From: Actinomycetes bacterium
Lineage (GTDB): Bacteria; Actinomycetota; Thermoleophilia; Solirubrobacterales; 70-9
Reading direction: 5' to 3'
Length of the DNA: 64,000 nucleotides
Assembly (NCBI GenBank): GCA_016861045.1
Contig: BOKP01000002.1
Span: 62,001-126,000, forward strand
The position numbers and the translations under genes were made by a program. The notes under the pieces were generated by a model, which made no database searches, was not told the origin of the DNA, and saw only the letters and a list, made by a program, of their open reading frames with translations. This document shows, in pieces, positions 1 to 64,000 of the stretch. Within the stretch, counting starts at the first letter, position 1. Each line of letters opens with the position of its first letter.

Positions 1-81
1 AACGGCGGCGTCCTCGAGTTCGGCCCCGAGGGGGACGGCTGGAGGGTTCGCCTCTACCTGCCGGCCGAGGAGAGGGCGTGA
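1..81 (+). CDS. Sensor histidine kinase, C-terminal fragment
   Basis: Only the last 26 codons lie in the window, entering from the left edge. They read as the end of a HATPase_c domain: a Gly-Gly-Val-Leu stretch, then Gly-Asp-Gly-Trp-x-Val and a final hydrophobic strand ending in Leu-Pro, typical of NarX/DesK-type kinases. The TGA stop overlaps the GTG start of the next gene (GTGA). The pair is therefore probably one translationally coupled two-component system. The signal it senses cannot be inferred from this fragment. Confidence 0.6.
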   Translation, partial: NGGVLEFGPEGDGWRVRLYLPAEERA

Positions 82-686
82 CCGAGCCCGCTGCGGAGAG
101 CCTCGACGTCCTCGTCGTCGATGACCACGACGTCGTCCACTGGGGCTTCAAGCTCCTGCTCGCCAAGCAGGGCTGGGTCGGCTCGTGCGTGGCCGCGACG
201 TCGTCGGCGGAGGCGATCGAGTGCCTGCGACGGGGTCCGGTCGACGTCGCGCTCGTCGATCTCTTCCTCGGCGCCGGATCCGGCGCCGACCTGTGCGAGG
301 AGATCAGGCGCATCTCACCCGACACGCGCGTGCTGCTGATGTCGGGCGCCGGCACGATCTCGCCCGGGGCGGCGCGCGCCGCCGGAGCCGCCGGCTTCGT
401 GTCGAAGAGCTGGCGCGCCGCCGACATCGCGATGGCCGTGCGGATGGTCGGAAACGGGATGACCGTCTTCGAGCCGGGCGCCGAGCCGGCCGAGGCGGGG
501 CTCTCGGCCCGGGAGCGCGAGGTCCTGCGGCTGATCGCCGCGGGGGCCACCAACCGCGAGATCGCCGAGCGTCTCTACCTCTCCCCGCACACGATCAAGG
601 AGTACACGAGCTCGCTCTACCGCAAGCTCGGGGTCCGCAACCGGGCCGAAGCCGCGAGCCGCGCCGAGCAGCTCGGGCTCGGCTGA
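78..686 (+). CDS. NarL/FixJ-family response regulator
   Basis: This 202-residue protein has a receiver domain (about 10-125) and a LuxR-type helix-turn-helix (about 141-200). Visible receiver residues are the acidic pair D15/D16, the likely phospho-acceptor D61, S89 and the conserved lysine K110. The C-terminal half carries the LSxREREVL start and the TNREIAERLxLS recognition helix of NarL regulators. It is probably a DNA-binding activator phosphorylated by the kinase whose end precedes it. It starts with GTG and overlaps that gene by 4 nt. Targets are unknown. The fatty-acid operon follows after a hairpin, so joint transcription is not assumed. Confidence 0.9.
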   Translation: MTEPAAESLDVLVVDDHDVVHWGFKLLLAKQGWVGSCVAATSSAEAIECLRRGPVDVALVDLFLGAGSGADLCEEIRRISPDTRVLLMSGAGTISPGAARAAGAAGFVSKSWRAADIAMAVRMVGNGMTVFEPGAEPAEAGLSAREREVLRLIAAGATNREIAERLYLSPHTIKEYTSSLYRKLGVRNRAEAASRAEQLGLG

Positions 687-704
687 CCCCCCGGGCCGTC
701 GCGG

Positions 705-729
705 CCGATCCCCCCGGTCGGGGGATCGG
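705..729 (+). terminator. Hairpin after the response regulator
   Basis: A perfect 10-bp inverted repeat (705-714 and 720-729) surrounds a 5-nt loop, 19 nt after the response-regulator stop. It has no T-tract, as is common in GC-rich Actinobacteria. It probably separates the two-component genes from the fatty-acid operon. Confidence 0.5.
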
Positions 730-780
730 GCCGGCTCGGAGGCTCACCCGCGCCGGGGCCGAGGGTAGAAGCTTTCGCAG

Positions 781-1629
781 ATGCCGACCGCGCTCCTCTT
801 CCCCGGCCAGGGCGCCCCCGCCGCCGATTGGCGGGACGCGATCGCGCGCTGGTGCCCGGAACTGCTCGCGGAGGCCCGGCGATTGCTCGGCGGTCGCGAC
901 CCGCTCGAGCGGTTCGGCACCGGGACCGAGTTCGACCAACCGGCGATCTACTCGGCCTCGATCGCCGCCTTCGCGGCCGCGGGGCGCCCCGCGGCGACCT
1001 TCCACGCCGGGCATTCGATGGGGGAGATCGCGGCGCTCGCCTGCGCCGGCGCGTTCTCCGAGCGGGACGGCCTCCGGGTCGTCGTCGAGCGCGGCCGGCT
1101 GATGGCCGCGGCCGCGGGAGGTGCCGGCGCGATGCTCGCGGTTCGGGTCGGCGCCGACGAGGTCGCCGGCACCGCCGCGGCATCCGGGGTCGTGATCGCC
1201 AACCTCAACTCCCCGTCGCAGACGGTCCTCTCCGGCCCGGTCCCGGCGATCGAGCGGGCCGCCGCCGAGCTCGGCGAGCGCGGCATCAAGGCGAAGCGGC
1301 TGGCGATCGGCGGCGCCTTCCACTCCCCCGCGATGGCGCCCGCCGCCGAGCGGTTCCGCCGCTTCCTCGCGGGGATCCGGTTCAAGGCCCCGAGCGTCCC
1401 CGTGCTGAGCGGCCGCACCGGGAGGGCGTTCACCGACCCCGTCTCCGAGCTCGCCGCCTCGCTGCTCGCCCCGGTGCGCTGGATCGACGTCGTCGCGAGC
1501 CTCGACGCCGCGGGGGTCACGAGCTTCCGCGAGATCGGACCGGGAAGGGCGCTGACCGGCCTCGTCCGCAAGATCCTGCCGTCCGCGGACGCCGAGGCGA
1601 GCGCTCCGCCGGAGGCGATCGGTGCCTGA
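781..1629 (+). CDS. fabD: Malonyl-CoA:ACP transacylase
   Basis: FabD moves malonyl groups from CoA to acyl carrier protein, supplying the extender for fatty-acid elongation in the cytoplasm. The 282-residue protein shows the N-terminal FPGQGA motif, the nucleophile elbow GHSMG with S79, the carboxylate-binding R104 and the catalytic H181 in AFHSPAM. It is slightly shorter than typical FabD (about 305) but complete. It is the first gene of a plus-strand operon that runs to fabI at 8272, and its end overlaps fabH by 8 nt. Confidence 0.95.
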   Translation: MPTALLFPGQGAPAADWRDAIARWCPELLAEARRLLGGRDPLERFGTGTEFDQPAIYSASIAAFAAAGRPAATFHAGHSMGEIAALACAGAFSERDGLRVVVERGRLMAAAAGGAGAMLAVRVGADEVAGTAAASGVVIANLNSPSQTVLSGPVPAIERAAAELGERGIKAKRLAIGGAFHSPAMAPAAERFRRFLAGIRFKAPSVPVLSGRTGRAFTDPVSELAASLLAPVRWIDVVASLDAAGVTSFREIGPGRALTGLVRKILPSADAEASAPPEAIGA

Positions 1630-2626
1630 GGCCGCCGTCGTCCCTCCGTCTCCCCCGGCGGCGAGCGGGGTCAGGCCCCGGCTCGCCGGGATCGGGACCG
1701 CCCTTCCCGCCACGGCGGTCCCGAGCGCGGAGATCGCCGCCCGGCTCGGGGTCGAGCCGGGCTGGATCGAGCAGCGGACCGGGGTCGAGCGGCGCCACAT
1801 CGCCGGCGACGGCGACTCGCTGACCGCGCTCGCCGCCGCGGCCGCCGAGCGCGCCCTGGCCGTCGCCGACGTCGACCCCGCCGACGTCGACCTCGTCCTC
1901 GTAGCGACCTTCACCGCAGATCGGCTGCTGCCGAACGCGGCGCCGCTGGTCGCCGACGCGATCGGCTCCCGCGGCGCCTTCGCCTGCGACCTCGGCGCGG
2001 CGTGCGCGGGATTCCTCAGCGGCCTCTCCCTCGCCTGCGGCCAGATCGAGTCGGGGCGGGCCGGGGCTGCGCTCGTGATCGGAGCCGACCTGGTCTCGCG
2101 GGTCATCGACCCCGACGACCGCAAGACCGCGGGGCTGTTCGGCGACGGCGCCGGCGCCGCCGTGCTGACCGGCGACGGCGCGGGCGACGGCGCGATCGAG
2201 CGGATCCTGCTCCGCTCCGACGCGCGCCGCTCGGAGAGCATCGTCGCCGGGCGCGACGAGCGGCTGATGCGGATGCGGGGGCAGGACACGTTCCGCGCCG
2301 CGGTCGGGGCGCTCACCGAGGTCACCGCCGAGCTCCTGGAGGCGGAGGGGCTGCGGACCGACGAGGTCGACCTGTTCGTCTACCACCAGGCGAACGCACG
2401 GATCACCGCCGCGGTCGGCGACCGCCTGGGGCTGCCGCGCGAACGCGTCGTCGACTGCATCGCCGAGCTCGGCAACACCTCAGCCGCCACGATCCCGCTC
2501 GCGCTGGCGCACGCCGATTGCGCCCGCCTGCTCCGGCCGGGCTCGCGGCTGCTCCTCGGCGCGTTCGGGGCCGGCTTCGTCTGGGGCGCCGGCCTGCTCC
2601 GCTGGGAGGGGGACGTCGCGTGGTGA
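1622..2626 (+). CDS. fabH: Beta-ketoacyl-ACP synthase III
   Basis: KAS III starts chain synthesis by condensing an acyl-CoA with malonyl-ACP. The 334-residue thiolase-fold protein carries the full catalytic triad: C128 in AACAGF, H255 in YHQANARI and N285 in GNTSAAT. The start is GTG inside the end of fabD, and the first 20 residues are a Pro/Ala-rich extension before the conserved GIGTALP. Primer preference (acetyl or branched acyl-CoA) cannot be read from the sequence. Confidence 0.95.
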   Translation: MPEAAVVPPSPPAASGVRPRLAGIGTALPATAVPSAEIAARLGVEPGWIEQRTGVERRHIAGDGDSLTALAAAAAERALAVADVDPADVDLVLVATFTADRLLPNAAPLVADAIGSRGAFACDLGAACAGFLSGLSLACGQIESGRAGAALVIGADLVSRVIDPDDRKTAGLFGDGAGAAVLTGDGAGDGAIERILLRSDARRSESIVAGRDERLMRMRGQDTFRAAVGALTEVTAELLEAEGLRTDEVDLFVYHQANARITAAVGDRLGLPRERVVDCIAELGNTSAATIPLALAHADCARLLRPGSRLLLGAFGAGFVWGAGLLRWEGDVAW

Positions 2627-3372
2627 GCGCCGGCGCCGACGGACGGCGCCCCGGTTGCGCCCTCGTTACGGGCGGCTCCCGCGGCATCGGCGCCGCGACC
2701 GCGGCGACGCTGGCCGCGGAGGGCTGGCCGGTCGGGATCGTCTGCCGGGACTCGGCCGCCGAGGCCGGCCGGGTCGCGGAGGCGATCGCCGGCGACGGCG
2801 GCGAGGCGAACGTCATCGTCGCCGACATCGCCGATCCCGCGACGCCCGATCGGATCTTCGCTGAGCTCGAGGACCGCTGGGGGTCGGTTGCGGTCCTCGT
2901 CAACAACGCCGGCATCACCGCCGACGGGCTGGCGCCGCGAATGACCGACGAGCGCTGGTCGAGCGTCCTCTCCACGAACCTGTCGGGGGCGTTCCGGATG
3001 ACGCGCCGGGCGCTCGGCCCGATGATGCGGGCCCGCTGGGGCCGGGTCGTCAACGTCGGCTCGATCGTCGGCCGCCGCGCCAACCCCGGACAGGCCAACT
3101 ACGCCGCCGCGAAGGCCGGGCTCGAGGCGATGGCGCGGACCGTCGCGGCGGAGGTCGGCCGCCGAGGGATCACCGTCAACACGGTCGCCCCGGGCCTGAT
3201 CGCCACCAGGCTGACCGAGAACGGAGTCGGGGCCGGCCTCGCCGAGGCGATCCCCGCCCGCCGCCCGGGGACGCCACAGGAGGTCGCCGCCTGCATCGGC
3301 TTTCTCGCCTCCGAGCGGGCTTCTTACGTGAACGGAACGACGATCACCGTCGACGGCGGGCTCACCGCCTGA
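2623..3372 (+). CDS. fabG: 3-oxoacyl-ACP reductase
   Basis: This NADPH-dependent short-chain dehydrogenase reduces 3-oxoacyl-ACP in the elongation cycle. From the GTG at 2623 the protein is 249 residues, with the nucleotide-binding TGGSRGIG (about 16-23), NNAG (94-97), and the catalytic S147, Y160 and K164 in the order expected for FabG. GTG at 2620 is an equally possible start. A G-rich Shine-Dalgarno lies at 2604-2611 and the gene overlaps the fabH stop as GTGA. An operon-embedded SDR between fabH and acpP is almost certainly FabG rather than an unrelated reductase. Confidence 0.93.
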   Translation: MSAGADGRRPGCALVTGGSRGIGAATAATLAAEGWPVGIVCRDSAAEAGRVAEAIAGDGGEANVIVADIADPATPDRIFAELEDRWGSVAVLVNNAGITADGLAPRMTDERWSSVLSTNLSGAFRMTRRALGPMMRARWGRVVNVGSIVGRRANPGQANYAAAKAGLEAMARTVAAEVGRRGITVNTVAPGLIATRLTENGVGAGLAEAIPARRPGTPQEVAACIGFLASERASYVNGTTITVDGGLTA

Positions 3373-3396
3373 GCGAACGAAAGGAAGTAGGAGCAC

Positions 3397-3648
3397 ATGG
3401 CAAGCACGACCCTCACCCCCGAAGCCGTGGAGGCGCGCGTCGGCGCGGCGCTGATCGAGTTCGGCGCCGACCCCGGGGCGATCTCGCCGGCGGCCACCTG
3501 GGAAGAGCTCGACATCGACTCGCTCGACCTCGTCGAGCTCGCCCAGATGATCGAGGACGACTACGGCGTCGAGCTGCGCGAGAGCGACATCGAGCAGCTC
3601 GAGACGGTCGCCGACGCGGTCGCGGCCGTGATCGAGCGGGCCGGCTGA
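3397..3648 (+). CDS. acpP: Acyl carrier protein
   Basis: This 83-residue acidic protein has the DSLD motif in which S42 would receive 4'-phosphopantetheine. The acpS gene for that modification is in this window at 27943-28326. It carries intermediates between the fab enzymes around it. Translation starts at ATG after a strong GGAAG/AGGAG region, the best ribosome-binding site of the operon, consistent with ACP being needed in excess. Confidence 0.95.
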   Translation: MASTTLTPEAVEARVGAALIEFGADPGAISPAATWEELDIDSLDLVELAQMIEDDYGVELRESDIEQLETVADAVAAVIERAG

Positions 3649-3650
3649 GC

Positions 3651-4856
3651 GTGAGCCGCCGGGTCGCGATAACGGGCGTCGGCGCCGTCACCCCGCTCGG
3701 GGTCGGCGCCGACGCGCTGATCGACCGCTGGTGCGCGGGCGATGTCGGGATCGTCGACGGCGTCGCCGCCTGCGCCGGGTTCGACCCGGCCGATCACCTC
3801 TCGGTCAAGGAACGGCGTCGGGCCGACCGCTTCACCCAGCTCGCGCTGGTCGCCGCCCGCGAGGCGATTACGGACGCCGGGTGGGACCCGGGACTGCCCT
3901 GTGCCGGGGAGCGGGTCGGCTGCATAATCGGCACCGGCGTCGGCGGCATCGGCACGATCGAGGACCAGCACGACGTCCTCCGCGACCGGGGGCCCGGCTC
4001 GCTCAGCCCGCTGGCGGTCCCGCTGATGATGGCGAACGCCGCCAGCGGCGTCGTCGCGATGCGCCACGGGCTCAAGGGCGAGTGCTACGGCACGGTGTCG
4101 GCCTGCGCCGCCGGGGCGCACGCGATCGGCGCCGGGCTGCGCCTCGTCCGCCACGGCGTCGTCGATGCCTGCCTCGTCGGGGGCGCGGAGGCGGCGATCA
4201 CGCCGCTCGCCGGGGCCTCCTTCGTCGGCATGGGCGCGACCTCCGCCAGCGGCGTCAGCCGGCCCTTCGACCGCCGCCGGGACGGCTTCGTGCTCGGGGA
4301 GGGCGCCGGGGCCCTCGCGCTCGAGCCCGAGGGACCGGCGCGCCGGCGCGGCGCCCGCATCCTCGGCTGGCTCGACGGCTATGCCGCTACCGCCGACGCG
4401 CACCACCTGACCGCCCCCGAGCCCGCGGGCGACGGGTCCGCGCGGGCGATCGCGGCGGCGATCGCGGACGCCGGGTGGATGCCGGCCGAGATCGACTACG
4501 TCAATGCCCACGGCACCTCCACCCCGCTCAACGACCGATCCGAGACGATCGCGCTGAAGCGAGCCCTCGGCGACGCCGCCGCCGCCGCCCCGGTCTCCTC
4601 GGCCAAGTCGGCGATCGGCCACCTGCTCGGCGCCGCCGGCGCGGTCGAGGCGGTCGCCACGGTCCTCGCCTTCGAGCGGGGCGTGATCCCGCCGACCCTG
4701 GGCTACGAGGAGCCCGACCCCGAGCTCGACCTCGACTACGTGCCGCGGGTCCCGCGCCGCCTCGCCCGCAACGGCAGGGCCCCGCGCGCGATCTCGAACT
4801 CGTTCGGCTTCGGCGGGCACAACGCCGTGATCTGCATCGAGGGTGCCGGCCGGTGA
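3651..4856 (+). CDS. fabF: Beta-ketoacyl-ACP synthase II
   Basis: This is the elongating condensing enzyme. The 401-residue thiolase-fold protein shows C152 in VSACAAGAH, H287 in NAHGTSTPLND, K319 and H324 in SAIGHLLGAAG, the Cys-His-His set of KAS I/II. It begins with GTG two bases after the acpP stop. The actinobacterial homologues KasA/KasB sit in the same relation to ACP and an AccD6-type carboxylase, as here. It overlaps the next gene by GTGA. Confidence 0.95.
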   Translation: MSRRVAITGVGAVTPLGVGADALIDRWCAGDVGIVDGVAACAGFDPADHLSVKERRRADRFTQLALVAAREAITDAGWDPGLPCAGERVGCIIGTGVGGIGTIEDQHDVLRDRGPGSLSPLAVPLMMANAASGVVAMRHGLKGECYGTVSACAAGAHAIGAGLRLVRHGVVDACLVGGAEAAITPLAGASFVGMGATSASGVSRPFDRRRDGFVLGEGAGALALEPEGPARRRGARILGWLDGYAATADAHHLTAPEPAGDGSARAIAAAIADAGWMPAEIDYVNAHGTSTPLNDRSETIALKRALGDAAAAAPVSSAKSAIGHLLGAAGAVEAVATVLAFERGVIPPTLGYEEPDPELDLDYVPRVPRRLARNGRAPRAISNSFGFGGHNAVICIEGAGR

Positions 4857-6310
4857 GCGTCGCCGCCGCCTCTCCCGCGCGAGCGTCGGTCCCGCACGCC
4901 GGCGCGCCGGCGACGGGGGCCGCCGCGGCCGCGAGGCGGATCGACTCCGTCTGCGATCGGGGCAGCTTCCACCCGATCCGGACGGCCGTCTTGTCGAGGC
5001 GCGCCCGGCGCCGCGAGGCCGGCGACGGGGTGCTCGCCGGAAGCTGCGCCATCGGCGGTCGCCCCGCGTTCGTCTATGCCCAGGACCCCGCGTTCCTGGG
5101 CGGCTCGCTCGGCGCGGCCCAGGCCGAGACGATCGTCCGCATCCTCGCGGCCGCCCGCCAGTCCGGCGTGCCCGCGGTCGGGCTGATCCATTCCGGCGGC
5201 GCCCGGATGGACGAGGGCGCCGCCGCACTCGAGGGCTACGGCCGCATCTTCACCGAGCACGTCCGCTCGTCCGGCTGGATCCCGCAGCTGTCGGTGATCT
5301 ACGGGACCTCGGCAGGCGGCGGCTGCTACTCACCGGCGCTGAACGACCTCGTGATCATGTGCCGCAAGGCGAGCATGTTCCTGACCGGCCCCAAGGTCGT
5401 CGAGGAGGTCCTCGGCGAGCGGCTGGGCAAGGAGGAGCTCGGCGGCCCCGGCGTCCACGCAACGAACGGCGTCGCCCCGCTCGTCGCCGCCGACGATGCC
5501 GATGCGGCCCGCCTCGTCCGCTCGGTCCTCTCCTTCCTTCCCCAGAACAGCTCCGAGCCGCCGCCCTTGTCACAGCCGGCGCCGGCGCCGGAGGCGTCTC
5601 CGGCGGCGCTCGTCCCCTCCTCGTCGCGACGGGTCTACGACGTCGCCGCGGTCGTCGCCGCGATCGCCGACCGTGGCTCGGTCCTCGAGCTCGGCGACCG
5701 CTGGGCGCGCAACCTCTGGGTCGGCCTGGCACGGCTCGCCGGCCGCCCGGTCGGCATCGTCGCCAACCAGCCCCGGCATCGGGCCGGGGTCCTCGACTCC
5801 GCGACCGCCGAGAAGGGCGCCTGGTTCATCGGCCTCTGCGACGACTACGGGCTGCCGCTCGTCGTCCTCGAGGACACCCCGGGGTTCATGCCCGGGAGCG
5901 CCGAGGAGTCCCGCGGCGTCATCCGCCACGGCGCGAAGCTCGTCCGCGCATTCGCCCGGGCCGGCGTCCCGCGGATCACGGTCGTGCTCCGCAAGGGGTT
6001 CGGCGGGGCCTTCATCACGATGAACTCACGCGCGCTCGGCGCCGATCTCGTCCTCGCCTGGCCCGGGGCGGAGATCGGGATCATGGCCGCGACCCAGGCC
6101 GTCGGCATCCAGCACGCCCGCGATCTCGCCGCCGCCGCCGACCCCGACGGTCTGCGTGCCCGTCTCGCCGACGCCTACCGGGGCGAGCACACCACCGCCG
6201 CGGTGGCCGCCGCCGACGGCATCGTCGACGAGGTCGTCGCGCCGGACGCGACGCGGGAGCGGCTGATCGCGGCGCTGGCCGCGCTCGGCGGCGCGAGGCG
6301 GGCGCGATGA
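4853..6310 (+). CDS. accD: Acyl-CoA carboxylase carboxyltransferase (AccD6/PccB type)
   Basis: The 485-residue protein has the two crotonase-like halves of a biotin-dependent carboxyltransferase. The N half contains GGARMDEG and GTSAGGGCYSPAL. The C half contains EDTPGFMPG, KGFGGAFITM and GAEIGIMAA, separated by a Pro/Ala linker. It transfers CO2 from carboxybiotin to acetyl-CoA or propionyl-CoA. Its place after fabF matches mycobacterial accD6, so malonyl-CoA supply for this operon is the likely role. No biotin carboxylase or carrier subunit is in the window. The GTG start overlaps the fabF stop, and the end overlaps the next gene as ATGA. Confidence 0.9.
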   Translation: MSVAAASPARASVPHAGAPATGAAAAARRIDSVCDRGSFHPIRTAVLSRRARRREAGDGVLAGSCAIGGRPAFVYAQDPAFLGGSLGAAQAETIVRILAAARQSGVPAVGLIHSGGARMDEGAAALEGYGRIFTEHVRSSGWIPQLSVIYGTSAGGGCYSPALNDLVIMCRKASMFLTGPKVVEEVLGERLGKEELGGPGVHATNGVAPLVAADDADAARLVRSVLSFLPQNSSEPPPLSQPAPAPEASPAALVPSSSRRVYDVAAVVAAIADRGSVLELGDRWARNLWVGLARLAGRPVGIVANQPRHRAGVLDSATAEKGAWFIGLCDDYGLPLVVLEDTPGFMPGSAEESRGVIRHGAKLVRAFARAGVPRITVVLRKGFGGAFITMNSRALGADLVLAWPGAEIGIMAATQAVGIQHARDLAAAADPDGLRARLADAYRGEHTTAAVAAADGIVDEVVAPDATRERLIAALAALGGARRAR

Positions 6311-6939
6311 GCTTCCTCGGGGTCACCCCCGCCCCGGGCGAGGTCGCGGCCACCAGCGAGCGGCGCTGGGTGGCGCTCGGGGACAGCTTCACGGCGGGGA
6401 TCGTCGACGGCGAGACGACGTGGCCGATGCTCGCCCGCGAGCGGGCGGCGACGATCGCGCCGACGGCGCTGCTGAACGTCGCCGCGGCCGGGGCGACGAT
6501 CGCCGACATCGAGCGCGACCAGCTCCCGCTGGCGATCGGGACCGGGCCCGACATCGTCACGCTGATCTGCGGCGGCAACGACGTCATCGGGACGGTCCGC
6601 CCCCGCCCGGAACGCATCGCGGCCGACCTCGACCGGATCTTCGGCGCCCTCGCGAGCTCGCTGCCGCGCGCGCGCCTGCTCACGGCCACCTACCCGCCGA
6701 TCCGCACCGGGTCCCGATGGCCACGGACCCAGGCGCGGATCGACGCCGGATTCACCGCGCTCAACCGGCACATCCGGGCCGCCGCGGCAGCCCACGGCTT
6801 CGGCTGCGTCGAGCTCGCCGGCCACCCCGGCAGCGCCGACGCCTCCAACTACGCCGCCGACGGAGTCCATCCCTCGGCCGCGGGGCACCGGGCCGCGGCA
6901 GCGGTCCTCGGGCCCGCCATCGCCGACCTCGCGACCTAA
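6307..6939 (+). CDS. SGNH/GDSL-family hydrolase
   Basis: This 210-residue protein has all SGNH blocks: GDSFTAG with nucleophile S27, a block II glycine near 61-63, GGND with N91, and DGVHPS with D185 and H188. No signal peptide is visible, so it should be cytoplasmic. It overlaps accD (ATGA) and sits 11 bp before a dehydratase in the fatty-acid operon. A thioesterase or acyl-transfer role like E. coli TesA is reasonable but inferred, since the family also includes esterases and acetylhydrolases. Substrate is unknown. Confidence 0.85.
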   Translation: MSFLGVTPAPGEVAATSERRWVALGDSFTAGIVDGETTWPMLARERAATIAPTALLNVAAAGATIADIERDQLPLAIGTGPDIVTLICGGNDVIGTVRPRPERIAADLDRIFGALASSLPRARLLTATYPPIRTGSRWPRTQARIDAGFTALNRHIRAAAAAHGFGCVELAGHPGSADASNYAADGVHPSAAGHRAAAAVLGPAIADLAT

Positions 6940-6950
6940 ACGGAGCAATC

Positions 6951-7463
6951 ATGAGCCTCTTCGAGAACGCCCTCGACGACCTCGAGCCGGGCGCGACCCA
7001 CGAGTCGCCGCCGCGGGTGATCAGCGAAGCCGACGTCGCCGTGTTCGCGGCCCTGACCGGGGACCGCCATCCCGCCCACCTCGATCCCGATTGGGCGGCC
7101 GCGGGCCCGTTCGGGCGCCCGATCGCGCACGGCCTCCTGGTCCTCTCCTGCGCGGCCGGCAGCCTGCCGCTCGACCCCGGGCGGGTGCTGGCGCTGCGCC
7201 GAGTCCGCGAGGCGGTCTTCAAGCGCCCGCTCGCCGTCGGCGACGCGATCGCGGTCCGCTGCTCGATCGTCTCGACGCGGCCGATCGACGAGCGCAGCGG
7301 CCTCGTCGAGTGCGAATGGCGGATCCTCGACGCCGCCGGCAGGCTCCTGGCCCGGGCAGTCGTCGAGGTCCTCTGGTCACGGCGGGCCGAACCGCCGCGC
7401 GCGGGCGCGGGCGCCCTCGACTCCGTTCAGATCGCCGACGACGGCATCCACGTCCTCATCTGA
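6951..7463 (+). CDS. MaoC-like 3-hydroxyacyl-ACP dehydratase
   Basis: This 170-residue hotdog-fold protein has the hydratase-2 core: TGDRHPAHLD with D38 and H43, then GRPIAHGLL. The usual Asn of the G-D-x-N-P motif is His here (H40). In this operon it is the only candidate for the dehydration step, replacing FabZ, as HadB does in mycobacteria. Mycobacterial HadB needs a partner (HadA/HadC) and none is adjacent, so it may act as a homodimer. A GGAG ribosome site at 6942-6945 precedes the ATG. The stop overlaps the fabI start (TGATG). Confidence 0.85.
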   Translation: MSLFENALDDLEPGATHESPPRVISEADVAVFAALTGDRHPAHLDPDWAAAGPFGRPIAHGLLVLSCAAGSLPLDPGRVLALRRVREAVFKRPLAVGDAIAVRCSIVSTRPIDERSGLVECEWRILDAAGRLLARAVVEVLWSRRAEPPRAGAGALDSVQIADDGIHVLI

Positions 7464-8272
7464 TGTTCGAGATCGCACCCCATCCCGAGATCGGCCAGGG
7501 CCGGCCACGGCCGCTGGAGGGCAAGCGCCTGCTGATCACCGGCGTCATCACCCGGCGGTCGATCGCCTTCGCGGTCGCCCGACGGGCACAGGAGGACGGG
7601 GCCGAGATCCTGCTCACCGGATTCGGCCGCGGCCGGCGGCTGACCGAGCGCGCCGCCAAGCGGCTCGACCCCGTCCCCGCCGTGCTCGAGCTCGACGTCA
7701 ACCGGCCCGCCGACCTCGACCTGCTGACGATCGACCTCGACGAGCGCTGGGGGCGGGTCGACGGCGTCCTCCATGCGATCGCCTTCGCGCCCGCCGACGC
7801 CCTCGGCGGCGGGTTCCTGGCGACGCCGGCCGAGAGCGCCGAGCTCGCCTTCCGGACGAGCGCCTACTCGCTCAAGGCCCTCGCCGCCGCGCTCGTCCCG
7901 CTGATGAGCTCGGGCGGCTCGATCGTCGGGCTCGACTTCGACGCCTCGACGGCGTGGCCCGCCTACGACTGGATGGGGGTGGCCAAGGCCGGGCTGGAAT
8001 CGGTCAACCGCTACCTCTGCCGCGACCTCGGAGCGCTCGACATCCGCTCCAACCTCGTCTCGGCGGGGCCGATCGAGACCGCCGCCGCCGGTGGCATCCC
8101 CGGGTTCTCCGAGCTCGCCGGAAGCTGGGCGCGACGTGCGCCGCTCGGCTGGGACCCCCGCGACCCCCGGCCCGTCGCCGACGCCGTCTGCTTTCTGCTC
8201 TCCGACGCGGCCCGGGGCATCTCCGGCCAGGTGCTCCGCGTCGACGGCGGCTTCAGCGCGGTCGCGATCTGA
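7463..8272 (+). CDS. fabI: Enoyl-ACP reductase, InhA type
   Basis: This 269-residue SDR is close to mycobacterial InhA. It has the ITGVIT cofactor turn followed by SIAF, HAIAFAP, and the catalytic Y168 and K175 in PAYDWMGVAKAGLESVNRY. It reduces enoyl-ACP with NADH, the last step of each elongation cycle. It closes the operon and is translationally coupled to the dehydratase through TGATG. The C-terminus ends with the usual DGGFS segment. Whether it prefers long-chain substrates like InhA cannot be decided here. Confidence 0.93.
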   Translation: MFEIAPHPEIGQGRPRPLEGKRLLITGVITRRSIAFAVARRAQEDGAEILLTGFGRGRRLTERAAKRLDPVPAVLELDVNRPADLDLLTIDLDERWGRVDGVLHAIAFAPADALGGGFLATPAESAELAFRTSAYSLKALAAALVPLMSSGGSIVGLDFDASTAWPAYDWMGVAKAGLESVNRYLCRDLGALDIRSNLVSAGPIETAAAGGIPGFSELAGSWARRAPLGWDPRDPRPVADAVCFLLSDAARGISGQVLRVDGGFSAVAI

Positions 8273-8279
8273 CGGCCGG

Positions 8280-8324
8280 CGGCGCCCATGACCCGCGGCG
8301 CCCATGACCGGCGACGCGCGCCGG
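8280..8324. repeat. Short tandem repeat and hairpin between convergent genes
   Basis: A 14-bp unit occurs twice (8280-8293 and 8296-8309), followed by a 6-bp inverted repeat (8308-8313 and 8319-8324) with a 5-nt loop. It lies between fabI on the plus strand and the propeller gene on the minus strand and could terminate both. No T-tract is present. Confidence 0.3.
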
Positions 8325-8357
8325 CGACGCGGACGGCTCGATGCTCCCCCGGCGCTG

Positions 8358-9467
8358 CTACCGGCGGGCGGCCGACCCGGCCGTCCGGGCGCATGCCTTC
8401 CGCTTCCGCTTCTTCGCCCTGACGAGCTTCCGCTTCGCCTTCTTCAGCCGCTTCGCGGCCTTCCGCTGCTCCGACCTGCCATCGGCACGCCTCACCTTCT
8501 TGCGGGCCTTCCCCACCGCGATCCTCGCCCGCTTCACCCGCTTCTTCGCCTTCGCGCAGGCGTCGCCGCTCCCGCCTCCGCCCGGGGCCGTCGGGGTCGG
8601 GTCGACCGCCAGCCCGAACGAGACCGGGAACCCGCTTCCACCGATGAAGGTCTCGTCGAGCCCGGTGCCGTCGAGGTTGGCGCGGGCCACACCGGGCGAG
8701 GATCCCCCGCCCGGCGTGGTCGCGTAGACATGGGCGTCATCGACGGCTACGGCCTGGGGCGAGAAGGCGGGGTCCGTCTTGATGAAGCTCTGATCGACGC
8801 CGCTGCCGTCGAGGTCGGCCCTGCCGATCGCGGCGTTCGCCCCGAACGAGTTCGACCAGTAGACGTGCGTCGAATCGACGGCGACGTCGGATGACGCGCT
8901 CGTCCCGACGATGAAGCTCTCGTCGACGCCGCTGCCGTCGAGGTTGGCCCTGCCGATCGAGCCGGTGGTCGCCCAGTAGATGTGGCCCCCGTCGACGGCG
9001 ATGCCCTCGACGAAATCGAGCCCCGAGATGAAGTCCGGGTCGACGTTCGCGCCATCCAGGTCCGCCCTGCCGATCGTTCCGGCGGCGGTCTCGCTGGACC
9101 AGTAGAGGTGGCCTCCATAGACGGCGATGCCTGCCGGGGACTCCAGGCCCGTGACGAAGTCCTCGGCCACCGCGCTGCCATCGATGCTCGCCCGGCCGAT
9201 CGCCCCCGAGTCGAAGACGCCGTGCGTCCAGTAGAGGTGGGCGGCGTCGACGGCGATCCCGTCCGCCCCGTCGTCGAGTCGCAGGAACCGCTGGTCGACT
9301 CCGCTGCCGTCGAGGTTGGCCCGGCCGATGCCCATGTCGCCGGACCAGTAGATGAGCGCATCCGCGCGGGATGCGGCCACGAGGGCGACGATCAGCGCCA
9401 CCGAGACCGCGGCGAGCGCCGCGAGCAGGCGCCGCCCGCCTGATCCGAAAGCCCATGAACCGACCAT
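8358..9467 (-). CDS. Secreted YWTD-type six-repeat propeller protein with Lys/Arg-rich tail
   Basis: The 369-residue protein starts with a signal peptide (about 1-37). Six repeats of roughly 40-45 residues follow, each with an IYW/LYW-type strand and an IGRANLDGSGVD-like turn, the pattern of a six-bladed LDL-receptor class B (YWTD) propeller. After a Pro/Gly linker (about 290-302) come some 65 residues made almost only of Lys, Arg and Ala, with a Cys near each end. The tail could bind anionic wall polymers or DNA, but that is inference. No enzyme motif is visible. A promoter lies upstream at 9546-9574. Confidence 0.75.
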   Translation of the reverse strand: MVGSWAFGSGGRRLLAALAAVSVALIVALVAASRADALIYWSGDMGIGRANLDGSGVDQRFLRLDDGADGIAVDAAHLYWTHGVFDSGAIGRASIDGSAVAEDFVTGLESPAGIAVYGGHLYWSSETAAGTIGRADLDGANVDPDFISGLDFVEGIAVDGGHIYWATTGSIGRANLDGSGVDESFIVGTSASSDVAVDSTHVYWSNSFGANAAIGRADLDGSGVDQSFIKTDPAFSPQAVAVDDAHVYATTPGGGSSPGVARANLDGTGLDETFIGGSGFPVSFGLAVDPTPTAPGGGGSGDACAKAKKRVKRARIAVGKARKKVRRADGRSEQRKAAKRLKKAKRKLVRAKKRKRKACARTAGSAARR

Positions 9468-9545
9468 CTAGCCCCCAATCGGCGCCGGCCAGGCACGCTC
9501 GGGACGCAAGGGCCGGCGCCGGTTTCGCTCCCGATCTCCAAGTGC

Positions 9546-9574
9546 AAGCTAGCCGCGCCCCATGAGCCGGTCAA
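9546..9574 (-). promoter_or_regulatory. Sigma-70-type promoter for the propeller gene
   Basis: Read on the minus strand there is a -35 TTGACC (9569-9574), a 17-bp spacer and a -10 TAGCTT (9546-9551). The predicted start near 9538 gives a 5' leader of about 70 nt, with a G-rich ribosome site just before the ATG at 9467. Confidence 0.5.
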
Positions 9575-9679
9575 TGGCCAGTCGATGTGTGAAAGCCGTA
9601 GCGGGCCAGGAGCACCGCGCCCCCCGGCGGCCGCGGCCCCCTCGAGCGCGCTGTGCGGCGGCCGTGGGCCCGGCCTCCG

Positions 9680-11287
9680 CTACGAGGCCCGCCGACCGCG
9701 CCGGGACCGAGCCGGCCGGTAGCTGCGATCGGTCCCGCAGGCGGGGGCGCCGGCCCGCGGCTCGCGCACGAAGGCGTATGAGGTCGGCGGCAGGCGCAGG
9801 CTGCGTCCGCGCACCGGCTTCGGGGCCAGGTCGGTCCTGATCCGGCCCTTCGCGCTCGCCCGCAGCAAGCGGCCGTTGAGCATCACGTCGGTCCCGTAGG
9901 GATCGGGCGCGGTGACGACGAAGGCCCGGGCCCGCCCGCCCCCGGAGCCTGCGAGGCGCAGCGACTCGCTCGCGGTCGAGGACAGGTTCAGGGCGAGCAG
10001 GGTGACGCCGCCGGCGGGCCCGCCCGGCGAGCAGGCGCCGAACAGCTTCAACGTCGACGGCGAAGCCGGCGCCTTGACGTTCAGCTGCTTGCTCCCCATC
10101 AGCCGCTCCCACAGCAGCGTCGCCCAGTAGTCGGGGTCGGGCGCGCCGGTGATCGCGTCGAGCAGCCCGTAGTTGCTGCCCTGAAGGGTCTGGCGGACGA
10201 GCACTCCGACGCCGAGGCGGCCGAGTGTGCCGAGCTCGTTGAGGTGGAAGAAGGTGGCGATGAAGCGGTCGGAGTAGCCGATCTGACCGCCGGCGGCGGC
10301 GGTCGCCGTCTCACCGAGCCACAGCGGCGCCCCGGGCTGGTAGCGCTCCGCCAGGTCCCGCATGTAGCGGGCCGAGCGCACGACCTGATCGGTCAGCCAG
10401 TCCGGGTCGAGCGGATCGTCGGCCACGTGCGGCTCGATCGGGATCCGGGTCGAGAGCGCGTTGTAGTAGTGATAGTTGACCGCATCGTAGAAGCGCCGCG
10501 GCAAGAGCGGCATGATGTCGGCTGCGATCGGCCCGAGCGCGACCCCGATCCCCTTCTCGCCGTCGGGATCGGCCGGGGTCAGGAAGGTGCCGGGCCCGAC
10601 CAGCTTCAGCTTCGGGGCGACGTCCTCGACGAGCCGCTTGAACCCGATGCTGTCGCGCGCGTAGTCGGCCGCGGTGTAGCTCGACGGGATCCCGGAGATC
10701 CCGAACATGTTCGGCTCGTTGCCGTACTCGACGACGGCCAGAGGATACCCCCGCCTGACGTTGTAGCGGAGGAAGGCACGGGCGTTGCCCGGGAGCCAGC
10801 GGTAGTCGCCGTCGCGAGGCCCGGGCCCGGTGTTGATCCCGACCCACACCTTCATGCCGAGCCGCTCGGCGAACCGCATCGCGCCGTCCCACTGCGCCTT
10901 GGTGAGCACGCGCTCGTAGCCCGGCGGCGGCTCGTCGATCGGGTCCTTCGAGAGGTCGTAGTAGGTCTTGTTGGCGCCGGTGCCGCTGAGCCGCAGGTAT
11001 GCGGGGCGCCCCTGCAGCATCGCGCTTGTCAGTCGCACCAGCTCGGGGCGATCGAAGTCGTAGGGCGGCAGCGGGACCTCGGCCGGGGGGCCGCCGTCCG
11101 GGTTCCAGAACTCGCCGCCGACGACCTGGTCGATGTCGACCGCGATCGACATGTACCTGGGCCCCACCGTCGCCGCCGGCCGTTGCGGCTTCGCCTCGAC
11201 GCGGACGGCGGCCCCGGCTCGGGCCTCACCCGCCATGGCGAGCACCGCGACGACGGCAGCCGTCACCAGCCACCCTGAACGCCTCAT
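9680..11287 (-). CDS. Secreted glycoside hydrolase, GH79 (heparanase-like)
   Basis: From the ATG at 11287 the protein is 535 residues; an in-frame TTG at 11293 adds two. The N-terminus is a signal peptide ending near the AGEARA stretch. The catalytic barrel shows the acid/base glutamate in EYGNEPNMF (E193 when numbered from the TTG) and the likely nucleophile in LWLGETA (E328). This is the pattern of GH79 beta-glucuronidases and heparanases. A beta-rich domain follows, as in GH79 enzymes. The substrate is probably a uronic-acid-containing polysaccharide outside the cell, but other clan GH-A families remain possible. A weak -10 (TAGAGT) lies at 11337-11342. Confidence 0.75.
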   Translation of the reverse strand: MRRSGWLVTAAVVAVLAMAGEARAGAAVRVEAKPQRPAATVGPRYMSIAVDIDQVVGGEFWNPDGGPPAEVPLPPYDFDRPELVRLTSAMLQGRPAYLRLSGTGANKTYYDLSKDPIDEPPPGYERVLTKAQWDGAMRFAERLGMKVWVGINTGPGPRDGDYRWLPGNARAFLRYNVRRGYPLAVVEYGNEPNMFGISGIPSSYTAADYARDSIGFKRLVEDVAPKLKLVGPGTFLTPADPDGEKGIGVALGPIAADIMPLLPRRFYDAVNYHYYNALSTRIPIEPHVADDPLDPDWLTDQVVRSARYMRDLAERYQPGAPLWLGETATAAAGGQIGYSDRFIATFFHLNELGTLGRLGVGVLVRQTLQGSNYGLLDAITGAPDPDYWATLLWERLMGSKQLNVKAPASPSTLKLFGACSPGGPAGGVTLLALNLSSTASESLRLAGSGGGRARAFVVTAPDPYGTDVMLNGRLLRASAKGRIRTDLAPKPVRGRSLRLPPTSYAFVREPRAGAPACGTDRSYRPARSRRGRRAS

Positions 11288-11607
11288 CCGCAACCGCTCG
11301 CGGTCATCGGGGTCCGCCCCATCACCGGGAACCTCAACTCTAGTCTGACCCGCGCGATCCGGTCGCGATCCGGCCGCCGACGTCCGGGCTCAGCGCACCC
11401 CCTGTGAGCCACGCCGTGGCTCGGGCGCCCGCTCGGCCGCCGGACGCAGCCCCGACGAGCGAGCCAGCGTCGCCCGGCCGTCCGATCGACTCTCGCCATC
11501 TCGGTGTCAACGCGGGAGAGCGGTGCGGGTCGGGCCGGTTGGAGGTCACAGCCAGGGCCCGAACCGACCACCTCACGAGAAAGGCCCGATCACCAGGTTC
11601 TTCCTAG
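11288..11607. other. Intergenic region between the GH79 gene and tRNA-Arg
   Basis: I see no gene here. It holds a perfect 7-bp hairpin with a 3-nt loop (11406-11412 and 11416-11422), a candidate terminator for the minus-strand tRNA transcript. It also has a -10-like TAGAGT on the minus strand (11337-11342) that could serve the GH79-like gene. Confidence 0.4.
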
Positions 11608-11681
11608 CGCGCCCGACTGGATTCGAACCAGTGACCTTCGGTTTCGTAGACCGACGCTCTATCCGGCTGAGCTACGGGCGC
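11608..11681 (-). tRNA. tRNA-Arg (ACG)
   Basis: The minus strand folds into a full cloverleaf. It has a 7-bp acceptor stem, a D-arm with AGCCGGATA loop, and an anticodon stem TCGGT/ACCGA around loop CTACGAA with anticodon ACG. A 5-nt variable loop and a T-arm with TTCGAAT complete it. The discriminator is G at 11608 and no CCA end is encoded. The adenosine at the wobble position implies TadA-type conversion to inosine for reading CGN codons. A CCA nucleotidyltransferase gene is in this window (23834-25276). Confidence 0.97.
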
Positions 11682-11712
11682 GAGCTGGCGGGACTCCGTT
11701 CCCGCGCGGGCG

Positions 11713-11718
11713 ATTGTA
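11713..11718 (-). promoter_or_regulatory. -10 element of the tRNA-Arg promoter
   Basis: TACAAT on the minus strand, a near-consensus -10, stands 31 nt upstream of the tRNA 5' end. It would give a leader of about 24 nt to be removed by RNase P. No convincing -35 is visible. Confidence 0.5.
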
Positions 11719-11785
11719 GAGGGCGGGCGGAGAGCGACGCGGCGGAGAATGGCTCGCCCGAGGGGGGGCCCGGAGGCCGGTCCGT

Positions 11786-13339
11786 TCAGCCGCGGCCGAG
11801 GCGGGCGACGATCCGCGTGAAGCGGTCGAAGTCGCGGGTGAGTGGCGGGCTGGCCCAGGTCTTCTGCGCGATCACGGCCAGCGAATCCCGGTGGAAGCTG
11901 CCCGTGTCGAGGTCGCGCGGCCCCTGCTCCCAGGCATTGACCGAGGAGCCGAGGTTCCCGCTCTCGCCCGGCGTCATCGCCGCGCAGGGGCGGTTGCGCT
12001 CGACGATGACGAGCCCGCAGAAGAGGTCCGGGCGCCAGCCCTCGTAGGCCTCGGCGAGATCGGTCGGCCCGCCCCCGAGGTAGCCGGGGTAGGTCGGAAA
12101 CCAGCCCTTGTTGGCGATCCGGTGGCCGGCGACGAGGAGCTCGGCGGGGGCCGGAGGCGAGGGGTCCGAGAGCGGCGAGAGGTCGGTCCACCAGTCGACG
12201 ACGACGTCGCTGTCGACGCTGACCAGCGCCCCCGGCGCGAGCTGGTCGTTCCAGGCGCGCAGGACCTTGCCGTGGCGCCGGGCGAGCCGGTCGATCCGGT
12301 TGACGAAGCCGGCGATCGCGTCCCGGTAGCCGGCGCCGGCGCCGTAGCGGCGCCGCGCGTATTCGCCGAGCTGCGGGTAGTACGGCGCCGCCACCGGGGC
12401 CATGTACTCGTCGGCGCCGATGTGCAGGTAGCGACCCCCGAACAGGCGCATGTACTCGCGGAGGACCTCGGCGACGAGCCGTCGCGCCGCCGGATCGGTG
12501 ATGTCGAGCTTGCCGCCGGCGAACAGCGGCGGCGGCGTGCCGGTCGGCTCGAGCTCGAGCCCGGGGTGGGCGGCGAGGAGGGCGCCGCTGTGGCCGGGCA
12601 GGTCGATCTCGGGGACGACCTCGATCCGGTGGCGCCGCGCGACCGCGAGGATCCGCTTCATCGCCCCGATCGTCAGCGCGCCCGGCGAGGCGAGCTCCGG
12701 GTGGGTGCGCGACTCGAGCCCCCAGCGCTGGTCGTCGGTCAGGTGCAGGTGCAGCGTGTTCAGCTTCAGCCCGGCGATCCGCCTGATCTCGCGGATGATC
12801 CAGCCGGCCGGGAACGCCTCGCGCCCGAGGTCGAGCATCAAGCCGCGCTCGCGGTAACGGGGCCGGTCGCGGCCCCGGCCGCGCCCGACCGACGCCGGGC
12901 CGCGGAGCAGCTGGAGCACCGTCCGGGTGCCGTAGAAGGCGCCGCCCGGCCGGCGGGCCACGATCTCCAGCTTCGATCCGACGTCGATCCGGTAGCCCTC
13001 GCCCCCGAGCCGCCGGTCGCCGGCGCCGAGCCGGAGGACGACGTCGCCGGTCCGGGGGCGGGCCCCCCGCCGCGAGACGACCCGCGGCGCCCGGCCACGC
13101 TGCCGCCCGAGGTCATGGGCGAGGACCCGGGCGACGGGCCGCAGCCGTCCCCGGCCGGGGACCGCGACGACGATCCGGCTCGAGCGCCGCAGGTGGAACC
13201 GGCCGGGCTCCGGCTTCCAGGTCCGCAGCGCCGGCACCGTCTCGGGGCGTCCGCCCGCGACCGCGGCGGACCTGGGCGCGGCGCCGGCCGCAAACGCGAG
13301 GACCGCGACGAACGTGAGACACAGCACCCTCGCCGTCAC
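11786..13339 (-). CDS. Secreted beta-N-acetylhexosaminidase, GH20
   Basis: The 517-residue protein begins with a signal peptide (about 1-28). A GH20b domain (about 40-160) and the catalytic barrel follow, with LHLHLTDDQRW, a PEIDLPGHS segment and the catalytic pair D310-E311 in LHIGADEYM. It would remove terminal GlcNAc or GalNAc from glycans or chitin/peptidoglycan fragments by substrate-assisted catalysis. The start is GTG. A promoter-like pair lies at 13382-13410. The neighbouring GH79-like gene suggests joint use of extracellular glycans, but the tRNA separates them and each may have its own promoter. Confidence 0.9.
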   Translation of the reverse strand: MTARVLCLTFVAVLAFAAGAAPRSAAVAGGRPETVPALRTWKPEPGRFHLRRSSRIVVAVPGRGRLRPVARVLAHDLGRQRGRAPRVVSRRGARPRTGDVVLRLGAGDRRLGGEGYRIDVGSKLEIVARRPGGAFYGTRTVLQLLRGPASVGRGRGRDRPRYRERGLMLDLGREAFPAGWIIREIRRIAGLKLNTLHLHLTDDQRWGLESRTHPELASPGALTIGAMKRILAVARRHRIEVVPEIDLPGHSGALLAAHPGLELEPTGTPPPLFAGGKLDITDPAARRLVAEVLREYMRLFGGRYLHIGADEYMAPVAAPYYPQLGEYARRRYGAGAGYRDAIAGFVNRIDRLARRHGKVLRAWNDQLAPGALVSVDSDVVVDWWTDLSPLSDPSPPAPAELLVAGHRIANKGWFPTYPGYLGGGPTDLAEAYEGWRPDLFCGLVIVERNRPCAAMTPGESGNLGSSVNAWEQGPRDLDTGSFHRDSLAVIAQKTWASPPLTRDFDRFTRIVARLGRG

Positions 13340-13381
13340 CGTGGCCGCCCGCTGCTTGCATCCATCCGCCCGATCGCTCGC

Positions 13382-13410
13382 AGCCTAGGGATCGGGCCTA
13401 CCGGCGTCGA
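13382..13410 (-). promoter_or_regulatory. Possible promoter of the GH20 gene
   Basis: On the minus strand a TCGACG (-35, 13405-13410) and a TAGGCT (-10, 13382-13387) are separated by 17 bp. The predicted transcript start is about 36 nt before the GTG start codon. Confidence 0.4.
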
Positions 13411-13504
13411 GGCCTGCCGCGCCGGTGCCGGCTTGGTCCCGAACCCGGGACGGGATCGGGCCCGGCGGCGGTTCCCGTTCGGAGGGCCGATCGGCCCCGG
13501 GGCC

Positions 13505-15418
13505 TCAGGCGGGGGTCGTCGCCCGCTCGGGCACGGGCTCGGCGAGCGCCCCGGCTTCCTCCTCGTGCTCGAAGATCGCGTGGCGGGCGCCGGGCACCCC
13601 GAACTCGTAGGGGCCGCCGACGACGCGCGGGACCGAGGGGAAGTTGAAGCGCGGCGGCGGCGAGGAGACGAGCCACTCGATCGACTTCGCGCCCCACGGG
13701 TTGGCCGGGGCGCGCGGGCCCCAGCGCCAGCTCGTGACCATGTTGTAGAGGAAGACGAGCTGGACGGCGCCGAGGATGAAGGCGAAGATCGAGATCACCA
13801 GGTTCCAGTCGCCGAACTGGGCGGCGTAGTCGGCGACCCGGCGCGGCATCCCCTCCATCCCGATCCAGTGCATCGGCACGAACGTGCCCCAGGTGCCGAT
13901 CAGGGTGCCCCAGAAGTGGATCCGGCCGAGCCGCTCGTCGTACATCCGCCCGGTCATCTTCGGGAACCAGTGGTAGAGCCCGCAGAAGATCGTGAACACC
14001 GAGCCGCCGAAGAGGACGAAGTGGATGTGGGCGACGATGAAGTAGGTGTCGGAGATGTGGATGTCGAGCGGGATCATCGCCGTCATCACGCCGCTGATCC
14101 CGCCGAGGATGAAGCTGCAGATGAAGCCGAGCGCGAACAGCATCCCGGTGTTGTCGAGGTGGATGCGGCCATCGAACAGCGTCCCGAGCCAAGAGAAGAT
14201 CTTGATCCCGGTCGGGACCGCGATCAGCAGCGTCGTGATCATCATCGGCACCCGCAGCCAGGCGAACATGCCGGAGACGAACATGTGGTGGGCCCAGACC
14301 GCGAAGGCGAGCACCACGATCCCGAGCAGCGCCAGGGCCATCAGCCGGTAGCCGAAGATCGTCTTGCGGGCGTGGGTCGAGATCACCTCGCTGACGATCC
14401 CGAACCCCGGCAGCATCATGATGTAGACGGCGGGGTGCGAGTAGAACCAGAAGATGTGCTGGTAGCTGATCACGTCGCCGCCGGCGGCCGCCTGGAAGAA
14501 GTTGGTCCCGAGCGCGCGGTCGAGCAGGACCATGAACTGGGCGCCGGCGATGAACGGCGTCGCGCCGACGACGAGCAGCGAGGTCGAGAGGTTGGCCCAG
14601 ACGAGCAGCGGCATCCGCCAGAAGCTCATCCCCGGCGCCCGCATCGTCACGATCGTGACGAGGAAGTTGAGCGCGGTCGCGACCGACGACGCGCCGGCGA
14701 ACTGGACGCCGAGGTTGAAGAACGACTGCCCGAGCGGCGCCCCGGTCGACAGCGGCGCATACCCGGTCCAGCCGGCGTCGAAGGCGCCGCCGGGGGCGAG
14801 AAAGCTGGCGAGGAACAGGATCCCGCCCATCGGCAGCATCCAGAACGAGAGCGCGTTGAGCCGCGGGAACGCCATGTCCGGCGCCCCGATCATCAACGGC
14901 AGCACGTAGTTGGCGATCCCGGCGAAGATCGGGACGATGAACAGGAAGATCATGATCGCCGCGTGGGTCGAGAAGAGCCCGTTGAAGAGGCCGGGGTCGA
15001 CCACCTGGGTCCCCGGCTGGGCGAGCTCGGCGCGGATCCCCATCGCCAGGGCCCCGCCGATGAAGAAGAAGATGAAGGTGGTGCAGACGTACTGGATCCC
15101 GATCACCTTGTGATCGGTGTTGAAGCGCAGGTAGTCGCGCCAGCCGTCGGCCCCGTGGTCGCTGTGGTCCTCGGGCACGGTCGGCGCCCCGGCCGCCCAG
15201 CGGAACCAGTAGTCGAAGCAGCCGATCCCGATCAAGTAGCCGATCGGGCCCGTGATCCCGGGCACGATCACGTGCGGGTAGCCGGTCTGCTCGGTCTGGA
15301 AGATCTCGAGGCCTCTGATCGCGCGCAGGGCGACGACGAGCCCGAAGCCGAAGCCGATCCCGACCAGCATGCCGAGCAGCGCTCGCGGCTGCCCCGGGGC
15401 CTTCAGCGCTGCTACCAC
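13505..15418 (-). CDS. ctaD: Cytochrome c oxidase subunit I, A2-type
   Basis: This is the haem-copper catalytic subunit of a membrane terminal oxidase that reduces O2 and pumps protons. The 637-residue protein has the haem ligand H152 in FSTHAAIM, the CuB ligand and cross-linked tyrosine in HPAVY (H328, Y332), AHHMF, and the later IVAHIHFVLFGG. The motif before HP reads YSHPAVY: the glutamate of A1-type enzymes is absent and the YS pair of the A2 family is present. About 100 extra N-terminal residues carry one or two added membrane segments before the canonical first helix. It lies 25 bp after ctaC. Subunit III is not in the window. Confidence 0.95.
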   Translation of the reverse strand: MVAALKAPGQPRALLGMLVGIGFGFGLVVALRAIRGLEIFQTEQTGYPHVIVPGITGPIGYLIGIGCFDYWFRWAAGAPTVPEDHSDHGADGWRDYLRFNTDHKVIGIQYVCTTFIFFFIGGALAMGIRAELAQPGTQVVDPGLFNGLFSTHAAIMIFLFIVPIFAGIANYVLPLMIGAPDMAFPRLNALSFWMLPMGGILFLASFLAPGGAFDAGWTGYAPLSTGAPLGQSFFNLGVQFAGASSVATALNFLVTIVTMRAPGMSFWRMPLLVWANLSTSLLVVGATPFIAGAQFMVLLDRALGTNFFQAAAGGDVISYQHIFWFYSHPAVYIMMLPGFGIVSEVISTHARKTIFGYRLMALALLGIVVLAFAVWAHHMFVSGMFAWLRVPMMITTLLIAVPTGIKIFSWLGTLFDGRIHLDNTGMLFALGFICSFILGGISGVMTAMIPLDIHISDTYFIVAHIHFVLFGGSVFTIFCGLYHWFPKMTGRMYDERLGRIHFWGTLIGTWGTFVPMHWIGMEGMPRRVADYAAQFGDWNLVISIFAFILGAVQLVFLYNMVTSWRWGPRAPANPWGAKSIEWLVSSPPPRFNFPSVPRVVGGPYEFGVPGARHAIFEHEEEAGALAEPVPERATTPA

Positions 15419-15443
15419 CTGCTCAGAACCTCCTGCTCCCCGG

Positions 15444-16256
15444 TCATTCGGTGACCTGATTGTCGTAGATCCCGGCGCCCTGGCCGCCGGCGGCCCCGGT
15501 GCTCACGTTGCCCTCCGGGATCTTCGCCTGATCGGCGGCCCAGGCGTCGAACTCCTTCTGGCTCTCGACGACCGCCGCCGCCCGCATCGTCGCGTGTCCC
15601 CAGCCGCAGAGCTCGGTGCAGACCACCTGGTAGGAGCCCTCGACGTCGGGGGTGACGCGGACGACGTTGTCGATCTCGTCGCCGCCCGGCAGATCGGAGC
15701 CGGGAACGAGGTCGCGCTTGATCGCCCACTCGGGCACCCAGAAGGAGTGGACGACGTCGAGCGCGTTCAGGTGCAGCTCGAGCTGGGTGCCGACGGGGAC
15801 GTGGAGCTCGGTCGAGCTCACGCCCTGCTCGGGGTAGTCGAAGCGCCAGGCGAACTGCTGGGCGGTGACGTCGACCCGCATCTGGTTCGAGGCCTCCGCC
15901 TCGATGTCGTTGAGGACGATCGTCGAGTAGACGCCGGCGAAGACCACGATCAGCGTCGGGATCACCGTCCAGACGATCTCGAGCCTGGTGTTGCCGTGGA
16001 TCGGCTCGCCGTCGGACTCGTCGCCGGGCTTCGCCCGGTACTTCCAGATCGCGTAGATCATCATCACCATGACGATGCTGAAGACCAGCGCGCTGAGGAC
16101 GATCATCACGTTGAGGAGGGTGACGATCGGGTCCTTCTCGGTGGAGCCGTCCATCCCGAGCCAGTCGATGTTGACCATGACGACGGAGATCAGCACGGTC
16201 ATGCCGATCGCCGCCGCGGTCAGCTTCAGGAACGTGGCGCGGGTCATGTCCTTCAT
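15444..16256 (-). CDS. ctaC: Cytochrome c oxidase subunit II
   Basis: This 270-residue protein has two N-terminal membrane helices (about 10-32 and 46-68). A periplasm-side cupredoxin domain follows, holding the dinuclear CuA site: HSFWVPEW and CTELCGWGHATM supply the Cys, His and Met ligands. QQFAWRFDYP is the conserved aromatic patch that accepts electrons from cytochrome c. No cytochrome c domain is fused, unlike caa3-type subunit II. Acidic residues near 76-86 follow the second helix. It is co-transcribed with ctaD downstream. Confidence 0.95.
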   Translation of the reverse strand: MKDMTRATFLKLTAAAIGMTVLISVVMVNIDWLGMDGSTEKDPIVTLLNVMIVLSALVFSIVMVMMIYAIWKYRAKPGDESDGEPIHGNTRLEIVWTVIPTLIVVFAGVYSTIVLNDIEAEASNQMRVDVTAQQFAWRFDYPEQGVSSTELHVPVGTQLELHLNALDVVHSFWVPEWAIKRDLVPGSDLPGGDEIDNVVRVTPDVEGSYQVVCTELCGWGHATMRAAAVVESQKEFDAWAADQAKIPEGNVSTGAAGGQGAGIYDNQVTE

Positions 16257-16318
16257 GGGCGCGGCGCATTCTATTCAGTGAGCGGCGCATCTTCGTCGCC
16301 GGCCCGGCCGCGGCTGTG

Positions 16319-17899
16319 CTACGGCGCCGGATCGCCGCCCGGGCCGGGGACCGCCGCGAGCCGGCCGAGCTCGCCGGCGGAGGCCGCGAGCACGGTCCTC
16401 GCGACCCCCTCCCAGCTCCAGCGGGCGTGCGACGTCTCGGCGAGCGCGGCGCGCGCGGCGCTCCGGCTCGCGGGATCGATCGCGAGCCACCGGTCGAGGC
16501 GGGTCGCGATCGCGGCGACGGCGTCGTCGTCGAGGGCGAACGCGGTCAGGTCGCGCAGCGGCCCCGGGAGCGCCCCCGCGAGCGTCCCGGCGACCTCGGC
16601 GAGCCCGGAGTGGTCGGCGCAGACCGGGAGCGCTCCGGTCGCCGCCGCCTCCGCGGCGACCATCCCGAACGCCTCCGGGAACGTGCTCGGCACCACCATC
16701 GCGTCGCTCGCCCGGACGGCGGCGGCGACCTCGCCGTACTCGAGCCGCCCCGCCCAGTCGATCGTCCCCGCGGCCTTCCGCGCCGCCTCGGCGTATCCCG
16801 GCGGCGGGTCGGCGAGGAAGGCGTCGAGAAACCGCAGCGGCGCTTCCTCCCCGCCCTCCAGCGCCCAGCCAAGCCGGGCGACCTCGCGCGCGTCCCCGAG
16901 GTCGCCGCGCCCGAGCGCCGCGGCCAGCCGTCCGAGGCCGTCGCGGTACTCGCCGAAGCCGACCATCAGCAGGCGGGAGCCGGGATGGCGGGCGGCCACG
17001 AGCGGCCAGGCGGCGAGCAGCAGGTCGCAGCCCTTCGAGACGATCAGCTTGCCGACGAAGATCACCCGCGGACCGTCGGCGGCCGCGTAGGAGCGGACCG
17101 CGGCAGCGGCGGCGGCCGGATCGCGGCCGAGACCGGTGGCTTCGGCGCCGGGGTCGGCGTCCTCGAGCGCGGCCGCGAGATCGGTCAGTACCGCGCCGCG
17201 ATCGGCGGCGGCCGGCAGCGGCGTGAACGCCTCGACGTCGACGCCGGGCGGGCCGAGCCGCGTCTTCTCCGGCAGCCCGTCGAGCGCGACGGTCTCCCAG
17301 AGGCTCTCGGCGGTGTGGCGGGAGCCGACGAGAACCGCCCGCGCCGCGGCGATCCCCTCGCGCGCATAGGGCAGAAAGCGCCGGTGGGGGATCACCGTGT
17401 AGGAGAGGGCGCTGCCGTGGACCTTGGCCGCGAAGGGCCCGACGGCCTCGCCCGCCCGGGCGAGGATCGCCGGTCCCATCACGAGGTGGTTGGCGAGCGC
17501 CGCGTCGATCCCGCCGGCCCGGACGGCGACGTCGCGGGTGGCGGCGACGTTGGCGGCGATGTAGGCCTCGACCTCCGCTTCGCTCAACCGCTCGAACGGG
17601 CGCGCGTCGAAGCCCGCGTACTCGTCGGCGACATAGAGCGGCAGGACCCCGCCGATGTCGGGCAGGTAGGCGGTGATCGAGCCCGCGCCGGGCGACGATC
17701 CCGCGGCCCGCTCGACCCGCAGCTCGCCGCCCTCCCAGCGGCCGACCGCGTCGACCCAGGGCAGCGAGCCGGCCTCGCGGTCCTGGCAGAGCAGGTGGAC
17801 GTCGTGGCCGAGCCCGGCCAGCGCCCGGGCGACGCTCGCGTTGTAGACGTTGCTGCCGGTCCCGCGCAGCAGGTAGCCGTGGAAGACGAGGACGCGCAT
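16319..17899 (-). CDS. Glycosyltransferase family 4
   Basis: The protein is 526 residues from an ATG at 17899, chosen because an AAAGGAT ribosome site precedes it and MRVLVFHGYLLRGTGSN is a typical GT-B opening. Sequence upstream of it in the same frame is antisense to the next gene. The C-terminal domain shows FVGKLIVSKGCDLLL and PSTFPEAFGMVAAEA, the nucleotide-sugar site of GT4 enzymes. It transfers a sugar from an activated donor to an unknown acceptor. It is divergent from 18008 and separated from ctaC by about 60 bp. Confidence 0.88.
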   Translation of the reverse strand: MRVLVFHGYLLRGTGSNVYNASVARALAGLGHDVHLLCQDREAGSLPWVDAVGRWEGGELRVERAAGSSPGAGSITAYLPDIGGVLPLYVADEYAGFDARPFERLSEAEVEAYIAANVAATRDVAVRAGGIDAALANHLVMGPAILARAGEAVGPFAAKVHGSALSYTVIPHRRFLPYAREGIAAARAVLVGSRHTAESLWETVALDGLPEKTRLGPPGVDVEAFTPLPAAADRGAVLTDLAAALEDADPGAEATGLGRDPAAAAAAVRSYAAADGPRVIFVGKLIVSKGCDLLLAAWPLVAARHPGSRLLMVGFGEYRDGLGRLAAALGRGDLGDAREVARLGWALEGGEEAPLRFLDAFLADPPPGYAEAARKAAGTIDWAGRLEYGEVAAAVRASDAMVVPSTFPEAFGMVAAEAAATGALPVCADHSGLAEVAGTLAGALPGPLRDLTAFALDDDAVAAIATRLDRWLAIDPASRSAARAALAETSHARWSWEGVARTVLAASAGELGRLAAVPGPGGDPAP

Positions 17900-18007
17900 C
17901 GGTCCATCCTTTCGCACCGGACCGGACGGGCGCCTGCCCGCGGATGTGCCCGCGCGCCCGCGGCATCCGCCGCCGACCGGCGCACCTCGCCCACCGCGAC
18001 AGGCACT

Positions 18008-18295
18008 ATGGTTCCGTCCTTGCCCGCCCGCCAGACCTACAGGATGCGCGCCCCGGCCTCCGGTCGCGAGGCCTTCGTCGAGGCCGACCCGGACGGCGTC
18101 TACGTCGATCGCGAGACCGGCGAGGAGCTCAGGCCCGTGACCCGGGTCCTGCCGCTCGCCCCCTCGCCCTCGGCGCTCCTGCGGGCGCCCGAGAACCTGA
18201 CCGAGTGCCGGCGCTGCAAGCAGCTGATCGGCATCGACCTCAGCGACTGCCCCCACTGCGGGCTGCGCCAGGAAGCGACCAACGGCGACTCGTGA
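18008..18295 (+). CDS. Small zinc-ribbon protein
   Basis: This 95-residue protein carries two CxxC knuckles near its end (ECRRCKQL and DCPHCGLR), a rubredoxin-like zinc ribbon. The N-terminal half has a DGVYVDRETGEEL segment but no recognised domain. ATG at 18008 is used; ATG at 18044 is an alternative. Its stop overlaps the GTG of the following lipoprotein, so the two are coupled. Function is unknown. Confidence 0.65.
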   Translation: MVPSLPARQTYRMRAPASGREAFVEADPDGVYVDRETGEELRPVTRVLPLAPSPSALLRAPENLTECRRCKQLIGIDLSDCPHCGLRQEATNGDS

Positions 18296-18630
18296 AACGG
18301 GCGCGGCGGCTGCGTCCGCTCGCGACCGTGGCCCTGGCCGCCGCGGCGCTCGCCGCTCCCGGCTGCGGCGACGGCGAGACGACCGTCACGGCGCCGACCA
18401 CGACCGCCCCGACCACGACATCGGGCATGGCCTCGACGCCCACCACGACCACCTCGCCGACAACCACGACGGCGGCGCCGACGACCACGACCCAGACGAC
18501 GCCCCCGTCGAGCTACGAGCCGGACCCGTCCAAGCCCGACAGCGAGCACAACGACACGATGGGCGACCCGGACACGCCCGAGGGCGCCTTCGACGAGGCC
18601 TGCCAGCGCAACCCGCAATCCTGCGGCTGA
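18292..18630 (+). CDS. Thr-rich lipoprotein, unknown function
   Basis: The 112-residue product has a basic N-terminus, a hydrophobic stretch and a lipobox LAAPGC with C25 as the lipid-modified residue. A Thr/Pro-rich linker (about 30-70) follows, then an acidic end containing two cysteines (DEACQRNPQSCG). It should be anchored outside the membrane. The low-complexity linker could be glycosylated. It starts with GTG overlapping the zinc-ribbon stop. No homologous family is recognised. Confidence 0.6.
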   Translation: MKRARRLRPLATVALAAAALAAPGCGDGETTVTAPTTTAPTTTSGMASTPTTTTSPTTTTAAPTTTTQTTPPSSYEPDPSKPDSEHNDTMGDPDTPEGAFDEACQRNPQSCG

Positions 18631-18666
18631 GCCACGGGCGCCGTCGGCCCGCCGGCTCAACACCGA

Positions 18667-19407
18667 TCAGTTCTGGCCGCCGCCCTTGCCGCCCTTGCCG
18701 CTCTTCACGAACCAGGCCCAGTAGAGCAGCCGCTCGCCCTTGAAGCGGCAGCCGTACTCGCGCACCGAGCCCTTCTTCTGCTGCGGCTTGGCGTCCTTGG
18801 CCTGGCCCTCGGCGCACTCGCCGTCGCTGCGGCTGGCGATCCATTGGTTGCCGTCGCGGTCGAGACCGAGCGTGAAAGCTGACAGCCACCCCGGCATCGT
18901 CAGCCCGATCTTCAGCCCCTTCCGGACCTTGAGCGGCTTGCGGAGCGTGTAGATCGGGGTCTCGCCGAGCCTCGACTCGAGGCTGACCTTCGGGGTCTGC
19001 TTCGCCAGCTTGAACCGGTGTCGCTTCTTCGGCTTCAGCACCGACAGCCGGGCCTTGATGTCGCCATAGTCCTCGTTCAGCGAGTCGACGAGGTTCGGAT
19101 CGTCTTCGGTGTTGACCTTCCCGAGGCTCACCGACCAGGCGACCAGATGCCCGCTCGCAGGCACCTTGAACGGCGCCTTCTCGCCGTCGGCCACGGTCTG
19201 CAGCCCCGTGACCGAGACCGTGATCCGGCACGAGTCGCCCGGGCATGGCGACTTCGGCGTCTTCTTGGTCTTCCCGAGCACCTTCGCCGACTTCGCGTCG
19301 GCGTCGTGGGCGCTGAGCGCGACCGCGGTCGCGAACCCGAGCACGGCGGCGAGCGCGGCGAGCGCGATCGCCGCCCGGCTCCTGGTTGTCCTGCTGGCTT
19401 CCATCAC
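18667..19407 (-). CDS. Secreted protein of unknown function
   Basis: This 246-residue protein has an N-terminal signal peptide (about 1-38) and a mature part rich in short beta strands with lysines. It includes a CPGDSC pair near 55-60 and two more cysteines near the end. The C-terminus is Gly/Lys-rich. No catalytic motif or known domain is recognised. It is transcribed divergently from the ABC exporter at 19523. A -10-like TAGAAT lies on the minus strand at 19468-19473. Confidence 0.6.
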   Translation of the reverse strand: MMEASRTTRSRAAIALAALAAVLGFATAVALSAHDADAKSAKVLGKTKKTPKSPCPGDSCRITVSVTGLQTVADGEKAPFKVPASGHLVAWSVSLGKVNTEDDPNLVDSLNEDYGDIKARLSVLKPKKRHRFKLAKQTPKVSLESRLGETPIYTLRKPLKVRKGLKIGLTMPGWLSAFTLGLDRDGNQWIASRSDGECAEGQAKDAKPQQKKGSVREYGCRFKGERLLYWAWFVKSGKGGKGGGQN

Positions 19408-19522
19408 GGGCCTCTAACACCCGGGCACCCGCGCTGTTGCGGTCCCGGCGGGACGGTCCGCTGGCGGATTCTAGGCGTCCGGCAGGCCGGATCGTGGCGG
19501 ATCGCATCTAGGATGAACGGCG

Positions 19523-20503
19523 ATGCCCGCGATCGAGGTCAGCAACTTGCAGCGGGCGTTCTCGGCCGGTGTCCTCGCCGTCGCCGGGATCGACCTCCGG
19601 GTCGACGCCGGCGAGATCTACGCGTTCCTGGGGCCGAACGGCGCCGGCAAGACGACGACGGTGCGGATGCTGACGACGCTGCTGCGCCCGACCGGCGGCA
19701 GCGCGACGGTCGCCGGCCACGACGTCGTCGCCGAGCCGGCGGCGGTCCGGGCGGCGATCGGCGTCGCGCTGCAGGAGGCGGCCCTCGACCCGCTGATGAC
19801 CGGGCGCGAGCTGATCCGGATGCAGGCGACCCTGCACGGGATCCCGCGGGCCGAGGGGCAGCGGCGCGCCGACGACCTCCTGCGCCGGGTCGGACTGGTC
19901 GAGGCGGGCGATCGCCGCGTCGGCACCTACTCGGGCGGGATGAAGCGGCGGCTCGACCTCGCCTCCGCGCTCGTTCACGAGCCCCGGGTCCTGTTCCTCG
20001 ACGAGCCGACGACCGGGCTCGACCCGGTCAGCCGCAAGTCGATCTGGGAGGAGGTCGAAGCCCTGAACCGCGAGGGCACGACGGTGTTCCTCACCACCCA
20101 GTACCTCGAGGAGGCGGACCAGCTCGCCGACCGGGTCGGGATCATCTCGGCCGGGCGGATCGTCGCCGAGGGGACCCCGGCGGCGCTCAAGGCCGAGGTC
20201 GGCAAGCCGCGGATGGAGCTCGTCCTCGCGGCGGGCGAGCGCGGCGACTGCGTGGAGGTGCTGAGCCGGTTCGGCGACCCGCTGCCGCCGCGCGACGGGA
20301 CGCTGATGATCGAGGTGGCGGCGGGCTCGGCGGCGATCGCGCCGGTCGTCCGCGCGCTCGACGAGGCCGGGATCACGGTCGAGTCGCTCGACGTCGTCGA
20401 GCCGACCCTCGACGACGTCTTCGTCGCCAAGACCGGCCATCACCTCGAGGGTGACGAGGCATCGGAGCCCGGGACGGGCGAGGCGGAGGCCGTCAGCGGA
20501 TGA
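19523..20503 (+). CDS. ABC transporter ATP-binding protein, DrrA type
   Basis: The 326-residue ATPase has Walker A GPNGAGKTT (37-45), the signature YSGGMKRRLDLA and Walker B VLFLDEPTTGLD. A C-terminal DrrA-like domain of about 100 residues follows. It powers export by the two ABC-2 permeases directly downstream. Families of this type export drugs, lipids or polysaccharides, and the substrate cannot be told. A -10-like TAGGAT at 19509-19514 lies so near the ATG that the message could be almost leaderless. It overlaps the first permease as ATGA. Confidence 0.9.
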   Translation: MPAIEVSNLQRAFSAGVLAVAGIDLRVDAGEIYAFLGPNGAGKTTTVRMLTTLLRPTGGSATVAGHDVVAEPAAVRAAIGVALQEAALDPLMTGRELIRMQATLHGIPRAEGQRRADDLLRRVGLVEAGDRRVGTYSGGMKRRLDLASALVHEPRVLFLDEPTTGLDPVSRKSIWEEVEALNREGTTVFLTTQYLEEADQLADRVGIISAGRIVAEGTPAALKAEVGKPRMELVLAAGERGDCVEVLSRFGDPLPPRDGTLMIEVAAGSAAIAPVVRALDEAGITVESLDVVEPTLDDVFVAKTGHHLEGDEASEPGTGEAEAVSG

Positions 20504-21276
20504 AGGGGTCGGTCGCGGTCGTCGCCGAGCTCGGCCGCCGCTCGATCCGCCAGACGTTCCGGCGGCCGCAGCTGATCGCGCCGCTCCTGGTCATCCCGAC
20601 GCTGCTTCTGGCCGTGCAGGCCGCCGGCGCCGGGCGCGCCATCGACCTGCCCGGGTTCCCGCCGGTCGAGAGCTTCTTCGACTTCCTGCTCGCCGGGGCG
20701 ATGCTGCAGTCGGCGCTTCTGGCCGGCAACAGCGGCGGGATCGCCCTCGCGATCGACATCGAGATGGGGTTCACCGACCGGCTCCTGGCGGCGCCGATCC
20801 CGCGCTTCGCGATCGTCGCCGGGCGCCTCGCCGGGACGGCGGCGATGGGCGCGGTGACGGCCGTCTGGTTCCTCGCGATCGGGCTGATCTTCGGCGTCCG
20901 GATCGAGGAGGGCCTGCTCGGGGCGCTGCTGATGATCGCCCTCGTCACCCTCGCGGCGCTGAGCTTCGGGACGCTCGGCGCGGCGCTGGCGCTGCGCAGC
21001 GGCAGCGCCTCGGTCGTCCAGGGCACGTTCCCGCTCGTCTTCGTGATCCTCTTCCTCTCGACCGCGTTCTTCCCCGCCGACCTCCTGCTCGAGCCGGCGC
21101 GGACGATCGCCCGGTTCAACCCGCTCAGCTTCATCGCCGAGGCGGTCCGCGATCCGGTCATCTCGGTCTTCTCGGCCCGCGAGCTGCTCGAGGGCCTCGC
21201 CGGGATCGTCCTCGTCGGCGCGGCCGGCCTCGCCCTCTGCTCGCTGGCGCTGCGGCGCCGCCTCCGGCTCGGTTGA
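20500..21276 (+). CDS. ABC-2 type permease, first subunit
   Basis: This 258-residue integral membrane protein has about six hydrophobic segments and the conserved ABC-2 amphipathic region around FTDRLLAAPIPR, which contacts the ATPase. NPLSFIAEAVRD near the end is also typical of DrrB-like permeases. It is coupled to the ATPase (ATGA) and to the second permease (TGATG), so the exporter is probably a heterodimer. Confidence 0.88.
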   Translation: MKGSVAVVAELGRRSIRQTFRRPQLIAPLLVIPTLLLAVQAAGAGRAIDLPGFPPVESFFDFLLAGAMLQSALLAGNSGGIALAIDIEMGFTDRLLAAPIPRFAIVAGRLAGTAAMGAVTAVWFLAIGLIFGVRIEEGLLGALLMIALVTLAALSFGTLGAALALRSGSASVVQGTFPLVFVILFLSTAFFPADLLLEPARTIARFNPLSFIAEAVRDPVISVFSARELLEGLAGIVLVGAAGLALCSLALRRRLRLG

Positions 21277-22052
21277 TGGACATCGCGCTCGCCACCGACT
21301 GGGCGACGATCCGGGCGCTGGTGCGGCGCTCGGCCAACGAGCTCATCCGCGTGCCCGGGGCCGCCGTCCCGGGGGTGCTGGCGCCGACGATCTTCTTCCT
21401 CGGGCTGACCGCGGTCTTCGGCAACCTGACGCTGCTGCCCGGCTTCACCACCGGCTCCTACGCGAGCTTCATGGTCCCGGTCAGCATGCTCCAGGGCGCC
21501 GGCTTCACCGGCGCGGCGATGGGGGTGAACCTGGCCCGCGACATCGAGCTCGGCCTGTTCGACCGCTTCCTCGCCTCCCCCGCCCCGCGCTGGGTCCTGC
21601 TCACCGGCCTCGTCCTCTCGGCCGCGATCCGCTCGTTCATCCCCGCGACCTTCGTCTTCCTGATCGCGCTCGCCGTCGGCGCCCACCTCCCCGGGCCGGG
21701 CGGGCTGATCGTCACCTACCTCTGCGTGGTCGGCACCGCGACGATCGCCGCCTGCTGGTCGGCGACGATCGCGCTCAGGTTCAAGACCCAGTCGGCGGCG
21801 CCGCTGATGCAGACGGTGATGCTCGCCCTCGTCCTCTGCACGACCGCCTACGCCCCCCAGGAGCTGCTCACCGGCTGGCTCGCCACCGCCGCCGAGTACA
21901 ACCCGTTCACGCAGGTCGTCGACGCCGCCCGCCAGGGCTTCGTCGGCGGCGTCACCTGGGAGGGGACCTGGCCGGCATTCGCCGTCATCGCGGCGTTGAC
22001 GGCCCTGCTCGGCGCGCTGGCCCTGCGCGGGATGCGGCGCACGGCTTACTGA
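21276..22052 (+). CDS. ABC-2 type permease, second subunit
   Basis: This 258-residue membrane protein has six predicted helices and the LGLFDRFLASPAPRW coupling segment. NPFTQVVDAARQGF is the matching C-terminal block. It is the same length as its neighbour but clearly diverged, pointing to an old duplication and a heterodimeric channel. It is the last gene of the exporter operon. Confidence 0.88.
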   Translation: MDIALATDWATIRALVRRSANELIRVPGAAVPGVLAPTIFFLGLTAVFGNLTLLPGFTTGSYASFMVPVSMLQGAGFTGAAMGVNLARDIELGLFDRFLASPAPRWVLLTGLVLSAAIRSFIPATFVFLIALAVGAHLPGPGGLIVTYLCVVGTATIAACWSATIALRFKTQSAAPLMQTVMLALVLCTTAYAPQELLTGWLATAAEYNPFTQVVDAARQGFVGGVTWEGTWPAFAVIAALTALLGALALRGMRRTAY

Positions 22053-22360
22053 GCGCAGCCGGGCGCGCCGACCACCGCGCGGGAGAGGACCGATGCGATG
22101 GGGAGCCGGAGTCCGTTGTCGATGCAGGCTTCCCTTGTCGGCTGGACCTCCGGCGGTCAGGATCGGATCGAGCACCTGGGAGGGTCAGGATGGGCCGACC
22201 GATCGGTGGAGCGATCGCGTCGGGGGTGTCGATCCCCGGCGACGCAGTCCGCGCGCCTGGCGGCCGCGGTCGCGCCGCTCGCCGTCGCCGCGCTGGCCGG
22301 GTGCGCCGGCTTCGGTCGTGAGCCGACGAGGACGCCGACGTGCGCGTTCTTCGCCCGCCG
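22053..22360. other. Intergenic region between convergent ABC permease and infA
   Basis: No convincing gene is seen. A plus-strand reading frame here ends in a lipobox-like LAGC but lacks a plausible start and runs into infA antisense. Two near copies of a GGTCAGGAT word occur around 22158 and 22184. No strong terminator is visible. Confidence 0.4.
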
Positions 22361-22579
22361 CTACTTGTAGCGGTAGGTGATCCGGCCGCGATCGAGGTCG
22401 TAGGGGGAGAGCTCGATCTTGACGCGGTCGCCGGGGAGGATGCGGATGTAGTGGCGGCGCATCTTGCCGCTGATGTGGCCGAGGACCTCGTGGTCGTTGT
22501 CGAGCTTGACCTTGAACATCGTGTTCGGCAGGGCCTCGACGACCTCGCCCTCCATCTCGATCTTCTCTTCCTTCGCCAT
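22361..22579 (-). CDS. infA: Translation initiation factor IF-1
   Basis: The 72-residue protein is a complete IF-1. It has an OB fold with [36 protein letters not shown] and the [16 protein letters not shown] end. It binds the ribosomal A site during initiation. It usually sits in the rpsM-rpsK-rpoA cluster in Actinobacteria. Here it stands at the end of a minus-strand run after a crotonase gene, only 30 bp downstream. Confidence 0.97.
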
Positions 22580-22609
22580 CGCGCGCCGCGGGAGCGTACA
22601 GGAGCCCCG

Positions 22610-23404
22610 CTACTCGCCCCTGAACGTGGCCTTGCCGGGGCCGTCCTCGAGGAAGCTCCGGACGGCGCCGCGGAGATCCTCGGAGTCGAACAGCGGCCCG
22701 GCGACGTCGGCGACCGCGGCGTCGGCCGCGGCGACCCCGCCCTCGAGATAGGCGCGGACGAGCCGCTTGGTGGCGCCGTGGGCGAGCGTCGGCCCGGCGG
22801 CGAGCTCGCGCGCGAAACCCATCCCCTTCTCGAGCAGGTGCTCCGGGGGGACGACCCGGTTGACGACGCCCCAGTCGAGCAGCTTCGCGGCGTCGTAGAG
22901 GCCGCCCGTCATCACGAACTCGCGGGCGCGCGCCGAGCCGGCACGCTCCGCCATCCGCTGGACGCCGCCGCCGAACGGGGTCAGGCCGACGACCCGCTCG
23001 ACGAGCCCGAACCGCGCCCCCTCGGCGGCCCAGATCATGTCGCAGCCGAGGGCGGCCTCGAGCCCCGCGGTCAGGCAGAGGCCGTGGACGAGGGCGAGCG
23101 TCGGGATCTCGAGCGACTCGAAGGCCTGCAGCTCCCGGATCCCGTCGGCTGCGAGCCGCCTCCCCTCAGCCCCGCCCGGGACGTCCCTGAACACCTTGCC
23201 GACGTCGACGCCGCCGGTGAACACGTCGCCCTCGGCGCGAAAGACCATCGCCCGCGCATCCGAGCCCGCGACGGCGTCGCGGGCCTCGCGCATGGCGACG
23301 AAGGTGCGCTCGGTGAACAGGTTCAGCGGCGGGTCGTCGAGCACGATCACGGCCACGTCGCCGTCGCGCTCGAGCCGGACCGGGAGGCGCTCGCCCGCGC
23401 TCAC
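22610..23404 (-). CDS. Enoyl-CoA hydratase/isomerase family protein
   Basis: This 264-residue crotonase-fold protein has an oxyanion-hole block (FTGGVDVGK), HGLCLTAGLEAALGCD and GLVERVVGLTPFGGG. It acts on an acyl-CoA, with the exact reaction unclear. The start is GTG overlapping the stop of the HIT gene (GTGA). Longer in-frame extensions upstream run antisense-like through HIT and were dropped. Confidence 0.85.
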   Translation of the reverse strand: MSAGERLPVRLERDGDVAVIVLDDPPLNLFTERTFVAMREARDAVAGSDARAMVFRAEGDVFTGGVDVGKVFRDVPGGAEGRRLAADGIRELQAFESLEIPTLALVHGLCLTAGLEAALGCDMIWAAEGARFGLVERVVGLTPFGGGVQRMAERAGSARAREFVMTGGLYDAAKLLDWGVVNRVVPPEHLLEKGMGFARELAAGPTLAHGATKRLVRAYLEGGVAAADAAVADVAGPLFDSEDLRGAVRSFLEDGPGKATFRGE

Positions 23405-23817
23405 CCGCGCTCCCTGATGGCCGCCGCGACGGAGGCGATCTCGCCCGGCTCGGCGCCCCGCGGTATCCACGGCAGCTTCAGTGGGTCGCCCTCGTAGCGC
23501 GGGATCACGTGCAGGTGGAAGTGGAAGACGGTCTGCCAGGCGGCGGGGCGGGTGGCGTTGAGCACGTTGAAGCCGTCGGGCCCGAGCGCCGCCTCGATCA
23601 GCCGGGCGGCCCGCCGGGCGGCGAGCGCGCACCGGGTCAGATCGTCCTCGCCGATCGCCAGCAGGTCCTCGCTGTGGGCGCGCGGGATCACGAGCGCGTG
23701 CCCGCGCGTCGCCGGGGCGATGTCCATCAGCGTGATCGTGTGCTCGTCGGAGTCGACGATCTCGGCCGGGGACTCGCCGGCGGCGATCGCGCAGAAGATG
23801 CAGTCGGGGTCGCGCAC
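23401..23817 (-). CDS. HIT-family nucleotide hydrolase
   Basis: The 138-residue protein has the histidine triad HFHLHVIPR (H99, H101, H103) and an N-terminal zinc-type pair C6/C9 in CIFC, as in the Hint/Ap4A-hydrolase-like branch. It probably hydrolyses nucleoside phosphoramidates or dinucleotides. It lies between cca and a crotonase gene and overlaps the latter. Confidence 0.92.
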   Translation of the reverse strand: MRDPDCIFCAIAAGESPAEIVDSDEHTITLMDIAPATRGHALVIPRAHSEDLLAIGEDDLTRCALAARRAARLIEAALGPDGFNVLNATRPAAWQTVFHFHLHVIPRYEGDPLKLPWIPRGAEPGEIASVAAAIRERG

Positions 23818-23833
23818 GAGGCCGCGGCGGAGG

Positions 23834-25276
23834 CTATCGCCGATCGGCCCAGGCCCGCAGGTGGGCGAGCGCGGCGGCGCGGTCCCCCACCTCGCCCGCG
23901 AACCGCGCCGCGGCGAGCTCCGCGACCGCCGCGCCGAGCCGGGGCCCCGGCTCGATCCCGACCTCGGCCGCTATCTCGTCCCCGCGCAGGAGCGGGTCCG
24001 GGTCCTCGTCCTCCCAGGCGATCGCGGCGGCGAGCATCTCGCGGGCGAGCTCGAGGTGGCCGGCGATCGCCTCCCCGGGAACGTCGCCGCCCTGGGCCGA
24101 GAGCCGGTCGGCGATGGTGAGCAGCGTCGTGTCGACGGTCTGCGGGGCGGTCCGGCTCAGGTAGTCCCAGACGCGGCGCCGCGGGAGCGGCCGCTCGCGG
24201 ACCATGAAGCCGAGGACGAGATGGTCGCGGGTCATCGCCCCGAGGTGGGTCGCGAACCGGCGCGAGGTCCGCAGCCGCCGGCAGAGGCCCGCGACCAGCT
24301 GGGCGCCGGTGGCGTCGTGGCCGATGAAGCTGACCCGGCCCCCGCTCTCGCGCCGCGTCGCCGGCTTGCCGATGTCGTGCAGGAGCGCGGCCCAGCGCAA
24401 CGCGTCGCCGCGGTCGAGCTCGTCGGCAAGCGGGGCGGCGAGGCGCTCGGCGATCGCCGCCGCCCCCTCCCCGCAGTAGCGAGGCAGGTCGCGCTCGACC
24501 TCCTGCATCCGCCGCAGCACCTCGAGCGTGTGCTCGTAGGCGTCGAGGTGGTGGTTGGCGCTCTGCGAGACGCCGTGCAGCGCCGCCACCTCGGGAACGA
24601 CGGCGGCGAGCGCCCCGACCTCGTCGAGGAAGCCGATCCCGGCGAGCGGGTCGGCGCCGGCGAGCAGGAGCCGCAGCTCGGCGTACTGGCGCTCCCCGGC
24701 GGGCTCGCCCGCGCGCGACGCCTCCGCCCGCGCCAGCCCGGCGGTGTGGGGCTCCGGCGCGAAGCCGGCCCGGGCCAGGAAGCGCGCCGCGCGCAGCACC
24801 CGCAGCGGGTCGTCGGCGAAGGCGCGGTCGGCGCAGGCGCGGAGGGTCCCCCGCTCGAGGTCGCCGAGCCCGCCCGCGGGATCGAGCGGCTCGCCGCCGG
24901 CCAGCGGGACCGCGACGGCGTTCACGGTGAAATCTCGGAGCCGCAGGTCGACCTCGATCGAAGGGCCGCGAAGCGCGGCGACGTCGACCTTCCAGCCGCC
25001 GTCGCGGGCGACGACGCGCCAGGTGGCGAACTCGCCCGAGAGCTCGAACGGATGCCCCTCCCCGTCGGCCGCGATCCGGCGGGCGGCCTCGGAGGGATCA
25101 CCGTCGAAGGCGATGTCGACGTCGACGACGTCGGCGCCGAGGGCGGCGTCGCGGACGGCGCCGCCGACCAGCCAGGCGCGATCGGCGACGTCGCGGAGCC
25201 CCGACCGGGCGACCTCGATCGCCGGCGCCTCCCCGAGTCGCTCCTCGAGCCTGGCCAGGTGCAGTCGCCGCGCCAC
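23834..25276 (-). CDS. cca: CCA tRNA nucleotidyltransferase with HD domain
   Basis: The 480-residue protein has the class II nucleotidyltransferase head with GGAVRD (38-43), the metal-binding D52-x-D54 and the RDFTVNA block. The tRNA-binding body follows, and an HD domain (HDIGKPATR). It would add or repair the 3' CCA of tRNAs, needed here because the tRNA-Arg gene lacks an encoded CCA. The GTG start at 25276 lies 8 bp after alr. Sequence further upstream in frame is antisense-like. A poly(A) polymerase role is less likely. Confidence 0.88.
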   Translation of the reverse strand: MARRLHLARLEERLGEAPAIEVARSGLRDVADRAWLVGGAVRDAALGADVVDVDIAFDGDPSEAARRIAADGEGHPFELSGEFATWRVVARDGGWKVDVAALRGPSIEVDLRLRDFTVNAVAVPLAGGEPLDPAGGLGDLERGTLRACADRAFADDPLRVLRAARFLARAGFAPEPHTAGLARAEASRAGEPAGERQYAELRLLLAGADPLAGIGFLDEVGALAAVVPEVAALHGVSQSANHHLDAYEHTLEVLRRMQEVERDLPRYCGEGAAAIAERLAAPLADELDRGDALRWAALLHDIGKPATRRESGGRVSFIGHDATGAQLVAGLCRRLRTSRRFATHLGAMTRDHLVLGFMVRERPLPRRRVWDYLSRTAPQTVDTTLLTIADRLSAQGGDVPGEAIAGHLELAREMLAAAIAWEDEDPDPLLRGDEIAAEVGIEPGPRLGAAVAELAAARFAGEVGDRAAALAHLRAWADRR

Positions 25277-25284
25277 GGCGACAA

Positions 25285-26418
25285 TCAGGTCCTGTAGGCG
25301 CGCGGGACCCGCGCGCTCAGGCCGCAGGGGATCTCGTAGTTGATCGTGCCGAGAGCCACCGCCAGCTCCTCGGCCGAAACCCGCTCGCCGTCCTGCTCGC
25401 CGATCAGGACCGCCGGCGCACCCACCTCGACCCCGCCCCCGGGGCCGAGGTCGACCGTGAGGTTGTCCATCGAGATCGTCCCGACCAGCGGCCGGCGGGC
25501 GCCACCGACGAGGACCTCGCACCGGTTCGAGAGGCCGCGCCGGAAGCCGTCGCCGTAGCCGACCGGAAGCACCCCGACCCAGGTGTCGACCGGGGCCCTC
25601 CAGGAGCGACCGTAGCCGACCGACTCGCCGGCGCCGATCCGCTTGACGTCGGCGACGTAGGTGTGCAGCGACAGCGCCGCCTCGAACCCGTGCGCGGCCG
25701 GGTCGCGGCCGAACGGATCGAGGCCGTAGAGGGCGATCCCGCAGCGGACCATCGCGAAGTGGAACTCCGGGCCGCGCAGCGTCGCGGCGCTGTTGGCGGC
25801 GTGGAGGAGGACGCCCGGATGGCGCTCGGCGAGCGGCTCGGCGAGCGCGCGAAAGGCGTCGAGCTGGGCCCGCAGGAAGGTCTCGTCCTCCTCGTCGGCG
25901 GTCGCGAAGTGGGTCCAGATCCCCGCCAGCTCGACCCGCTCGTCCGCGGCCGCCGCGTCGGCGAGGCGGACGACTCCGCCGGCCTCGCGGTCTCCGAGGC
26001 GCCCCATGCCGCTGTCGTGTTTGACGTGCAGGCGGGGCCGAAAGCCGAACATCGACGCCCGCTCGGCGACCGCGGCGAAGAAATCGGGACGCCAGACCGT
26101 GAGCTCGGCCCGCGCCTGCAGGGCGACGTCGAGCTCCGCCCCGGTCAGGGCGCCGGTGATGAAGACCGGCACCTCGGCTCCGAGCCGCTCGCGCAGCTCG
26201 AACGCCTCGGTCGCGGTGGCGACGGCGAGCCGGGTCGCGCCGCCGCGAAGCGCGGCATCTCCGCACTCGCCCATGCCGTGCCCGTAACCGTCCCCTTTGA
26301 CCACCGCGCAGAGCTCGGTCCCGGGAGCCAGTCCGGAGCGCAGGCGGGCGCAGTTGCGCTCGACCGCGCCGACGTCGACGATCGCCGTGACCCGCTGGAA
26401 CGGATCGTGCCCGCTCAA
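25285..26418 (-). CDS. alr: Alanine racemase
   Basis: This PLP enzyme makes D-alanine for peptidoglycan. The 377-residue protein has K41 in VVKGDGYGHG (Schiff base) and the opposite base Y269 in ESVGYGRSW. The start is TTG overlapping the stop of nnr. Its position after nnr and acpS matches the order seen in Streptomyces and mycobacteria. The carboxypeptidase at 40207 would later remove the D-Ala it supplies. Confidence 0.95.
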   Translation of the reverse strand: MSGHDPFQRVTAIVDVGAVERNCARLRSGLAPGTELCAVVKGDGYGHGMGECGDAALRGGATRLAVATATEAFELRERLGAEVPVFITGALTGAELDVALQARAELTVWRPDFFAAVAERASMFGFRPRLHVKHDSGMGRLGDREAGGVVRLADAAAADERVELAGIWTHFATADEEDETFLRAQLDAFRALAEPLAERHPGVLLHAANSAATLRGPEFHFAMVRCGIALYGLDPFGRDPAAHGFEAALSLHTYVADVKRIGAGESVGYGRSWRAPVDTWVGVLPVGYGDGFRRGLSNRCEVLVGGARRPLVGTISMDNLTVDLGPGGGVEVGAPAVLIGEQDGERVSAEELAVALGTINYEIPCGLSARVPRAYRT

Positions 26419-27932
26419 CGGGCCAGTCCCCCGGGCAGGTCCTCGACGACGTCACCGGCGACCACCGACTCGGCGCCGAGCCGGCCGGCGGCGAGCCGGC
26501 CGGCACGGGCATGGGCGTAGACGCCCGCGCAGGCGGCCGCGAACGGCTCCGTGCCGCGCGCGATCAGGGCGCCGATCGTCCCCGAGAGGACGTCGCCGGT
26601 GCCGGCGGTCGCAAGCGCCGGGCTGTCGAGCGCGTTGACCGCGAGCGATCCGCCGTCGGCGACGATCGTGTCATCGCCCTTGAGGACGACGACGGCAGCC
26701 GACGCCTCGCTCGCGGCGGCGGCGGACGCGAGCCGGCGGGCGGCGATCTCGCCCGAGTCGCGTCCGAGCAGCCGGGCGAGCTCGCCGGCGTGCGGGGTCA
26801 ACACGGTCGGCGCCCCGCGGTCACGCAGGAGCTCGAGATCGGTGCCGAGCGCGTTGAGGCCGTCGGCGTCGATCAGAAGCGGCGCCGGGACGCGCGGCGC
26901 GATCTCGCGGACGAGCCGGCGGGTGTGCTCGGCACGCCCGAGCCCGGGCCCGACGACGACGCTGGCCGAGCGTTCGGCGCGCTCGAGGATCGCCGCGGCC
27001 GCGGCCGAAGCGAGGCCGCCGTCCGCATCCTCGAGGCCGAAGGTCATCACCTCGGTCAGCTTCGCCTCGAGGATCGGCTCGAGCGAGGCCGGACAGCAGA
27101 CGATCGCGTAGCCGGCGCCGGCGCGGATCGCCGCCCCGGCGGCCAGGCAGGGGGCGCCGGTGAGCCCGCGCGAGCCCCCGACCACGAGGACCTCGCCGGA
27201 GCTGAACTTGGTCGAGTCGGCACCGCGCCGCGGCGGCAGCTCGAGCGCGCCCGCGTTGACGGCCCCCGCCACGGGCGCGCCCGGGGCGCCGTCGGGAATC
27301 CCGATCGGGGCGACGACGAGCCGGCCGGTGCGGCGCTTGCCGGGCGCGATCCGGTGGCCGACCTTGGCCGCGTGGAAGGTGACCGTGACGGCGGCCGGAA
27401 CCGACGCGCCGGCGATCTCACCCGTGGAGGCGTCGACGCCGGACGGGACATCGCAGGCGACGACGGTCGCGCCGGACGCCGCGATCGCCTCGATCGCCGC
27501 CATCGCCCCGCCGCGCGGCGCCCCGGCGAAGCCGGTGCCGAAGATCGCATCGACGATCGCGCCCGAGCCCGCCAGCACCGCGTCCCAGCCGTCCGCGGGG
27601 ACGACCTCGACGCCGCCGCCGAGCCGCTCGAGGTTCGCTCCGGCGTCGGCGCTGAGCTCGTCGAGCGGCCAGACCGAGAGCACGTCCACCCGGTGGCCCG
27701 CGGCGCGAAGCAGCCGCGCCGCGACGAGGCCGTCGCCGCCGTTGTTCCCCTTGCCACAGACGATCCGGACCGGCCCCGGCCCGGCGACGAGCTCGGTCTC
27801 CCGGGCGAGGGCGGCGCCCGCCGCCTCCATCAGCTCGAGCGAGGGGACGCCGCGCTCCTCGATCGCCCAGCGATCGACGGCGGCCATCCCGGTCGCGTCG
27901 TAGAGCGGGTCGAGCCAGTCAGGCGGCCGCAC
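26415..27932 (-). CDS. nnr: Bifunctional NAD(P)H-hydrate epimerase/dehydratase
   Basis: The 505-residue protein joins a YjeF N-terminal epimerase (about 1-215, with GKGNNGGDGLVAARLL) and an ADP/ATP-dependent dehydratase of ribokinase fold (about 230-500, with TPHAGELARLLG and NALDSPALATAGTGDVL). It repairs hydrated NAD(P)H. It overlaps alr by 4 nt and lies 10 bp after acpS. Confidence 0.93.
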   Translation of the reverse strand: MRPPDWLDPLYDATGMAAVDRWAIEERGVPSLELMEAAGAALARETELVAGPGPVRIVCGKGNNGGDGLVAARLLRAAGHRVDVLSVWPLDELSADAGANLERLGGGVEVVPADGWDAVLAGSGAIVDAIFGTGFAGAPRGGAMAAIEAIAASGATVVACDVPSGVDASTGEIAGASVPAAVTVTFHAAKVGHRIAPGKRRTGRLVVAPIGIPDGAPGAPVAGAVNAGALELPPRRGADSTKFSSGEVLVVGGSRGLTGAPCLAAGAAIRAGAGYAIVCCPASLEPILEAKLTEVMTFGLEDADGGLASAAAAAILERAERSASVVVGPGLGRAEHTRRLVREIAPRVPAPLLIDADGLNALGTDLELLRDRGAPTVLTPHAGELARLLGRDSGEIAARRLASAAAASEASAAVVVLKGDDTIVADGGSLAVNALDSPALATAGTGDVLSGTIGALIARGTEPFAAACAGVYAHARAGRLAAGRLGAESVVAGDVVEDLPGGLAR

Positions 27933-27942
27933 GCCCGCCAGA

Positions 27943-28326
27943 CTACGCGGTGGGGGCAGCCGAACCCGCGAGCACCACCGCGGCCGCGTTGTCGCGCGAA
28001 TGGGTCAGCGACACGGCCAGCTCGACGCCGCGCTCGGCCGCCACCGCGGCCGCGCGGCCGTGCAGCCGCAGCCGCGGCGCCGGGCTGCCGACGACCTCGA
28101 CGTCGCGGGGCGGAAAGCCGCCGCCGAGCGCCTTGATCGCCGCCTCCTTGGCGGCGAACCGCGCCGCCAGGTGGCGGGCCGGGCGAGCCCGGCCCGCGCA
28201 GGCGGCAAGCTCGCCGGGACGGAAGAGGCGACCGGCGAGCCGCGGCCGCCGCTCCAGCGCCCGCTCGACCCGATCGATCTCGATCAGGTCGATCCCGAGC
28301 CCCGCGACGCCCGGGCCCGGGCTCAC
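27943..28326 (-). CDS. acpS: Holo-ACP synthase
   Basis: AcpS attaches 4'-phosphopantetheine to the serine of ACP. The 127-residue protein shows the N-terminal GIDLIEIDRVE metal-binding block and RFAAKEAAIKALG with the catalytic Glu. It serves the ACP at 3397-3648. The GTG start overlaps the stop of the lipoprotein gene before it (GTGA). Confidence 0.94.
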   Translation of the reverse strand: MSPGPGVAGLGIDLIEIDRVERALERRPRLAGRLFRPGELAACAGRARPARHLAARFAAKEAAIKALGGGFPPRDVEVVGSPAPRLRLHGRAAAVAAERGVELAVSLTHSRDNAAAVVLAGSAAPTA

Positions 28327-29942
28327 GGAGCGATCACCGCCGCCGAGCCGTCCGAGCCCTCCTCGCCCTCGGGCTGGTCCTGGACCCCGAGCGTGAACCC
28401 GCCGACCGAGCGGTCGCCGTCGAGGTCGCTGCCGGCGATCAGGAAGTCGAGCGCGTTCAGGTAGGGCCGGGCCGCCTCGAGGTCGGGATCGCTCTCGCCG
28501 GTGCTGTCGATCAGGTCGACGATCGGCGCGAAGTTGACGAAGAAGCTCGGCGTCAAGCCGTCGTCGAGGTCGTCCTCGGCGGCCTGGAACGTGTCCGAGT
28601 CGGCGAGCGTCTCGGTCGGCGAGAGGACGTCGTCGATCGTGTCGGCGCCGGCGGCGACGACCACCTCGTCGTCCTCGACGGCGACGTGGGCGCCGAACGG
28701 CAGCCGCTTCGACTGGATGTCGAACCCGCTCTGGGTCGGCGTCACCTTGACGCTGCGCGACCCGCTGAGCACCGACTGCAGCTTCGCCACCGCGTCCTCG
28801 GCAGCCCCCTGGTCGTCGGTCGTGATCACCAGGCCGCCGCCGAGGCCGAAGATCGACGTGCCCTCGACGAAGCCGCCGACGTCGCCGATCCAGCCGAGAT
28901 CCCGCTCGAGGTCGAGACCGGTCGCCTCCTGGAAGACCTGCTCCGGATCGACCTCGTCGGCGAGCCCGGGGGCCTGCTCCTCGAGGCCCGCTTCGAAGCC
29001 GGCCTTGAACTGCTCCAGCGAGCTCGAGATCTGATCGCCGATCCCCGTCCCCGCGAACGCCAGCCAGGAGTCGCCCGGCAACGCCGTCAGCAGATCGGTG
29101 GGATCGGTCGCGCCCTCGCCGGCGGGGCCCGCGGCCCCGACGCTGAACGAGCTCTCGGTGACGCTGCCCCAGGCGTCGAAGGGACCGTCGCCGAGCCCGG
29201 CGAGCTGGTCCTCGATCCGCGCGAGGTCGGGGGCGGGCACCGCCCCCGAGGCCTCGACGACGTCGATCGCCTTCTGCGGGTCGGCGTAGAGCTCGAAGAC
29301 CGCGCCGTCGGGGGCGGCGTCGAGGCCGGTCGACGCGTCATCGAGCTCGGCGAAGCTGTCGCCGGCGCCGGCGTCGATCGCGTCCTCGACCCCGGGGACG
29401 CTGCCGATCAACAGAAAGTCGCCGTCGATCGCGTAGGCGCTCCCGCCGTCGCGGCTGACCGTGAGCCGGACCCCGTTGTAGTCGCGCTCGGCGCCGGCCT
29501 CGTCCCCGACCGCCTGATCGACGAACGACTGCGCGGCGCCGGCGTCGGTCACGGCGACGACGAGCGCCCCGTCGGCCTCCTCGGTCTTCGCGTCGTAGCC
29601 GTTCAGGAACGCGCCGGCACGGATCCCGAGCCAGGGCGCGATGTCCCCGTCGTAGGTCAGGTCGAGCCCCTCGTCGGCGAGCTCGGAGTCGATCGCGCCC
29701 TCGAGCTCGGCGCCGACGTCGTCGGTGATCAGCAGCTTCGAGAGCGCCGATTCGAGGTCGTCGCCGAGCTCGCCCTCGGGCCGGACGACCGCGACGGCGT
29801 AGAACGGCGTGTCAGCGGGCACCATCGACGCCGGGTCGGGTCCGAGGTCGATGCTCTCGTCGGAATCGCCGCAGGCGGCGAGAGCGGTCGCGACGAGGGC
29901 GAGCAGGGCGAGGGCGGTGAGGCGGAGCGGGTTGGCTGGCAT
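28323..29942 (-). CDS. DUF3352-like acidic lipoprotein
   Basis: This 539-residue protein has a signal peptide with lipobox LAAC (C24) and a strongly acidic mature part. Repeated LLTALPGDSWLAF-type segments resemble the DUF3352 family. It would be anchored on the outer face of the membrane. No catalytic residues are known. It lies between glmS and acpS in a run of cell-wall precursor genes and overlaps acpS, so a link to envelope assembly is plausible but inferred. Confidence 0.7.
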   Translation of the reverse strand: MPANPLRLTALALLALVATALAACGDSDESIDLGPDPASMVPADTPFYAVAVVRPEGELGDDLESALSKLLITDDVGAELEGAIDSELADEGLDLTYDGDIAPWLGIRAGAFLNGYDAKTEEADGALVVAVTDAGAAQSFVDQAVGDEAGAERDYNGVRLTVSRDGGSAYAIDGDFLLIGSVPGVEDAIDAGAGDSFAELDDASTGLDAAPDGAVFELYADPQKAIDVVEASGAVPAPDLARIEDQLAGLGDGPFDAWGSVTESSFSVGAAGPAGEGATDPTDLLTALPGDSWLAFAGTGIGDQISSSLEQFKAGFEAGLEEQAPGLADEVDPEQVFQEATGLDLERDLGWIGDVGGFVEGTSIFGLGGGLVITTDDQGAAEDAVAKLQSVLSGSRSVKVTPTQSGFDIQSKRLPFGAHVAVEDDEVVVAAGADTIDDVLSPTETLADSDTFQAAEDDLDDGLTPSFFVNFAPIVDLIDSTGESDPDLEAARPYLNALDFLIAGSDLDGDRSVGGFTLGVQDQPEGEEGSDGSAAVIAP

Positions 29943-29994
29943 GTGGCGGATGCTATTGGCTGCGGGTGCGGAAGCCCCGGGGAGCGGGACCCGC

Positions 29995-31851
29995 CTACTC
30001 GACGGTGACGGTCTTGGCCAGGTTCCGCGGCTGGTCGACGTTGAGCCCGAGCTGGCGGGCCGTGTGGTAGGCGAGGAGCTGGAGCGGGATCACGGCGAGG
30101 ATCGGCTGCAGGATCCAGTCCGTGCGGGGGACGTACAGGACCTGGTCGGCGGACTCGGCGACCTCGCCCGAGCCCGCGGTGCCGATCGCGATGACGTCGG
30201 CACCCCGCGCCCGCACCTCGGCGACGTTCGAGAGCATCTTGTCGAGGACCGGCATGTCGGTGGCGACGCAGACGACGGGGGTGGTCTCGTCGAGGAGCGC
30301 GATCGGCCCGTGCTTCATCTCGCCGGCGGCGTAGGCGTCGGAGGGGATGTAGGAGATCTCCTTCATCTTCAGCGCTCCCTCGAGGCAGACCGGCAGGCCG
30401 ATGTGGCGGCCGAGGTAGAGGAAGAATCGGCCGCGGGCGTGGCTTCGGGCGATCGCCCGAACCCGCTCGTCGCTGCGCTCGATCGTCTCGGCGATCTTGC
30501 TCGGCAACGCCTTCAGCTCACCGATCAGCTCGGCGACCCGCTCGCTCGGGAGGCGGTCGCGCGCCTGGGCCAGCCAGAGCCCGACGAGGTAGATCGCGGC
30601 GACCTGGCTCGTGAACGTCTTCGTCGCGGCGACCCCGATCTCGAGCCCGGCCCGAGTGAACAGCACCGAGTCGGCGTCGCGGGTGGCCTGGCTTCCCATC
30701 ACGTTCGTGATCGCGAGGACGTGGGCGCCGCGCTCGCGGGCGAGCCGCATCGCCGCCAGCGTGTCGGCGGTCTCCCCCGACTGGGTGATGCCGATCACGA
30801 GGTCGTCGGCGGCGATGACGGGGTCCCGGTAGCGGTACTCGGAGGCGATGTCCATCTCGACCGGAACGCGGGCCCAGGTCTCGATCGCGTAGCGGCCGAC
30901 GAGGCCGGCGTGGTAGGAGGTCCCGCAGGCCACGATCACGACCCGGCGAACCGTCGCGGCGTGCTCCGGCGTCAGCGCCAGCTCGCTCAGGTCGACGCGG
31001 TCGGTCTCCGGCAGGCGGTCGGTGATCGTCTCGGCGACCGCGTCCGGCTGATCGTGGATCTCCTTCATCATGAACGTCGGATAGCCGCCGCGCTCGGCCG
31101 CGTCCTCATCCCATGTGACCTCCTCGAGGTCGCGGCCGCGCGGGGCCCCGTCGGCGTCGGTGATCTCGATCCGCTCCGGCGCGATCGCAACGATCTCGCC
31201 GTTCTCGATCTGCATCACCGTCCGGGTCTCGGCGAGGAAGGCGGGGATCGCCGAGGCGAGGAACGTCTCGCCGTCACCGACTCCGATCACCAGCGGGCAC
31301 TCCTGGCGGGCGCCGACCAGCAGGTCGGGGTGCCCGGCGTGCATCGCCACGAACGCGTAGTGGCCGCGAAGGTCGGCGAAGGCGGCGCGAACGGCGGCGA
31401 TCAGGTCGCCGTCGTAGTGGCGCTCGATCAGGTGGGCGACGATCTCGGCGTCGGTCTCGGAGCTGAACTGGTGGCCGTCGGCGATGAGCTCGCGGCGGAG
31501 CTCCGAATGGTTCTCGACGATGCCGTTGAGGACGATGTTGACCCGTCCCTCCTCGTCGCTGTGGGGGTGGGCGTTCTCCTCGGTGACGCGGCCGTGGGTC
31601 GCCCAGCGCGTGTGGGCGAGGCCGATCGTCGCGTCCGTCTCGGCGACGGCGACCGCCCCCTCGTCGCGCGGCTCGGCGACCGCGGCGCGCAGGTTCGCGA
31701 GGTTGCCGACGGCGCGGACCGAGTCGATCCGACCGCCGTCGAGCAGGGCGAGGCCGGCGGAGTCGTAGCCGCGGTACTCGAGCTTCTCGAGGCCGGCGAT
31801 GAGCAGATCGCGACACGGCCTCCTGCCCACATATCCGACGATGCCGCACAC
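29995..31851 (-). CDS. glmS: Glutamine-fructose-6-phosphate aminotransferase
   Basis: GlmS makes glucosamine-6-phosphate, the first step to UDP-GlcNAc. The start is the GTG at 31851, so that Cys2 of the CGIVGYVG end becomes the N-terminal nucleophile after Met removal; a GGAGG site sits just upstream. The 618-residue protein has the glutaminase domain and two SIS domains (SQSGETADTLAA; TSYHAGLVGRY) and ends with the conserved DQPRNLAKTVTVE. No glmS ribozyme is seen before it. It is transcribed after glmM. Confidence 0.96.
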   Translation of the reverse strand: MCGIVGYVGRRPCRDLLIAGLEKLEYRGYDSAGLALLDGGRIDSVRAVGNLANLRAAVAEPRDEGAVAVAETDATIGLAHTRWATHGRVTEENAHPHSDEEGRVNIVLNGIVENHSELRRELIADGHQFSSETDAEIVAHLIERHYDGDLIAAVRAAFADLRGHYAFVAMHAGHPDLLVGARQECPLVIGVGDGETFLASAIPAFLAETRTVMQIENGEIVAIAPERIEITDADGAPRGRDLEEVTWDEDAAERGGYPTFMMKEIHDQPDAVAETITDRLPETDRVDLSELALTPEHAATVRRVVIVACGTSYHAGLVGRYAIETWARVPVEMDIASEYRYRDPVIAADDLVIGITQSGETADTLAAMRLARERGAHVLAITNVMGSQATRDADSVLFTRAGLEIGVAATKTFTSQVAAIYLVGLWLAQARDRLPSERVAELIGELKALPSKIAETIERSDERVRAIARSHARGRFFLYLGRHIGLPVCLEGALKMKEISYIPSDAYAAGEMKHGPIALLDETTPVVCVATDMPVLDKMLSNVAEVRARGADVIAIGTAGSGEVAESADQVLYVPRTDWILQPILAVIPLQLLAYHTARQLGLNVDQPRNLAKTVTVE

Positions 31852-31944
31852 CTGAGCCTCCGGGGATCTGAAGAGGACGCCACAGGATAGGGGCACCTCA
31901 CGGCGCCGCCAAGTCGGGCGCGGTCCCGCCCCGCGCCGCGGCGG

Positions 31945-33261
31945 TCAGCCGAGCGCCCGGCGCGCGGCCGCGACGAGGCGGTCGAGGACCTCCTGGCACT
32001 CGGCTTCGTCGGGGGCCTCGACCATGACCCGGACGAGCGGCTCGGTGCCGGAGGGGCGGACGAGGACCCGCCCCCGGCCCTCGAGCAGGGCCCCCTCGCG
32101 ACCGACCGCCTCCCAGAGGCCGGTCGCGGCGGCGAGCGCCTCGTCGCTTGGAACCGCGACGTTCTCGAGCCGCTGCGGGAGCCGCTCGACCGGACGGCAC
32201 TCCGACAGCGGCCGGGCGCCGATCGACCGCATCACGAGCAGCGCCGCCGCGAGCCCGTCGCCGGTGGTCGCGAAGTCGGTCCAGACGATGTGCCCGGACT
32301 GCTCTCCGCCGAGCGTCCAGCCGCGCTCGACGAGCTCCTCGATGACGTAGCGGTCCCCGACCTTGGTCGTGGCGACCTCGATCCCGGCCGCGTCCATCGC
32401 CTTGTGGAAGCCGAAGTTGCTCATCACCGTCATCGCGACGCCGCCGGGCAGCTCGCCGGCTTCGCGCAGGTGCAGGGCCGCGACCGCGACCGTCTCGTCG
32501 CCGTCGAACCCGCGGCCGTCGCCGTCGACGGCCAGCATCCGGTCGCCGTCGCCGTCGAAGGCGAAGCCGATCTCGGCGCCGTGCTCGACGACGGCGGCGG
32601 CGGCGTTCGCGAGGTGGGTCGAGCCGCAGCCCTCGTTGATGTTGCGTCCGTCGGGCTCGGCGGCGATCGCGACCACCTCGGCGCCGAGCCGCTCGAAGGC
32701 GGCGGGAGCGGCGCGATAGGTGGCGCCGTTGGCGCAGTCGAGGACGATCCTGCGGCCGCCAAGGTCGAGCTCGAATCGCGACGCGAGCGCCCGCAGGTAG
32801 TCGTCGAGGGCGCCCTCGAGCCGGCGGATCCGGCCGGACGCCGCGCCGGTGGCGGGCCCGGCGGCCACCCTCGCCTCGACCCGCGCCTCGCCCTCGTCGT
32901 CGAGCTTGGTCCCGTCGCGGCCGAAGAACTTGATCCCGTTGTCCCGCCAGGGGTTGTGAGACGCGGATACGACCGCGCCGAGGTCGAAGCCGTGCCTGCG
33001 GACGAGGATCGCGGCGGCCGGGGTCGGCAGGACCCCGCCGAGGAAGACGTCGGCGCCGGCCGCGGCGAGACCGGAGGCCAGGGCCGACTCGAGCATGTGG
33101 CCGGACTCCCGGGTGTCGCGGACGATCAGCACCTGCGGGCGCTCGCCCTCGAGCTCGGCGGCGGTCGCGCGGCCGAGCGCGAGCGCCAGCTCCGGGGTCA
33201 GCACCTCTCCCACCGGCCCCCGGACCCCGTCGGTGCCGAACAGCTTCGCTCGCTCAGGCAT
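31945..33261 (-). CDS. glmM: Phosphoglucosamine mutase
   Basis: The 438-residue phosphohexomutase has FGTDGVRG at the start, the phospho-serine S101 in SASHNPWRDNG, the metal loop DGDGDR and the sugar-binding GEQSGH. It converts GlcN-6-P from GlmS to GlcN-1-P. It lies after rpsI, from which a 209-bp gap with a large inverted repeat divides it. Confidence 0.96.
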   Translation of the reverse strand: MPERAKLFGTDGVRGPVGEVLTPELALALGRATAAELEGERPQVLIVRDTRESGHMLESALASGLAAAGADVFLGGVLPTPAAAILVRRHGFDLGAVVSASHNPWRDNGIKFFGRDGTKLDDEGEARVEARVAAGPATGAASGRIRRLEGALDDYLRALASRFELDLGGRRIVLDCANGATYRAAPAAFERLGAEVVAIAAEPDGRNINEGCGSTHLANAAAAVVEHGAEIGFAFDGDGDRMLAVDGDGRGFDGDETVAVAALHLREAGELPGGVAMTVMSNFGFHKAMDAAGIEVATTKVGDRYVIEELVERGWTLGGEQSGHIVWTDFATTGDGLAAALLVMRSIGARPLSECRPVERLPQRLENVAVPSDEALAAATGLWEAVGREGALLEGRGRVLVRPSGTEPLVRVMVEAPDEAECQEVLDRLVAAARRALG

Positions 33262-33356
33262 TCGAGGGGATCATTACGGTCCCGGCCTCGGAATGCGCGG
33301 CTCAGGGGGAGGCTGGAGCCAGCCGTCAAGCGAGCGGCGAAGCCGCAAGCTTGCTG

Positions 33357-33481
33357 CGAAGCGTTGATCCGGCGAGTGCGGGAGTCCCCGGGGCAAGGAG
33401 CGTGAGGCGATCGGCCGCAAGGCCGCGAGCCGAGCGGGACGCAGCATTCGGGGCCTCCCGCGCCGCCGGATCAGCGCTTCG
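33357..33481 (-). repeat. Long inverted repeat spanning the rpsI stop codon
   Basis: Arms at 33357-33390 and 33448-33481 are about 34 bp and nearly complementary, with a few mismatches and one bulge. The 57-nt loop holds its own 5-bp hairpin closed by a 4-nt loop (33412-33425). One arm covers the last codons and stop of rpsI. It could be a terminator, an RNA-processing site between the ribosomal genes and glmM, or a REP-like element. No T-tract follows. Confidence 0.6.
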
Positions 33482-34334
33482 AGAACTGCGGGCGCTTGCG
33501 GGCCTTCTTCAGCCCCGCCTTCTTGCGCTCCTTGCGGCGATCGTCCCGGGTCAGCATCCCGCGCCGCTTGAGGTCGCCGCGGAGCTCGGGCTCGAGCGCG
33601 GTCAGGGCGCGGGCGACGCCGTGGCGAACGGCGCCGGCCTGGCCGCTGATGCCGCCCCCGTGGACACGGACCCGGACGTCGACGCTGCTCTCGTAGCCGG
33701 CGGTCACGAGCGGCTGGCGCGCCAGCGCCTGGTGCCGGCTGCTGCTGAAGTACTCGTCGATCCCGCGATCGTTTATCTGGAAGGAGCCGTCGCCGGCGCG
33801 GACCACCACGCGGGCGACGGCGCTCTTGCGCTTGCCGGTCGCCTGGATCCGGGTGTCGGCGGGAACCGACACCGTTCGCGGCGCGATCGTCTCCTCGTCA
33901 TCGACGGCGGCGGCCGCCTCGCGGGCGCGGCGCTCCTCCTCCTCGGCTTCGCGCGCGGCCCGCTCCTCGGCCGTGAGCTCCCGCTCATCCTCGCCGATCG
34001 CGATCGGCTCGAGGTCGGCGCCGGGAACGACTTCCTTGCCCCCGGACTCCTTCGCCGCCCGGCGCTGCGGCCGCGGGGCCGGCTCGGCCGCCTCCGGACC
34101 CTCGGCCTCCACGGCCTTCCCCTCCGGCGCGGCATCGCCGCCCTCATCCGCGGCCGCGTCCTCCTCCGCGGCGGCTTCGCCCTCTGCCGCGGCTTCGCCG
34201 CCGTCGCCTTCGCCGCCCCCGGCGACCACGTCGGCGGCCTCGGCGGCTTCGCCCTGATCGGCACCGTCGGCGCCCGCGGCGTCCTCGCCCGCCGCTGCGG
34301 CGGCGTCCTCGTCGCGCTCGGCGTCGTCGCTCAC
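33471..34334 (-). CDS. rpsI: Ribosomal protein S9 with long acidic N-terminal extension
   Basis: The last ~125 residues are a normal S9: [34 protein letters not shown] and the [12 protein letters not shown] tail that reaches the P site. Before it lies an extension of about 160 residues made mostly of Ala, Glu, Asp and Gly, giving 287 residues against roughly 130-170 in other bacteria. The ATG overlaps the rplM stop (ATGA), which argues that the extension is translated. Its function is unknown. Confidence 0.92.
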
Positions 34335-34765
34335 TTCGTCACCTCCAGGGGCTTCGGCTGCTGGGCGGCATGCGGGTGGTCGGGACCGGCGTAGACCTTG
34401 AGCTTGAGAAGCTGCTTGCGGGCGAGCTTGTTGCGGGGGAGCATCCCCTTGACGGCGCGGCGGATCACTTCCTCCGGCCGGCGGTCGAGCATCTCCCCGA
34501 GCGTCCGCGAGCGGATCCCGCCCGGATAGCCGCTGTGGCGGTAGTAGCGCTTGCTCTTCAGCTTGTCGCCGGTGACCGCGACCTTGTCTGCGTTGACGAC
34601 GATGACGAAGTCACCGACGTCGCAGTGGGGCGTGTACTGCGGCTTGCGCTTGCCCCGCAGCGCATCGGCGATCCGCGTGGCCAGCCGGCCCAGGGTCTGG
34701 CCCTCGGCGTCGACCACGTACCAGTCGCGCGTCCGGCTCTCGGGTGTCGCCACGTAGGTCTTCAT
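34331..34765 (-). CDS. rplM: Ribosomal protein L13
   Basis: From ATG at 34765 the protein is 144 residues, the usual L13 length, starting [15 protein letters not shown]. It contains [16 protein letters not shown], the [11 protein letters not shown] core, and [15 protein letters not shown] near the end. It binds 23S rRNA in early 50S assembly. It is the first gene of the rplM-rpsI transcript. Confidence 0.97.
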
Positions 34766-34817
34766 TCCGTGAAACAGCCGCGCTCGGACCCGGCCGGGGC
34801 CCCACGCGGCGGGCGGG

Positions 34818-34823
34818 ATGATA
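34818..34823 (-). promoter_or_regulatory. -10 element for rplM-rpsI
   Basis: TATCAT on the minus strand would start a transcript with a leader of about 45 nt before rplM. No clear -35. It is back-to-back with the riboswitch promoter at 34870. Confidence 0.4.
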
Positions 34824-34869
34824 GCCGCTGCCGGCGACCGCGGCGGGCGGGGGTGGCCGCGGCCGCGGC

Positions 34870-34875
34870 TATACT
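34870..34875 (+). promoter_or_regulatory. -10 element for the riboswitch-M23 transcript
   Basis: TATACT stands just before the riboswitch aptamer, placing the transcript start near 34882. No recognisable -35 is present, so the -10 assignment rests on its match and position. Confidence 0.45.
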
Positions 34876-34881
34876 GCCGCC

Positions 34882-35038
34882 CGCACAGGACCTGCCGAGT
34901 CCCCGGTCGCACAGCGCCGGGGGGCGGGGGAACCGCACGGCGTCACAGGAGTCGGCGCCGATGGGGCGAATCCAGGCGAAACAGCCAGGTAGCGCTGCTC
35001 TTTCCGCGCGAGCCCGACAGCTAACCCCGTAGGCCCGA
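34882..35038 (+). promoter_or_regulatory. c-di-AMP riboswitch (ydaO-yuaA class)
   Basis: The leader contains conserved ydaO blocks in order: GCCGAGTCC (about 34893), GGGGGAACC (34926), GGGGCGAATCC (34963) and CCCGACAGCTAACCCCGTAGGC spread over 35013-35034. This aptamer binds cyclic di-AMP and usually switches off genes for wall hydrolases or ion transport. It precedes the M23 peptidase gene by about 20 nt, so high c-di-AMP is expected to lower that gene. Recognition is by motif, without a covariance search. Confidence 0.85.
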
Positions 35039-35055
35039 ACGAGAGAGACGAGGAC

Positions 35056-36201
35056 TTGAGCCGGAGCGCCACGCGCACGTCAACGACGAGGACGAGGGCG
35101 GCCGCCCTCGCCGCCTTCGCGACGCTCGTCGCGGCCCTCTCCTCGGTCGCCGTCGCCGCCGGCGACGGCGGCATCGGCACGCCCGACCCCCCCAAGGTCG
35201 AGGACGTCGTCTGCCTGCAGCGCTGCCTCGACGTGCGCACAGTGACCGAGACCGGCCGGATCGAGGTGAGCGGGAAGGCGCTCGGCTCCGTCAGCGAGGT
35301 GCGCTTCCCGGGCGTCGAAGGCCGGATCGCGGTGGCGCCGCGCTCGGTCGGCGCCGCCGCCGTCACCGCCGAGGTACCGACCGGCGCCGCCAGCGGCCGC
35401 GTCGTCGTCGTCACCGCCTCCGGCACCAAGGCGAAGTCGCCCGGGGAGCTCGAGGTCAAGCCCGAGGACGCGATCCGCACGGTCGACGGCTTCGAGGTCG
35501 GGCGCGTCGCCGCAACTCCCGACGTCGCCTACTTCGACGGCCGCAAGGACATCGAGCTCGACTACCTGTTCGAGGCGGACGGCCAGGCCGACGTCCGCAT
35601 CGACGTGGTCGCCAAGCAGAGCGGCAGGACGATCGACTCGATCGTGGAGCGCGACCGGCAGCCGTACAGCAACCAGACCGTGACCTGGGACGGCCTCGGC
35701 GAGGACGGCAGGCCGCCGCGCAACGGCAAGTACAAGTTCCGCGTCTCGGCGCTCGGCGACGGCGGCTCGAGCGACGCCGCCGGGTTCTCCTATTACGACC
35801 ACAAGTTCCCGCTCCGCGGCAGGCACGGCTACGGCGACGGCCTCGGCGCCGGCCGCGGCCACCAGGGACAGGACGTCTTCGCGAAGTGCGGGACCAGGGT
35901 CGTCGCCGCCCGCGGCGGCAGGGTCCAGGTCAACGCCTATCACTCGTCGGCCGGCTACTACCTCGTGATCGACGGCAAGAAGACCGGCAAGGACTACACC
36001 TACATGCACCTCGAGCGCCGCGGCCGCCCGAAGGAGGGATCGCGGGTCAGGACCGGCGAGGTGATCGGCCGCGAAAGCGACACCGGCAACGCCCAGGGCT
36101 GTCACCTCCACTTCGAGCTCTGGTCCGCCCCCGGCTGGTACGAGGGCGGTCGCCCGCTCGACCCGACCCGTCCACTCAAGAAGTGGGACGGGTGGAGCTA
36201 G
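35056..36201 (+). CDS. Secreted M23 (LytM) peptidase under riboswitch control
   Basis: The 381-residue protein starts at TTG with a signal peptide (about 1-35). An Ig/TIG-like domain (about 65-135), a second beta domain with an FlgD-like WDGLGEDGRPPRNGKYKF segment, and a C-terminal M23 domain (about 250-375) follow. The zinc site is visible as GHQGQD (H269, D273), YMHLE (H318) and HLHFELW (H350, H352). It should cleave peptidoglycan cross-bridges outside the cell. Confidence 0.9.
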   Translation: MSRSATRTSTTRTRAAALAAFATLVAALSSVAVAAGDGGIGTPDPPKVEDVVCLQRCLDVRTVTETGRIEVSGKALGSVSEVRFPGVEGRIAVAPRSVGAAAVTAEVPTGAASGRVVVVTASGTKAKSPGELEVKPEDAIRTVDGFEVGRVAATPDVAYFDGRKDIELDYLFEADGQADVRIDVVAKQSGRTIDSIVERDRQPYSNQTVTWDGLGEDGRPPRNGKYKFRVSALGDGGSSDAAGFSYYDHKFPLRGRHGYGDGLGAGRGHQGQDVFAKCGTRVVAARGGRVQVNAYHSSAGYYLVIDGKKTGKDYTYMHLERRGRPKEGSRVRTGEVIGRESDTGNAQGCHLHFELWSAPGWYEGGRPLDPTRPLKKWDGWS

Positions 36202-36264
36202 GTCGGAGGTCGGAGCAGCTCGCGGCTTCGCCGTTCGCCGGGAGGTTGGAGCCGGGCCTCCGCC

Positions 36265-37881
36265 CTACTCCCACTCGATCGTCGCCGGCGGCTTGCTCGA
36301 GATGTCGAGGGCGACGCGGTTGACGCCGGGGACCTCGTTGATGATCCGGCTCGAGGCGCGCTCGAGCAGGTCGTAGGGGAGGCGGGCCCAATCGGCGGTC
36401 ATCGCGTCGTCGGAGGTGACGGCGCGAATCACGACCGGGTAGGCGTAAGTACGGCCATCGCCCTGGACGCCGACCGAGCGGACGACCGGGAGCACGCAGA
36501 AGGACTGCCAGAGGTCGCGGTAGAGGCCGGCCGCGCGGACCTCCTCCTGGAGTACGGCGTCGGCCTCGCGGAGGATCTCGAGACGCTCCTCGTTGACTTC
36601 ACCGCCGACGATCCGGATCGCCAGGCCCGGGCCGGGGAACGGCTGGCGCCAGACCATCCGGTCGGAGAGGCCGAGCTCGGAGGCGACCGCGCGGACCTCG
36701 TCCTTGAACAGCATCCGCAGCGGCTCGACCAGCTCGAGGTCGAGGTCCTCGGGGAGGCCGCCGACGTTGTGGTGGGACTTGATCGTCGCCGCCCCGGTTC
36801 CCCCGCCCGACTCGATCACGTCGGAATAGAGCGTGCCCTGGACGAGGAAGTTGACGTCGGGGAGCCGCCGCGCCTCCTCCTCGAAGACGCGGATGAACTC
36901 CTCGCCGATGACCTTGCGCTTGCGCTCCGGCTCGTCGACGCCGGCGAGCCGGTCGAGGAAGCGGCGGCGGGCGTCGACGTGGACGAGGGTGATCCCGAGC
37001 CCCTCGCGGAACGTCTCAACGACCTGCTCGGCCTCGCCCTTGCGGAGCAGGCCGTGGTCGACGAGGACGCAGGTGAGCTGGTCGCCGACCGCCTCGTGGA
37101 CGAGCGCCGCGGCGGTCGCCGAGTCGACGCCGCCGGAGAGGCCGCAGATGACGCCGCCCGCGCCGACCTGGGCGCGGATCCGCTCGACCTGCTCCCCGAT
37201 CACCGACGCCGCCGACCAGTGCTCCTCGCAGCCGACGATCTCGCGCAGGAACCGCTCGAGGATCGCCTGCCCGTGCGGGGTGTGCACCACCTCCGGGTGG
37301 AACTGGATCCCGTAGAGGCCGCGCCCCGGGTCCTCACAGGCGGCGACCGGCGAGCCCGGGCTCGAGGCGAGGGCGCTGAACCCGGACGGCGCCTCGTAGA
37401 CGCAGTCGCGGTGGCTCATCCAGCACTGCTGGGTGGCCGGCAGGCCGGCCATCAGGCGCCCGCCCTCGTCGACCAGCGCCAGCTCCGTCCGCCCGAACTC
37501 GCCGCGCGCGGCCGCCTCGACGCGGCCGCCGAGCGCCTGGACCATCACCTGCATCCCGTAGCAGATGCCGAGCACCGGGATCCCGAGCTCGAGCAGCTCG
37601 GTGCGGAGCGCCGGCGCCGCGGTCTCGTAGACCGACGCGGGGCCGCCGGAGAGGACGAGCGCCTTCGGGCTCCGCAGCCGGATCCGTTCGAGGTCGGTGT
37701 CATGGGGCAGCAACTCGGCGAACACGCCGCACTCGCGCAGGCGGCGCGCGATCAGCTGCGAGTACTGGCCGCCGAAATCGAGGACGAGCACCTCCTCGCG
37801 CCCGAGCCCCACCGCCCCGGCTCCGGAGGGATCGACGGCCGGCGCGTCGATCGGGCGTTCCGGAGACAGGGCCTCCGCCAT
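36265..37881 (-). CDS. guaA: GMP synthase (glutamine-hydrolysing)
   Basis: GuaA converts XMP to GMP. The 538-residue protein has the class I amidotransferase part with C107 in GICYGMQ and the HPEVVHT histidine. The ATP pyrophosphatase loop [12 protein letters not shown] and the C-terminal dimer domain ending in KPPATIEWE follow. It lies 2 bp after the IMP dehydrogenase-like gene, giving both steps from IMP to GMP in one unit. Confidence 0.97.
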
Positions 37882-37883
37882 CC

Positions 37884-39089
37884 TCAGTCGTCGGAGACCG
37901 CGACGGCGTTCGCGACGGCCGAGCGGCCGTTGGACCCCATCCCGACCGACTGGCTGCGCTGGAGCTGCTTGCCCTCGGTCTGAAGCGCCGGCGCGACCAT
38001 CACCTCGGCGCGATGGAAGGAGGGGATGTCCTCGTATCCGGTCGTCGCCATCGAGGTCCGCAGCGCCCCGATCAGGTTGAACGTGCCGTCGTTCTCGTTC
38101 GCGGGCCCGAGCAGGATCTGCCCGAGGCTGCCGTCCTGGGTGGTGGTCACGCGGGTGCCGCGGGGCAGCGACGGATGGAAGGTCGCCATCCCCCAGTGGT
38201 AGCCGCGTCCGGGCGCTTCCTTGGCCCGGGCCAGCGGCGAGCCGATCATGACGGCGTCGGCACCGCAGGCGACGGCCTTGGAGACGTCACCGCCGGTGCG
38301 CATGCCGCCGTCGGCGATGACGTTGCAGTACTGCCCGGTCTCGAGCATGTGCTGGGAGCGGGCGGCGGCGACGTCGGCGATCGCGGTCGCCTGCGGGACG
38401 CCGATCCCGAGGACGCCGCGGGTCGTGCAGGCGGCGCCGGGACCGACCCCGACGAGGACGCCGACCGCCCCGGTCCGCATCAGGTGCAGCCCGGTCGAGT
38501 AGGAGGCGCAGCCGCCGACGACGCACGGGACCGGCGCGCTCGCGATGAACTCCTTCAGGTTGAGCGGCTCCGCGGTCGAGGAGACGTGCTCGGCCGAGAT
38601 CACCGTCCCCTGGACGACGAGGATGTCGAGGCCGGCCTCGAGCGCGACCTCGTGGTACTCGCCGACCTTCTGCGGGGTCAGCGACCCGGCGCAGACGGCG
38701 CCCTCCGCCTTGATCTCCTCGACCCGCCGGGCGATCAGCTCCGGCTTGACCGGCTCGCTGTAGATCTCCTGCATGAGTTGCGTCGACCGCTGCGGTGGGG
38801 CGGCCGCGATCCGGGCGAGCTGCTCGTCGGCGTCCTCGTAGCGGGACCAGATCCCCTCGAGGTTGATGACGCCGAGCCCGCCGAGCCGGTTGATCAGGAC
38901 CGCCGTCTCGGGGCTGACGACGCCGTCCATCGCCGACGCGAGCAGCGGCAGCTCGAAGCGGTACGGGCCGAGGTTCCAGGTGATGTCGATGTCGTCGGGG
39001 TCGCGGGTCCGCCGCGATGGCACGATCGCGATGTCGTCGAACCCGTAGGCCCGTCGCCCCTTCTTACCCCGTCCGATCTCGACTTCCAA
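37884..39089 (-). CDS. guaB3: GuaB3-type IMP dehydrogenase family protein
   Basis: The 401-residue TIM-barrel protein has the IMPDH phosphate loop and catalytic Cys in [25 protein letters not shown], and [12 protein letters not shown]. It lacks the inserted CBS pair and is about 100 residues shorter than classical GuaB. This is the actinobacterial GuaB3 family. Some members act as IMP dehydrogenase, but the activity here is not proven. The start is TTG. Being directly before guaA suggests it does serve GMP synthesis. Confidence 0.88.
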
Positions 39090-39124
39090 CTGGCGGCGCT
39101 CCCTCTGTCGACTGCGAGGGAAGG

Positions 39125-39130
39125 ATTGTA
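39125..39130 (-). promoter_or_regulatory. -10 element for guaB3-guaA
   Basis: TACAAT on the minus strand, near-consensus, about 36 nt before the TTG start. The same hexamer precedes tRNA-Arg. No clear -35. Confidence 0.45.
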
Positions 39131-39200
39131 GGCAGGCGCTCCGACGGGCCGGGGCCGCTCCGCGTCCGGAAAGTGCGGCGATTCGGCGTCCGCGCCGGGC

Positions 39201-40160
39201 TCAGGCGGCCCGCAGCGGCGACGCCAGGCGCTCGACCCTGACCCGTCCGACCAGCTTCTCGACCTCGGACGGATCGAGGGTGCCGGCCCCGAAGTGCTGG
39301 GTCGACTCGGCGCCACAGGCGACCCCGCGGGCGAGGCAGTCCTCGACCGGACGGCCGGCCCGGCGCGCGGCCAGGAAGCCGGCCAGGAAGGCGTCGCCGG
39401 AGCCGACGCTAGCGACCGGGGCGAGCGGCTCGATCGTCGCCTCGTAGTGCGTCCGGGCCGCGCCGACCCCGACGAGGGCGACGCAGCCCGACATGCTCGT
39501 GACGATCGCCTCCTCGGCGCCCATGCCGACGAGGCTGTCGACGGCCGACGCCAGGTCACCGGGCTCGGTGAACTCGTAGCCGACCGCCTCCTCGGCCTCG
39601 GTGACGTTCGGCACCACGATCGCCGGCTGGGCCCGAAGGCCGAGCCGCATCGGCTCGCCATCGGTGTCGAGCAGGGTCGGAACGCCGACCGACCGCAGGC
39701 CGGAGATCAGCGTGGCGTAGTGATCGGGCTCCGCGCCGGGCGGCAGCGAGCCCGCGATGACGCAGTGCTGAGCCCCGGCGGCCAGGTAGAGCAGCCGCTC
39801 GATGAACCGGTCGAGGTCCTCCGGCGCGACGGTGGGGCCGCGCTCGTTGATCTCGGTCTGCTCGCCCGAGGTCGGGTCGACGATCGCGAGGTTGGTCCGG
39901 GAGTCGCCGGCGACCTCGATGAAGTCGTGCAGGACCTGCTCGGCATCGAGCAGCTCGCGGATCCGCGCGCCGGTGGCGCCGGCGGCGATCCCGGTCGCGA
40001 TCACCGGCTCGCCGAGCGCCTTCAGCGCGCGGGCGATGTTGACGCCCTTCCCGCCGGCCGCCCGTCGCGAGTCGACGATGCGATGGCGGTTGCCGATCGC
40101 CATCCGCGGCACCGCCACGGTCCGGTCCAGAGCGACGTTGAGGGTGACGGTGAGGATCAT
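39201..40160 (-). CDS. PfkB-family 1-phosphofructokinase-like sugar kinase
   Basis: From ATG at 40160 (GGAG ribosome site) the protein is 319 residues, the family length; an upstream GTG at 40214 would overlap the carboxypeptidase gene. It opens with MILTVTLNVALDRT and has GGKGVNIARAL and the catalytic ASVGSGDAFLAGF. These fit FruK/LacC-type kinases of fructose-1-phosphate or tagatose-6-phosphate. No PTS genes are adjacent to fix the substrate. Confidence 0.85.
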   Translation of the reverse strand: MILTVTLNVALDRTVAVPRMAIGNRHRIVDSRRAAGGKGVNIARALKALGEPVIATGIAAGATGARIRELLDAEQVLHDFIEVAGDSRTNLAIVDPTSGEQTEINERGPTVAPEDLDRFIERLLYLAAGAQHCVIAGSLPPGAEPDHYATLISGLRSVGVPTLLDTDGEPMRLGLRAQPAIVVPNVTEAEEAVGYEFTEPGDLASAVDSLVGMGAEEAIVTSMSGCVALVGVGAARTHYEATIEPLAPVASVGSGDAFLAGFLAARRAGRPVEDCLARGVACGAESTQHFGAGTLDPSEVEKLVGRVRVERLASPLRAA

Positions 40161-40206
40161 CCTTCTCCGCCCCGCCCCTCTCGGCGAATCCGCTTCTCGC
40201 GAGTCC

Positions 40207-41481
40207 TCATCCACTCCTCCGGTCGCGACCGCCGCCGCGCCCGCTCGTGGCCGGGCGCCGCAGCCGGATCGCTGCCAGGCCCAGTATGACGATCGCGGCG
40301 AGGATGATCAGCGCCGCCACCAGCGGCCCTCCGACCCGGTCGACGATCGTCGGGGCGGCGACGGCCCGCGCGGCGGTGAGGGGCGCGCGGCCCACGAGGC
40401 GTCCGTCCACGGTCACGGTCGCCGTGCCGAGGCGCTCGCCGGCGGCTATCGGTCCCTCGACCTCGCGGGGGGCCTCGACGTCGACCTCGACGTTCTGGTC
40501 GTCACGCGCGCGCAGCGCGATCCCGCGGCGGGCGAGCAGCGGCAGCGGCCCGTCCTCGTAGCGGACGTCGACGCTCGCCTCGCGCTCCCCCCGCGCGACC
40601 GGCTCGGCGCGGTCGTAGAGCGAGAAGCCGTAGCCGAGCAGGCGCTCGGTCTCGGCATCCCGCTGGGCCTCGCTCGGCGCTCCCAGCACCGCGGCCAGAA
40701 GCGGCACCCCGTGCCGCCGGGCCGAGGCGACCAGCACGTACCCGGCATCGGAGGTGTGCCCGGTCTTGACCCCGTCGACGCTGGGATCGCTGAGCAGGAG
40801 CGTGTTCGTATTGGTGACCGTCCGCGGCCGGGCACCGCTGCGCAGCGTCGCCTTCGGCATCGCGACGATGTGGCGGAAGCGCCGGTCGGCGAGCATCTCG
40901 GAGGCGAGGCTGACGAGATCGCCGGCGGTCGAGTAGTTGCCCGGCTCGTCGAGGCCGATCGGGTTCGCGTAGTGGGTTCGGTCGAGCTCGAGTCGGCGCG
41001 CGGCACGGTTCATGTCGGCCACGAACGCGCGCTGCGTGCCGGCGACGCCGGCGGCCACCGCGGCGGCGGCGTCGTTGGCGCTCGGGAGCATCATCGCCAC
41101 GACGAGGTCACGGACGGTCAACCGCTCGCCGGCGACCAGCCCGGCGACCGACTCGGCCGGCGCCGCGTCGTAGTCGGGGACGGTGAGCTTCTCCTCCGGG
41201 TCGAGCTCGGTCAGCGCCAGGTGGGCGGTCATCAGCTTCGTCGTGCTCGCGATCGCGCGCCGGGCGTTCGGCGCCCGCGCCGCCAGCTCGGCGCCGTCCT
41301 TGCGATCGACCAGCAGCCAGGCCGAGGCATCGAGCCGCGGCGGGCGCTCCGCAGCCGCGCCCGCGGCTCCCGGCTGCTGGGCCGGCATCAGCACCACCGC
41401 CACCAGAGCGATCGCAGCGCACGGCAGCCCGCGCCGGCATGATCGGATCGCGACGACGACCATCGGGATCGCCGGCAGCAT
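40207..41481 (-). CDS. D-alanyl-D-alanine carboxypeptidase (S11)
   Basis: The 424-residue protein has a signal peptide and the three penicillin-binding motifs: STTK (S79-K82), SAN (134-136) and KTG (239-241). A beta-domain and a C-terminal membrane helix (about 380-405) follow. It trims the terminal D-Ala of peptidoglycan stem peptides. It starts directly after the LysM gene stop, so the two probably act together on the wall. Confidence 0.93.
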   Translation of the reverse strand: MLPAIPMVVVAIRSCRRGLPCAAIALVAVVLMPAQQPGAAGAAAERPPRLDASAWLLVDRKDGAELAARAPNARRAIASTTKLMTAHLALTELDPEEKLTVPDYDAAPAESVAGLVAGERLTVRDLVVAMMLPSANDAAAAVAAGVAGTQRAFVADMNRAARRLELDRTHYANPIGLDEPGNYSTAGDLVSLASEMLADRRFRHIVAMPKATLRSGARPRTVTNTNTLLLSDPSVDGVKTGHTSDAGYVLVASARRHGVPLLAAVLGAPSEAQRDAETERLLGYGFSLYDRAEPVARGEREASVDVRYEDGPLPLLARRGIALRARDDQNVEVDVEAPREVEGPIAAGERLGTATVTVDGRLVGRAPLTAARAVAAPTIVDRVGGPLVAALIILAAIVILGLAAIRLRRPATSGRGGGRDRRSG

Positions 41482-41847
41482 CTAGCGGATCGTCAGCTCC
41501 TGGCCGGTACCCAGGGCCTGCGGGTCGATCTCGGGGTTGAGGCGCTCGAGGCGCTTCACCGAGACCCCGAACCTGGCGGCGACGCCGCTGAGCGTGTCGC
41601 CCTCCTCGACCACGTAGGTCCTCGGGTTCTCGGCACCGTCTCCGTCGCCCCCTCCCTCGGCCTCGATCCGTGCCTTGGCGTCCTGCTCCGCCTTGTCGGA
41701 GCCGCCCGTGTTGGCGGCGACGATGACGCCGATCGCCCCCAGCACCGCGATCAGCGCCAGCGGCGCGAGGAGCCGGTTGGCCCACGAGATCCGCTGCGAG
41801 GGATCGCCCGGTGCGCGAGATACGGCCACGGCGCGATGGTACGCCAC
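41482..41847 (-). CDS. Membrane-anchored LysM protein
   Basis: The 121-residue protein has one membrane helix (about 25-46), an acidic linker and a C-terminal LysM domain (about 77-120, with YVVEEGDTLSGVAARFGV). It would bind peptidoglycan or chitin-like glycans outside the membrane. The GTG start is chosen by frame only. It is the gene before the D-Ala carboxypeptidase. Confidence 0.85.
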   Translation of the reverse strand: MAYHRAVAVSRAPGDPSQRISWANRLLAPLALIAVLGAIGVIVAANTGGSDKAEQDAKARIEAEGGGDGDGAENPRTYVVEEGDTLSGVAARFGVSVKRLERLNPEIDPQALGTGQELTIR

Positions 41848-41899
41848 CGATCCCGTCGCGGAACGCGGAAAACCCTGCTTGCGGTCGAGATTGCGCCGT

Positions 41900-43105
41900 T
41901 CAGGGCCGGGCCCGGACGAGCGCCCGGACCTGGTCGCCCCCGAGACGGGCGGCGGCGCGACCGAGCTCGGCGCCGCCGCCCGCCGGCCCCGCTACCACGA
42001 CGACGTCGTCGAACAGGGCCGCGACGGCCTCCCCGCCACCGCCGTCGATGGGCGGCGTCACGTGGGCGACGAGGTCGTAGGCCCGCGCGAGGCGGGCGGC
42101 GAGATCGGCGAAGCGCGGACCGGGCAGGCCGCCGGCCGACCCGTTCCCGGCGGGAACGCAGGCGAAGCCGGCCGGCTGCGCCGCGACCGCGCGGAGGACG
42201 TCACGGGGGGCCGCGTCTCCGGCCATGTACTCGGCCAACCCCGGGCTCGGCTCGACGCCGAGGCGGTCGGCCAGCGTCGGCCCGTCGAGGTCGGATTCGA
42301 CCACGAGCGCGCGCCGGCCGGCGCCGGCAGCGGCGATCGCGAGGGTGGCGGCGACCTCGACCGCCGGCGCGAGCGCGTTCACCGGGACGACCGCCAGCGA
42401 CCGCGCCCCGGCCCCCGAGCGGACGCCGAGGCGGTCGGCGAGCATCCCCGCGTCGGCGACCGCGGCGGGCGCGATGGCCAGCGCGCCGGATCCGGCATCC
42501 CCGAGCAGGCCGAAGTCGAAGTCGACGATGCCGTCGCCGGCCGCCGGCCGCCGCGCCGCCGCGCCCTGCCGCGATCCCCGCGGCGGCTCCCGGCGCGTCG
42601 CGGCGACCGCGAGCAGGCCGGCGAGCAGGCCGGCGACAGCACCGATCCCGGCCCACGGGCCCGCCGGCCGGTCCGTGAGGGGCTCGCCGGGGACCGCCGG
42701 CGCGGCCCCGAGCGCGAGCGGGTCGCCCTCGGTCGCGACCAGAGCCCTGGCGTAGCCGTCGGCCGCCGCGGCGGCGACGTCGGGAGCGGCGGACTCGGCG
42801 CCCACGACCAGGAAGCCGCCCGCCGGCCCGGGCTCGACCGAGACGTCCGCGAGCAGGTCCGCCCCGGGCACGTCGCGGCCGAGGATCGCCGCCGCCCGGC
42901 GCGCGACGGCGGCGCTCTCGCCGCGCTGGGCGAAGCGCTCGAGGCGGGCCCGATCGGCGCCCTCGGAATCGCTCTCCACCGCGACCGTCGCGGCCGCCCG
43001 GTAGACGGGACGGTCGGCGATCCCCCAGGCGAAGCCGGCCGCGGCTCCGACCAGCGTCAGCACCAGGACCGTCCGCCAGCCGGCGCCGCGTCCGGGGGCG
43101 CTCAA
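41900..43105 (-). CDS. Wzz/BY-kinase-like membrane protein lacking the P-loop
   Basis: From TTG at 43105 the 401-residue protein has two membrane helices (about 11-30 and 152-170) around an extracellular part, then a cytoplasmic domain. That domain keeps the strand and Asp of a Walker A' block (ALVVESDLDGPTLADRLG, 266-283) as in CapB/Wzc kinases. The Walker A position (about 240-254) has no Gly-Lys-Ser. It may be a polysaccharide co-polymerase with a dead nucleotide site. It begins 4 bp after argS. Confidence 0.65.
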   Translation of the reverse strand: MSAPGRGAGWRTVLVLTLVGAAAGFAWGIADRPVYRAAATVAVESDSEGADRARLERFAQRGESAAVARRAAAILGRDVPGADLLADVSVEPGPAGGFLVVGAESAAPDVAAAAADGYARALVATEGDPLALGAAPAVPGEPLTDRPAGPWAGIGAVAGLLAGLLAVAATRREPPRGSRQGAAARRPAAGDGIVDFDFGLLGDAGSGALAIAPAAVADAGMLADRLGVRSGAGARSLAVVPVNALAPAVEVAATLAIAAAGAGRRALVVESDLDGPTLADRLGVEPSPGLAEYMAGDAAPRDVLRAVAAQPAGFACVPAGNGSAGGLPGPRFADLAARLARAYDLVAHVTPPIDGGGGEAVAALFDDVVVVAGPAGGGAELGRAAARLGGDQVRALVRARP

Positions 43106-43109
43106 CCGC

Positions 43110-44741
43110 TCACATCTCCTCGGGCGCGTCGACCCCGACCAGGTCGAGCATGGTGGCGATGACGTCACGGGTCGCCGCGCACACGGCCAGTCGCGCCGGC
43201 TCGAGGCCCGGACCGGCGCCGACCACCCGGCAGTCCCGGTAGAAGGCGTGGAAGTCGGCGGCGACCGCGCGCACGTAGGTGGTGATCCCGTGCGGCTCCC
43301 TGCGGCTCGCGGCGCGCGCGATCTGCCCCGGCGCGTCGAGCAGGCGCGCGATCAGCGATCGTTCGGCGGGCTCGAGCGTCCCCGCCGGTGGCGGGCCGTT
43401 CCCGGCTTCGGTCCCGCGCTCGGCCGCCGTCCGGAAGATGCTGCAGATCCTGGCGTGGGCGTACTGCGCGTAGTAGACCGGGTTGTCGGACGAATGCGCC
43501 CGGGCCAGCTCGAGGTCGATGTCGATCGGCGTCTCGTGGCTGCGCATCAGCATGAAGAAGCGGGTCGCGTCGACGCCGATGTCGTCGAGGAGGTCGTCGA
43601 GGCGGGCGAAGTCGCCGCGCCGCTTCGACATCCGCGCCCGCTCGCCGCCCTCGACCAGGTTGACCATCTGCATGATCGCGACCTCGAAGGCCTCGGGCTC
43701 GGCTCCGAAGGCGACGATCGCCGCCCGCATCCGCCCCACGTAGCCGTGGTGGTCGGCGCCGAGCACGTCGAACAGGACCTCGAAGCCGCGCTCGAGCTTG
43801 TCCCGGTGATAGGCGATGTCGGCGGCGAAGTAGGTCGGCTCCCCGTCGGCGCGGATCAGCACCCTGTCCTTGTCGTCGCCGAATCGCGATGTCCGCAGCC
43901 AGACGGCGCCCTCGCTCTCGTAGACGAGCCCGCGATCGCGCAACTCGACGATCGCGGTCTCGACCGCCCCCGCGGCGCGCAGCGAGCGCTCCGACGCCCA
44001 GCCGTCGAAGCGGACGCGGGCCCGCTCGAGCGTCGCCCTGATCCCGGCCAGCATCAGCTCGACACCGAGCCGCCCGAGCTCGGCGGCATCGAGACCGGCG
44101 GGGTGCTCGGAGCGGATCCGCTCGCCGAGCGCGGCCACGTAGTCGCCTTCGTAGCCGCCCTCGGGCACCTCGGCCCCGGAGATCCGGGCCGCGATCGAGG
44201 CGCCGAAGAGATCGATCTGGCTGCCCGCGTCGTTCAGGTAGTACTCGCGCTCGACCCGGTTGCCGGCGAACTCGAGGATCCGCGCGAGCGAGTCGCCGTA
44301 GGCGAGGTGGCGGCCGCTGGCGACGGTCAGCGGTCCGGTCGGGTTGGCGCTGACGAACTCGACGAGCAGCGATCGCGGAGGATCGGCGACGCCGGCGCCG
44401 AAGCGCCGGCCGCGGGCGGCGACGAGGGCGACCGCGTTGCGCATCCAGAGCTCGGACATCTGCAGGTTGACGAAGCCCGGGCCGGCGACCTCGATGCGCT
44501 CGACCCGCTCCCCGAGCCGCTTTCCGAGGCCCTCGGCCAGCCGGCCCGCGACGTCCCGCGGCGGCGCCCCGACCAGCGGCGCCGCCAGCATCGCGGCGTT
44601 CGTCGAGTAGTCGCCGAGCTCGGGCCGGGGCGGCCGCTCGAGCGCGGCGGCGGGAACGCTCGGATGAAGCTCGGCGGCCGCGGCCGCGATTGCCGCCTCC
44701 AGCTCGTCGATCGGGTTGTCGGCCGGTTCCATCGGCGCCAC
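43110..44741 (-). CDS. argS: Arginyl-tRNA synthetase
   Basis: The 543-residue class I synthetase has the Arg-specific N-terminal domain, ANPTGPL followed by GRHLAYGD, the ARMSKRRGD KMSKS-type loop and the C-terminal DALR anticodon domain. The HIGH box reads TVAS where HVGH or HIGG is usual. It charges tRNA-Arg such as the one at 11608. ATG at 44732 is an alternative start. Confidence 0.94.
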   Translation of the reverse strand: MAPMEPADNPIDELEAAIAAAAAELHPSVPAAALERPPRPELGDYSTNAAMLAAPLVGAPPRDVAGRLAEGLGKRLGERVERIEVAGPGFVNLQMSELWMRNAVALVAARGRRFGAGVADPPRSLLVEFVSANPTGPLTVASGRHLAYGDSLARILEFAGNRVEREYYLNDAGSQIDLFGASIAARISGAEVPEGGYEGDYVAALGERIRSEHPAGLDAAELGRLGVELMLAGIRATLERARVRFDGWASERSLRAAGAVETAIVELRDRGLVYESEGAVWLRTSRFGDDKDRVLIRADGEPTYFAADIAYHRDKLERGFEVLFDVLGADHHGYVGRMRAAIVAFGAEPEAFEVAIMQMVNLVEGGERARMSKRRGDFARLDDLLDDIGVDATRFFMLMRSHETPIDIDLELARAHSSDNPVYYAQYAHARICSIFRTAAERGTEAGNGPPPAGTLEPAERSLIARLLDAPGQIARAASRREPHGITTYVRAVAADFHAFYRDCRVVGAGPGLEPARLAVCAATRDVIATMLDLVGVDAPEEM

Positions 44742-44811
44742 TCTAGATGGCCGATTCCGAACGGTCCCGCGACGCTGCGGGCGGAAGCGGCCGGTTCCCG
44801 GCGCGGCCGGC

Positions 44812-45699
44812 TCAGGCGCCCAGCGACCAGACCCGCTCCCGCAGCTCCTCGGCCGCGGCGCCCGGATCCGGGCTGCCGGCGATGCTCCGCGAAGCCGTCA
44901 CCAGGGCCGAGCCGGGGCCGGTGAAGGCCGCGGCCAGCGCCTCCACCGACCCGCCCTGGGCGCCGACGCCGGGCAGGAGGAGGATCGCCCGCGGCATCAG
45001 CTCCCGGAGGCGGCCGAGGAATCGGGGCTCGGTCGCCCCGACGACGGCGCCGGCGCCGCTGAAGCGGCCGGAGCCGGCGAGGCGGTCGGCGAGCCCGTCG
45101 ACCGAGCGCGCGATCCGCTCGTGCAGCGGAACGCCGCCCGCGTCGGCGTCGAGCAGGTCGGCCGCCCCCGGGTTCGAGGTGCGAACGAGAACGAAGATCC
45201 CGGCGCCGGCCTTCACCGCGGCCTCGACCAGCGGCTCCAGCGAGTCGGCGCCGAGCAGCGGGTTGACCGTCGCCGCGTCGGCGCCGAGCCCCTCGACCGC
45301 GCCCCACGGCGTCTCGGTGCGGCCGAGCAGCGCATCGGCGTAGGCGCCGGCGCTGACCGGCACGTCGCCGCGCTTGCCGTCGGCGATCACCAGCAGCCCG
45401 GCCTCGCGGGCGGCGGCGACGACGGACTCGAGCGCGGCCCAGCCCGGCGCCCCGAGCACCTCGAAGCGCGCGAGCTGCGGCTTCACCGCGACGCAGGACG
45501 GCCCGGCGGCGGCGATCAGCTCGCGGCAGCCGGCCTCGACCGCGGCCGCGGCGCGCTCGCGAGCCCCGTCGCCCTCGCCGGCGGACCAGGGCGCGGCGCC
45601 CGGGACCGGATCGAGACCGAGGCAGACCCGGCTGCGGCGCTCCGCCTCGAGCGCCGCCAGCCGGTCTGCGAACGGTGTCCGCTCCGCGGTCCGGCTCAG
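44812..45699 (-). CDS. pyrF: Orotidine 5'-phosphate decarboxylase, probable CTG start
   Basis: This is the last step of UMP synthesis. The core is clear: VCLGLDPVPG, VAVKPQLARFE, IADGKRGDVP (Asp-Lys-x-x-Asp catalytic set) and LLPGVGAQGG. No ATG, GTG or TTG exists in frame between the hup stop and the conserved N-terminus. The only fitting start is CTG at 45699, which overlaps the hup stop as CTGA. GTG at 45486 would delete the substrate-binding start, leaving 224 of 295 residues. Confidence 0.85.
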   Translation of the reverse strand: MSRTAERTPFADRLAALEAERRSRVCLGLDPVPGAAPWSAGEGDGARERAAAAVEAGCRELIAAAGPSCVAVKPQLARFEVLGAPGWAALESVVAAAREAGLLVIADGKRGDVPVSAGAYADALLGRTETPWGAVEGLGADAATVNPLLGADSLEPLVEAAVKAGAGIFVLVRTSNPGAADLLDADAGGVPLHERIARSVDGLADRLAGSGRFSGAGAVVGATEPRFLGRLRELMPRAILLLPGVGAQGGSVEALAAAFTGPGSALVTASRSIAGSPDPGAAAEELRERVWSLGA

Positions 45700-45974
45700 C
45701 CCTTGACGGCGCTCTTCAGCCCGGCGCCGGCGGAGAACTTCGGAACCTTGCCGCCCGGGATCGTGATCCGCTCGCCGGTGCGTGGGTTGACGCCCTGGCG
45801 GGGCCCGCGCTCGTTGACGCTGAACTTGCCGAAGCCGGTGAAGTTCACGTCCTCGCCGGCCTTGAGCGCCGCGACGATGCCGTCGAGCACGGACTCGACG
45901 GCATCGGCCGCCGCCTTCTTGCTGCCGATCCGGTCGTCGCTGGCGACGCGGTCGATGAATTCAGCCTTGGTCAC
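45696..45974 (-). CDS. hup: HU-family DNA-binding protein
   Basis: From GTG at 45974 (AGGAGGAA ribosome site 6 nt upstream) the protein is 92 residues, a normal HU. It has MTKAEFIDRVA, FTGFGKFSVNERGPRQGVNP with the DNA-binding arm, and a short basic end. It compacts the nucleoid. A -10-like TAGGGT lies at 46010-46015. Confidence 0.95.
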   Translation of the reverse strand: MTKAEFIDRVASDDRIGSKKAAADAVESVLDGIVAALKAGEDVNFTGFGKFSVNERGPRQGVNPRTGERITIPGGKVPKFSAGAGLKSAVKG

Positions 45975-46009
45975 TGTGGATTCCTCCTGTCTGGATGGAG
46001 AGCGGCCGC

Positions 46010-46015
46010 ACCCTA
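46010..46015 (-). promoter_or_regulatory. Possible -10 element for hup-pyrF
   Basis: TAGGGT on the minus strand, about 36 nt before the hup GTG, within the 59-bp gap after the M48 gene. No good -35. Confidence 0.35.
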
Positions 46016-46033
46016 ACAAGGCATTCCGACGGC

Positions 46034-47350
46034 TTAGCGCGCAGGGGGGAACGCCGGTTCGCCCGGGTCGATCCCGTGCTGCTCCGCATAGGCAAGCGCC
46101 GCTCCGACCCGATCGACCGCGGGCGGGTGGGTCCGCAGCGCCGCGGCGAGCCAGCCGGGCGGGTCGGGGTCGCTGTGGTTGGCCTCAGCGAGCCGCTGCT
46201 GGAGCTCGATGAACCCGCGGGGGTCGCCGGTCAGCTCGAGCGCGAACGCGTCGGCGCCGGCCTCGACCCGGCGCGAGAGCTGGTTGCCGGCGAGGCTCAG
46301 GGCGAAGCCGACCAGCGTGATCAGGAGCGCGAACGCCGGCAGCGCCGCGGGGGTGCCGGGGCGGGCGCCGCCGCGCGACGCCAGCGCCGTGCCCGCCAAC
46401 GCGACCAGCAGCATTCCCAGCGGCGCGACGATCGCGACGAAGAGCAGCCCGCGACGCAGGTCGTGATCGGCGACGTGGCCGAGCTCGTGGGCGACCACGG
46501 CCCGAAGCGCGGGGGCGTCGGCGCGGTCGAGCAGGTTGTCGTAGAGGACGATCCGGCGACTCGACCCGATTCCGTCCACGTAGGCGTTGACCCCGGTGCT
46601 GCGTCGCGAGGCGTCGACCTCGTAGACGTCGCCGACGGCCACGCCGGCGCGGGCGGCGAGGTCGAGCAGCGCATGCCTCGCGGGCCCCGGCGGCAGCTCC
46701 TCGAAGTCGTTGAAGACCGGCGCGAGGACCACCGGCGCCAGCCAGGTGCCGACGATCGCGTAGGCGACCACGACGGCAGTCGCGGGCGCCCACCAGAGGC
46801 GCGGCAGCCGGCGCTGCAGGGCGATCAGGATCGCCGCGCCGGCGGCCGCGAGCACGGCGGCGATCGCGGCGCCGCGGCCCCGGTCGGCGAGCCAGTCGCC
46901 GATCCCCTGCGTGGCGAGGCCGACATCGACCGCGCGCCCGTGGGCGATCAGGCCGGTCGGCAGCGCCAGCAACGCGAGCAGGAGCGAGATCCCGGCCCCG
47001 GCGGCGGCGGCGCCGAGGACCGGTCGGGCGCCGAGCCGCACGAGCAGGCGGCGAAGCCGGCGCGGGCGGCCCAGGGCGAGCGCCGCGAGCGCGGCCAGCT
47101 CGATTCCGACGCCGGCCAGGAACAGAACCCGCTGACCGGCCTGGAAGTCCCGCGCGGCCTCTGCCCGCGCGGGATCGAACCAGCCAGCCGCCGCCGCGGC
47201 GTCCGGCTCGGGGCCGGAGGATGCGGGCGCAAGCAGCACGACCGCGAGCTCGGCCACGGTCGCGGCGGCGAGGGCGACGGCCACGATCGCGATCGCCGCC
47301 GGCACCGGGCCGGATCCGCCGCCCGAGCCTCCGCGCCACGCCATCCGCAC
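46034..47350 (-). CDS. M48 (Ste24-type) membrane zinc protease
   Basis: The 438-residue protein has several N-terminal membrane helices (the M48_N region, about 17-200) and the zinc motif HELGH (H288-H292) in a cytoplasmic loop. A later Glu-containing block (EAGADAFALELTG) provides the third ligand. It resembles CAAX-type proteases that clear membrane proteins. ATG at 47344 is a second possible start; a TATCGT at 47353-47358 would make that one leaderless. Confidence 0.88.
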   Translation of the reverse strand: MRMAWRGGSGGGSGPVPAAIAIVAVALAAATVAELAVVLLAPASSGPEPDAAAAAGWFDPARAEAARDFQAGQRVLFLAGVGIELAALAALALGRPRRLRRLLVRLGARPVLGAAAAGAGISLLLALLALPTGLIAHGRAVDVGLATQGIGDWLADRGRGAAIAAVLAAAGAAILIALQRRLPRLWWAPATAVVVAYAIVGTWLAPVVLAPVFNDFEELPPGPARHALLDLAARAGVAVGDVYEVDASRRSTGVNAYVDGIGSSRRIVLYDNLLDRADAPALRAVVAHELGHVADHDLRRGLLFVAIVAPLGMLLVALAGTALASRGGARPGTPAALPAFALLITLVGFALSLAGNQLSRRVEAGADAFALELTGDPRGFIELQQRLAEANHSDPDPPGWLAAALRTHPPAVDRVGAALAYAEQHGIDPGEPAFPPAR

Positions 47351-47408
47351 CTACGATAGTCCGGCCCGGGCACGGCGCCGATGCGTCGCGCGTCCGCAGC
47401 GCTCAACG

Positions 47409-48143
47409 ATGCTGGTAGCCGTCTTCAGCGACATCCACGCCAATCTGCCCGCCTTCGAAGCGGTGCTGCGCGACAGCGACGAAGCCGGCGTCGACGAGCG
47501 CTGGTGTCTCGGCGACGTCGTCGGCTACGGCGCCGACCCCGACCTCTGCGTCGAGCTTGCCCGCGAGCGCTGCGAGGCATGCCTCGTCGGAAACCACGAC
47601 CTCGCCGTCCTCGGCGAGCTCGACACCCGGACCTTCTCGGCGGCGGCGGCGGCGGCGGTCGAGTGGACCGTCGAGCACACCGAGCGCCGGAACCGGGACT
47701 TCCTCGCCGGCCTCTCCCCGTCCGACGCCTCGCTCGCGGCCGCGCTCTACCACGCCTCTCCCCGCGATCCGGTCTGGGAGTACGTGCTCTGGCCCGAGCA
47801 GGCCGCCGACTGCATCGCGGCCCAGGACAAGCGGGTCAGCTTCGTCGGCCACTCGCACGTCGCCCTGTTCTTCTCCGCCGCCGACGACGACGGGGAGGCG
47901 CACGGATGGCAGGCCGGCGCCGGAACCCGGCTCGAGATCGCCGACGGGCGCTGGCTGATCAACCCCGGCAGCGTCGGCCAGCCGCGGGACGGCGATCCGC
48001 GGGCCGCCTGGCTCGAGCTCGACACCGAGCGCTGGGAGGCCACCTACCACCGGGTCGGCTACGACATCGAGCGTGCGGCACGCTCGATCGAGGCCGCCGA
48101 GCTGCCCGATCACCTCGCGCGAAGGCTGTTTCTGGGGCGATGA
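47409..48143 (+). CDS. Metallophosphoesterase (YfcE-like)
   Basis: This 244-residue calcineurin-fold phosphoesterase has the metal-binding set FSDIHAN (D8, H10), GDVVGYG, GNHDLAV and GHSHVALF in order. Its substrate (phosphodiester or protein phosphate) is unknown. It is divergent from the M48 gene and overlaps the following lipoprotein gene, which in turn overlaps a Ser/Thr kinase gene. Confidence 0.88.
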   Translation: MLVAVFSDIHANLPAFEAVLRDSDEAGVDERWCLGDVVGYGADPDLCVELARERCEACLVGNHDLAVLGELDTRTFSAAAAAAVEWTVEHTERRNRDFLAGLSPSDASLAAALYHASPRDPVWEYVLWPEQAADCIAAQDKRVSFVGHSHVALFFSAADDDGEAHGWQAGAGTRLEIADGRWLINPGSVGQPRDGDPRAAWLELDTERWEATYHRVGYDIERAARSIEAAELPDHLARRLFLGR

Positions 48144-48775
48144 GGCCGCAGCTACACTCGCCGCCGATGACGACCGGACGCCCGATCGCCGCCGCCCTCG
48201 CCCTGCTCGCCGCCGCCCTCGCCGCGAGCGGCTGCGGCAGCGCCGACACCGGCGGCATCGAGCTGCCGCCGGAGGCCGTGCCGGCGATCAACGGCAAGCT
48301 CGACGAGGTCCAGAAGCGCTTCGAGGCCGGCAAGTGCACCGGATCGGGCTCGGCCGAGAGCAGCCTCGAGTCGCTGCGGGAGGCCGTCAACGGCGACCTG
48401 CTGAAAGACGAGGACGTCCAGCTCGTCGCCGACCTCAACGAGCTCCTCGACAACCTCGACGAGCTGATCGCGCAGCAGTGCGATCCGGCCGCACCGACGC
48501 CACCGACCACGACGGACACGACCGACACGGTGCCGGAGACGACCGACACGGTGCCGGAGACGACCACGACCGAGACGACGACCGACACGACCAAGACGAC
48601 GACCACCACGACCGACACGACGACGGATACGACCACGACGCAGCCGCCGACGGGGACACCGGGAGGCCCGGGAGGCGGCATCGCCCCCGGCGGCAGGAAC
48701 CGGGCCGGCGCGGGCCCGGCCGGGCGCGAGTCGAGGCGCCATGACGCCGCTCACGGGCGGGAGCGAGGCCGATGA
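48140..48775 (+). CDS. Thr-rich lipoprotein coupled to a Ser/Thr kinase
   Basis: From ATG at 48140 the product is 211 residues; ATG at 48167 gives a neater signal peptide. The lipobox is LAASGC. A helical domain of about 90 residues with two cysteines is followed by about 55 residues that are mainly Thr and Asp/Glu, then a Gly/Arg-rich end. It is overlapped on both sides (ATGA). The Thr tract may be glycosylated, since a role as kinase substrate is unlikely on the outer face. Confidence 0.65.
   Translation: MRPQLHSPPMTTGRPIAAALALLAAALAASGCGSADTGGIELPPEAVPAINGKLDEVQKRFEAGKCTGSGSAESSLESLREAVNGDLLKDEDVQLVADLNELLDNLDELIAQQCDPAAPTPPTTTDTTDTVPETTDTVPETTTTETTTDTTKTTTTTTDTTTDTTTTQPPTGTPGGPGGGIAPGGRNRAGAGPAGRESRRHDAAHGRERGR
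48521..48562 (+). repeat. 21-bp tandem duplication in the Thr-rich linker
   Basis: Two perfect 21-bp copies (48521-48541 and 48542-48562) encode a repeated TDTVPET block. The linker length may vary by slippage. Confidence 0.8.
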
Positions 48776-49983
48776 GCGGCTCGACCATCGCCGACCGCTA
48801 CGAGCTCGGCGACCGCCTCGGCAGCGGCGGCATGTCGACCGTCTACCGCGCCGTCGACCGCGTGCTCGAGCGGACCGTGGCCGTCAAGGTGCTGGCCGAG
48901 CACCTCTCCGACGACGAGAAGTTCGTCGCCCGCTTCCGCCGCGAGGCGCTCGCCGTCGCCAAGCTCGTCCACCCGAACATCGTCCAGGTCTACGACACCG
49001 GCGTCGACGCCGGCCGCCACTTCATCGTCATGGAGTTCGTCGAGGGCCGCTCCGGCGCCCAGCTCCTTCAGCGCGACGGTGCGCTGCAGCCGCGGGTCGC
49101 CGTCGAGATCGCGGCCCAGGCCTGCGCCGGGCTCGAGTACGCGCACCGGATGGGGATCATCCATCGCGACGTCAAGCCCGGCAACCTGATGGTGATCGGC
49201 GGGCCCGCCGGCGGCCCGGCCGAGATGACGGTGAAGCTCGCCGACTTCGGGATCGCCCGCGCCGCCGAGCAGACGCGGCTGACCCAGGTCGGCTCGGTCG
49301 TCGGCACCGCCGCCTACCTGTCGCCCGAGCAGTCACGGGGCGAGGAGGCGACGCCGATCTCCGACGTCTACTCGCTCGGCGTCGTCACCTACCAGCTCCT
49401 CACAGCCCGCCTCCCCTACGAGGGGAACAGCCTCGCCGAGCTGGCGATCCGGCGCGAGAACGAGCGGCCGCTGCCGCCGACCAGCTACGACCCCGGCATC
49501 CCCGAGACCCTGTCGCAGGCCGTCCTGCGGGCGCTCGAGAACGAGCCCGAGGATCGCTACGTCGACGCGCTCGCCTACGGCGCGGCCCTGCGGGCGGGGC
49601 TCGAGGGGGTCCCGCCCGCCGACGAGGCGACGACGCGGCTCGTCGACGACCGCGGCACGGTGGCGACACGGGTGGCGCCACGGGAGCCGCGAACACCGAC
49701 GGCGCCGGTCAGGCCGGCACGGCCCGCCCGCCCGCGCCGCACCTCGCCGCCGCCCCGGCGCGCGGCCGCGAAGCCGCCTCGGCGGCGGTCGCGCCTCTCG
49801 AGCTTCCTGCGGGCGCTGCTGGCGGTCGTGCTGGTGGCGGTCGTCGCCGGGCTGATCGCTGCCGTGATCCTGCTCGCCACCGATGCCGGCCAGAGCACCG
49901 ACGTCGGCCGCTACATCAGCGACAACGCCGACCAGCAGGTCGAGAACATCAAGCAGTACCTGAACGACGTCGTCGGCAATTGA
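48772..49983 (+). CDS. Membrane Ser/Thr protein kinase (PknB-like)
   Basis: The 403-residue Hanks-type kinase has the Gly loop GSGGMSTVY (17-25), K39, HRDVKPGN (131-138), DFG (158-160) and the activation segment to SPEQSRG. A Pro/Arg linker, one membrane helix (about 345-368) and a short outer tail follow, with no PASTA repeats. It overlaps the lipoprotein gene, so the lipoprotein could serve as its external sensor. Confidence 0.93.
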   Translation: MSGSTIADRYELGDRLGSGGMSTVYRAVDRVLERTVAVKVLAEHLSDDEKFVARFRREALAVAKLVHPNIVQVYDTGVDAGRHFIVMEFVEGRSGAQLLQRDGALQPRVAVEIAAQACAGLEYAHRMGIIHRDVKPGNLMVIGGPAGGPAEMTVKLADFGIARAAEQTRLTQVGSVVGTAAYLSPEQSRGEEATPISDVYSLGVVTYQLLTARLPYEGNSLAELAIRRENERPLPPTSYDPGIPETLSQAVLRALENEPEDRYVDALAYGAALRAGLEGVPPADEATTRLVDDRGTVATRVAPREPRTPTAPVRPARPARPRRTSPPPRRAAAKPPRRRSRLSSFLRALLAVVLVAVVAGLIAAVILLATDAGQSTDVGRYISDNADQQVENIKQYLNDVVGN

Positions 49984-50004
49984 GCCGTCGCCGTCGCCTC
50001 GGCG

Positions 50005-51210
50005 TCAGGAGGCCTCCCACGGAGCCGCGCCGGCGTGGATCGATTCGCGGTAGGCCGAGAGGCGGCCGGCGATGATCGCCTCACGGGCGCCGGCGACGAG
50101 CCGCTGCGAGTAGACGAGGTTGTGGATCGTCAGCAGCCTCGCCCCGGTCATCTCCTCGGCCCGCGAGAGGTGGTGGAGGTAGGCGCGGCTGAAGCGGGTG
50201 CAGGCCGCGCAGGGGCAGCCCGTGACCAGCGGCCCCGGCTCCGACTCGTGCGCGCGGCGGCGGACGTCGTAGCGGTAGCGGCGGTCGGGCAGCGGCGCAA
50301 GCACCATGCCGTGGCGGGCGAGGCGGGTCGGAACCGCGCAGTCGAAGCTGTCGATCCCGACCGCGATGCCGTCGACGAGGTCGTCGGGCTCGCCGATCCC
50401 GAGCAGGTGGCGCGCGGCCGCGGGCGGGGTCATCGCCGCCGTCATCGCCACGACCGCCCCCATCTGCTCCTTGTCACGGCCGAGGGTGCCGCCGATCGCG
50501 ATCCCGTCGACGGCGGCGGCGGCGGTCGCCTCCGCCGAGGCACGCCGGAGCTCCTCGTGGACGCCGCCCTGGACGATCCCGAACACGGCCTGCCCCGGCG
50601 GGCCGCCGTCACGGTGCCAGTCGAGGCAGCGCTCGAGCCAGCGAAGCGTGCGCTCGGTCGAGCGCGCGGTGTAATCGTAGTCGGCGTGGTAGGGGGTGCA
50701 CTCGTCGAATGCGACCGCGATGTCGGAGCCGAGCTGCGCCTGCAGCTCCATGGACCGCTCCGGCGAGAGGAACCGCTCGGAGCCGTCGATGTAGGAGCGG
50801 AACCTGACCCCCTCCTCGTCGATGCCGAGGACGCCGCCGTCCAGCGGCGGCCTTCCGCGCCGCCCCTTGATCTCGTCGGCGACGCCGCCGAACGCCAGCG
50901 AGAACACCTGAAAGCCGCCGGAGTCGGTGATGATCGGACCCTCCCAGCCCATGAACCGGTGCAGGCCGCCGAGCGTCGCGATCCGCTCGCCGCCGGGCCG
51001 CAGCATCAGGTGGTAGGTGTTGCCGAGCACCATCCCGTAGCCGGCGTCCGCGACCTCGTCGGGCACGAGGCCCTTGACCGATCCGCGCGTGGCCAGCGGC
51101 ACGAAGCAGGGGGTCTCGACCGAGCCGCGGGGGGTCCTCAGGACCCCCGCCCGGGCGTCGCCGTCGCGGGCGACGATCTCGAAGCTCAGCCGGGCGGGAT
51201 CGGATCGCAT
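50005..51210 (-). CDS. tgt: tRNA-guanine transglycosylase
   Basis: The 401-residue TIM-barrel enzyme exchanges guanine 34 in GUN-anticodon tRNAs for preQ1/queuine. It has the catalytic ITDSGGFQVF (D96), IGGTLGRDKEQM-type loop and the zinc site GCPCAACTRFSRAYLHHL. QueA and other queuosine genes are not in the window, so salvage or a distant pathway must supply the base. Confidence 0.93.
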   Translation of the reverse strand: MRSDPARLSFEIVARDGDARAGVLRTPRGSVETPCFVPLATRGSVKGLVPDEVADAGYGMVLGNTYHLMLRPGGERIATLGGLHRFMGWEGPIITDSGGFQVFSLAFGGVADEIKGRRGRPPLDGGVLGIDEEGVRFRSYIDGSERFLSPERSMELQAQLGSDIAVAFDECTPYHADYDYTARSTERTLRWLERCLDWHRDGGPPGQAVFGIVQGGVHEELRRASAEATAAAAVDGIAIGGTLGRDKEQMGAVVAMTAAMTPPAAARHLLGIGEPDDLVDGIAVGIDSFDCAVPTRLARHGMVLAPLPDRRYRYDVRRRAHESEPGPLVTGCPCAACTRFSRAYLHHLSRAEEMTGARLLTIHNLVYSQRLVAGAREAIIAGRLSAYRESIHAGAAPWEAS

Positions 51211-51292
51211 GGCCGAAGCCTATGGGCGGGTCGGCGGGCAGCCCGCCCGCCGCGCCCGCCCGCAGCATGCGGCCCGCGATCGCTGCCCGCTG

Positions 51293-52846
51293 CTAGCCGC
51301 CCGCTGCCCGCACCCGCAGCGACCTCCCGGTCATCCCCTCCGGCTGCTCGATCCCGAGCAGATCGAGCGCGGTCGGCGAGACGTCGGCGAGGATGCCTTC
51401 ACGCAGCGATATCCCCGGCACGGTGACGATCAGCGGCACCGGGTTGGTCGTATGCGCGGTGTTCGGGGAGCCGTCCGGCTCGAGCATCTGCTCGGCGTTG
51501 CCGTGGTCGGCGGTGACGATGCAGGCGCCGGCGGCTCCGTGGACGGTGGCGACGACCCTGGCCAGGCACGCGTCGACGGCCTCGATCGCGGCGACCGCGG
51601 CCGGGATCGAGCCCGTGTGGCCGACCATGTCCGGGTTGGCGAAGTTGATGATCCCGAAGCGGTACCCGCCCTCCTCCCAGGCCGAGCAGAAGGCCTCGGC
51701 CGCGGCGGCAGCGCTCATCTCCGGCCGGTGGTCGTAGGTCGGGACGTCGCGGGGCGAGTCGGCCATCCGCCGCTCCTCGCCGTCCCACTCGCTCTCGCGC
51801 CCGCCGTTGAAGAAGTAGGTGACGTGCGCGTACTTCTCGGTCTCGGCGACGTGGATCTGACGCCCGCCGGCGGCGCTGATCACCTCCGCCATCGTCGTCG
51901 CCGGGGCGCTCGGGGGGAAGGCGACCGGATAGGGCCATCCGGCGCGGTAGCTCGCCATCGTGGTCACGTCGAGGCCGGGATCGCCGCCGCGCTCGAAGCC
52001 GTCGAAGCCGGGATCGCCGAGCGCCGCCACGATCTGCCGCATCCGGTCGGGCCGGAAGTTGAACGTGACCACCACGTCACCGGGGCGGGCGCCGTCGTAG
52101 TCGCCGATCACCGTCGGCTTGATGAACTCGTCGGTGTCCCCCGCCCCGTAGGCCTCGGCGATCGCCTCGCCGGCGCTCGCGGCACGCGCCCCGGCTCCGT
52201 GCACGATCGCGTCGTAGGCGAGCTTCGTCCGCTCCCAGCGGTGGTCGCGGTCCATGCCGTAGTAGCGGCCGCCGACGGTGCCGACGCGGCCGGCGCTGCG
52301 CAGCCAGCGCTCGACCTCCTCGAGGTAGCGGGCGCCGCCGGTCGGGCTCGTGTCGCGGCCGTCGGTCAGGGCGTGGAGGACGAGGTCGGGGACCCCTTCG
52401 CGGGCGGCGAGCTCGATGCAGGCCTCGAGGTGCCCCCACCCGGAGTGGACGCCGCCGTCGGAGACGAGGCCGATGAGATGGAGGCGCCCGCGAGGGCTCT
52501 CGCGGGCACGCTCGCAGGCGCCTGTCAAGGCCGGGTTGTCGAAGAACGACCCGTCGGCGACCGCACCGTCGATCCGCGCCAGGTCCTGCTTGACGATCGC
52601 GCCGGCGCCGAGGTTGAGGTGCCCGACCTCGGAGTTCCCCATCTGCCCGTCGGGGAGGCCGACGTCGGGGCCCGAGGCCGACAGGCGCGTGTGCGGATAC
52701 CGCTCCCAGAGCGCGTCGAAGTTCGGCGTCGCGGCCCGTTCGACCGCGTTTCCCGGACCCGGCCCGGCGAGGCCCCAGCCGTCGAGGATCACGAGTGCGA
52801 GCGCGTCGACGGGAAGCGAGGCGGGGCCGTCGGGAACCGGCGTCAT
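51293..52846 (-). CDS. gpmI: Phosphoglycerate mutase, 2,3-BPG-independent
   Basis: The 517-residue two-domain metalloenzyme starts at ATG 52846. It has ILDGWG, the phospho-serine S72 in MGNSEVGHLN, the inserted phosphotransferase domain, and late metal ligands in TADHGNAEQM. It interconverts 3- and 2-phosphoglycerate. It is the last gene of gap-pgk-tpiA-gpmI, starting 10 bp after tpiA. Confidence 0.96.
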   Translation of the reverse strand: MTPVPDGPASLPVDALALVILDGWGLAGPGPGNAVERAATPNFDALWERYPHTRLSASGPDVGLPDGQMGNSEVGHLNLGAGAIVKQDLARIDGAVADGSFFDNPALTGACERARESPRGRLHLIGLVSDGGVHSGWGHLEACIELAAREGVPDLVLHALTDGRDTSPTGGARYLEEVERWLRSAGRVGTVGGRYYGMDRDHRWERTKLAYDAIVHGAGARAASAGEAIAEAYGAGDTDEFIKPTVIGDYDGARPGDVVVTFNFRPDRMRQIVAALGDPGFDGFERGGDPGLDVTTMASYRAGWPYPVAFPPSAPATTMAEVISAAGGRQIHVAETEKYAHVTYFFNGGRESEWDGEERRMADSPRDVPTYDHRPEMSAAAAAEAFCSAWEEGGYRFGIINFANPDMVGHTGSIPAAVAAIEAVDACLARVVATVHGAAGACIVTADHGNAEQMLEPDGSPNTAHTTNPVPLIVTVPGISLREGILADVSPTALDLLGIEQPEGMTGRSLRVRAAGG

Positions 52847-52856
52847 CGAGGCGCCC

Positions 52857-53609
<753 letters not shown>

Positions 53610-53613
53610 CGTC

Positions 53614-54819
53614 TCACTCCTCTCCGGCGTCGAGGAGGGCCTCGACGCCGGGCAGCGGCTTGCCCTCGATCAGCTCCAGCGACGCCCCGCCGCCGGTGGA
53701 CAGCCAGCCCACCCGATCGGCGAGGCCGAACTCGGCCAGCGCGGCGGCCGAGTCGCCGCCGCCGACGATCGTGGTCGCGTCCGCGGCGGCCACTGCGTCG
53801 GCCACGGCCCTCGTCCCGGCCGCGAACGGGGCCAGCTCGAACGCGCCCATCGGCCCGTTCCAGAACACGGTCCCGGCGGCGGCGATCGCCTCGGCGTAGC
53901 GGGCGGCGCTGCGCGGGCCGATGTCGAGGCCGACCATGCCGTCGGGAACGTCGACCCCCTCGGTCGCGACCGGGTCGGCGTCGGCCGAGAAGCTCGCGCC
54001 GAGCACGAGGTCGACGGGCAGCTCGAGCTCGCAGTCGCCTTCGGCGGCGCGCTCGAGGGCGCGGCGGGCGGGCCCGATCCCGTCCTCCTCGACCAGCGAG
54101 TCGCCGGTCCGGCGCCCCTGGGCGCGGAAGAAGCTGAAGCACATCGCCCCCCCGATCAGGATCCGGTCGGCGATCTCGAGGAAGCGGTCGATGACGCCGA
54201 CCTTGTCCGTCACCTTGGCGCCGCCGAGGACGACGACGAGCGGCCGCTCGGGGTCGGCCAGCACCGAGGTCAGCTCACGGACCTCGCGCTCGAGCAGGAG
54301 GCCCGCGTAGGCCGGGAGCAGGTGGGCGACCCCCTCGGTCGAGGCATGGGCGCGGTGCGCCGCCCCGAAGGCGTCGTTGACGTAGACGTCGGCGAGCGCG
54401 GCGAGCGCGGCGGCCAGCGCCGGATCGTTCTCCTTCTCCCCCGGCTCCCAGCGCGTGTTCTCGAGCAGCAGCACCCGGCCCGCCCGCAGGCGCCCGACCG
54501 CCGCGGCGACGTCGTCGCCGGCGACCCCGGGGGCGAGCCCGACATCGGTGCCGAGAAGCTCGCCCAGCCGCGTCGCGACCGGCGCCATCGAGAGCTCGGG
54601 GTCGCGGCCCCGCGGGCGGCCGAGGTGCGAGCAGAGGACGACCCTCGCCCCCCGCTCCAGCAGCAGCTCGATCGTCGGCAGCGCCGCCCGGATCCTGGTG
54701 TCGTCGCCGACCCGGCAGCCCGCGAGCGGCACGTTCAGGTCGGCGCGCACGAGGACGGTGCGCCCGGCTACGTCGGCGTCGCGGACCGACGCCTTTCCGA
54801 ACCGCCCCTTCCGGCTCAC
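53614..54819 (-). CDS. pgk: Phosphoglycerate kinase
   Basis: The 401-residue two-domain kinase shows RADLNVPL, the substrate region CSHLGRPRG, GGAKVTDK and the nucleotide-binding GGGDSAAAL near the hinge-distal end. It makes ATP from 1,3-bisphosphoglycerate. It lies 6 bp downstream of gap. Confidence 0.97.
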   Translation of the reverse strand: MSRKGRFGKASVRDADVAGRTVLVRADLNVPLAGCRVGDDTRIRAALPTIELLLERGARVVLCSHLGRPRGRDPELSMAPVATRLGELLGTDVGLAPGVAGDDVAAAVGRLRAGRVLLLENTRWEPGEKENDPALAAALAALADVYVNDAFGAAHRAHASTEGVAHLLPAYAGLLLEREVRELTSVLADPERPLVVVLGGAKVTDKVGVIDRFLEIADRILIGGAMCFSFFRAQGRRTGDSLVEEDGIGPARRALERAAEGDCELELPVDLVLGASFSADADPVATEGVDVPDGMVGLDIGPRSAARYAEAIAAAGTVFWNGPMGAFELAPFAAGTRAVADAVAAADATTIVGGGDSAAALAEFGLADRVGWLSTGGGASLELIEGKPLPGVEALLDAGEE

Positions 54820-54825
54820 GGGCGC

Positions 54826-55944
<1,119 letters not shown>

Positions 55945-56715
55945 TCACCCGTGGCGGGGCGCCCAGCGGAACCAGCGCATCGTGATCAGGGCTCCCGCCA
56001 TGCCCCAGGCGGCGACGAACGCGAGCCGGCCCCAGTCGAAGCCGGCGCCGGCCGCGAGCGGGTCGTAGACGGTCAGCAGCAACTCGAAGAACGGCCGGAT
56101 CGGGAAGACCGAGGCGAACGTCAGCACCCCGTCGGGGATCTCCGTCTCGGGCACGAAGACCCCGGAGAGGAAGTAGAGCGGCAGGACGGTGAAGTTGGTG
56201 ATCGGCGCGGCCGCGTCCTCGCTCGGGATCGCGATGCTGAGGGCGAGGCCGAGCGAGCAGAACGCGAAGGTGCCGACGACGAGCGTCACCAGCAGCGCCG
56301 GGATCGTCGCGGTCGGGACCGGGACGCCGTAGAGGACGTTGCCGAGCGCCGTCACGATCACGACCATCAGCAGCGAGACGACGAACGCGTTGCCGACGCG
56401 GCCGCCGACGTAGGCCCAGGTCGGCAGCGGCGTGCCCCGCATCCGCTTCAGCCGACCGCTCTCGCGCATCTCGACCATTCGCATCGCGACGTTGACGAGC
56501 GTCGCCGAGACGACCGCCAGCGTGATGATCCCGGGCACGTAGTAGGTCGCGGTCTCGATCCCGAGCTCGTCGATCCGCTCGTCGCCGAACAGGGAGGAGA
56601 AGATCAGCAGGAAGATGACCGGGAACATGACCGTGAAGAACACGGTCGCCGGGCTCCGCCAGAACACCTTCTGCTCGTAGCGGAACTGGTGCAGGACGAG
56701 GGCGAGGCCGCTCAT
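55945..56715 (-). CDS. ABC-2 type permease
   Basis: This 256-residue membrane protein from ATG 56715 has six predicted helices and the ABC-2 coupling segment ESGRLKRMRGTPLP. FPIRPFFELLLTVYD near the end is typical of DrrB-like exporters. It overlaps the ATPase gene (ATGA). In contrast to the exporter at 19523, it has a single permease and presumably homodimerises. Substrate unknown. Confidence 0.9.
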   Translation of the reverse strand: MSGLALVLHQFRYEQKVFWRSPATVFFTVMFPVIFLLIFSSLFGDERIDELGIETATYYVPGIITLAVVSATLVNVAMRMVEMRESGRLKRMRGTPLPTWAYVGGRVGNAFVVSLLMVVIVTALGNVLYGVPVPTATIPALLVTLVVGTFAFCSLGLALSIAIPSEDAAAPITNFTVLPLYFLSGVFVPETEIPDGVLTFASVFPIRPFFELLLTVYDPLAAGAGFDWGRLAFVAAWGMAGALITMRWFRWAPRHG

Positions 56716-57626
56716 CGCCGACGGCCCGCCTCGATCAGCTCGAGATAGACGTCCTCGAGGCTGGGACGGGTCACCTCGAGCGCTCCGAGGCGGACGTCGT
56801 TGGCGAGCGCCCACCCGGTGAGCTCGTGCAGGCTCCGGGTCGGGTCGCCGGAGCGCAGCGTGACGCGGCCGTTCGCCTGCGACCACTCGCCGGCGACGGC
56901 GGTCCGGACGGCGGCGGCATCGGCCGGCGCCAGATCGAAGCTGATCAGGCTGGCGGCACGGCTGCGGCCGCCGAGGTCGTCGGGCGTGCCGGCCGCGATG
57001 ATCTCGCCGGCGGCGATCACCGCGACGCGGTCGGCGAGCGCCTGCGCCTCGTCCATGTAGTGGGTCGTCAGCATCACCGTCTTGCCGAGGTCCCGCAGGC
57101 CCTCGACCACGGCCCAGGCTGTGCGCCGGGCGGAGGGATCGAAGCCGGTCGTCGGCTCGTCGAGGAACAGCAGCTCGGCGTCGCCGATCAGCGCCACCGC
57201 GACGTCGAGACGGCGCTGCTGGCCTCCCGACAGCCGCCCGGCCCGCTCGTCGGCCTTGTCGCCGAGGCCGACGAGCTCGATCGTCTCCGCGACCGATCGC
57301 GGCCGCCGGTAGTAGCCGGCGAACATCGTCAACGTCTCGCGCACGGTCAGCAGGCTCTCCATCCGGCATTCCTGGAGGACGAGCCCGATCCGGCCGCGCC
57401 AGGCGCGGCCGGCCCTCGCCGGATCCTCGCCGAGGACCTCGACGGCGCCGGCGTCGCGGGGGAGGTACCCCTCGAGGATCGAGATCGCCGTCGTCTTGCC
57501 GGCGCCGTTGGGACCGAGGAAGGCGAAGACCTCGCCGCGGCGCACCTCGAGGTCGATCCCGCGCAGCGCCTCGACCTCGCCGTACGACTTGCGCAGGCCA
57601 CTGACGCTGATCACCGCTTCCGGCAC
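56712..57626 (-). CDS. ABC transporter ATP-binding protein
   Basis: The 304-residue ATPase has Walker A GPNGAGKTT, signature LSGGQQRRLDVA and Walker B ELLFLDEPTTGFD, then a C-terminal extension of about 80 residues. It drives the permease that follows. Family members export drugs or lipids. Confidence 0.92.
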   Translation of the reverse strand: MPEAVISVSGLRKSYGEVEALRGIDLEVRRGEVFAFLGPNGAGKTTAISILEGYLPRDAGAVEVLGEDPARAGRAWRGRIGLVLQECRMESLLTVRETLTMFAGYYRRPRSVAETIELVGLGDKADERAGRLSGGQQRRLDVAVALIGDAELLFLDEPTTGFDPSARRTAWAVVEGLRDLGKTVMLTTHYMDEAQALADRVAVIAAGEIIAAGTPDDLGGRSRAASLISFDLAPADAAAVRTAVAGEWSQANGRVTLRSGDPTRSLHELTGWALANDVRLGALEVTRPSLEDVYLELIEAGRRR

Positions 57627-57672
57627 GGGCGCGGATTATGAAGGGAGGCCGGCGTCGGCCGGGATCGGGCGC

Positions 57673-59547
57673 TCAGCCGGCCTTGTTGAGCTGGCGATGG
57701 ATGTCGCGTGCGAGCCGGCCCGGGATTCCCGGCACGGCCTCGATCTCCTCGGCGGACGCGCCGAGAAAGCGCTCGGGGGAGCCGAAGTGGCTCAGCAGGG
57801 CGCGCTTTCGCGCCGGCCCGACGCCGCGGATGCCGTCGAGGACCGAGCTCGTCATCGCCCGGCCGCGACGCCTGCGATGCAGGTCGAGCGCGAAGCGGTG
57901 GGCCTCGTCTCGGACCCGCTGCAGAAGCCGCGATGCCTCCGAGTCGGGGCGGATCGGCAGGGGCCGCGGCCGCCCCGGCGCGTAGACCTCCTCGAGCCGC
58001 TTCGCGAGCGAGATCACCGTCACGCCGCGCTCGATCAGCGGCCGCAGGGCGCGAACGCCGGCCGCGAGCTGACCCTTGCCGCCGTCGATCACGACCAGGC
58101 CCGGCAGCGCCGCGAAGCTCGCGTCGAGCTCGGCGTCGTGCGGCGAGCGCCCGCTCTCGTCGACGTAGCGGGCGAGCCGCCGCGACAGGACCTCTTCCAT
58201 CGCCGCGAAGTCGTCGGAGGACCCGCTGATCCCGCGGATCTCGAAGCGCCGGTAGTCGGCCTTGCTCGGAGCGCCGCCGGCGAAGACGACCATCGACGCG
58301 ACCGTGTGCTCGGGGCCGAGGTTGGAGATGTCGTAGCCCTCGATCCGGACCGGCGGCGCGTCCATTCCGAGCGCCTCCGCCAACCCGGCCAGGGCCTCGG
58401 TCCGCTGCCGGCGCCGGCGCTCGCGGCGCAGCCCGTCCTCCGCCAGCGCCAGCTTCGCGTTGCGCTCCGCCAGCTCCCGCAGCCGGCGCTTGTCGCCGCG
58501 CTCGGCGGCGCGAACCTCGACGGCGGCGCCGCGACGGTCGCTCAGCGCCTCGGCCAGGAGCCCGGTCCGCGAAGCGAGCTCGGGGCCCACCACGACCAGC
58601 GGGGGCACGGTCGGCGAGGCCGAGTAGTACTGGGCGAGGAACTGCTCGGCGACCTCGCCCACGCCGCGCTCGCCCCCGTTGTCGAGGTAGAAGCCCTGGC
58701 GCTCGCTGAGGACGCCGTCGCGGACCTGGAAGACCTGGGCGTTGGCCTCCCGCCCCTCGACGGCGATGCCGATCAGGTCGGCGGTGCCGACGCTCTCGCC
58801 GGCGACCTGCTGCCGCTCCATCAGCGAGCGGATCGCAGCGACGCGGTCGCGGTACAGCGCCGCCCGCTCGAACTCCCGGGCGGTCGCGGCCTCCTCCATC
58901 TTCGCGACGAGGTCGCGCTCGACGTCGCGGTAGCGGCCCGAGAGGAAGCGGCGGATCGCGTCGATGTTGCGTCGGTACTCGGAGGCGTCGACGTAGCCGA
59001 CGCAGGGCGCCCCGCAACGCTTGATGTAGTAGTCGAGGCAGGGGACGCCGGAGCGGCGGCCCGGCTCGGGGCCCTCGCAGGTCCGGTACTGGAACAGCTT
59101 GCCGAGCAGCTCGAGCGTGTCGCGGACGCGGCGGGCGTTGGCGTAGGGCCCGAAGTAGGCGCGGTTGGGCCGGTGCCGCTCACGCGTGAAGTAGACGCGC
59201 GGGAACTCCTCGTCGAGGCTGATCCCGATGTACGGATAGGACTTGTCGTCGCGCAGCTTGACGTTGAGGATCGGGCGGTGCCGCTTGATGAACTGCTGCT
59301 CGGCGAACAGCGCCTCGGCCTCGGTCCCGGTGACGAGGAAGTCGATCGACTCGATCTCGCCGGCGAGGTCGCCGAGCGTCGTCCGCGAGGAGAAGTGGCT
59401 TGCGACGCGCTTGCGGATCGAGCGCGACTTGCCGACGTAAACGACCCGCCCGGCGCCGTCGCTGAGCATGTAGACGCCGGGCTGGTCGGGCAGGCGGCGG
59501 CGCTGGTCGGCGATGCTCTCGCGCCCGCTGTCGTCGCTTCCCGCCAT
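57673..59547 (-). CDS. uvrC: Excinuclease ABC subunit C
   Basis: UvrC makes both incisions in nucleotide excision repair. The 624-residue protein from ATG 59547 has the GIY-YIG nuclease (GVYML at 24-28, VVYVGK at 35-40). It also has four cysteines fitting the Fe-S cluster (in RTCEGPE, VPCLDYY, KRCGAPCVG), the UvrB-binding helix pair, the RNase-H-like nuclease (EGYDISNLG) and two C-terminal helix-hairpin-helix motifs. Longer in-frame sequence upstream lacks homology to UvrC. Confidence 0.95.
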   Translation of the reverse strand: MAGSDDSGRESIADQRRRLPDQPGVYMLSDGAGRVVYVGKSRSIRKRVASHFSSRTTLGDLAGEIESIDFLVTGTEAEALFAEQQFIKRHRPILNVKLRDDKSYPYIGISLDEEFPRVYFTRERHRPNRAYFGPYANARRVRDTLELLGKLFQYRTCEGPEPGRRSGVPCLDYYIKRCGAPCVGYVDASEYRRNIDAIRRFLSGRYRDVERDLVAKMEEAATAREFERAALYRDRVAAIRSLMERQQVAGESVGTADLIGIAVEGREANAQVFQVRDGVLSERQGFYLDNGGERGVGEVAEQFLAQYYSASPTVPPLVVVGPELASRTGLLAEALSDRRGAAVEVRAAERGDKRRLRELAERNAKLALAEDGLRRERRRRQRTEALAGLAEALGMDAPPVRIEGYDISNLGPEHTVASMVVFAGGAPSKADYRRFEIRGISGSSDDFAAMEEVLSRRLARYVDESGRSPHDAELDASFAALPGLVVIDGGKGQLAAGVRALRPLIERGVTVISLAKRLEEVYAPGRPRPLPIRPDSEASRLLQRVRDEAHRFALDLHRRRRGRAMTSSVLDGIRGVGPARKRALLSHFGSPERFLGASAEEIEAVPGIPGRLARDIHRQLNKAG

Positions 59548-59623
59548 CGCCTCGGAACTGTAGGGAGGGTCACCGCCATACACTCGCGGCTTCCGCCGCC
59601 CGCCCGCGACCGTTGGAGTGAGC

Positions 59624-60454
59624 ATGAGCGACCAAGCGACATCCCCGCAGCCGCCCGAGCTGAAGACGATGCGGTTCGAGGCCGAGGGCCCGGTCGGCAC
59701 CCTGACCCTGTCGCGGCCGGACGCGATGAACGCGATGAGCCCGGACATGATCGCCGAGCTGGCGCTGATCGCCCCATGGCTCGCCGACCGCGCCCCGATC
59801 CGGGCGCTGATCGTGACCGGCGAGGGCCGCGCGTTCTCGGCCGGGGGCGACATCAACTGGTTCCGCCGCGGCCTCGACGAGGCCGGCGCCGACCTCGTCC
59901 AGGAGGTCCGACGCGGCGCCGACGTCCTCCATCAGGCGATCGTCGACTTCAAGCGCATCCCCTGTCCGGTGATCGCGGCGATCAACGGCCCCGCCGCCGG
60001 CGCCGGCTTCTCGCTGGCGCTGATGTGCGACATCCGGATCGCGTCGGAGGAGGCGTTCCTGGTCTGCGCCTACGGGCGGATCGGGGCCTCGCCGGACGGC
60101 GGCATGACCTACTTCCTGCCGCGGGTGATCGGCCCCGCCGCGGCCGCCGAGCTGATGCTCGAGGACCCGAACCTGACCGCCGCCGACGCGCTGGCCCGCG
60201 GGCTCGTCTCCGCCGTCGTGCCGGCCGCCGAGCTGCTCGACGCCGCCGGCGCGAAGGCGGCCGAGCTCGCCGCGAGGTCCCCGCACTATCAACGGATGGT
60301 CAAGCGGCTCGTCTGGCAGAGCCTCGACAACCCGCTCGCCGACCACCTCCAGCTCGAGCGCCACGGCATCGCCGAGTCGATGGGGACGGAGGACCTGCGC
60401 GGAGGCGTCCGCGACTTCCTGGCGGGCGAGCGCCCGACCTTCAGCGGCCGCTGA
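59624..60454 (+). CDS. Enoyl-CoA hydratase/isomerase family protein
   Basis: The 276-residue crotonase from ATG 59624 (GGAG at 59615-59618) has FSAGGDINWF, GPAAGAGFSLALMCDIR and IGASPDGGMTYFLPR. The P-D-G-G in place of a second catalytic Glu resembles PaaG-type isomerases, but the reaction is not certain. It is divergent from uvrC. GTG at 59618 is a second start. Confidence 0.87.
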   Translation: MSDQATSPQPPELKTMRFEAEGPVGTLTLSRPDAMNAMSPDMIAELALIAPWLADRAPIRALIVTGEGRAFSAGGDINWFRRGLDEAGADLVQEVRRGADVLHQAIVDFKRIPCPVIAAINGPAAGAGFSLALMCDIRIASEEAFLVCAYGRIGASPDGGMTYFLPRVIGPAAAAELMLEDPNLTAADALARGLVSAVVPAAELLDAAGAKAAELAARSPHYQRMVKRLVWQSLDNPLADHLQLERHGIAESMGTEDLRGGVRDFLAGERPTFSGR

Positions 60455-60531
60455 GGTTTCTGCGACTCGCGCCCGGGTAAGGTTCAGGGTCAGAGAACCG
60501 GGCCTGCCGTCCACGAGCCGAGGAGGAACGC

Positions 60532-60972
60532 TTGCATACCAGTCTTCTCTCACCAATCCGCCTCTTGGCGGTGGTCGCCGTCGCCGCGGTCGCGGCATTC
60601 GGGATCGCCGCCTGCGGAGGCGATGACGAGACCGCTGCCACCACCGCCGCCGCCGACACGACCGCGACCTCCGGCGGAGGCGGCGGCGAGACCGTCGGCT
60701 TCGAGGCCGATCCGGGTGGCGAGCTCGCCTACACCGAGACCGACGTGACCGCGAAGGCCGGCGAGGCGACGATCGACTTCAGCAACCCGTCCTCGACCCC
60801 GCACGACGTCGTGATCGAGGACCAGGACGGCAACGAGATCGCGCGAACCGACGTGATCACCGACTCGACGGCGACGGCCACGGCCGACCTCAAGCCGGGC
60901 ACCGACACCTTCTACTGCTCGGTCCCCGGTCACCGCGAGGCCGGCATGGAGGGCACCCTCACGGTCAAGTAG
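60532..60972 (+). CDS. Cupredoxin-like lipoprotein
   Basis: The 146-residue protein begins at TTG after an AGGAGGA site. It has a lipobox IAAC (C28), a Thr/Gly linker and a plastocyanin-like domain with type 1 copper ligands H91, C129, H134 and M139 (FYCSVPGHREAGM). It would be an exported, membrane-anchored electron carrier, possibly near the A2 oxidase, though not adjacent to it. Confidence 0.85.
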   Translation: MHTSLLSPIRLLAVVAVAAVAAFGIAACGGDDETAATTAAADTTATSGGGGGETVGFEADPGGELAYTETDVTAKAGEATIDFSNPSSTPHDVVIEDQDGNEIARTDVITDSTATATADLKPGTDTFYCSVPGHREAGMEGTLTVK

Positions 60973-60978
60973 GGACGC

Positions 60979-61058
60979 CTGTCCGCCGGGCGGGCGGAGC
61001 CGCCGCCCCGCCTCGATCGCAACGGGGCGCTCCCGCCCGCCCCGGCACGAACGGACAG
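60979..61058. terminator. Possible bidirectional terminator structure
   Basis: CTGTCCG at 60979-60985 pairs with CGGACAG at 61052-61058, enclosing further GC-rich complementary segments between two convergent genes. No T-tract. The fold is not computed. Confidence 0.3.
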
Positions 61059-61143
61059 CGGGGGACGTCCAGCGGGCGGTCGGCGCGAGCGGAGCGAGTC
61101 GCCCCCCGCCCGCGGCGGGGGCTCGCTGCCCGGCCGCTGCCGC

Positions 61144-61614
61144 TCAGTCCCCGACCAGGACCCGGCCGACGCTGTCGGCCACGCAGCACGGCTTCTCGGC
61201 GCCCTCGACCTCGACCGTGAAGCGCGTCACCTGCTGGTACCACCCGCCGCCGACCTCGTCGACGGAGACGATCTCGGCGCTCGCCCGGACCCGCGAGCCG
61301 GCCGGGACCGGCGCCGGGAAGCGGACCCTGTTCCAGCCGTAGTTGACGCCGAGCCTGAACCCCCGGCTGGCGATCAGCTCGCGGCGCATCCCGTCGATCA
61401 GCGACAGCGTCAGGTTGCCGTGGGCGACCGTCCCTCCGAACGGGCTCTCGCGCGCGGCCCGCTCGACATCGACGTGGATCCACTGGTCGTCGCCCGAGAG
61501 GCGGGCGAACTCGTCGATGTCGGCCTGGGTCACCTCGCGCCACTCGCACGGCCCGATCGCCCTGCCGACCAGCGCCCTCGCCTGCTCGATGCCGTCGATC
61601 TCGACCAGTGCCAT
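61144..61614 (-). CDS. MaoC-like dehydratase domain protein
   Basis: This 156-residue hotdog protein has LSGDDQWIHVD (D42, H47), VAHGNLTLSL and a closing VLVGD. It hydrates an enoyl-thioester or the reverse. It could be a second dehydratase for the fatty-acid system at 781-8272, which has one MaoC protein, but the two loci are distant. Confidence 0.85.
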   Translation of the reverse strand: MALVEIDGIEQARALVGRAIGPCEWREVTQADIDEFARLSGDDQWIHVDVERAARESPFGGTVAHGNLTLSLIDGMRRELIASRGFRLGVNYGWNRVRFPAPVPAGSRVRASAEIVSVDEVGGGWYQQVTRFTVEVEGAEKPCCVADSVGRVLVGD

Positions 61615-61684
61615 TCGGCGCGGCAGCCTAGCCGGTCGTGATCCGGGTCGCCCCGCGCCGGGCGTCAGCGCCGGTAGCGCTCCG

Positions 61685-62419
61685 TCAGCCCGCAGCCGGG
61701 TCGCGGCTCGCGCGCCGGCCCAGAAGCACGATCACCGTGACCGCGCCGCCGACCGCGAGCAGGCCGACCACGAGCAAGCCGAGGCCCGCCCAGATCGCCC
61801 AGCCGAGCTCAACCCCGGCGTCGGCCTCGACGTCGATGCCCCGGGCCGCGCCGGCGTTCATCACGACGGCGGTCCAGCGGCCGAAATCGGCATCCCAGGT
61901 CAGTGCCTGCTCGCCCGCCCCCTCGGCCTCGGCCACCCAGAAGCCCTGCTCGCCGGGCGGGGTCCGTGGCGCCTTCCCCTCGTGACGGGCGAGCTCCGCC
62001 TCGCCGCCGTCGAAGCCGACCAGCTCGTCGCTCGCGACGTCGCCGAGGTAGCGGTCGACGTCCTCGTCGCGCCCGATGCCGACGAACACGGGCTCGTCGC
62101 CTTCGACCCGGAACCGGATATCGCCGAGGATCCCGGCGGGGGCCCAGTCGATCTCGTCCGCGCCGAGGTCGATGCTCTCGGTCGTGATCGCGTACGTCCC
62201 GCTCTCGAGCCGCTGGCGATCCGTCGTGAAGTAACCGTCGTCGCGATCGATGTAGCCCACCGTCACGGCGATGCCCACGGCCAGCAGCGCCAGGCCGATC
62301 AGACCGCCGACGCCGGCGAACAGCAGGCCGATCACGCGCCCCGCCGTCCAGCCCGGTCGCGGCCCGGCCGGGCTCGTCGCCGCGAGGGAGGCCGGAAGCT
62401 GCTCGTCGCCGTCCGCCAT
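61685..62419 (-). CDS. Membrane protein of unknown function
   Basis: The 244-residue protein from ATG 62419 has an N-terminal membrane helix pair (about 28-56) and a C-terminal helix (about 205-230). A beta-rich acidic region between them contains the GDEPVFVGIGRDEDVDRYL segment seen in some actinobacterial membrane proteins. No enzyme motif is recognised. It lies 13 bp after the fusion gene's stop. Confidence 0.7.
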   Translation of the reverse strand: MADGDEQLPASLAATSPAGPRPGWTAGRVIGLLFAGVGGLIGLALLAVGIAVTVGYIDRDDGYFTTDRQRLESGTYAITTESIDLGADEIDWAPAGILGDIRFRVEGDEPVFVGIGRDEDVDRYLGDVASDELVGFDGGEAELARHEGKAPRTPPGEQGFWVAEAEGAGEQALTWDADFGRWTAVVMNAGAARGIDVEADAGVELGWAIWAGLGLLVVGLLAVGGAVTVIVLLGRRASRDPAAG

Positions 62420-62432
62420 CGGAGGCCCCAGC

Positions 62433-63785
62433 CTACGCCACGAGCCTGACCTCGAGCGGCGGCGGGCCGCCGGACAGGGCCCCGGCGCCCTCCAGCAGGG
62501 CGAGGATGCGGGCGACGTAGGCCCGCGTCTCCGGGTAGGGCGGGATGCATTCGCAGGCGGAGACGGCACCGGGTCCGGCGTTGTAGGCGGCGAGGGCGAG
62601 CTCGACCGAGCCGCCGAACCGCGCAAGGAGCTCGCCCATCAGCCTCGCCTGGGCGTCGATCGCGGCGACCGGGTCGAACGGATCGCGAAGGCCGTAGGCG
62701 GCCGCGGTCGCCGGCATGAACTGGGCGATCCCCCGGGCGCCGGCGGGCGAGACCGCGTTCGGGTCGAAGCTCGACTCGGCCATGAGCTGGGCCGCGAGCA
62801 GGGCCGCGGAGACGTCGTGGCGCGCCGCCGCCGCGAGCAGCGGGGCCCGGAACCGGGCCGGCACGAAGCCGGGCAACCCGGGCCCGCCGGCGGCGCGCCC
62901 GTCGGCCGCCGCGCCGGACCCGACCCGATCGCCCTCCGCCGAGCACGGCTCCGGGCCGGCGGTGAAGCCGTAATGCCAGGCCTCCCAGGAGTAGCGCCGG
63001 ATGAAGCCGAAGCGGCCGGCGTTGGCGGCGAGCCAGCCGTAGGCGCCCGCCGGGCCGAGGTCGAGCTCGGTCCCGCAACGATGCAGCGACGTTCCCGGAG
63101 GCGCCACCCAGCGGGGATCGGGATTGGCGCTCCAGAGCCGCCGCTGCTCGGCGTCGGAGCGGTACGCCGAGTTGATGACGAGCGCCACCCCCGCCGCCCG
63201 GGCCGCCGCGGCCATGCGGTCGAAGGCCGCGGCGACGTCGGGACGCATCGGCTTTCCCTGCCGGTAGGCGAGCGCGCCCGAGTAGCCGCCGCCCGTCGCC
63301 ATCGCCGGAGCGCCGTCCGTCCCGGCCGCGACCGCCGGCGTGACCTCGGCCTCGGCCACGACCGCAGTCGTGGCAGCCCCCGGGCCGTCCGGCCCGCCGC
63401 CGAGGCCGATCCGCGCCTCGACCCGCACGCGGACGCGCAGCGGTGCGAAGGAGCTGGCTTCGGGGAAGCTCAGGTCGAGCAGCTCCGGATCGAGGTCGTT
63501 GCGGCCGGCGGCGGCCGCAGCGGCCGCGCGGGCCCGGTCGAGGTAGTCGGCGCGGCCCAGGTGCGCGGGGTTGGGCGCACCGCCCGGCAGGGTCGCGGGG
63601 ACGAAGAGCCGGTCGAGGTCATCGCGCATCGATCGCGCCGCCGAGAGCGCGGCGAGATCCGCGCCGCGCTGCAGCCTGCCCTTCGCCGTCGCCGCCCCTC
63701 CGATCGCGACGCCGATCAGCGCGAGGGCGACGATCAGGATCGCGATCCCGAGCACCGCCGGCAGCGCCTGCGCCCGCTCCGCCAT
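62433..63785 (-). CDS. TadG-like / VanY (M15) / lytic transglycosylase fusion
   Basis: The 450-residue protein starts at ATG 63785. Residues 1-50 resemble a TadE/TadG pseudopilin-like helix with the LAALSAAR end; a linker follows to about 165. Residues 170-275 form a VanY-type D-Ala peptidase with zinc ligands H235, D242 and H271 (SLHRCGTELD; EAWHYGF). Residues 310-435 are an SLT lysozyme-like domain with E337 in MAESSFDP, IAQFMP and AYNAGPGAV. It should cut both stem peptides and glycan strands. It is coupled to the partial gene (TGATG). Confidence 0.9.
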   Translation of the reverse strand: MAERAQALPAVLGIAILIVALALIGVAIGGAATAKGRLQRGADLAALSAARSMRDDLDRLFVPATLPGGAPNPAHLGRADYLDRARAAAAAAAGRNDLDPELLDLSFPEASSFAPLRVRVRVEARIGLGGGPDGPGAATTAVVAEAEVTPAVAAGTDGAPAMATGGGYSGALAYRQGKPMRPDVAAAFDRMAAAARAAGVALVINSAYRSDAEQRRLWSANPDPRWVAPPGTSLHRCGTELDLGPAGAYGWLAANAGRFGFIRRYSWEAWHYGFTAGPEPCSAEGDRVGSGAAADGRAAGGPGLPGFVPARFRAPLLAAAARHDVSAALLAAQLMAESSFDPNAVSPAGARGIAQFMPATAAAYGLRDPFDPVAAIDAQARLMGELLARFGGSVELALAAYNAGPGAVSACECIPPYPETRAYVARILALLEGAGALSGGPPPLEVRLVA

Positions 63786-64000
63786 CAGCCCGCCCGCCCG
63801 GCGGGGCCGACGCCCGGCCTGGGCACGAGCATCGCCGCCAGCCGCCGCGCCCGCCGGCCACTGTCGCCTCCCGGCTCGAGCCCGGCCAGGGCACGGCGGC
63901 CGCCGATCGCGCCGATCGGCGCCACCCACGCCTTGATCGGGATGCCGCGGCCACGCAGCTCGGCCGCGAGCAGCGCGATCAGCGGCCGCCCGGCGCCGCG
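63785..64000 (-). CDS. C-terminal end of an unidentified protein
   Basis: The last 71 codons of a gene entering from the right edge, with a GRGIPIKAWVAPIGAIGG stretch and an Arg-rich tail. Its TGA overlaps the ATG of the TadG-VanY-SLT gene, so it is in the same operon. The family cannot be told from the fragment. Confidence 0.55.
   Translation of the reverse strand, partial: RGAGRPLIALLAAELRGRGIPIKAWVAPIGAIGGRRALAGLEPGGDSGRRARRLAAMLVPRPGVGPAGRAG

What the first reader, a model, noticed from the sequence alone, without database searches (positions are those of the whole stretch)
8358..9467. Six-repeat YWTD-like propeller with a Lys/Arg/Ala tail
Six repeats with IYW/LYW strands and an IGRANLDGSG-like turn match a YWTD fold rare in bacteria. 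After a Gly/Pro linker comes a 65-residue, nearly pure Lys/Arg/Ala segment bounded by two cysteines. A secreted polycation could anchor the propeller to teichoic-like polymers, LPS-like glycans or DNA.
Basis: partly seen in the sequence, partly recalled or inferred. Interest (0 to 1): 0.6.

Follow-up and report, generated by a model that had tools for sequence, protein, structure and literature searches.

The report
Secreted propeller with cationic hairpin tail
An environmental actinobacterium encodes an exported, doughnut-shaped protein built like part of animal LDL receptors and ending in a strongly positive helical hairpin between two cysteines; related bacteria attach the same kind of hairpin to proteases and other exported proteins, so it looks like an undescribed reusable module, perhaps for holding proteins on negatively charged surfaces.

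Summary
ORF 8358-9467(-) encodes 369 aa: a signal-like N-terminus, six ~42-residue YW repeats, a Gly/Pro linker, then a 56-residue Lys/Arg/Ala segment from Cys304 to Cys359 (the only cysteines), net charge +28. Pfam Ldl_recept_b passes its cut-off. AlphaFold plus VIA-align gives a six-bladed YWTD propeller (Z 32.5 to nidogen, 241 residues, 1.7 A). The tail is not merely polycation: it is predicted as an antiparallel alpha-hairpin, and its relatives show 3.5-residue (heptad) periodicity. A congener keeps the propeller, the exact tail length and both cysteines. Eleven Cys-bounded cationic hairpins sit on exported-looking proteins in nine of 50 sampled genomes of this Solirubrobacterales family (YWTD, RCC1, trypsin, S8, S15, DUF5122); none was confirmed in 71 other genomes of the order or in a phylum-wide sample. 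Gly lies at the midpoint in 8 of 11 detected segments. The propeller is strongly acidic (-26), the tail basic; homologous propellers often carry other, differently folded basic C-terminal domains. Best reading: electrostatic retention on wall or matrix polyanions; charge-driven self-assembly is a real rival. Bacterial YWTD propellers are sporadic, not unique. New variant of a known kind.

The parts
9357..9467 (-). N-terminal signal-like segment, residues 1-37 (twin Arg, hydrophobic stretch, SRADA before the first blade)
   Evidence: most hydrophobic 15-residue windows begin at residues 16-18; helix 11-32 in the model; export and cleavage site are inference
8589..9356 (-). Six-bladed YWTD-type propeller, residues 38-293, net charge about -26
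   Evidence: Pfam PF00058 36.6 bits and DUF5050 34.5 bits; model mean pLDDT 88.4 with 24 strands; VIA-align Z 32.5 to 1npe_A over 241 residues; charge
8559..8588 (-). Gly/Pro/Ser linker, residues 294-303
   Evidence: sequence; local pLDDT minimum at residues 296-300
8391..8558 (-). Cys304-Cys359 cationic hairpin (+28): helix 1, turn near Ala-Asp-Gly, helix 2
   Evidence: helices 299-327 and 331-368 in the full model; tail alone pLDDT 90.2, two helices; best period about 3.5 residues
8361..8390 (-). short C-terminal extension, residues 360-369 (ARTAGSAARR)
   Evidence: sequence; low pLDDT at 366-369

Best explanation
The gene encodes an exported two-module protein. Module 1 is a closed six-bladed YWTD propeller, a ligand-binding scaffold whose ligand is unknown. 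Module 2 is a cationic antiparallel coiled-coil alpha-hairpin bounded by two cysteines, probably joined by a disulfide at its base after export. The hairpin presents about +28 charge on a rigid rod and most likely retains the acidic propeller on polyanions outside the cell (the bacterium's own anionic wall or capsule polymers, or acidic matrix). The hairpin is a reusable module that this Solirubrobacterales family also places on exported-looking proteases and other repeat proteins. Supported by computation: fold prediction, conservation, recurrence, charge pattern. Inferred: export, disulfide, polyanion target, retention.
For: Propeller fold. Hairpin predicted alone with pLDDT 90.2 and in the full model. 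Best period 3.43-3.56 residues per turn in ten of eleven hairpins, below 0.05 against shuffles in 14 of 22 arms. Gly within 1.5 residues of the midpoint in 8 of 11 detected segments; none of 5000 shuffles reached that count. Recurrence on YWTD, RCC1, trypsin, S8, S15 and DUF5122 proteins in nine genomes of one family. All ten hairpins measured carry +14 to +37 and the rest of each protein is acidic, -4 to -46. Related propellers mostly carry other basic C-terminal domains, so basic charge at this position recurs although the fold changes. The Lys/Ala-rich C-terminus of mycobacterial HBHA binds sulfated glycans (PMC3293801), an analogy only.
Against: No binding target is shown. The hairpins were collected with Lys/Ala-rich DNA patterns, so their shared charge is partly selected by the search. 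Strong opposite charge on the propeller allows self-association instead. In this member the arms do not beat shuffles for periodicity (p 0.28 and 0.16), and the predicted turn puts Cys359 about five residues further from the turn than Cys304, so an intramolecular disulfide is not established (residue counting). Lys/Ala sequences favour helix in single-sequence prediction anyway.
Confidence: 0.5

Rival explanations
1. Charge-complementary self-assembly: the basic hairpin (+28) docks on the acidic propeller (-26), within one molecule or between molecules, giving a compact latch, head-to-tail polymer or condensate rather than binding an outside polymer.
For: Propeller -26, tail +28; the window's propeller is more acidic than all 39 homologous propellers measured (range -20 to +27, median -7), and the rest of all ten hairpin proteins measured is acidic.
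Against: Charge sums alone do not show docking; many homologous propellers are mildly acidic with no hairpin.
Confidence: 0.25
2. The hairpin is a rigid spacer or dimerisation coiled coil, and its positive charge is incidental to a Lys/Ala-rich way of making helices in this lineage.
For: What recurs most clearly is architecture: Cys, heptads, midpoint Gly, heptads, Cys, with lengths 28-98; the RCC1 hairpin of the same genome has 11 acidic residues.
Against: All ten hairpins measured remain strongly positive, +14 to +37, though the search favoured Lys.
Confidence: 0.12
3. Part of a local glycan-degradation cluster: the protein works with the neighbouring GH79 and GH20 enzymes, the tail binding an acidic polysaccharide substrate.
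For: Same-strand genes upstream: GH79 N-terminal domain (57.2 bits) and GH20 (116.9 bits).
Against: No GH79 relative was found in the two congeners, of which G002 has the tailed propeller; G041, which has GH79 relatives, has no propeller match. The pairing is not conserved.
Confidence: 0.07
4. Low-complexity tail without selected function, grown by repeat expansion and drifting.
For: Tail pN/pS of 0.75 between congeners indicates only weak constraint.
Against: Length exact at 56 codons without gaps, both cysteines kept, at 54% identity against 51% for the propeller part; recurrence with midpoint Gly on unrelated proteins.
Confidence: 0.06

Closest known systems
LDL receptor class B / YWTD six-bladed propellers (PF00058; nidogen, LRP4, LRP6, LDLR)
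   Same: Repeat length, YW strands, six blades, predicted fold
   Different: Bacterial; no EGF module among the Pfam matches; motif is YW-x-x rather than strict YWTD; ends in a cationic hairpin
DUF5050 (PF16472)
   Same: Above the gathering score, 34.5 against 27 bits
   Different: Family of unknown function; the match does not include the hairpin
Virginiamycin B lyase family (PF24684)
   Same: Propeller similarity, 28.6 bits
   Different: Below the curated cut-off of 50 bits
HBHA of Mycobacterium, C-terminal Lys/Ala/Pro domain
   Same: Lys/Ala-rich cationic C-terminus on a surface protein; binds sulfated glycans (PMC3293801)
   Different: HBHA's tail is made of KKAAPA and KKAAAKK repeats with proline; no propeller; no Cys-bounded hairpin described there
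Alpha-hairpins of periplasmic adaptors (AcrA, EmrA)
   Same: Antiparallel helical hairpin, rmsd about 1.3-2 A
   Different: E-values not significant (best 0.16 overall); no evidence of kinship

Membership tests
YWTD / LDL receptor class B propeller | Repeats score above the PF00058 gathering cut-off | tested here: met
   36.6 bits against 21, three stretches
YWTD / LDL receptor class B propeller | Six blades, closed fold like solved YWTD domains | tested here: met
   AlphaFold model with 24 strands; VIA-align Z 32.5, 241 residues, 1.7 A to 1npe_A; a prediction, not a solved structure
YWTD / LDL receptor class B propeller | YW strand start in each repeat (literal YWTD is a consensus, not required in every blade) | tested here: met
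   strands read YWSG, YWTH, YWSS, YWAT, YWSN and, degenerate, YATT: YW in five of six, literal YWTD in none
DUF5050 | Score above gathering cut-off | tested here: met
   34.5 against 27 bits
Virginiamycin B lyase | Score above curated cut-off | tested here: not met
   28.6 against 50 bits
A curated Pfam or NCBIfam domain for the hairpin | Any match over the tail | tested here: inconclusive
   none listed over the tail, but correction for biased composition can hide one
Cys-bounded cationic hairpin module (proposed here) | Cys at both ends, two helices, Gly at the midpoint | tested here: met
   Cys304 and Cys359, Gly 1.5 residues from the midpoint, two predicted helices
Cys-bounded cationic hairpin module (proposed here) | Heptad periodicity of both arms | tested here: inconclusive
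   best periods 3.5 and 3.56 in the window's arms, but p 0.28 and 0.16 against shuffles; significant in the congener
Cys-bounded cationic hairpin module (proposed here) | Intramolecular disulfide | not testable with these tools
   needs biochemistry; model coordinates were not readable here
HBHA-like glycan-binding tail | Binding of sulfated glycans | not testable with these tools
   no binding data

The most novel reading that the evidence does not exclude
The Cys-bounded cationic heptad hairpin is an undescribed, mobile extracellular domain of one Solirubrobacterales family, growing and shrinking by paired heptads and moved between propellers, RCC1 proteins and proteases as a generic electrostatic anchor, much as other lineages use LysM or GW modules.
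Probability: 0.45. Interest if true: 0.62.

Novelty: new variant of a known kind. Interest (0 to 1): 0.45.

Why it matters
If the hairpin is a real shared module, it suggests how a poorly studied group of environmental actinobacteria could hold proteases and binding proteins near the cell without a sortase or lipid anchor, and it gives a compact, testable cationic domain. It also points to a pattern, acidic YWTD propellers paired with basic C-terminal modules of several different folds, that can be tested directly.

Tried and rejected
Protein searches with the tail found only the window and the congener and missed the RCC1 hairpin of the same genome: they are insensitive to such composition, so DNA patterns were used instead. 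A looser Cys-started pattern over 300 class genomes gave mostly chance hits outside the family, like its reversed control. Allowing two mismatches in the own genome was no better than the control, 22 against 21. The GH79 link was tested and is not conserved. No promoter- or terminator-like site was found by simple consensus. Literature searches found no description of such a tail; the library is incomplete. A Foldseek search with the tail model gave no significant match.

Full report
Observation. The ORF at 8358-9467 on the minus strand encodes 369 aa as stated. It has a hydrophobic N-terminal segment, six YW repeats spaced 39-45 residues, a short Gly/Pro linker and a basic tail. The tail runs from Cys304 to Cys359, 56 residues, with 30 Lys/Arg, 11 Ala and 2 acidic residues. 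These are the only cysteines of the protein.

Propeller. Pfam PF00058 and DUF5050 pass their cut-offs; virginiamycin B lyase does not. phmmer finds LRP4, LRP2, LRP6, nidogen and designed Pizza propellers. An AlphaFold model from a 31-sequence alignment has mean pLDDT 88.4 and 24 strands, four for each of six blades. VIA-align places residues 36-293 on nidogen with Z 32.5, 1.7 A over 241 residues, and on LRP4 and LRP6 with Z above 31.

Family and distribution. The genome is 2.7 Mb in five contigs. It has a second propeller on contig C4 with a different C-terminal domain. Twenty of 61 genomes (own and near relatives) have a match. A scan of the species-genome collection returned 132 relatives, of which the 80 listed are mostly in records titled Solirubrobacterales or Actinomycetota, with scattered ones in other phyla. 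Some loci of family f1 carry the same sequence as records titled Solirubrobacterales (for example L006 and L071), which places the window's family in that order; the window's own name was not given. C-terminal domains of these propellers vary widely: basic beta-type domains, Ig-like domains, RTX-like repeats and others (the domain descriptions are by eye).

The tail. The congener G002 has the end of the propeller at a contig edge followed by a 56-residue Cys-to-Cys tail, aligned without a gap at 54% identity; the propeller part is 51% identical; pN/pS is 0.75 and 0.60. A DNA pattern for K-A-K-x-x-[VLIM]-x-x-A-x found one more protein in the window's genome: a Cys-bounded 87-residue hairpin ahead of RCC1 repeats. 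In 120 relatives it found Cys-bounded hairpins on two trypsin-like proteins, another RCC1 protein, an S15 peptidase, a subtilase, a DUF5122 propeller and two proteins without a clear family. In all, eleven hairpins lie in nine of 50 genomes of family f1, and the hits in 71 genomes of other families of the order were not hairpins. In a phylum sample of 246 genomes the pattern rang in 22, and none of the hits outside the window's genome was a Lys/Ala Cys-bounded hairpin.

Hairpin architecture. The isolated tail is predicted as two helices with a three-residue turn, pLDDT 90.2; the full model agrees. The best hydrophobic period is 3.43-3.56 residues per turn in ten of eleven hairpins, near the 3.5 of coiled coils, and 14 of 22 arms are below 0.05 against shuffles; the window's own two are not. 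Gly lies within 1.5 residues of the midpoint in eight of eleven detected segments; no set of 5000 shuffles reached that. Cys-to-Cys lengths are 28, 45, 56, 56, 69, 69, 87, 97, 97, 97 and 98, often close to multiples of 14, as if one heptad per arm were added at a time; this last point is a suggestion from few cases. By residue counting the window's predicted turn leaves the two cysteines about five residues out of register, so the disulfide is inference.

Charge. The propeller carries about -26 and the tail +28. Among 39 homologous propellers the range is -20 to +27 with median -7, so this one is the most acidic measured. In ten hairpin proteins the hairpin is +14 to +37 and the rest -4 to -46. 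Most homologous propellers with a sizeable C-terminal part have a basic one. The search pattern favours Lys, so the hairpin charges are partly selected; the charges of the other C-terminal domains and of the propellers are not.

Neighbourhood. Same-strand neighbours upstream are GH79 and GH20 glycosidases and further on COX1; an enoyl-ACP reductase-type gene converges from the other side. GH79 has no match in either congener, so I do not build on it.

Conclusion. The protein is a divergent YWTD propeller with a recurrent cationic hairpin. Retention on extracellular polyanions is the most likely use; charge-driven self-assembly is the main rival. HBHA's Lys-rich tail, which binds sulfated glycans (PMC3293801), is a functional analogy and not a relative.

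Noticed in passing
window 9680-13339 (-): Two glycosidase genes, GH79 N-terminal domain and GH20, lie upstream on the same strand as the propeller; the GH79 gene has no match in either congener.
   Followed up: partly
L036:1021-2385 (own genome C3 near 97010): Exported-looking RCC1-repeat protein with an N-terminal Cys-bounded 87-residue Lys/Ala hairpin.
   Followed up: yes
L058 (G015), - strand: Peptidase-like protein (PA and M28-like by eye) with a long Lys/Ala-rich helical insertion without flanking cysteines.
   Followed up: no
L003:1429-2523 (own genome C4): Second YWTD-type propeller in the genome, 83.7 bits to PF00058, with a basic Ig-like C-terminal domain instead of the hairpin.
   Followed up: partly
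L079, L085, L103, L125, L134, L142: MAG records titled Bifidobacterium breve with environmental-style isolate names carry several of these propellers; the organism names look doubtful.
   Followed up: no
L055 and L172: Proteins with a Lys-rich N-terminus containing several cysteines ahead of what may be a parallel beta-helix; similar composition but no symmetric hairpin.
   Followed up: no
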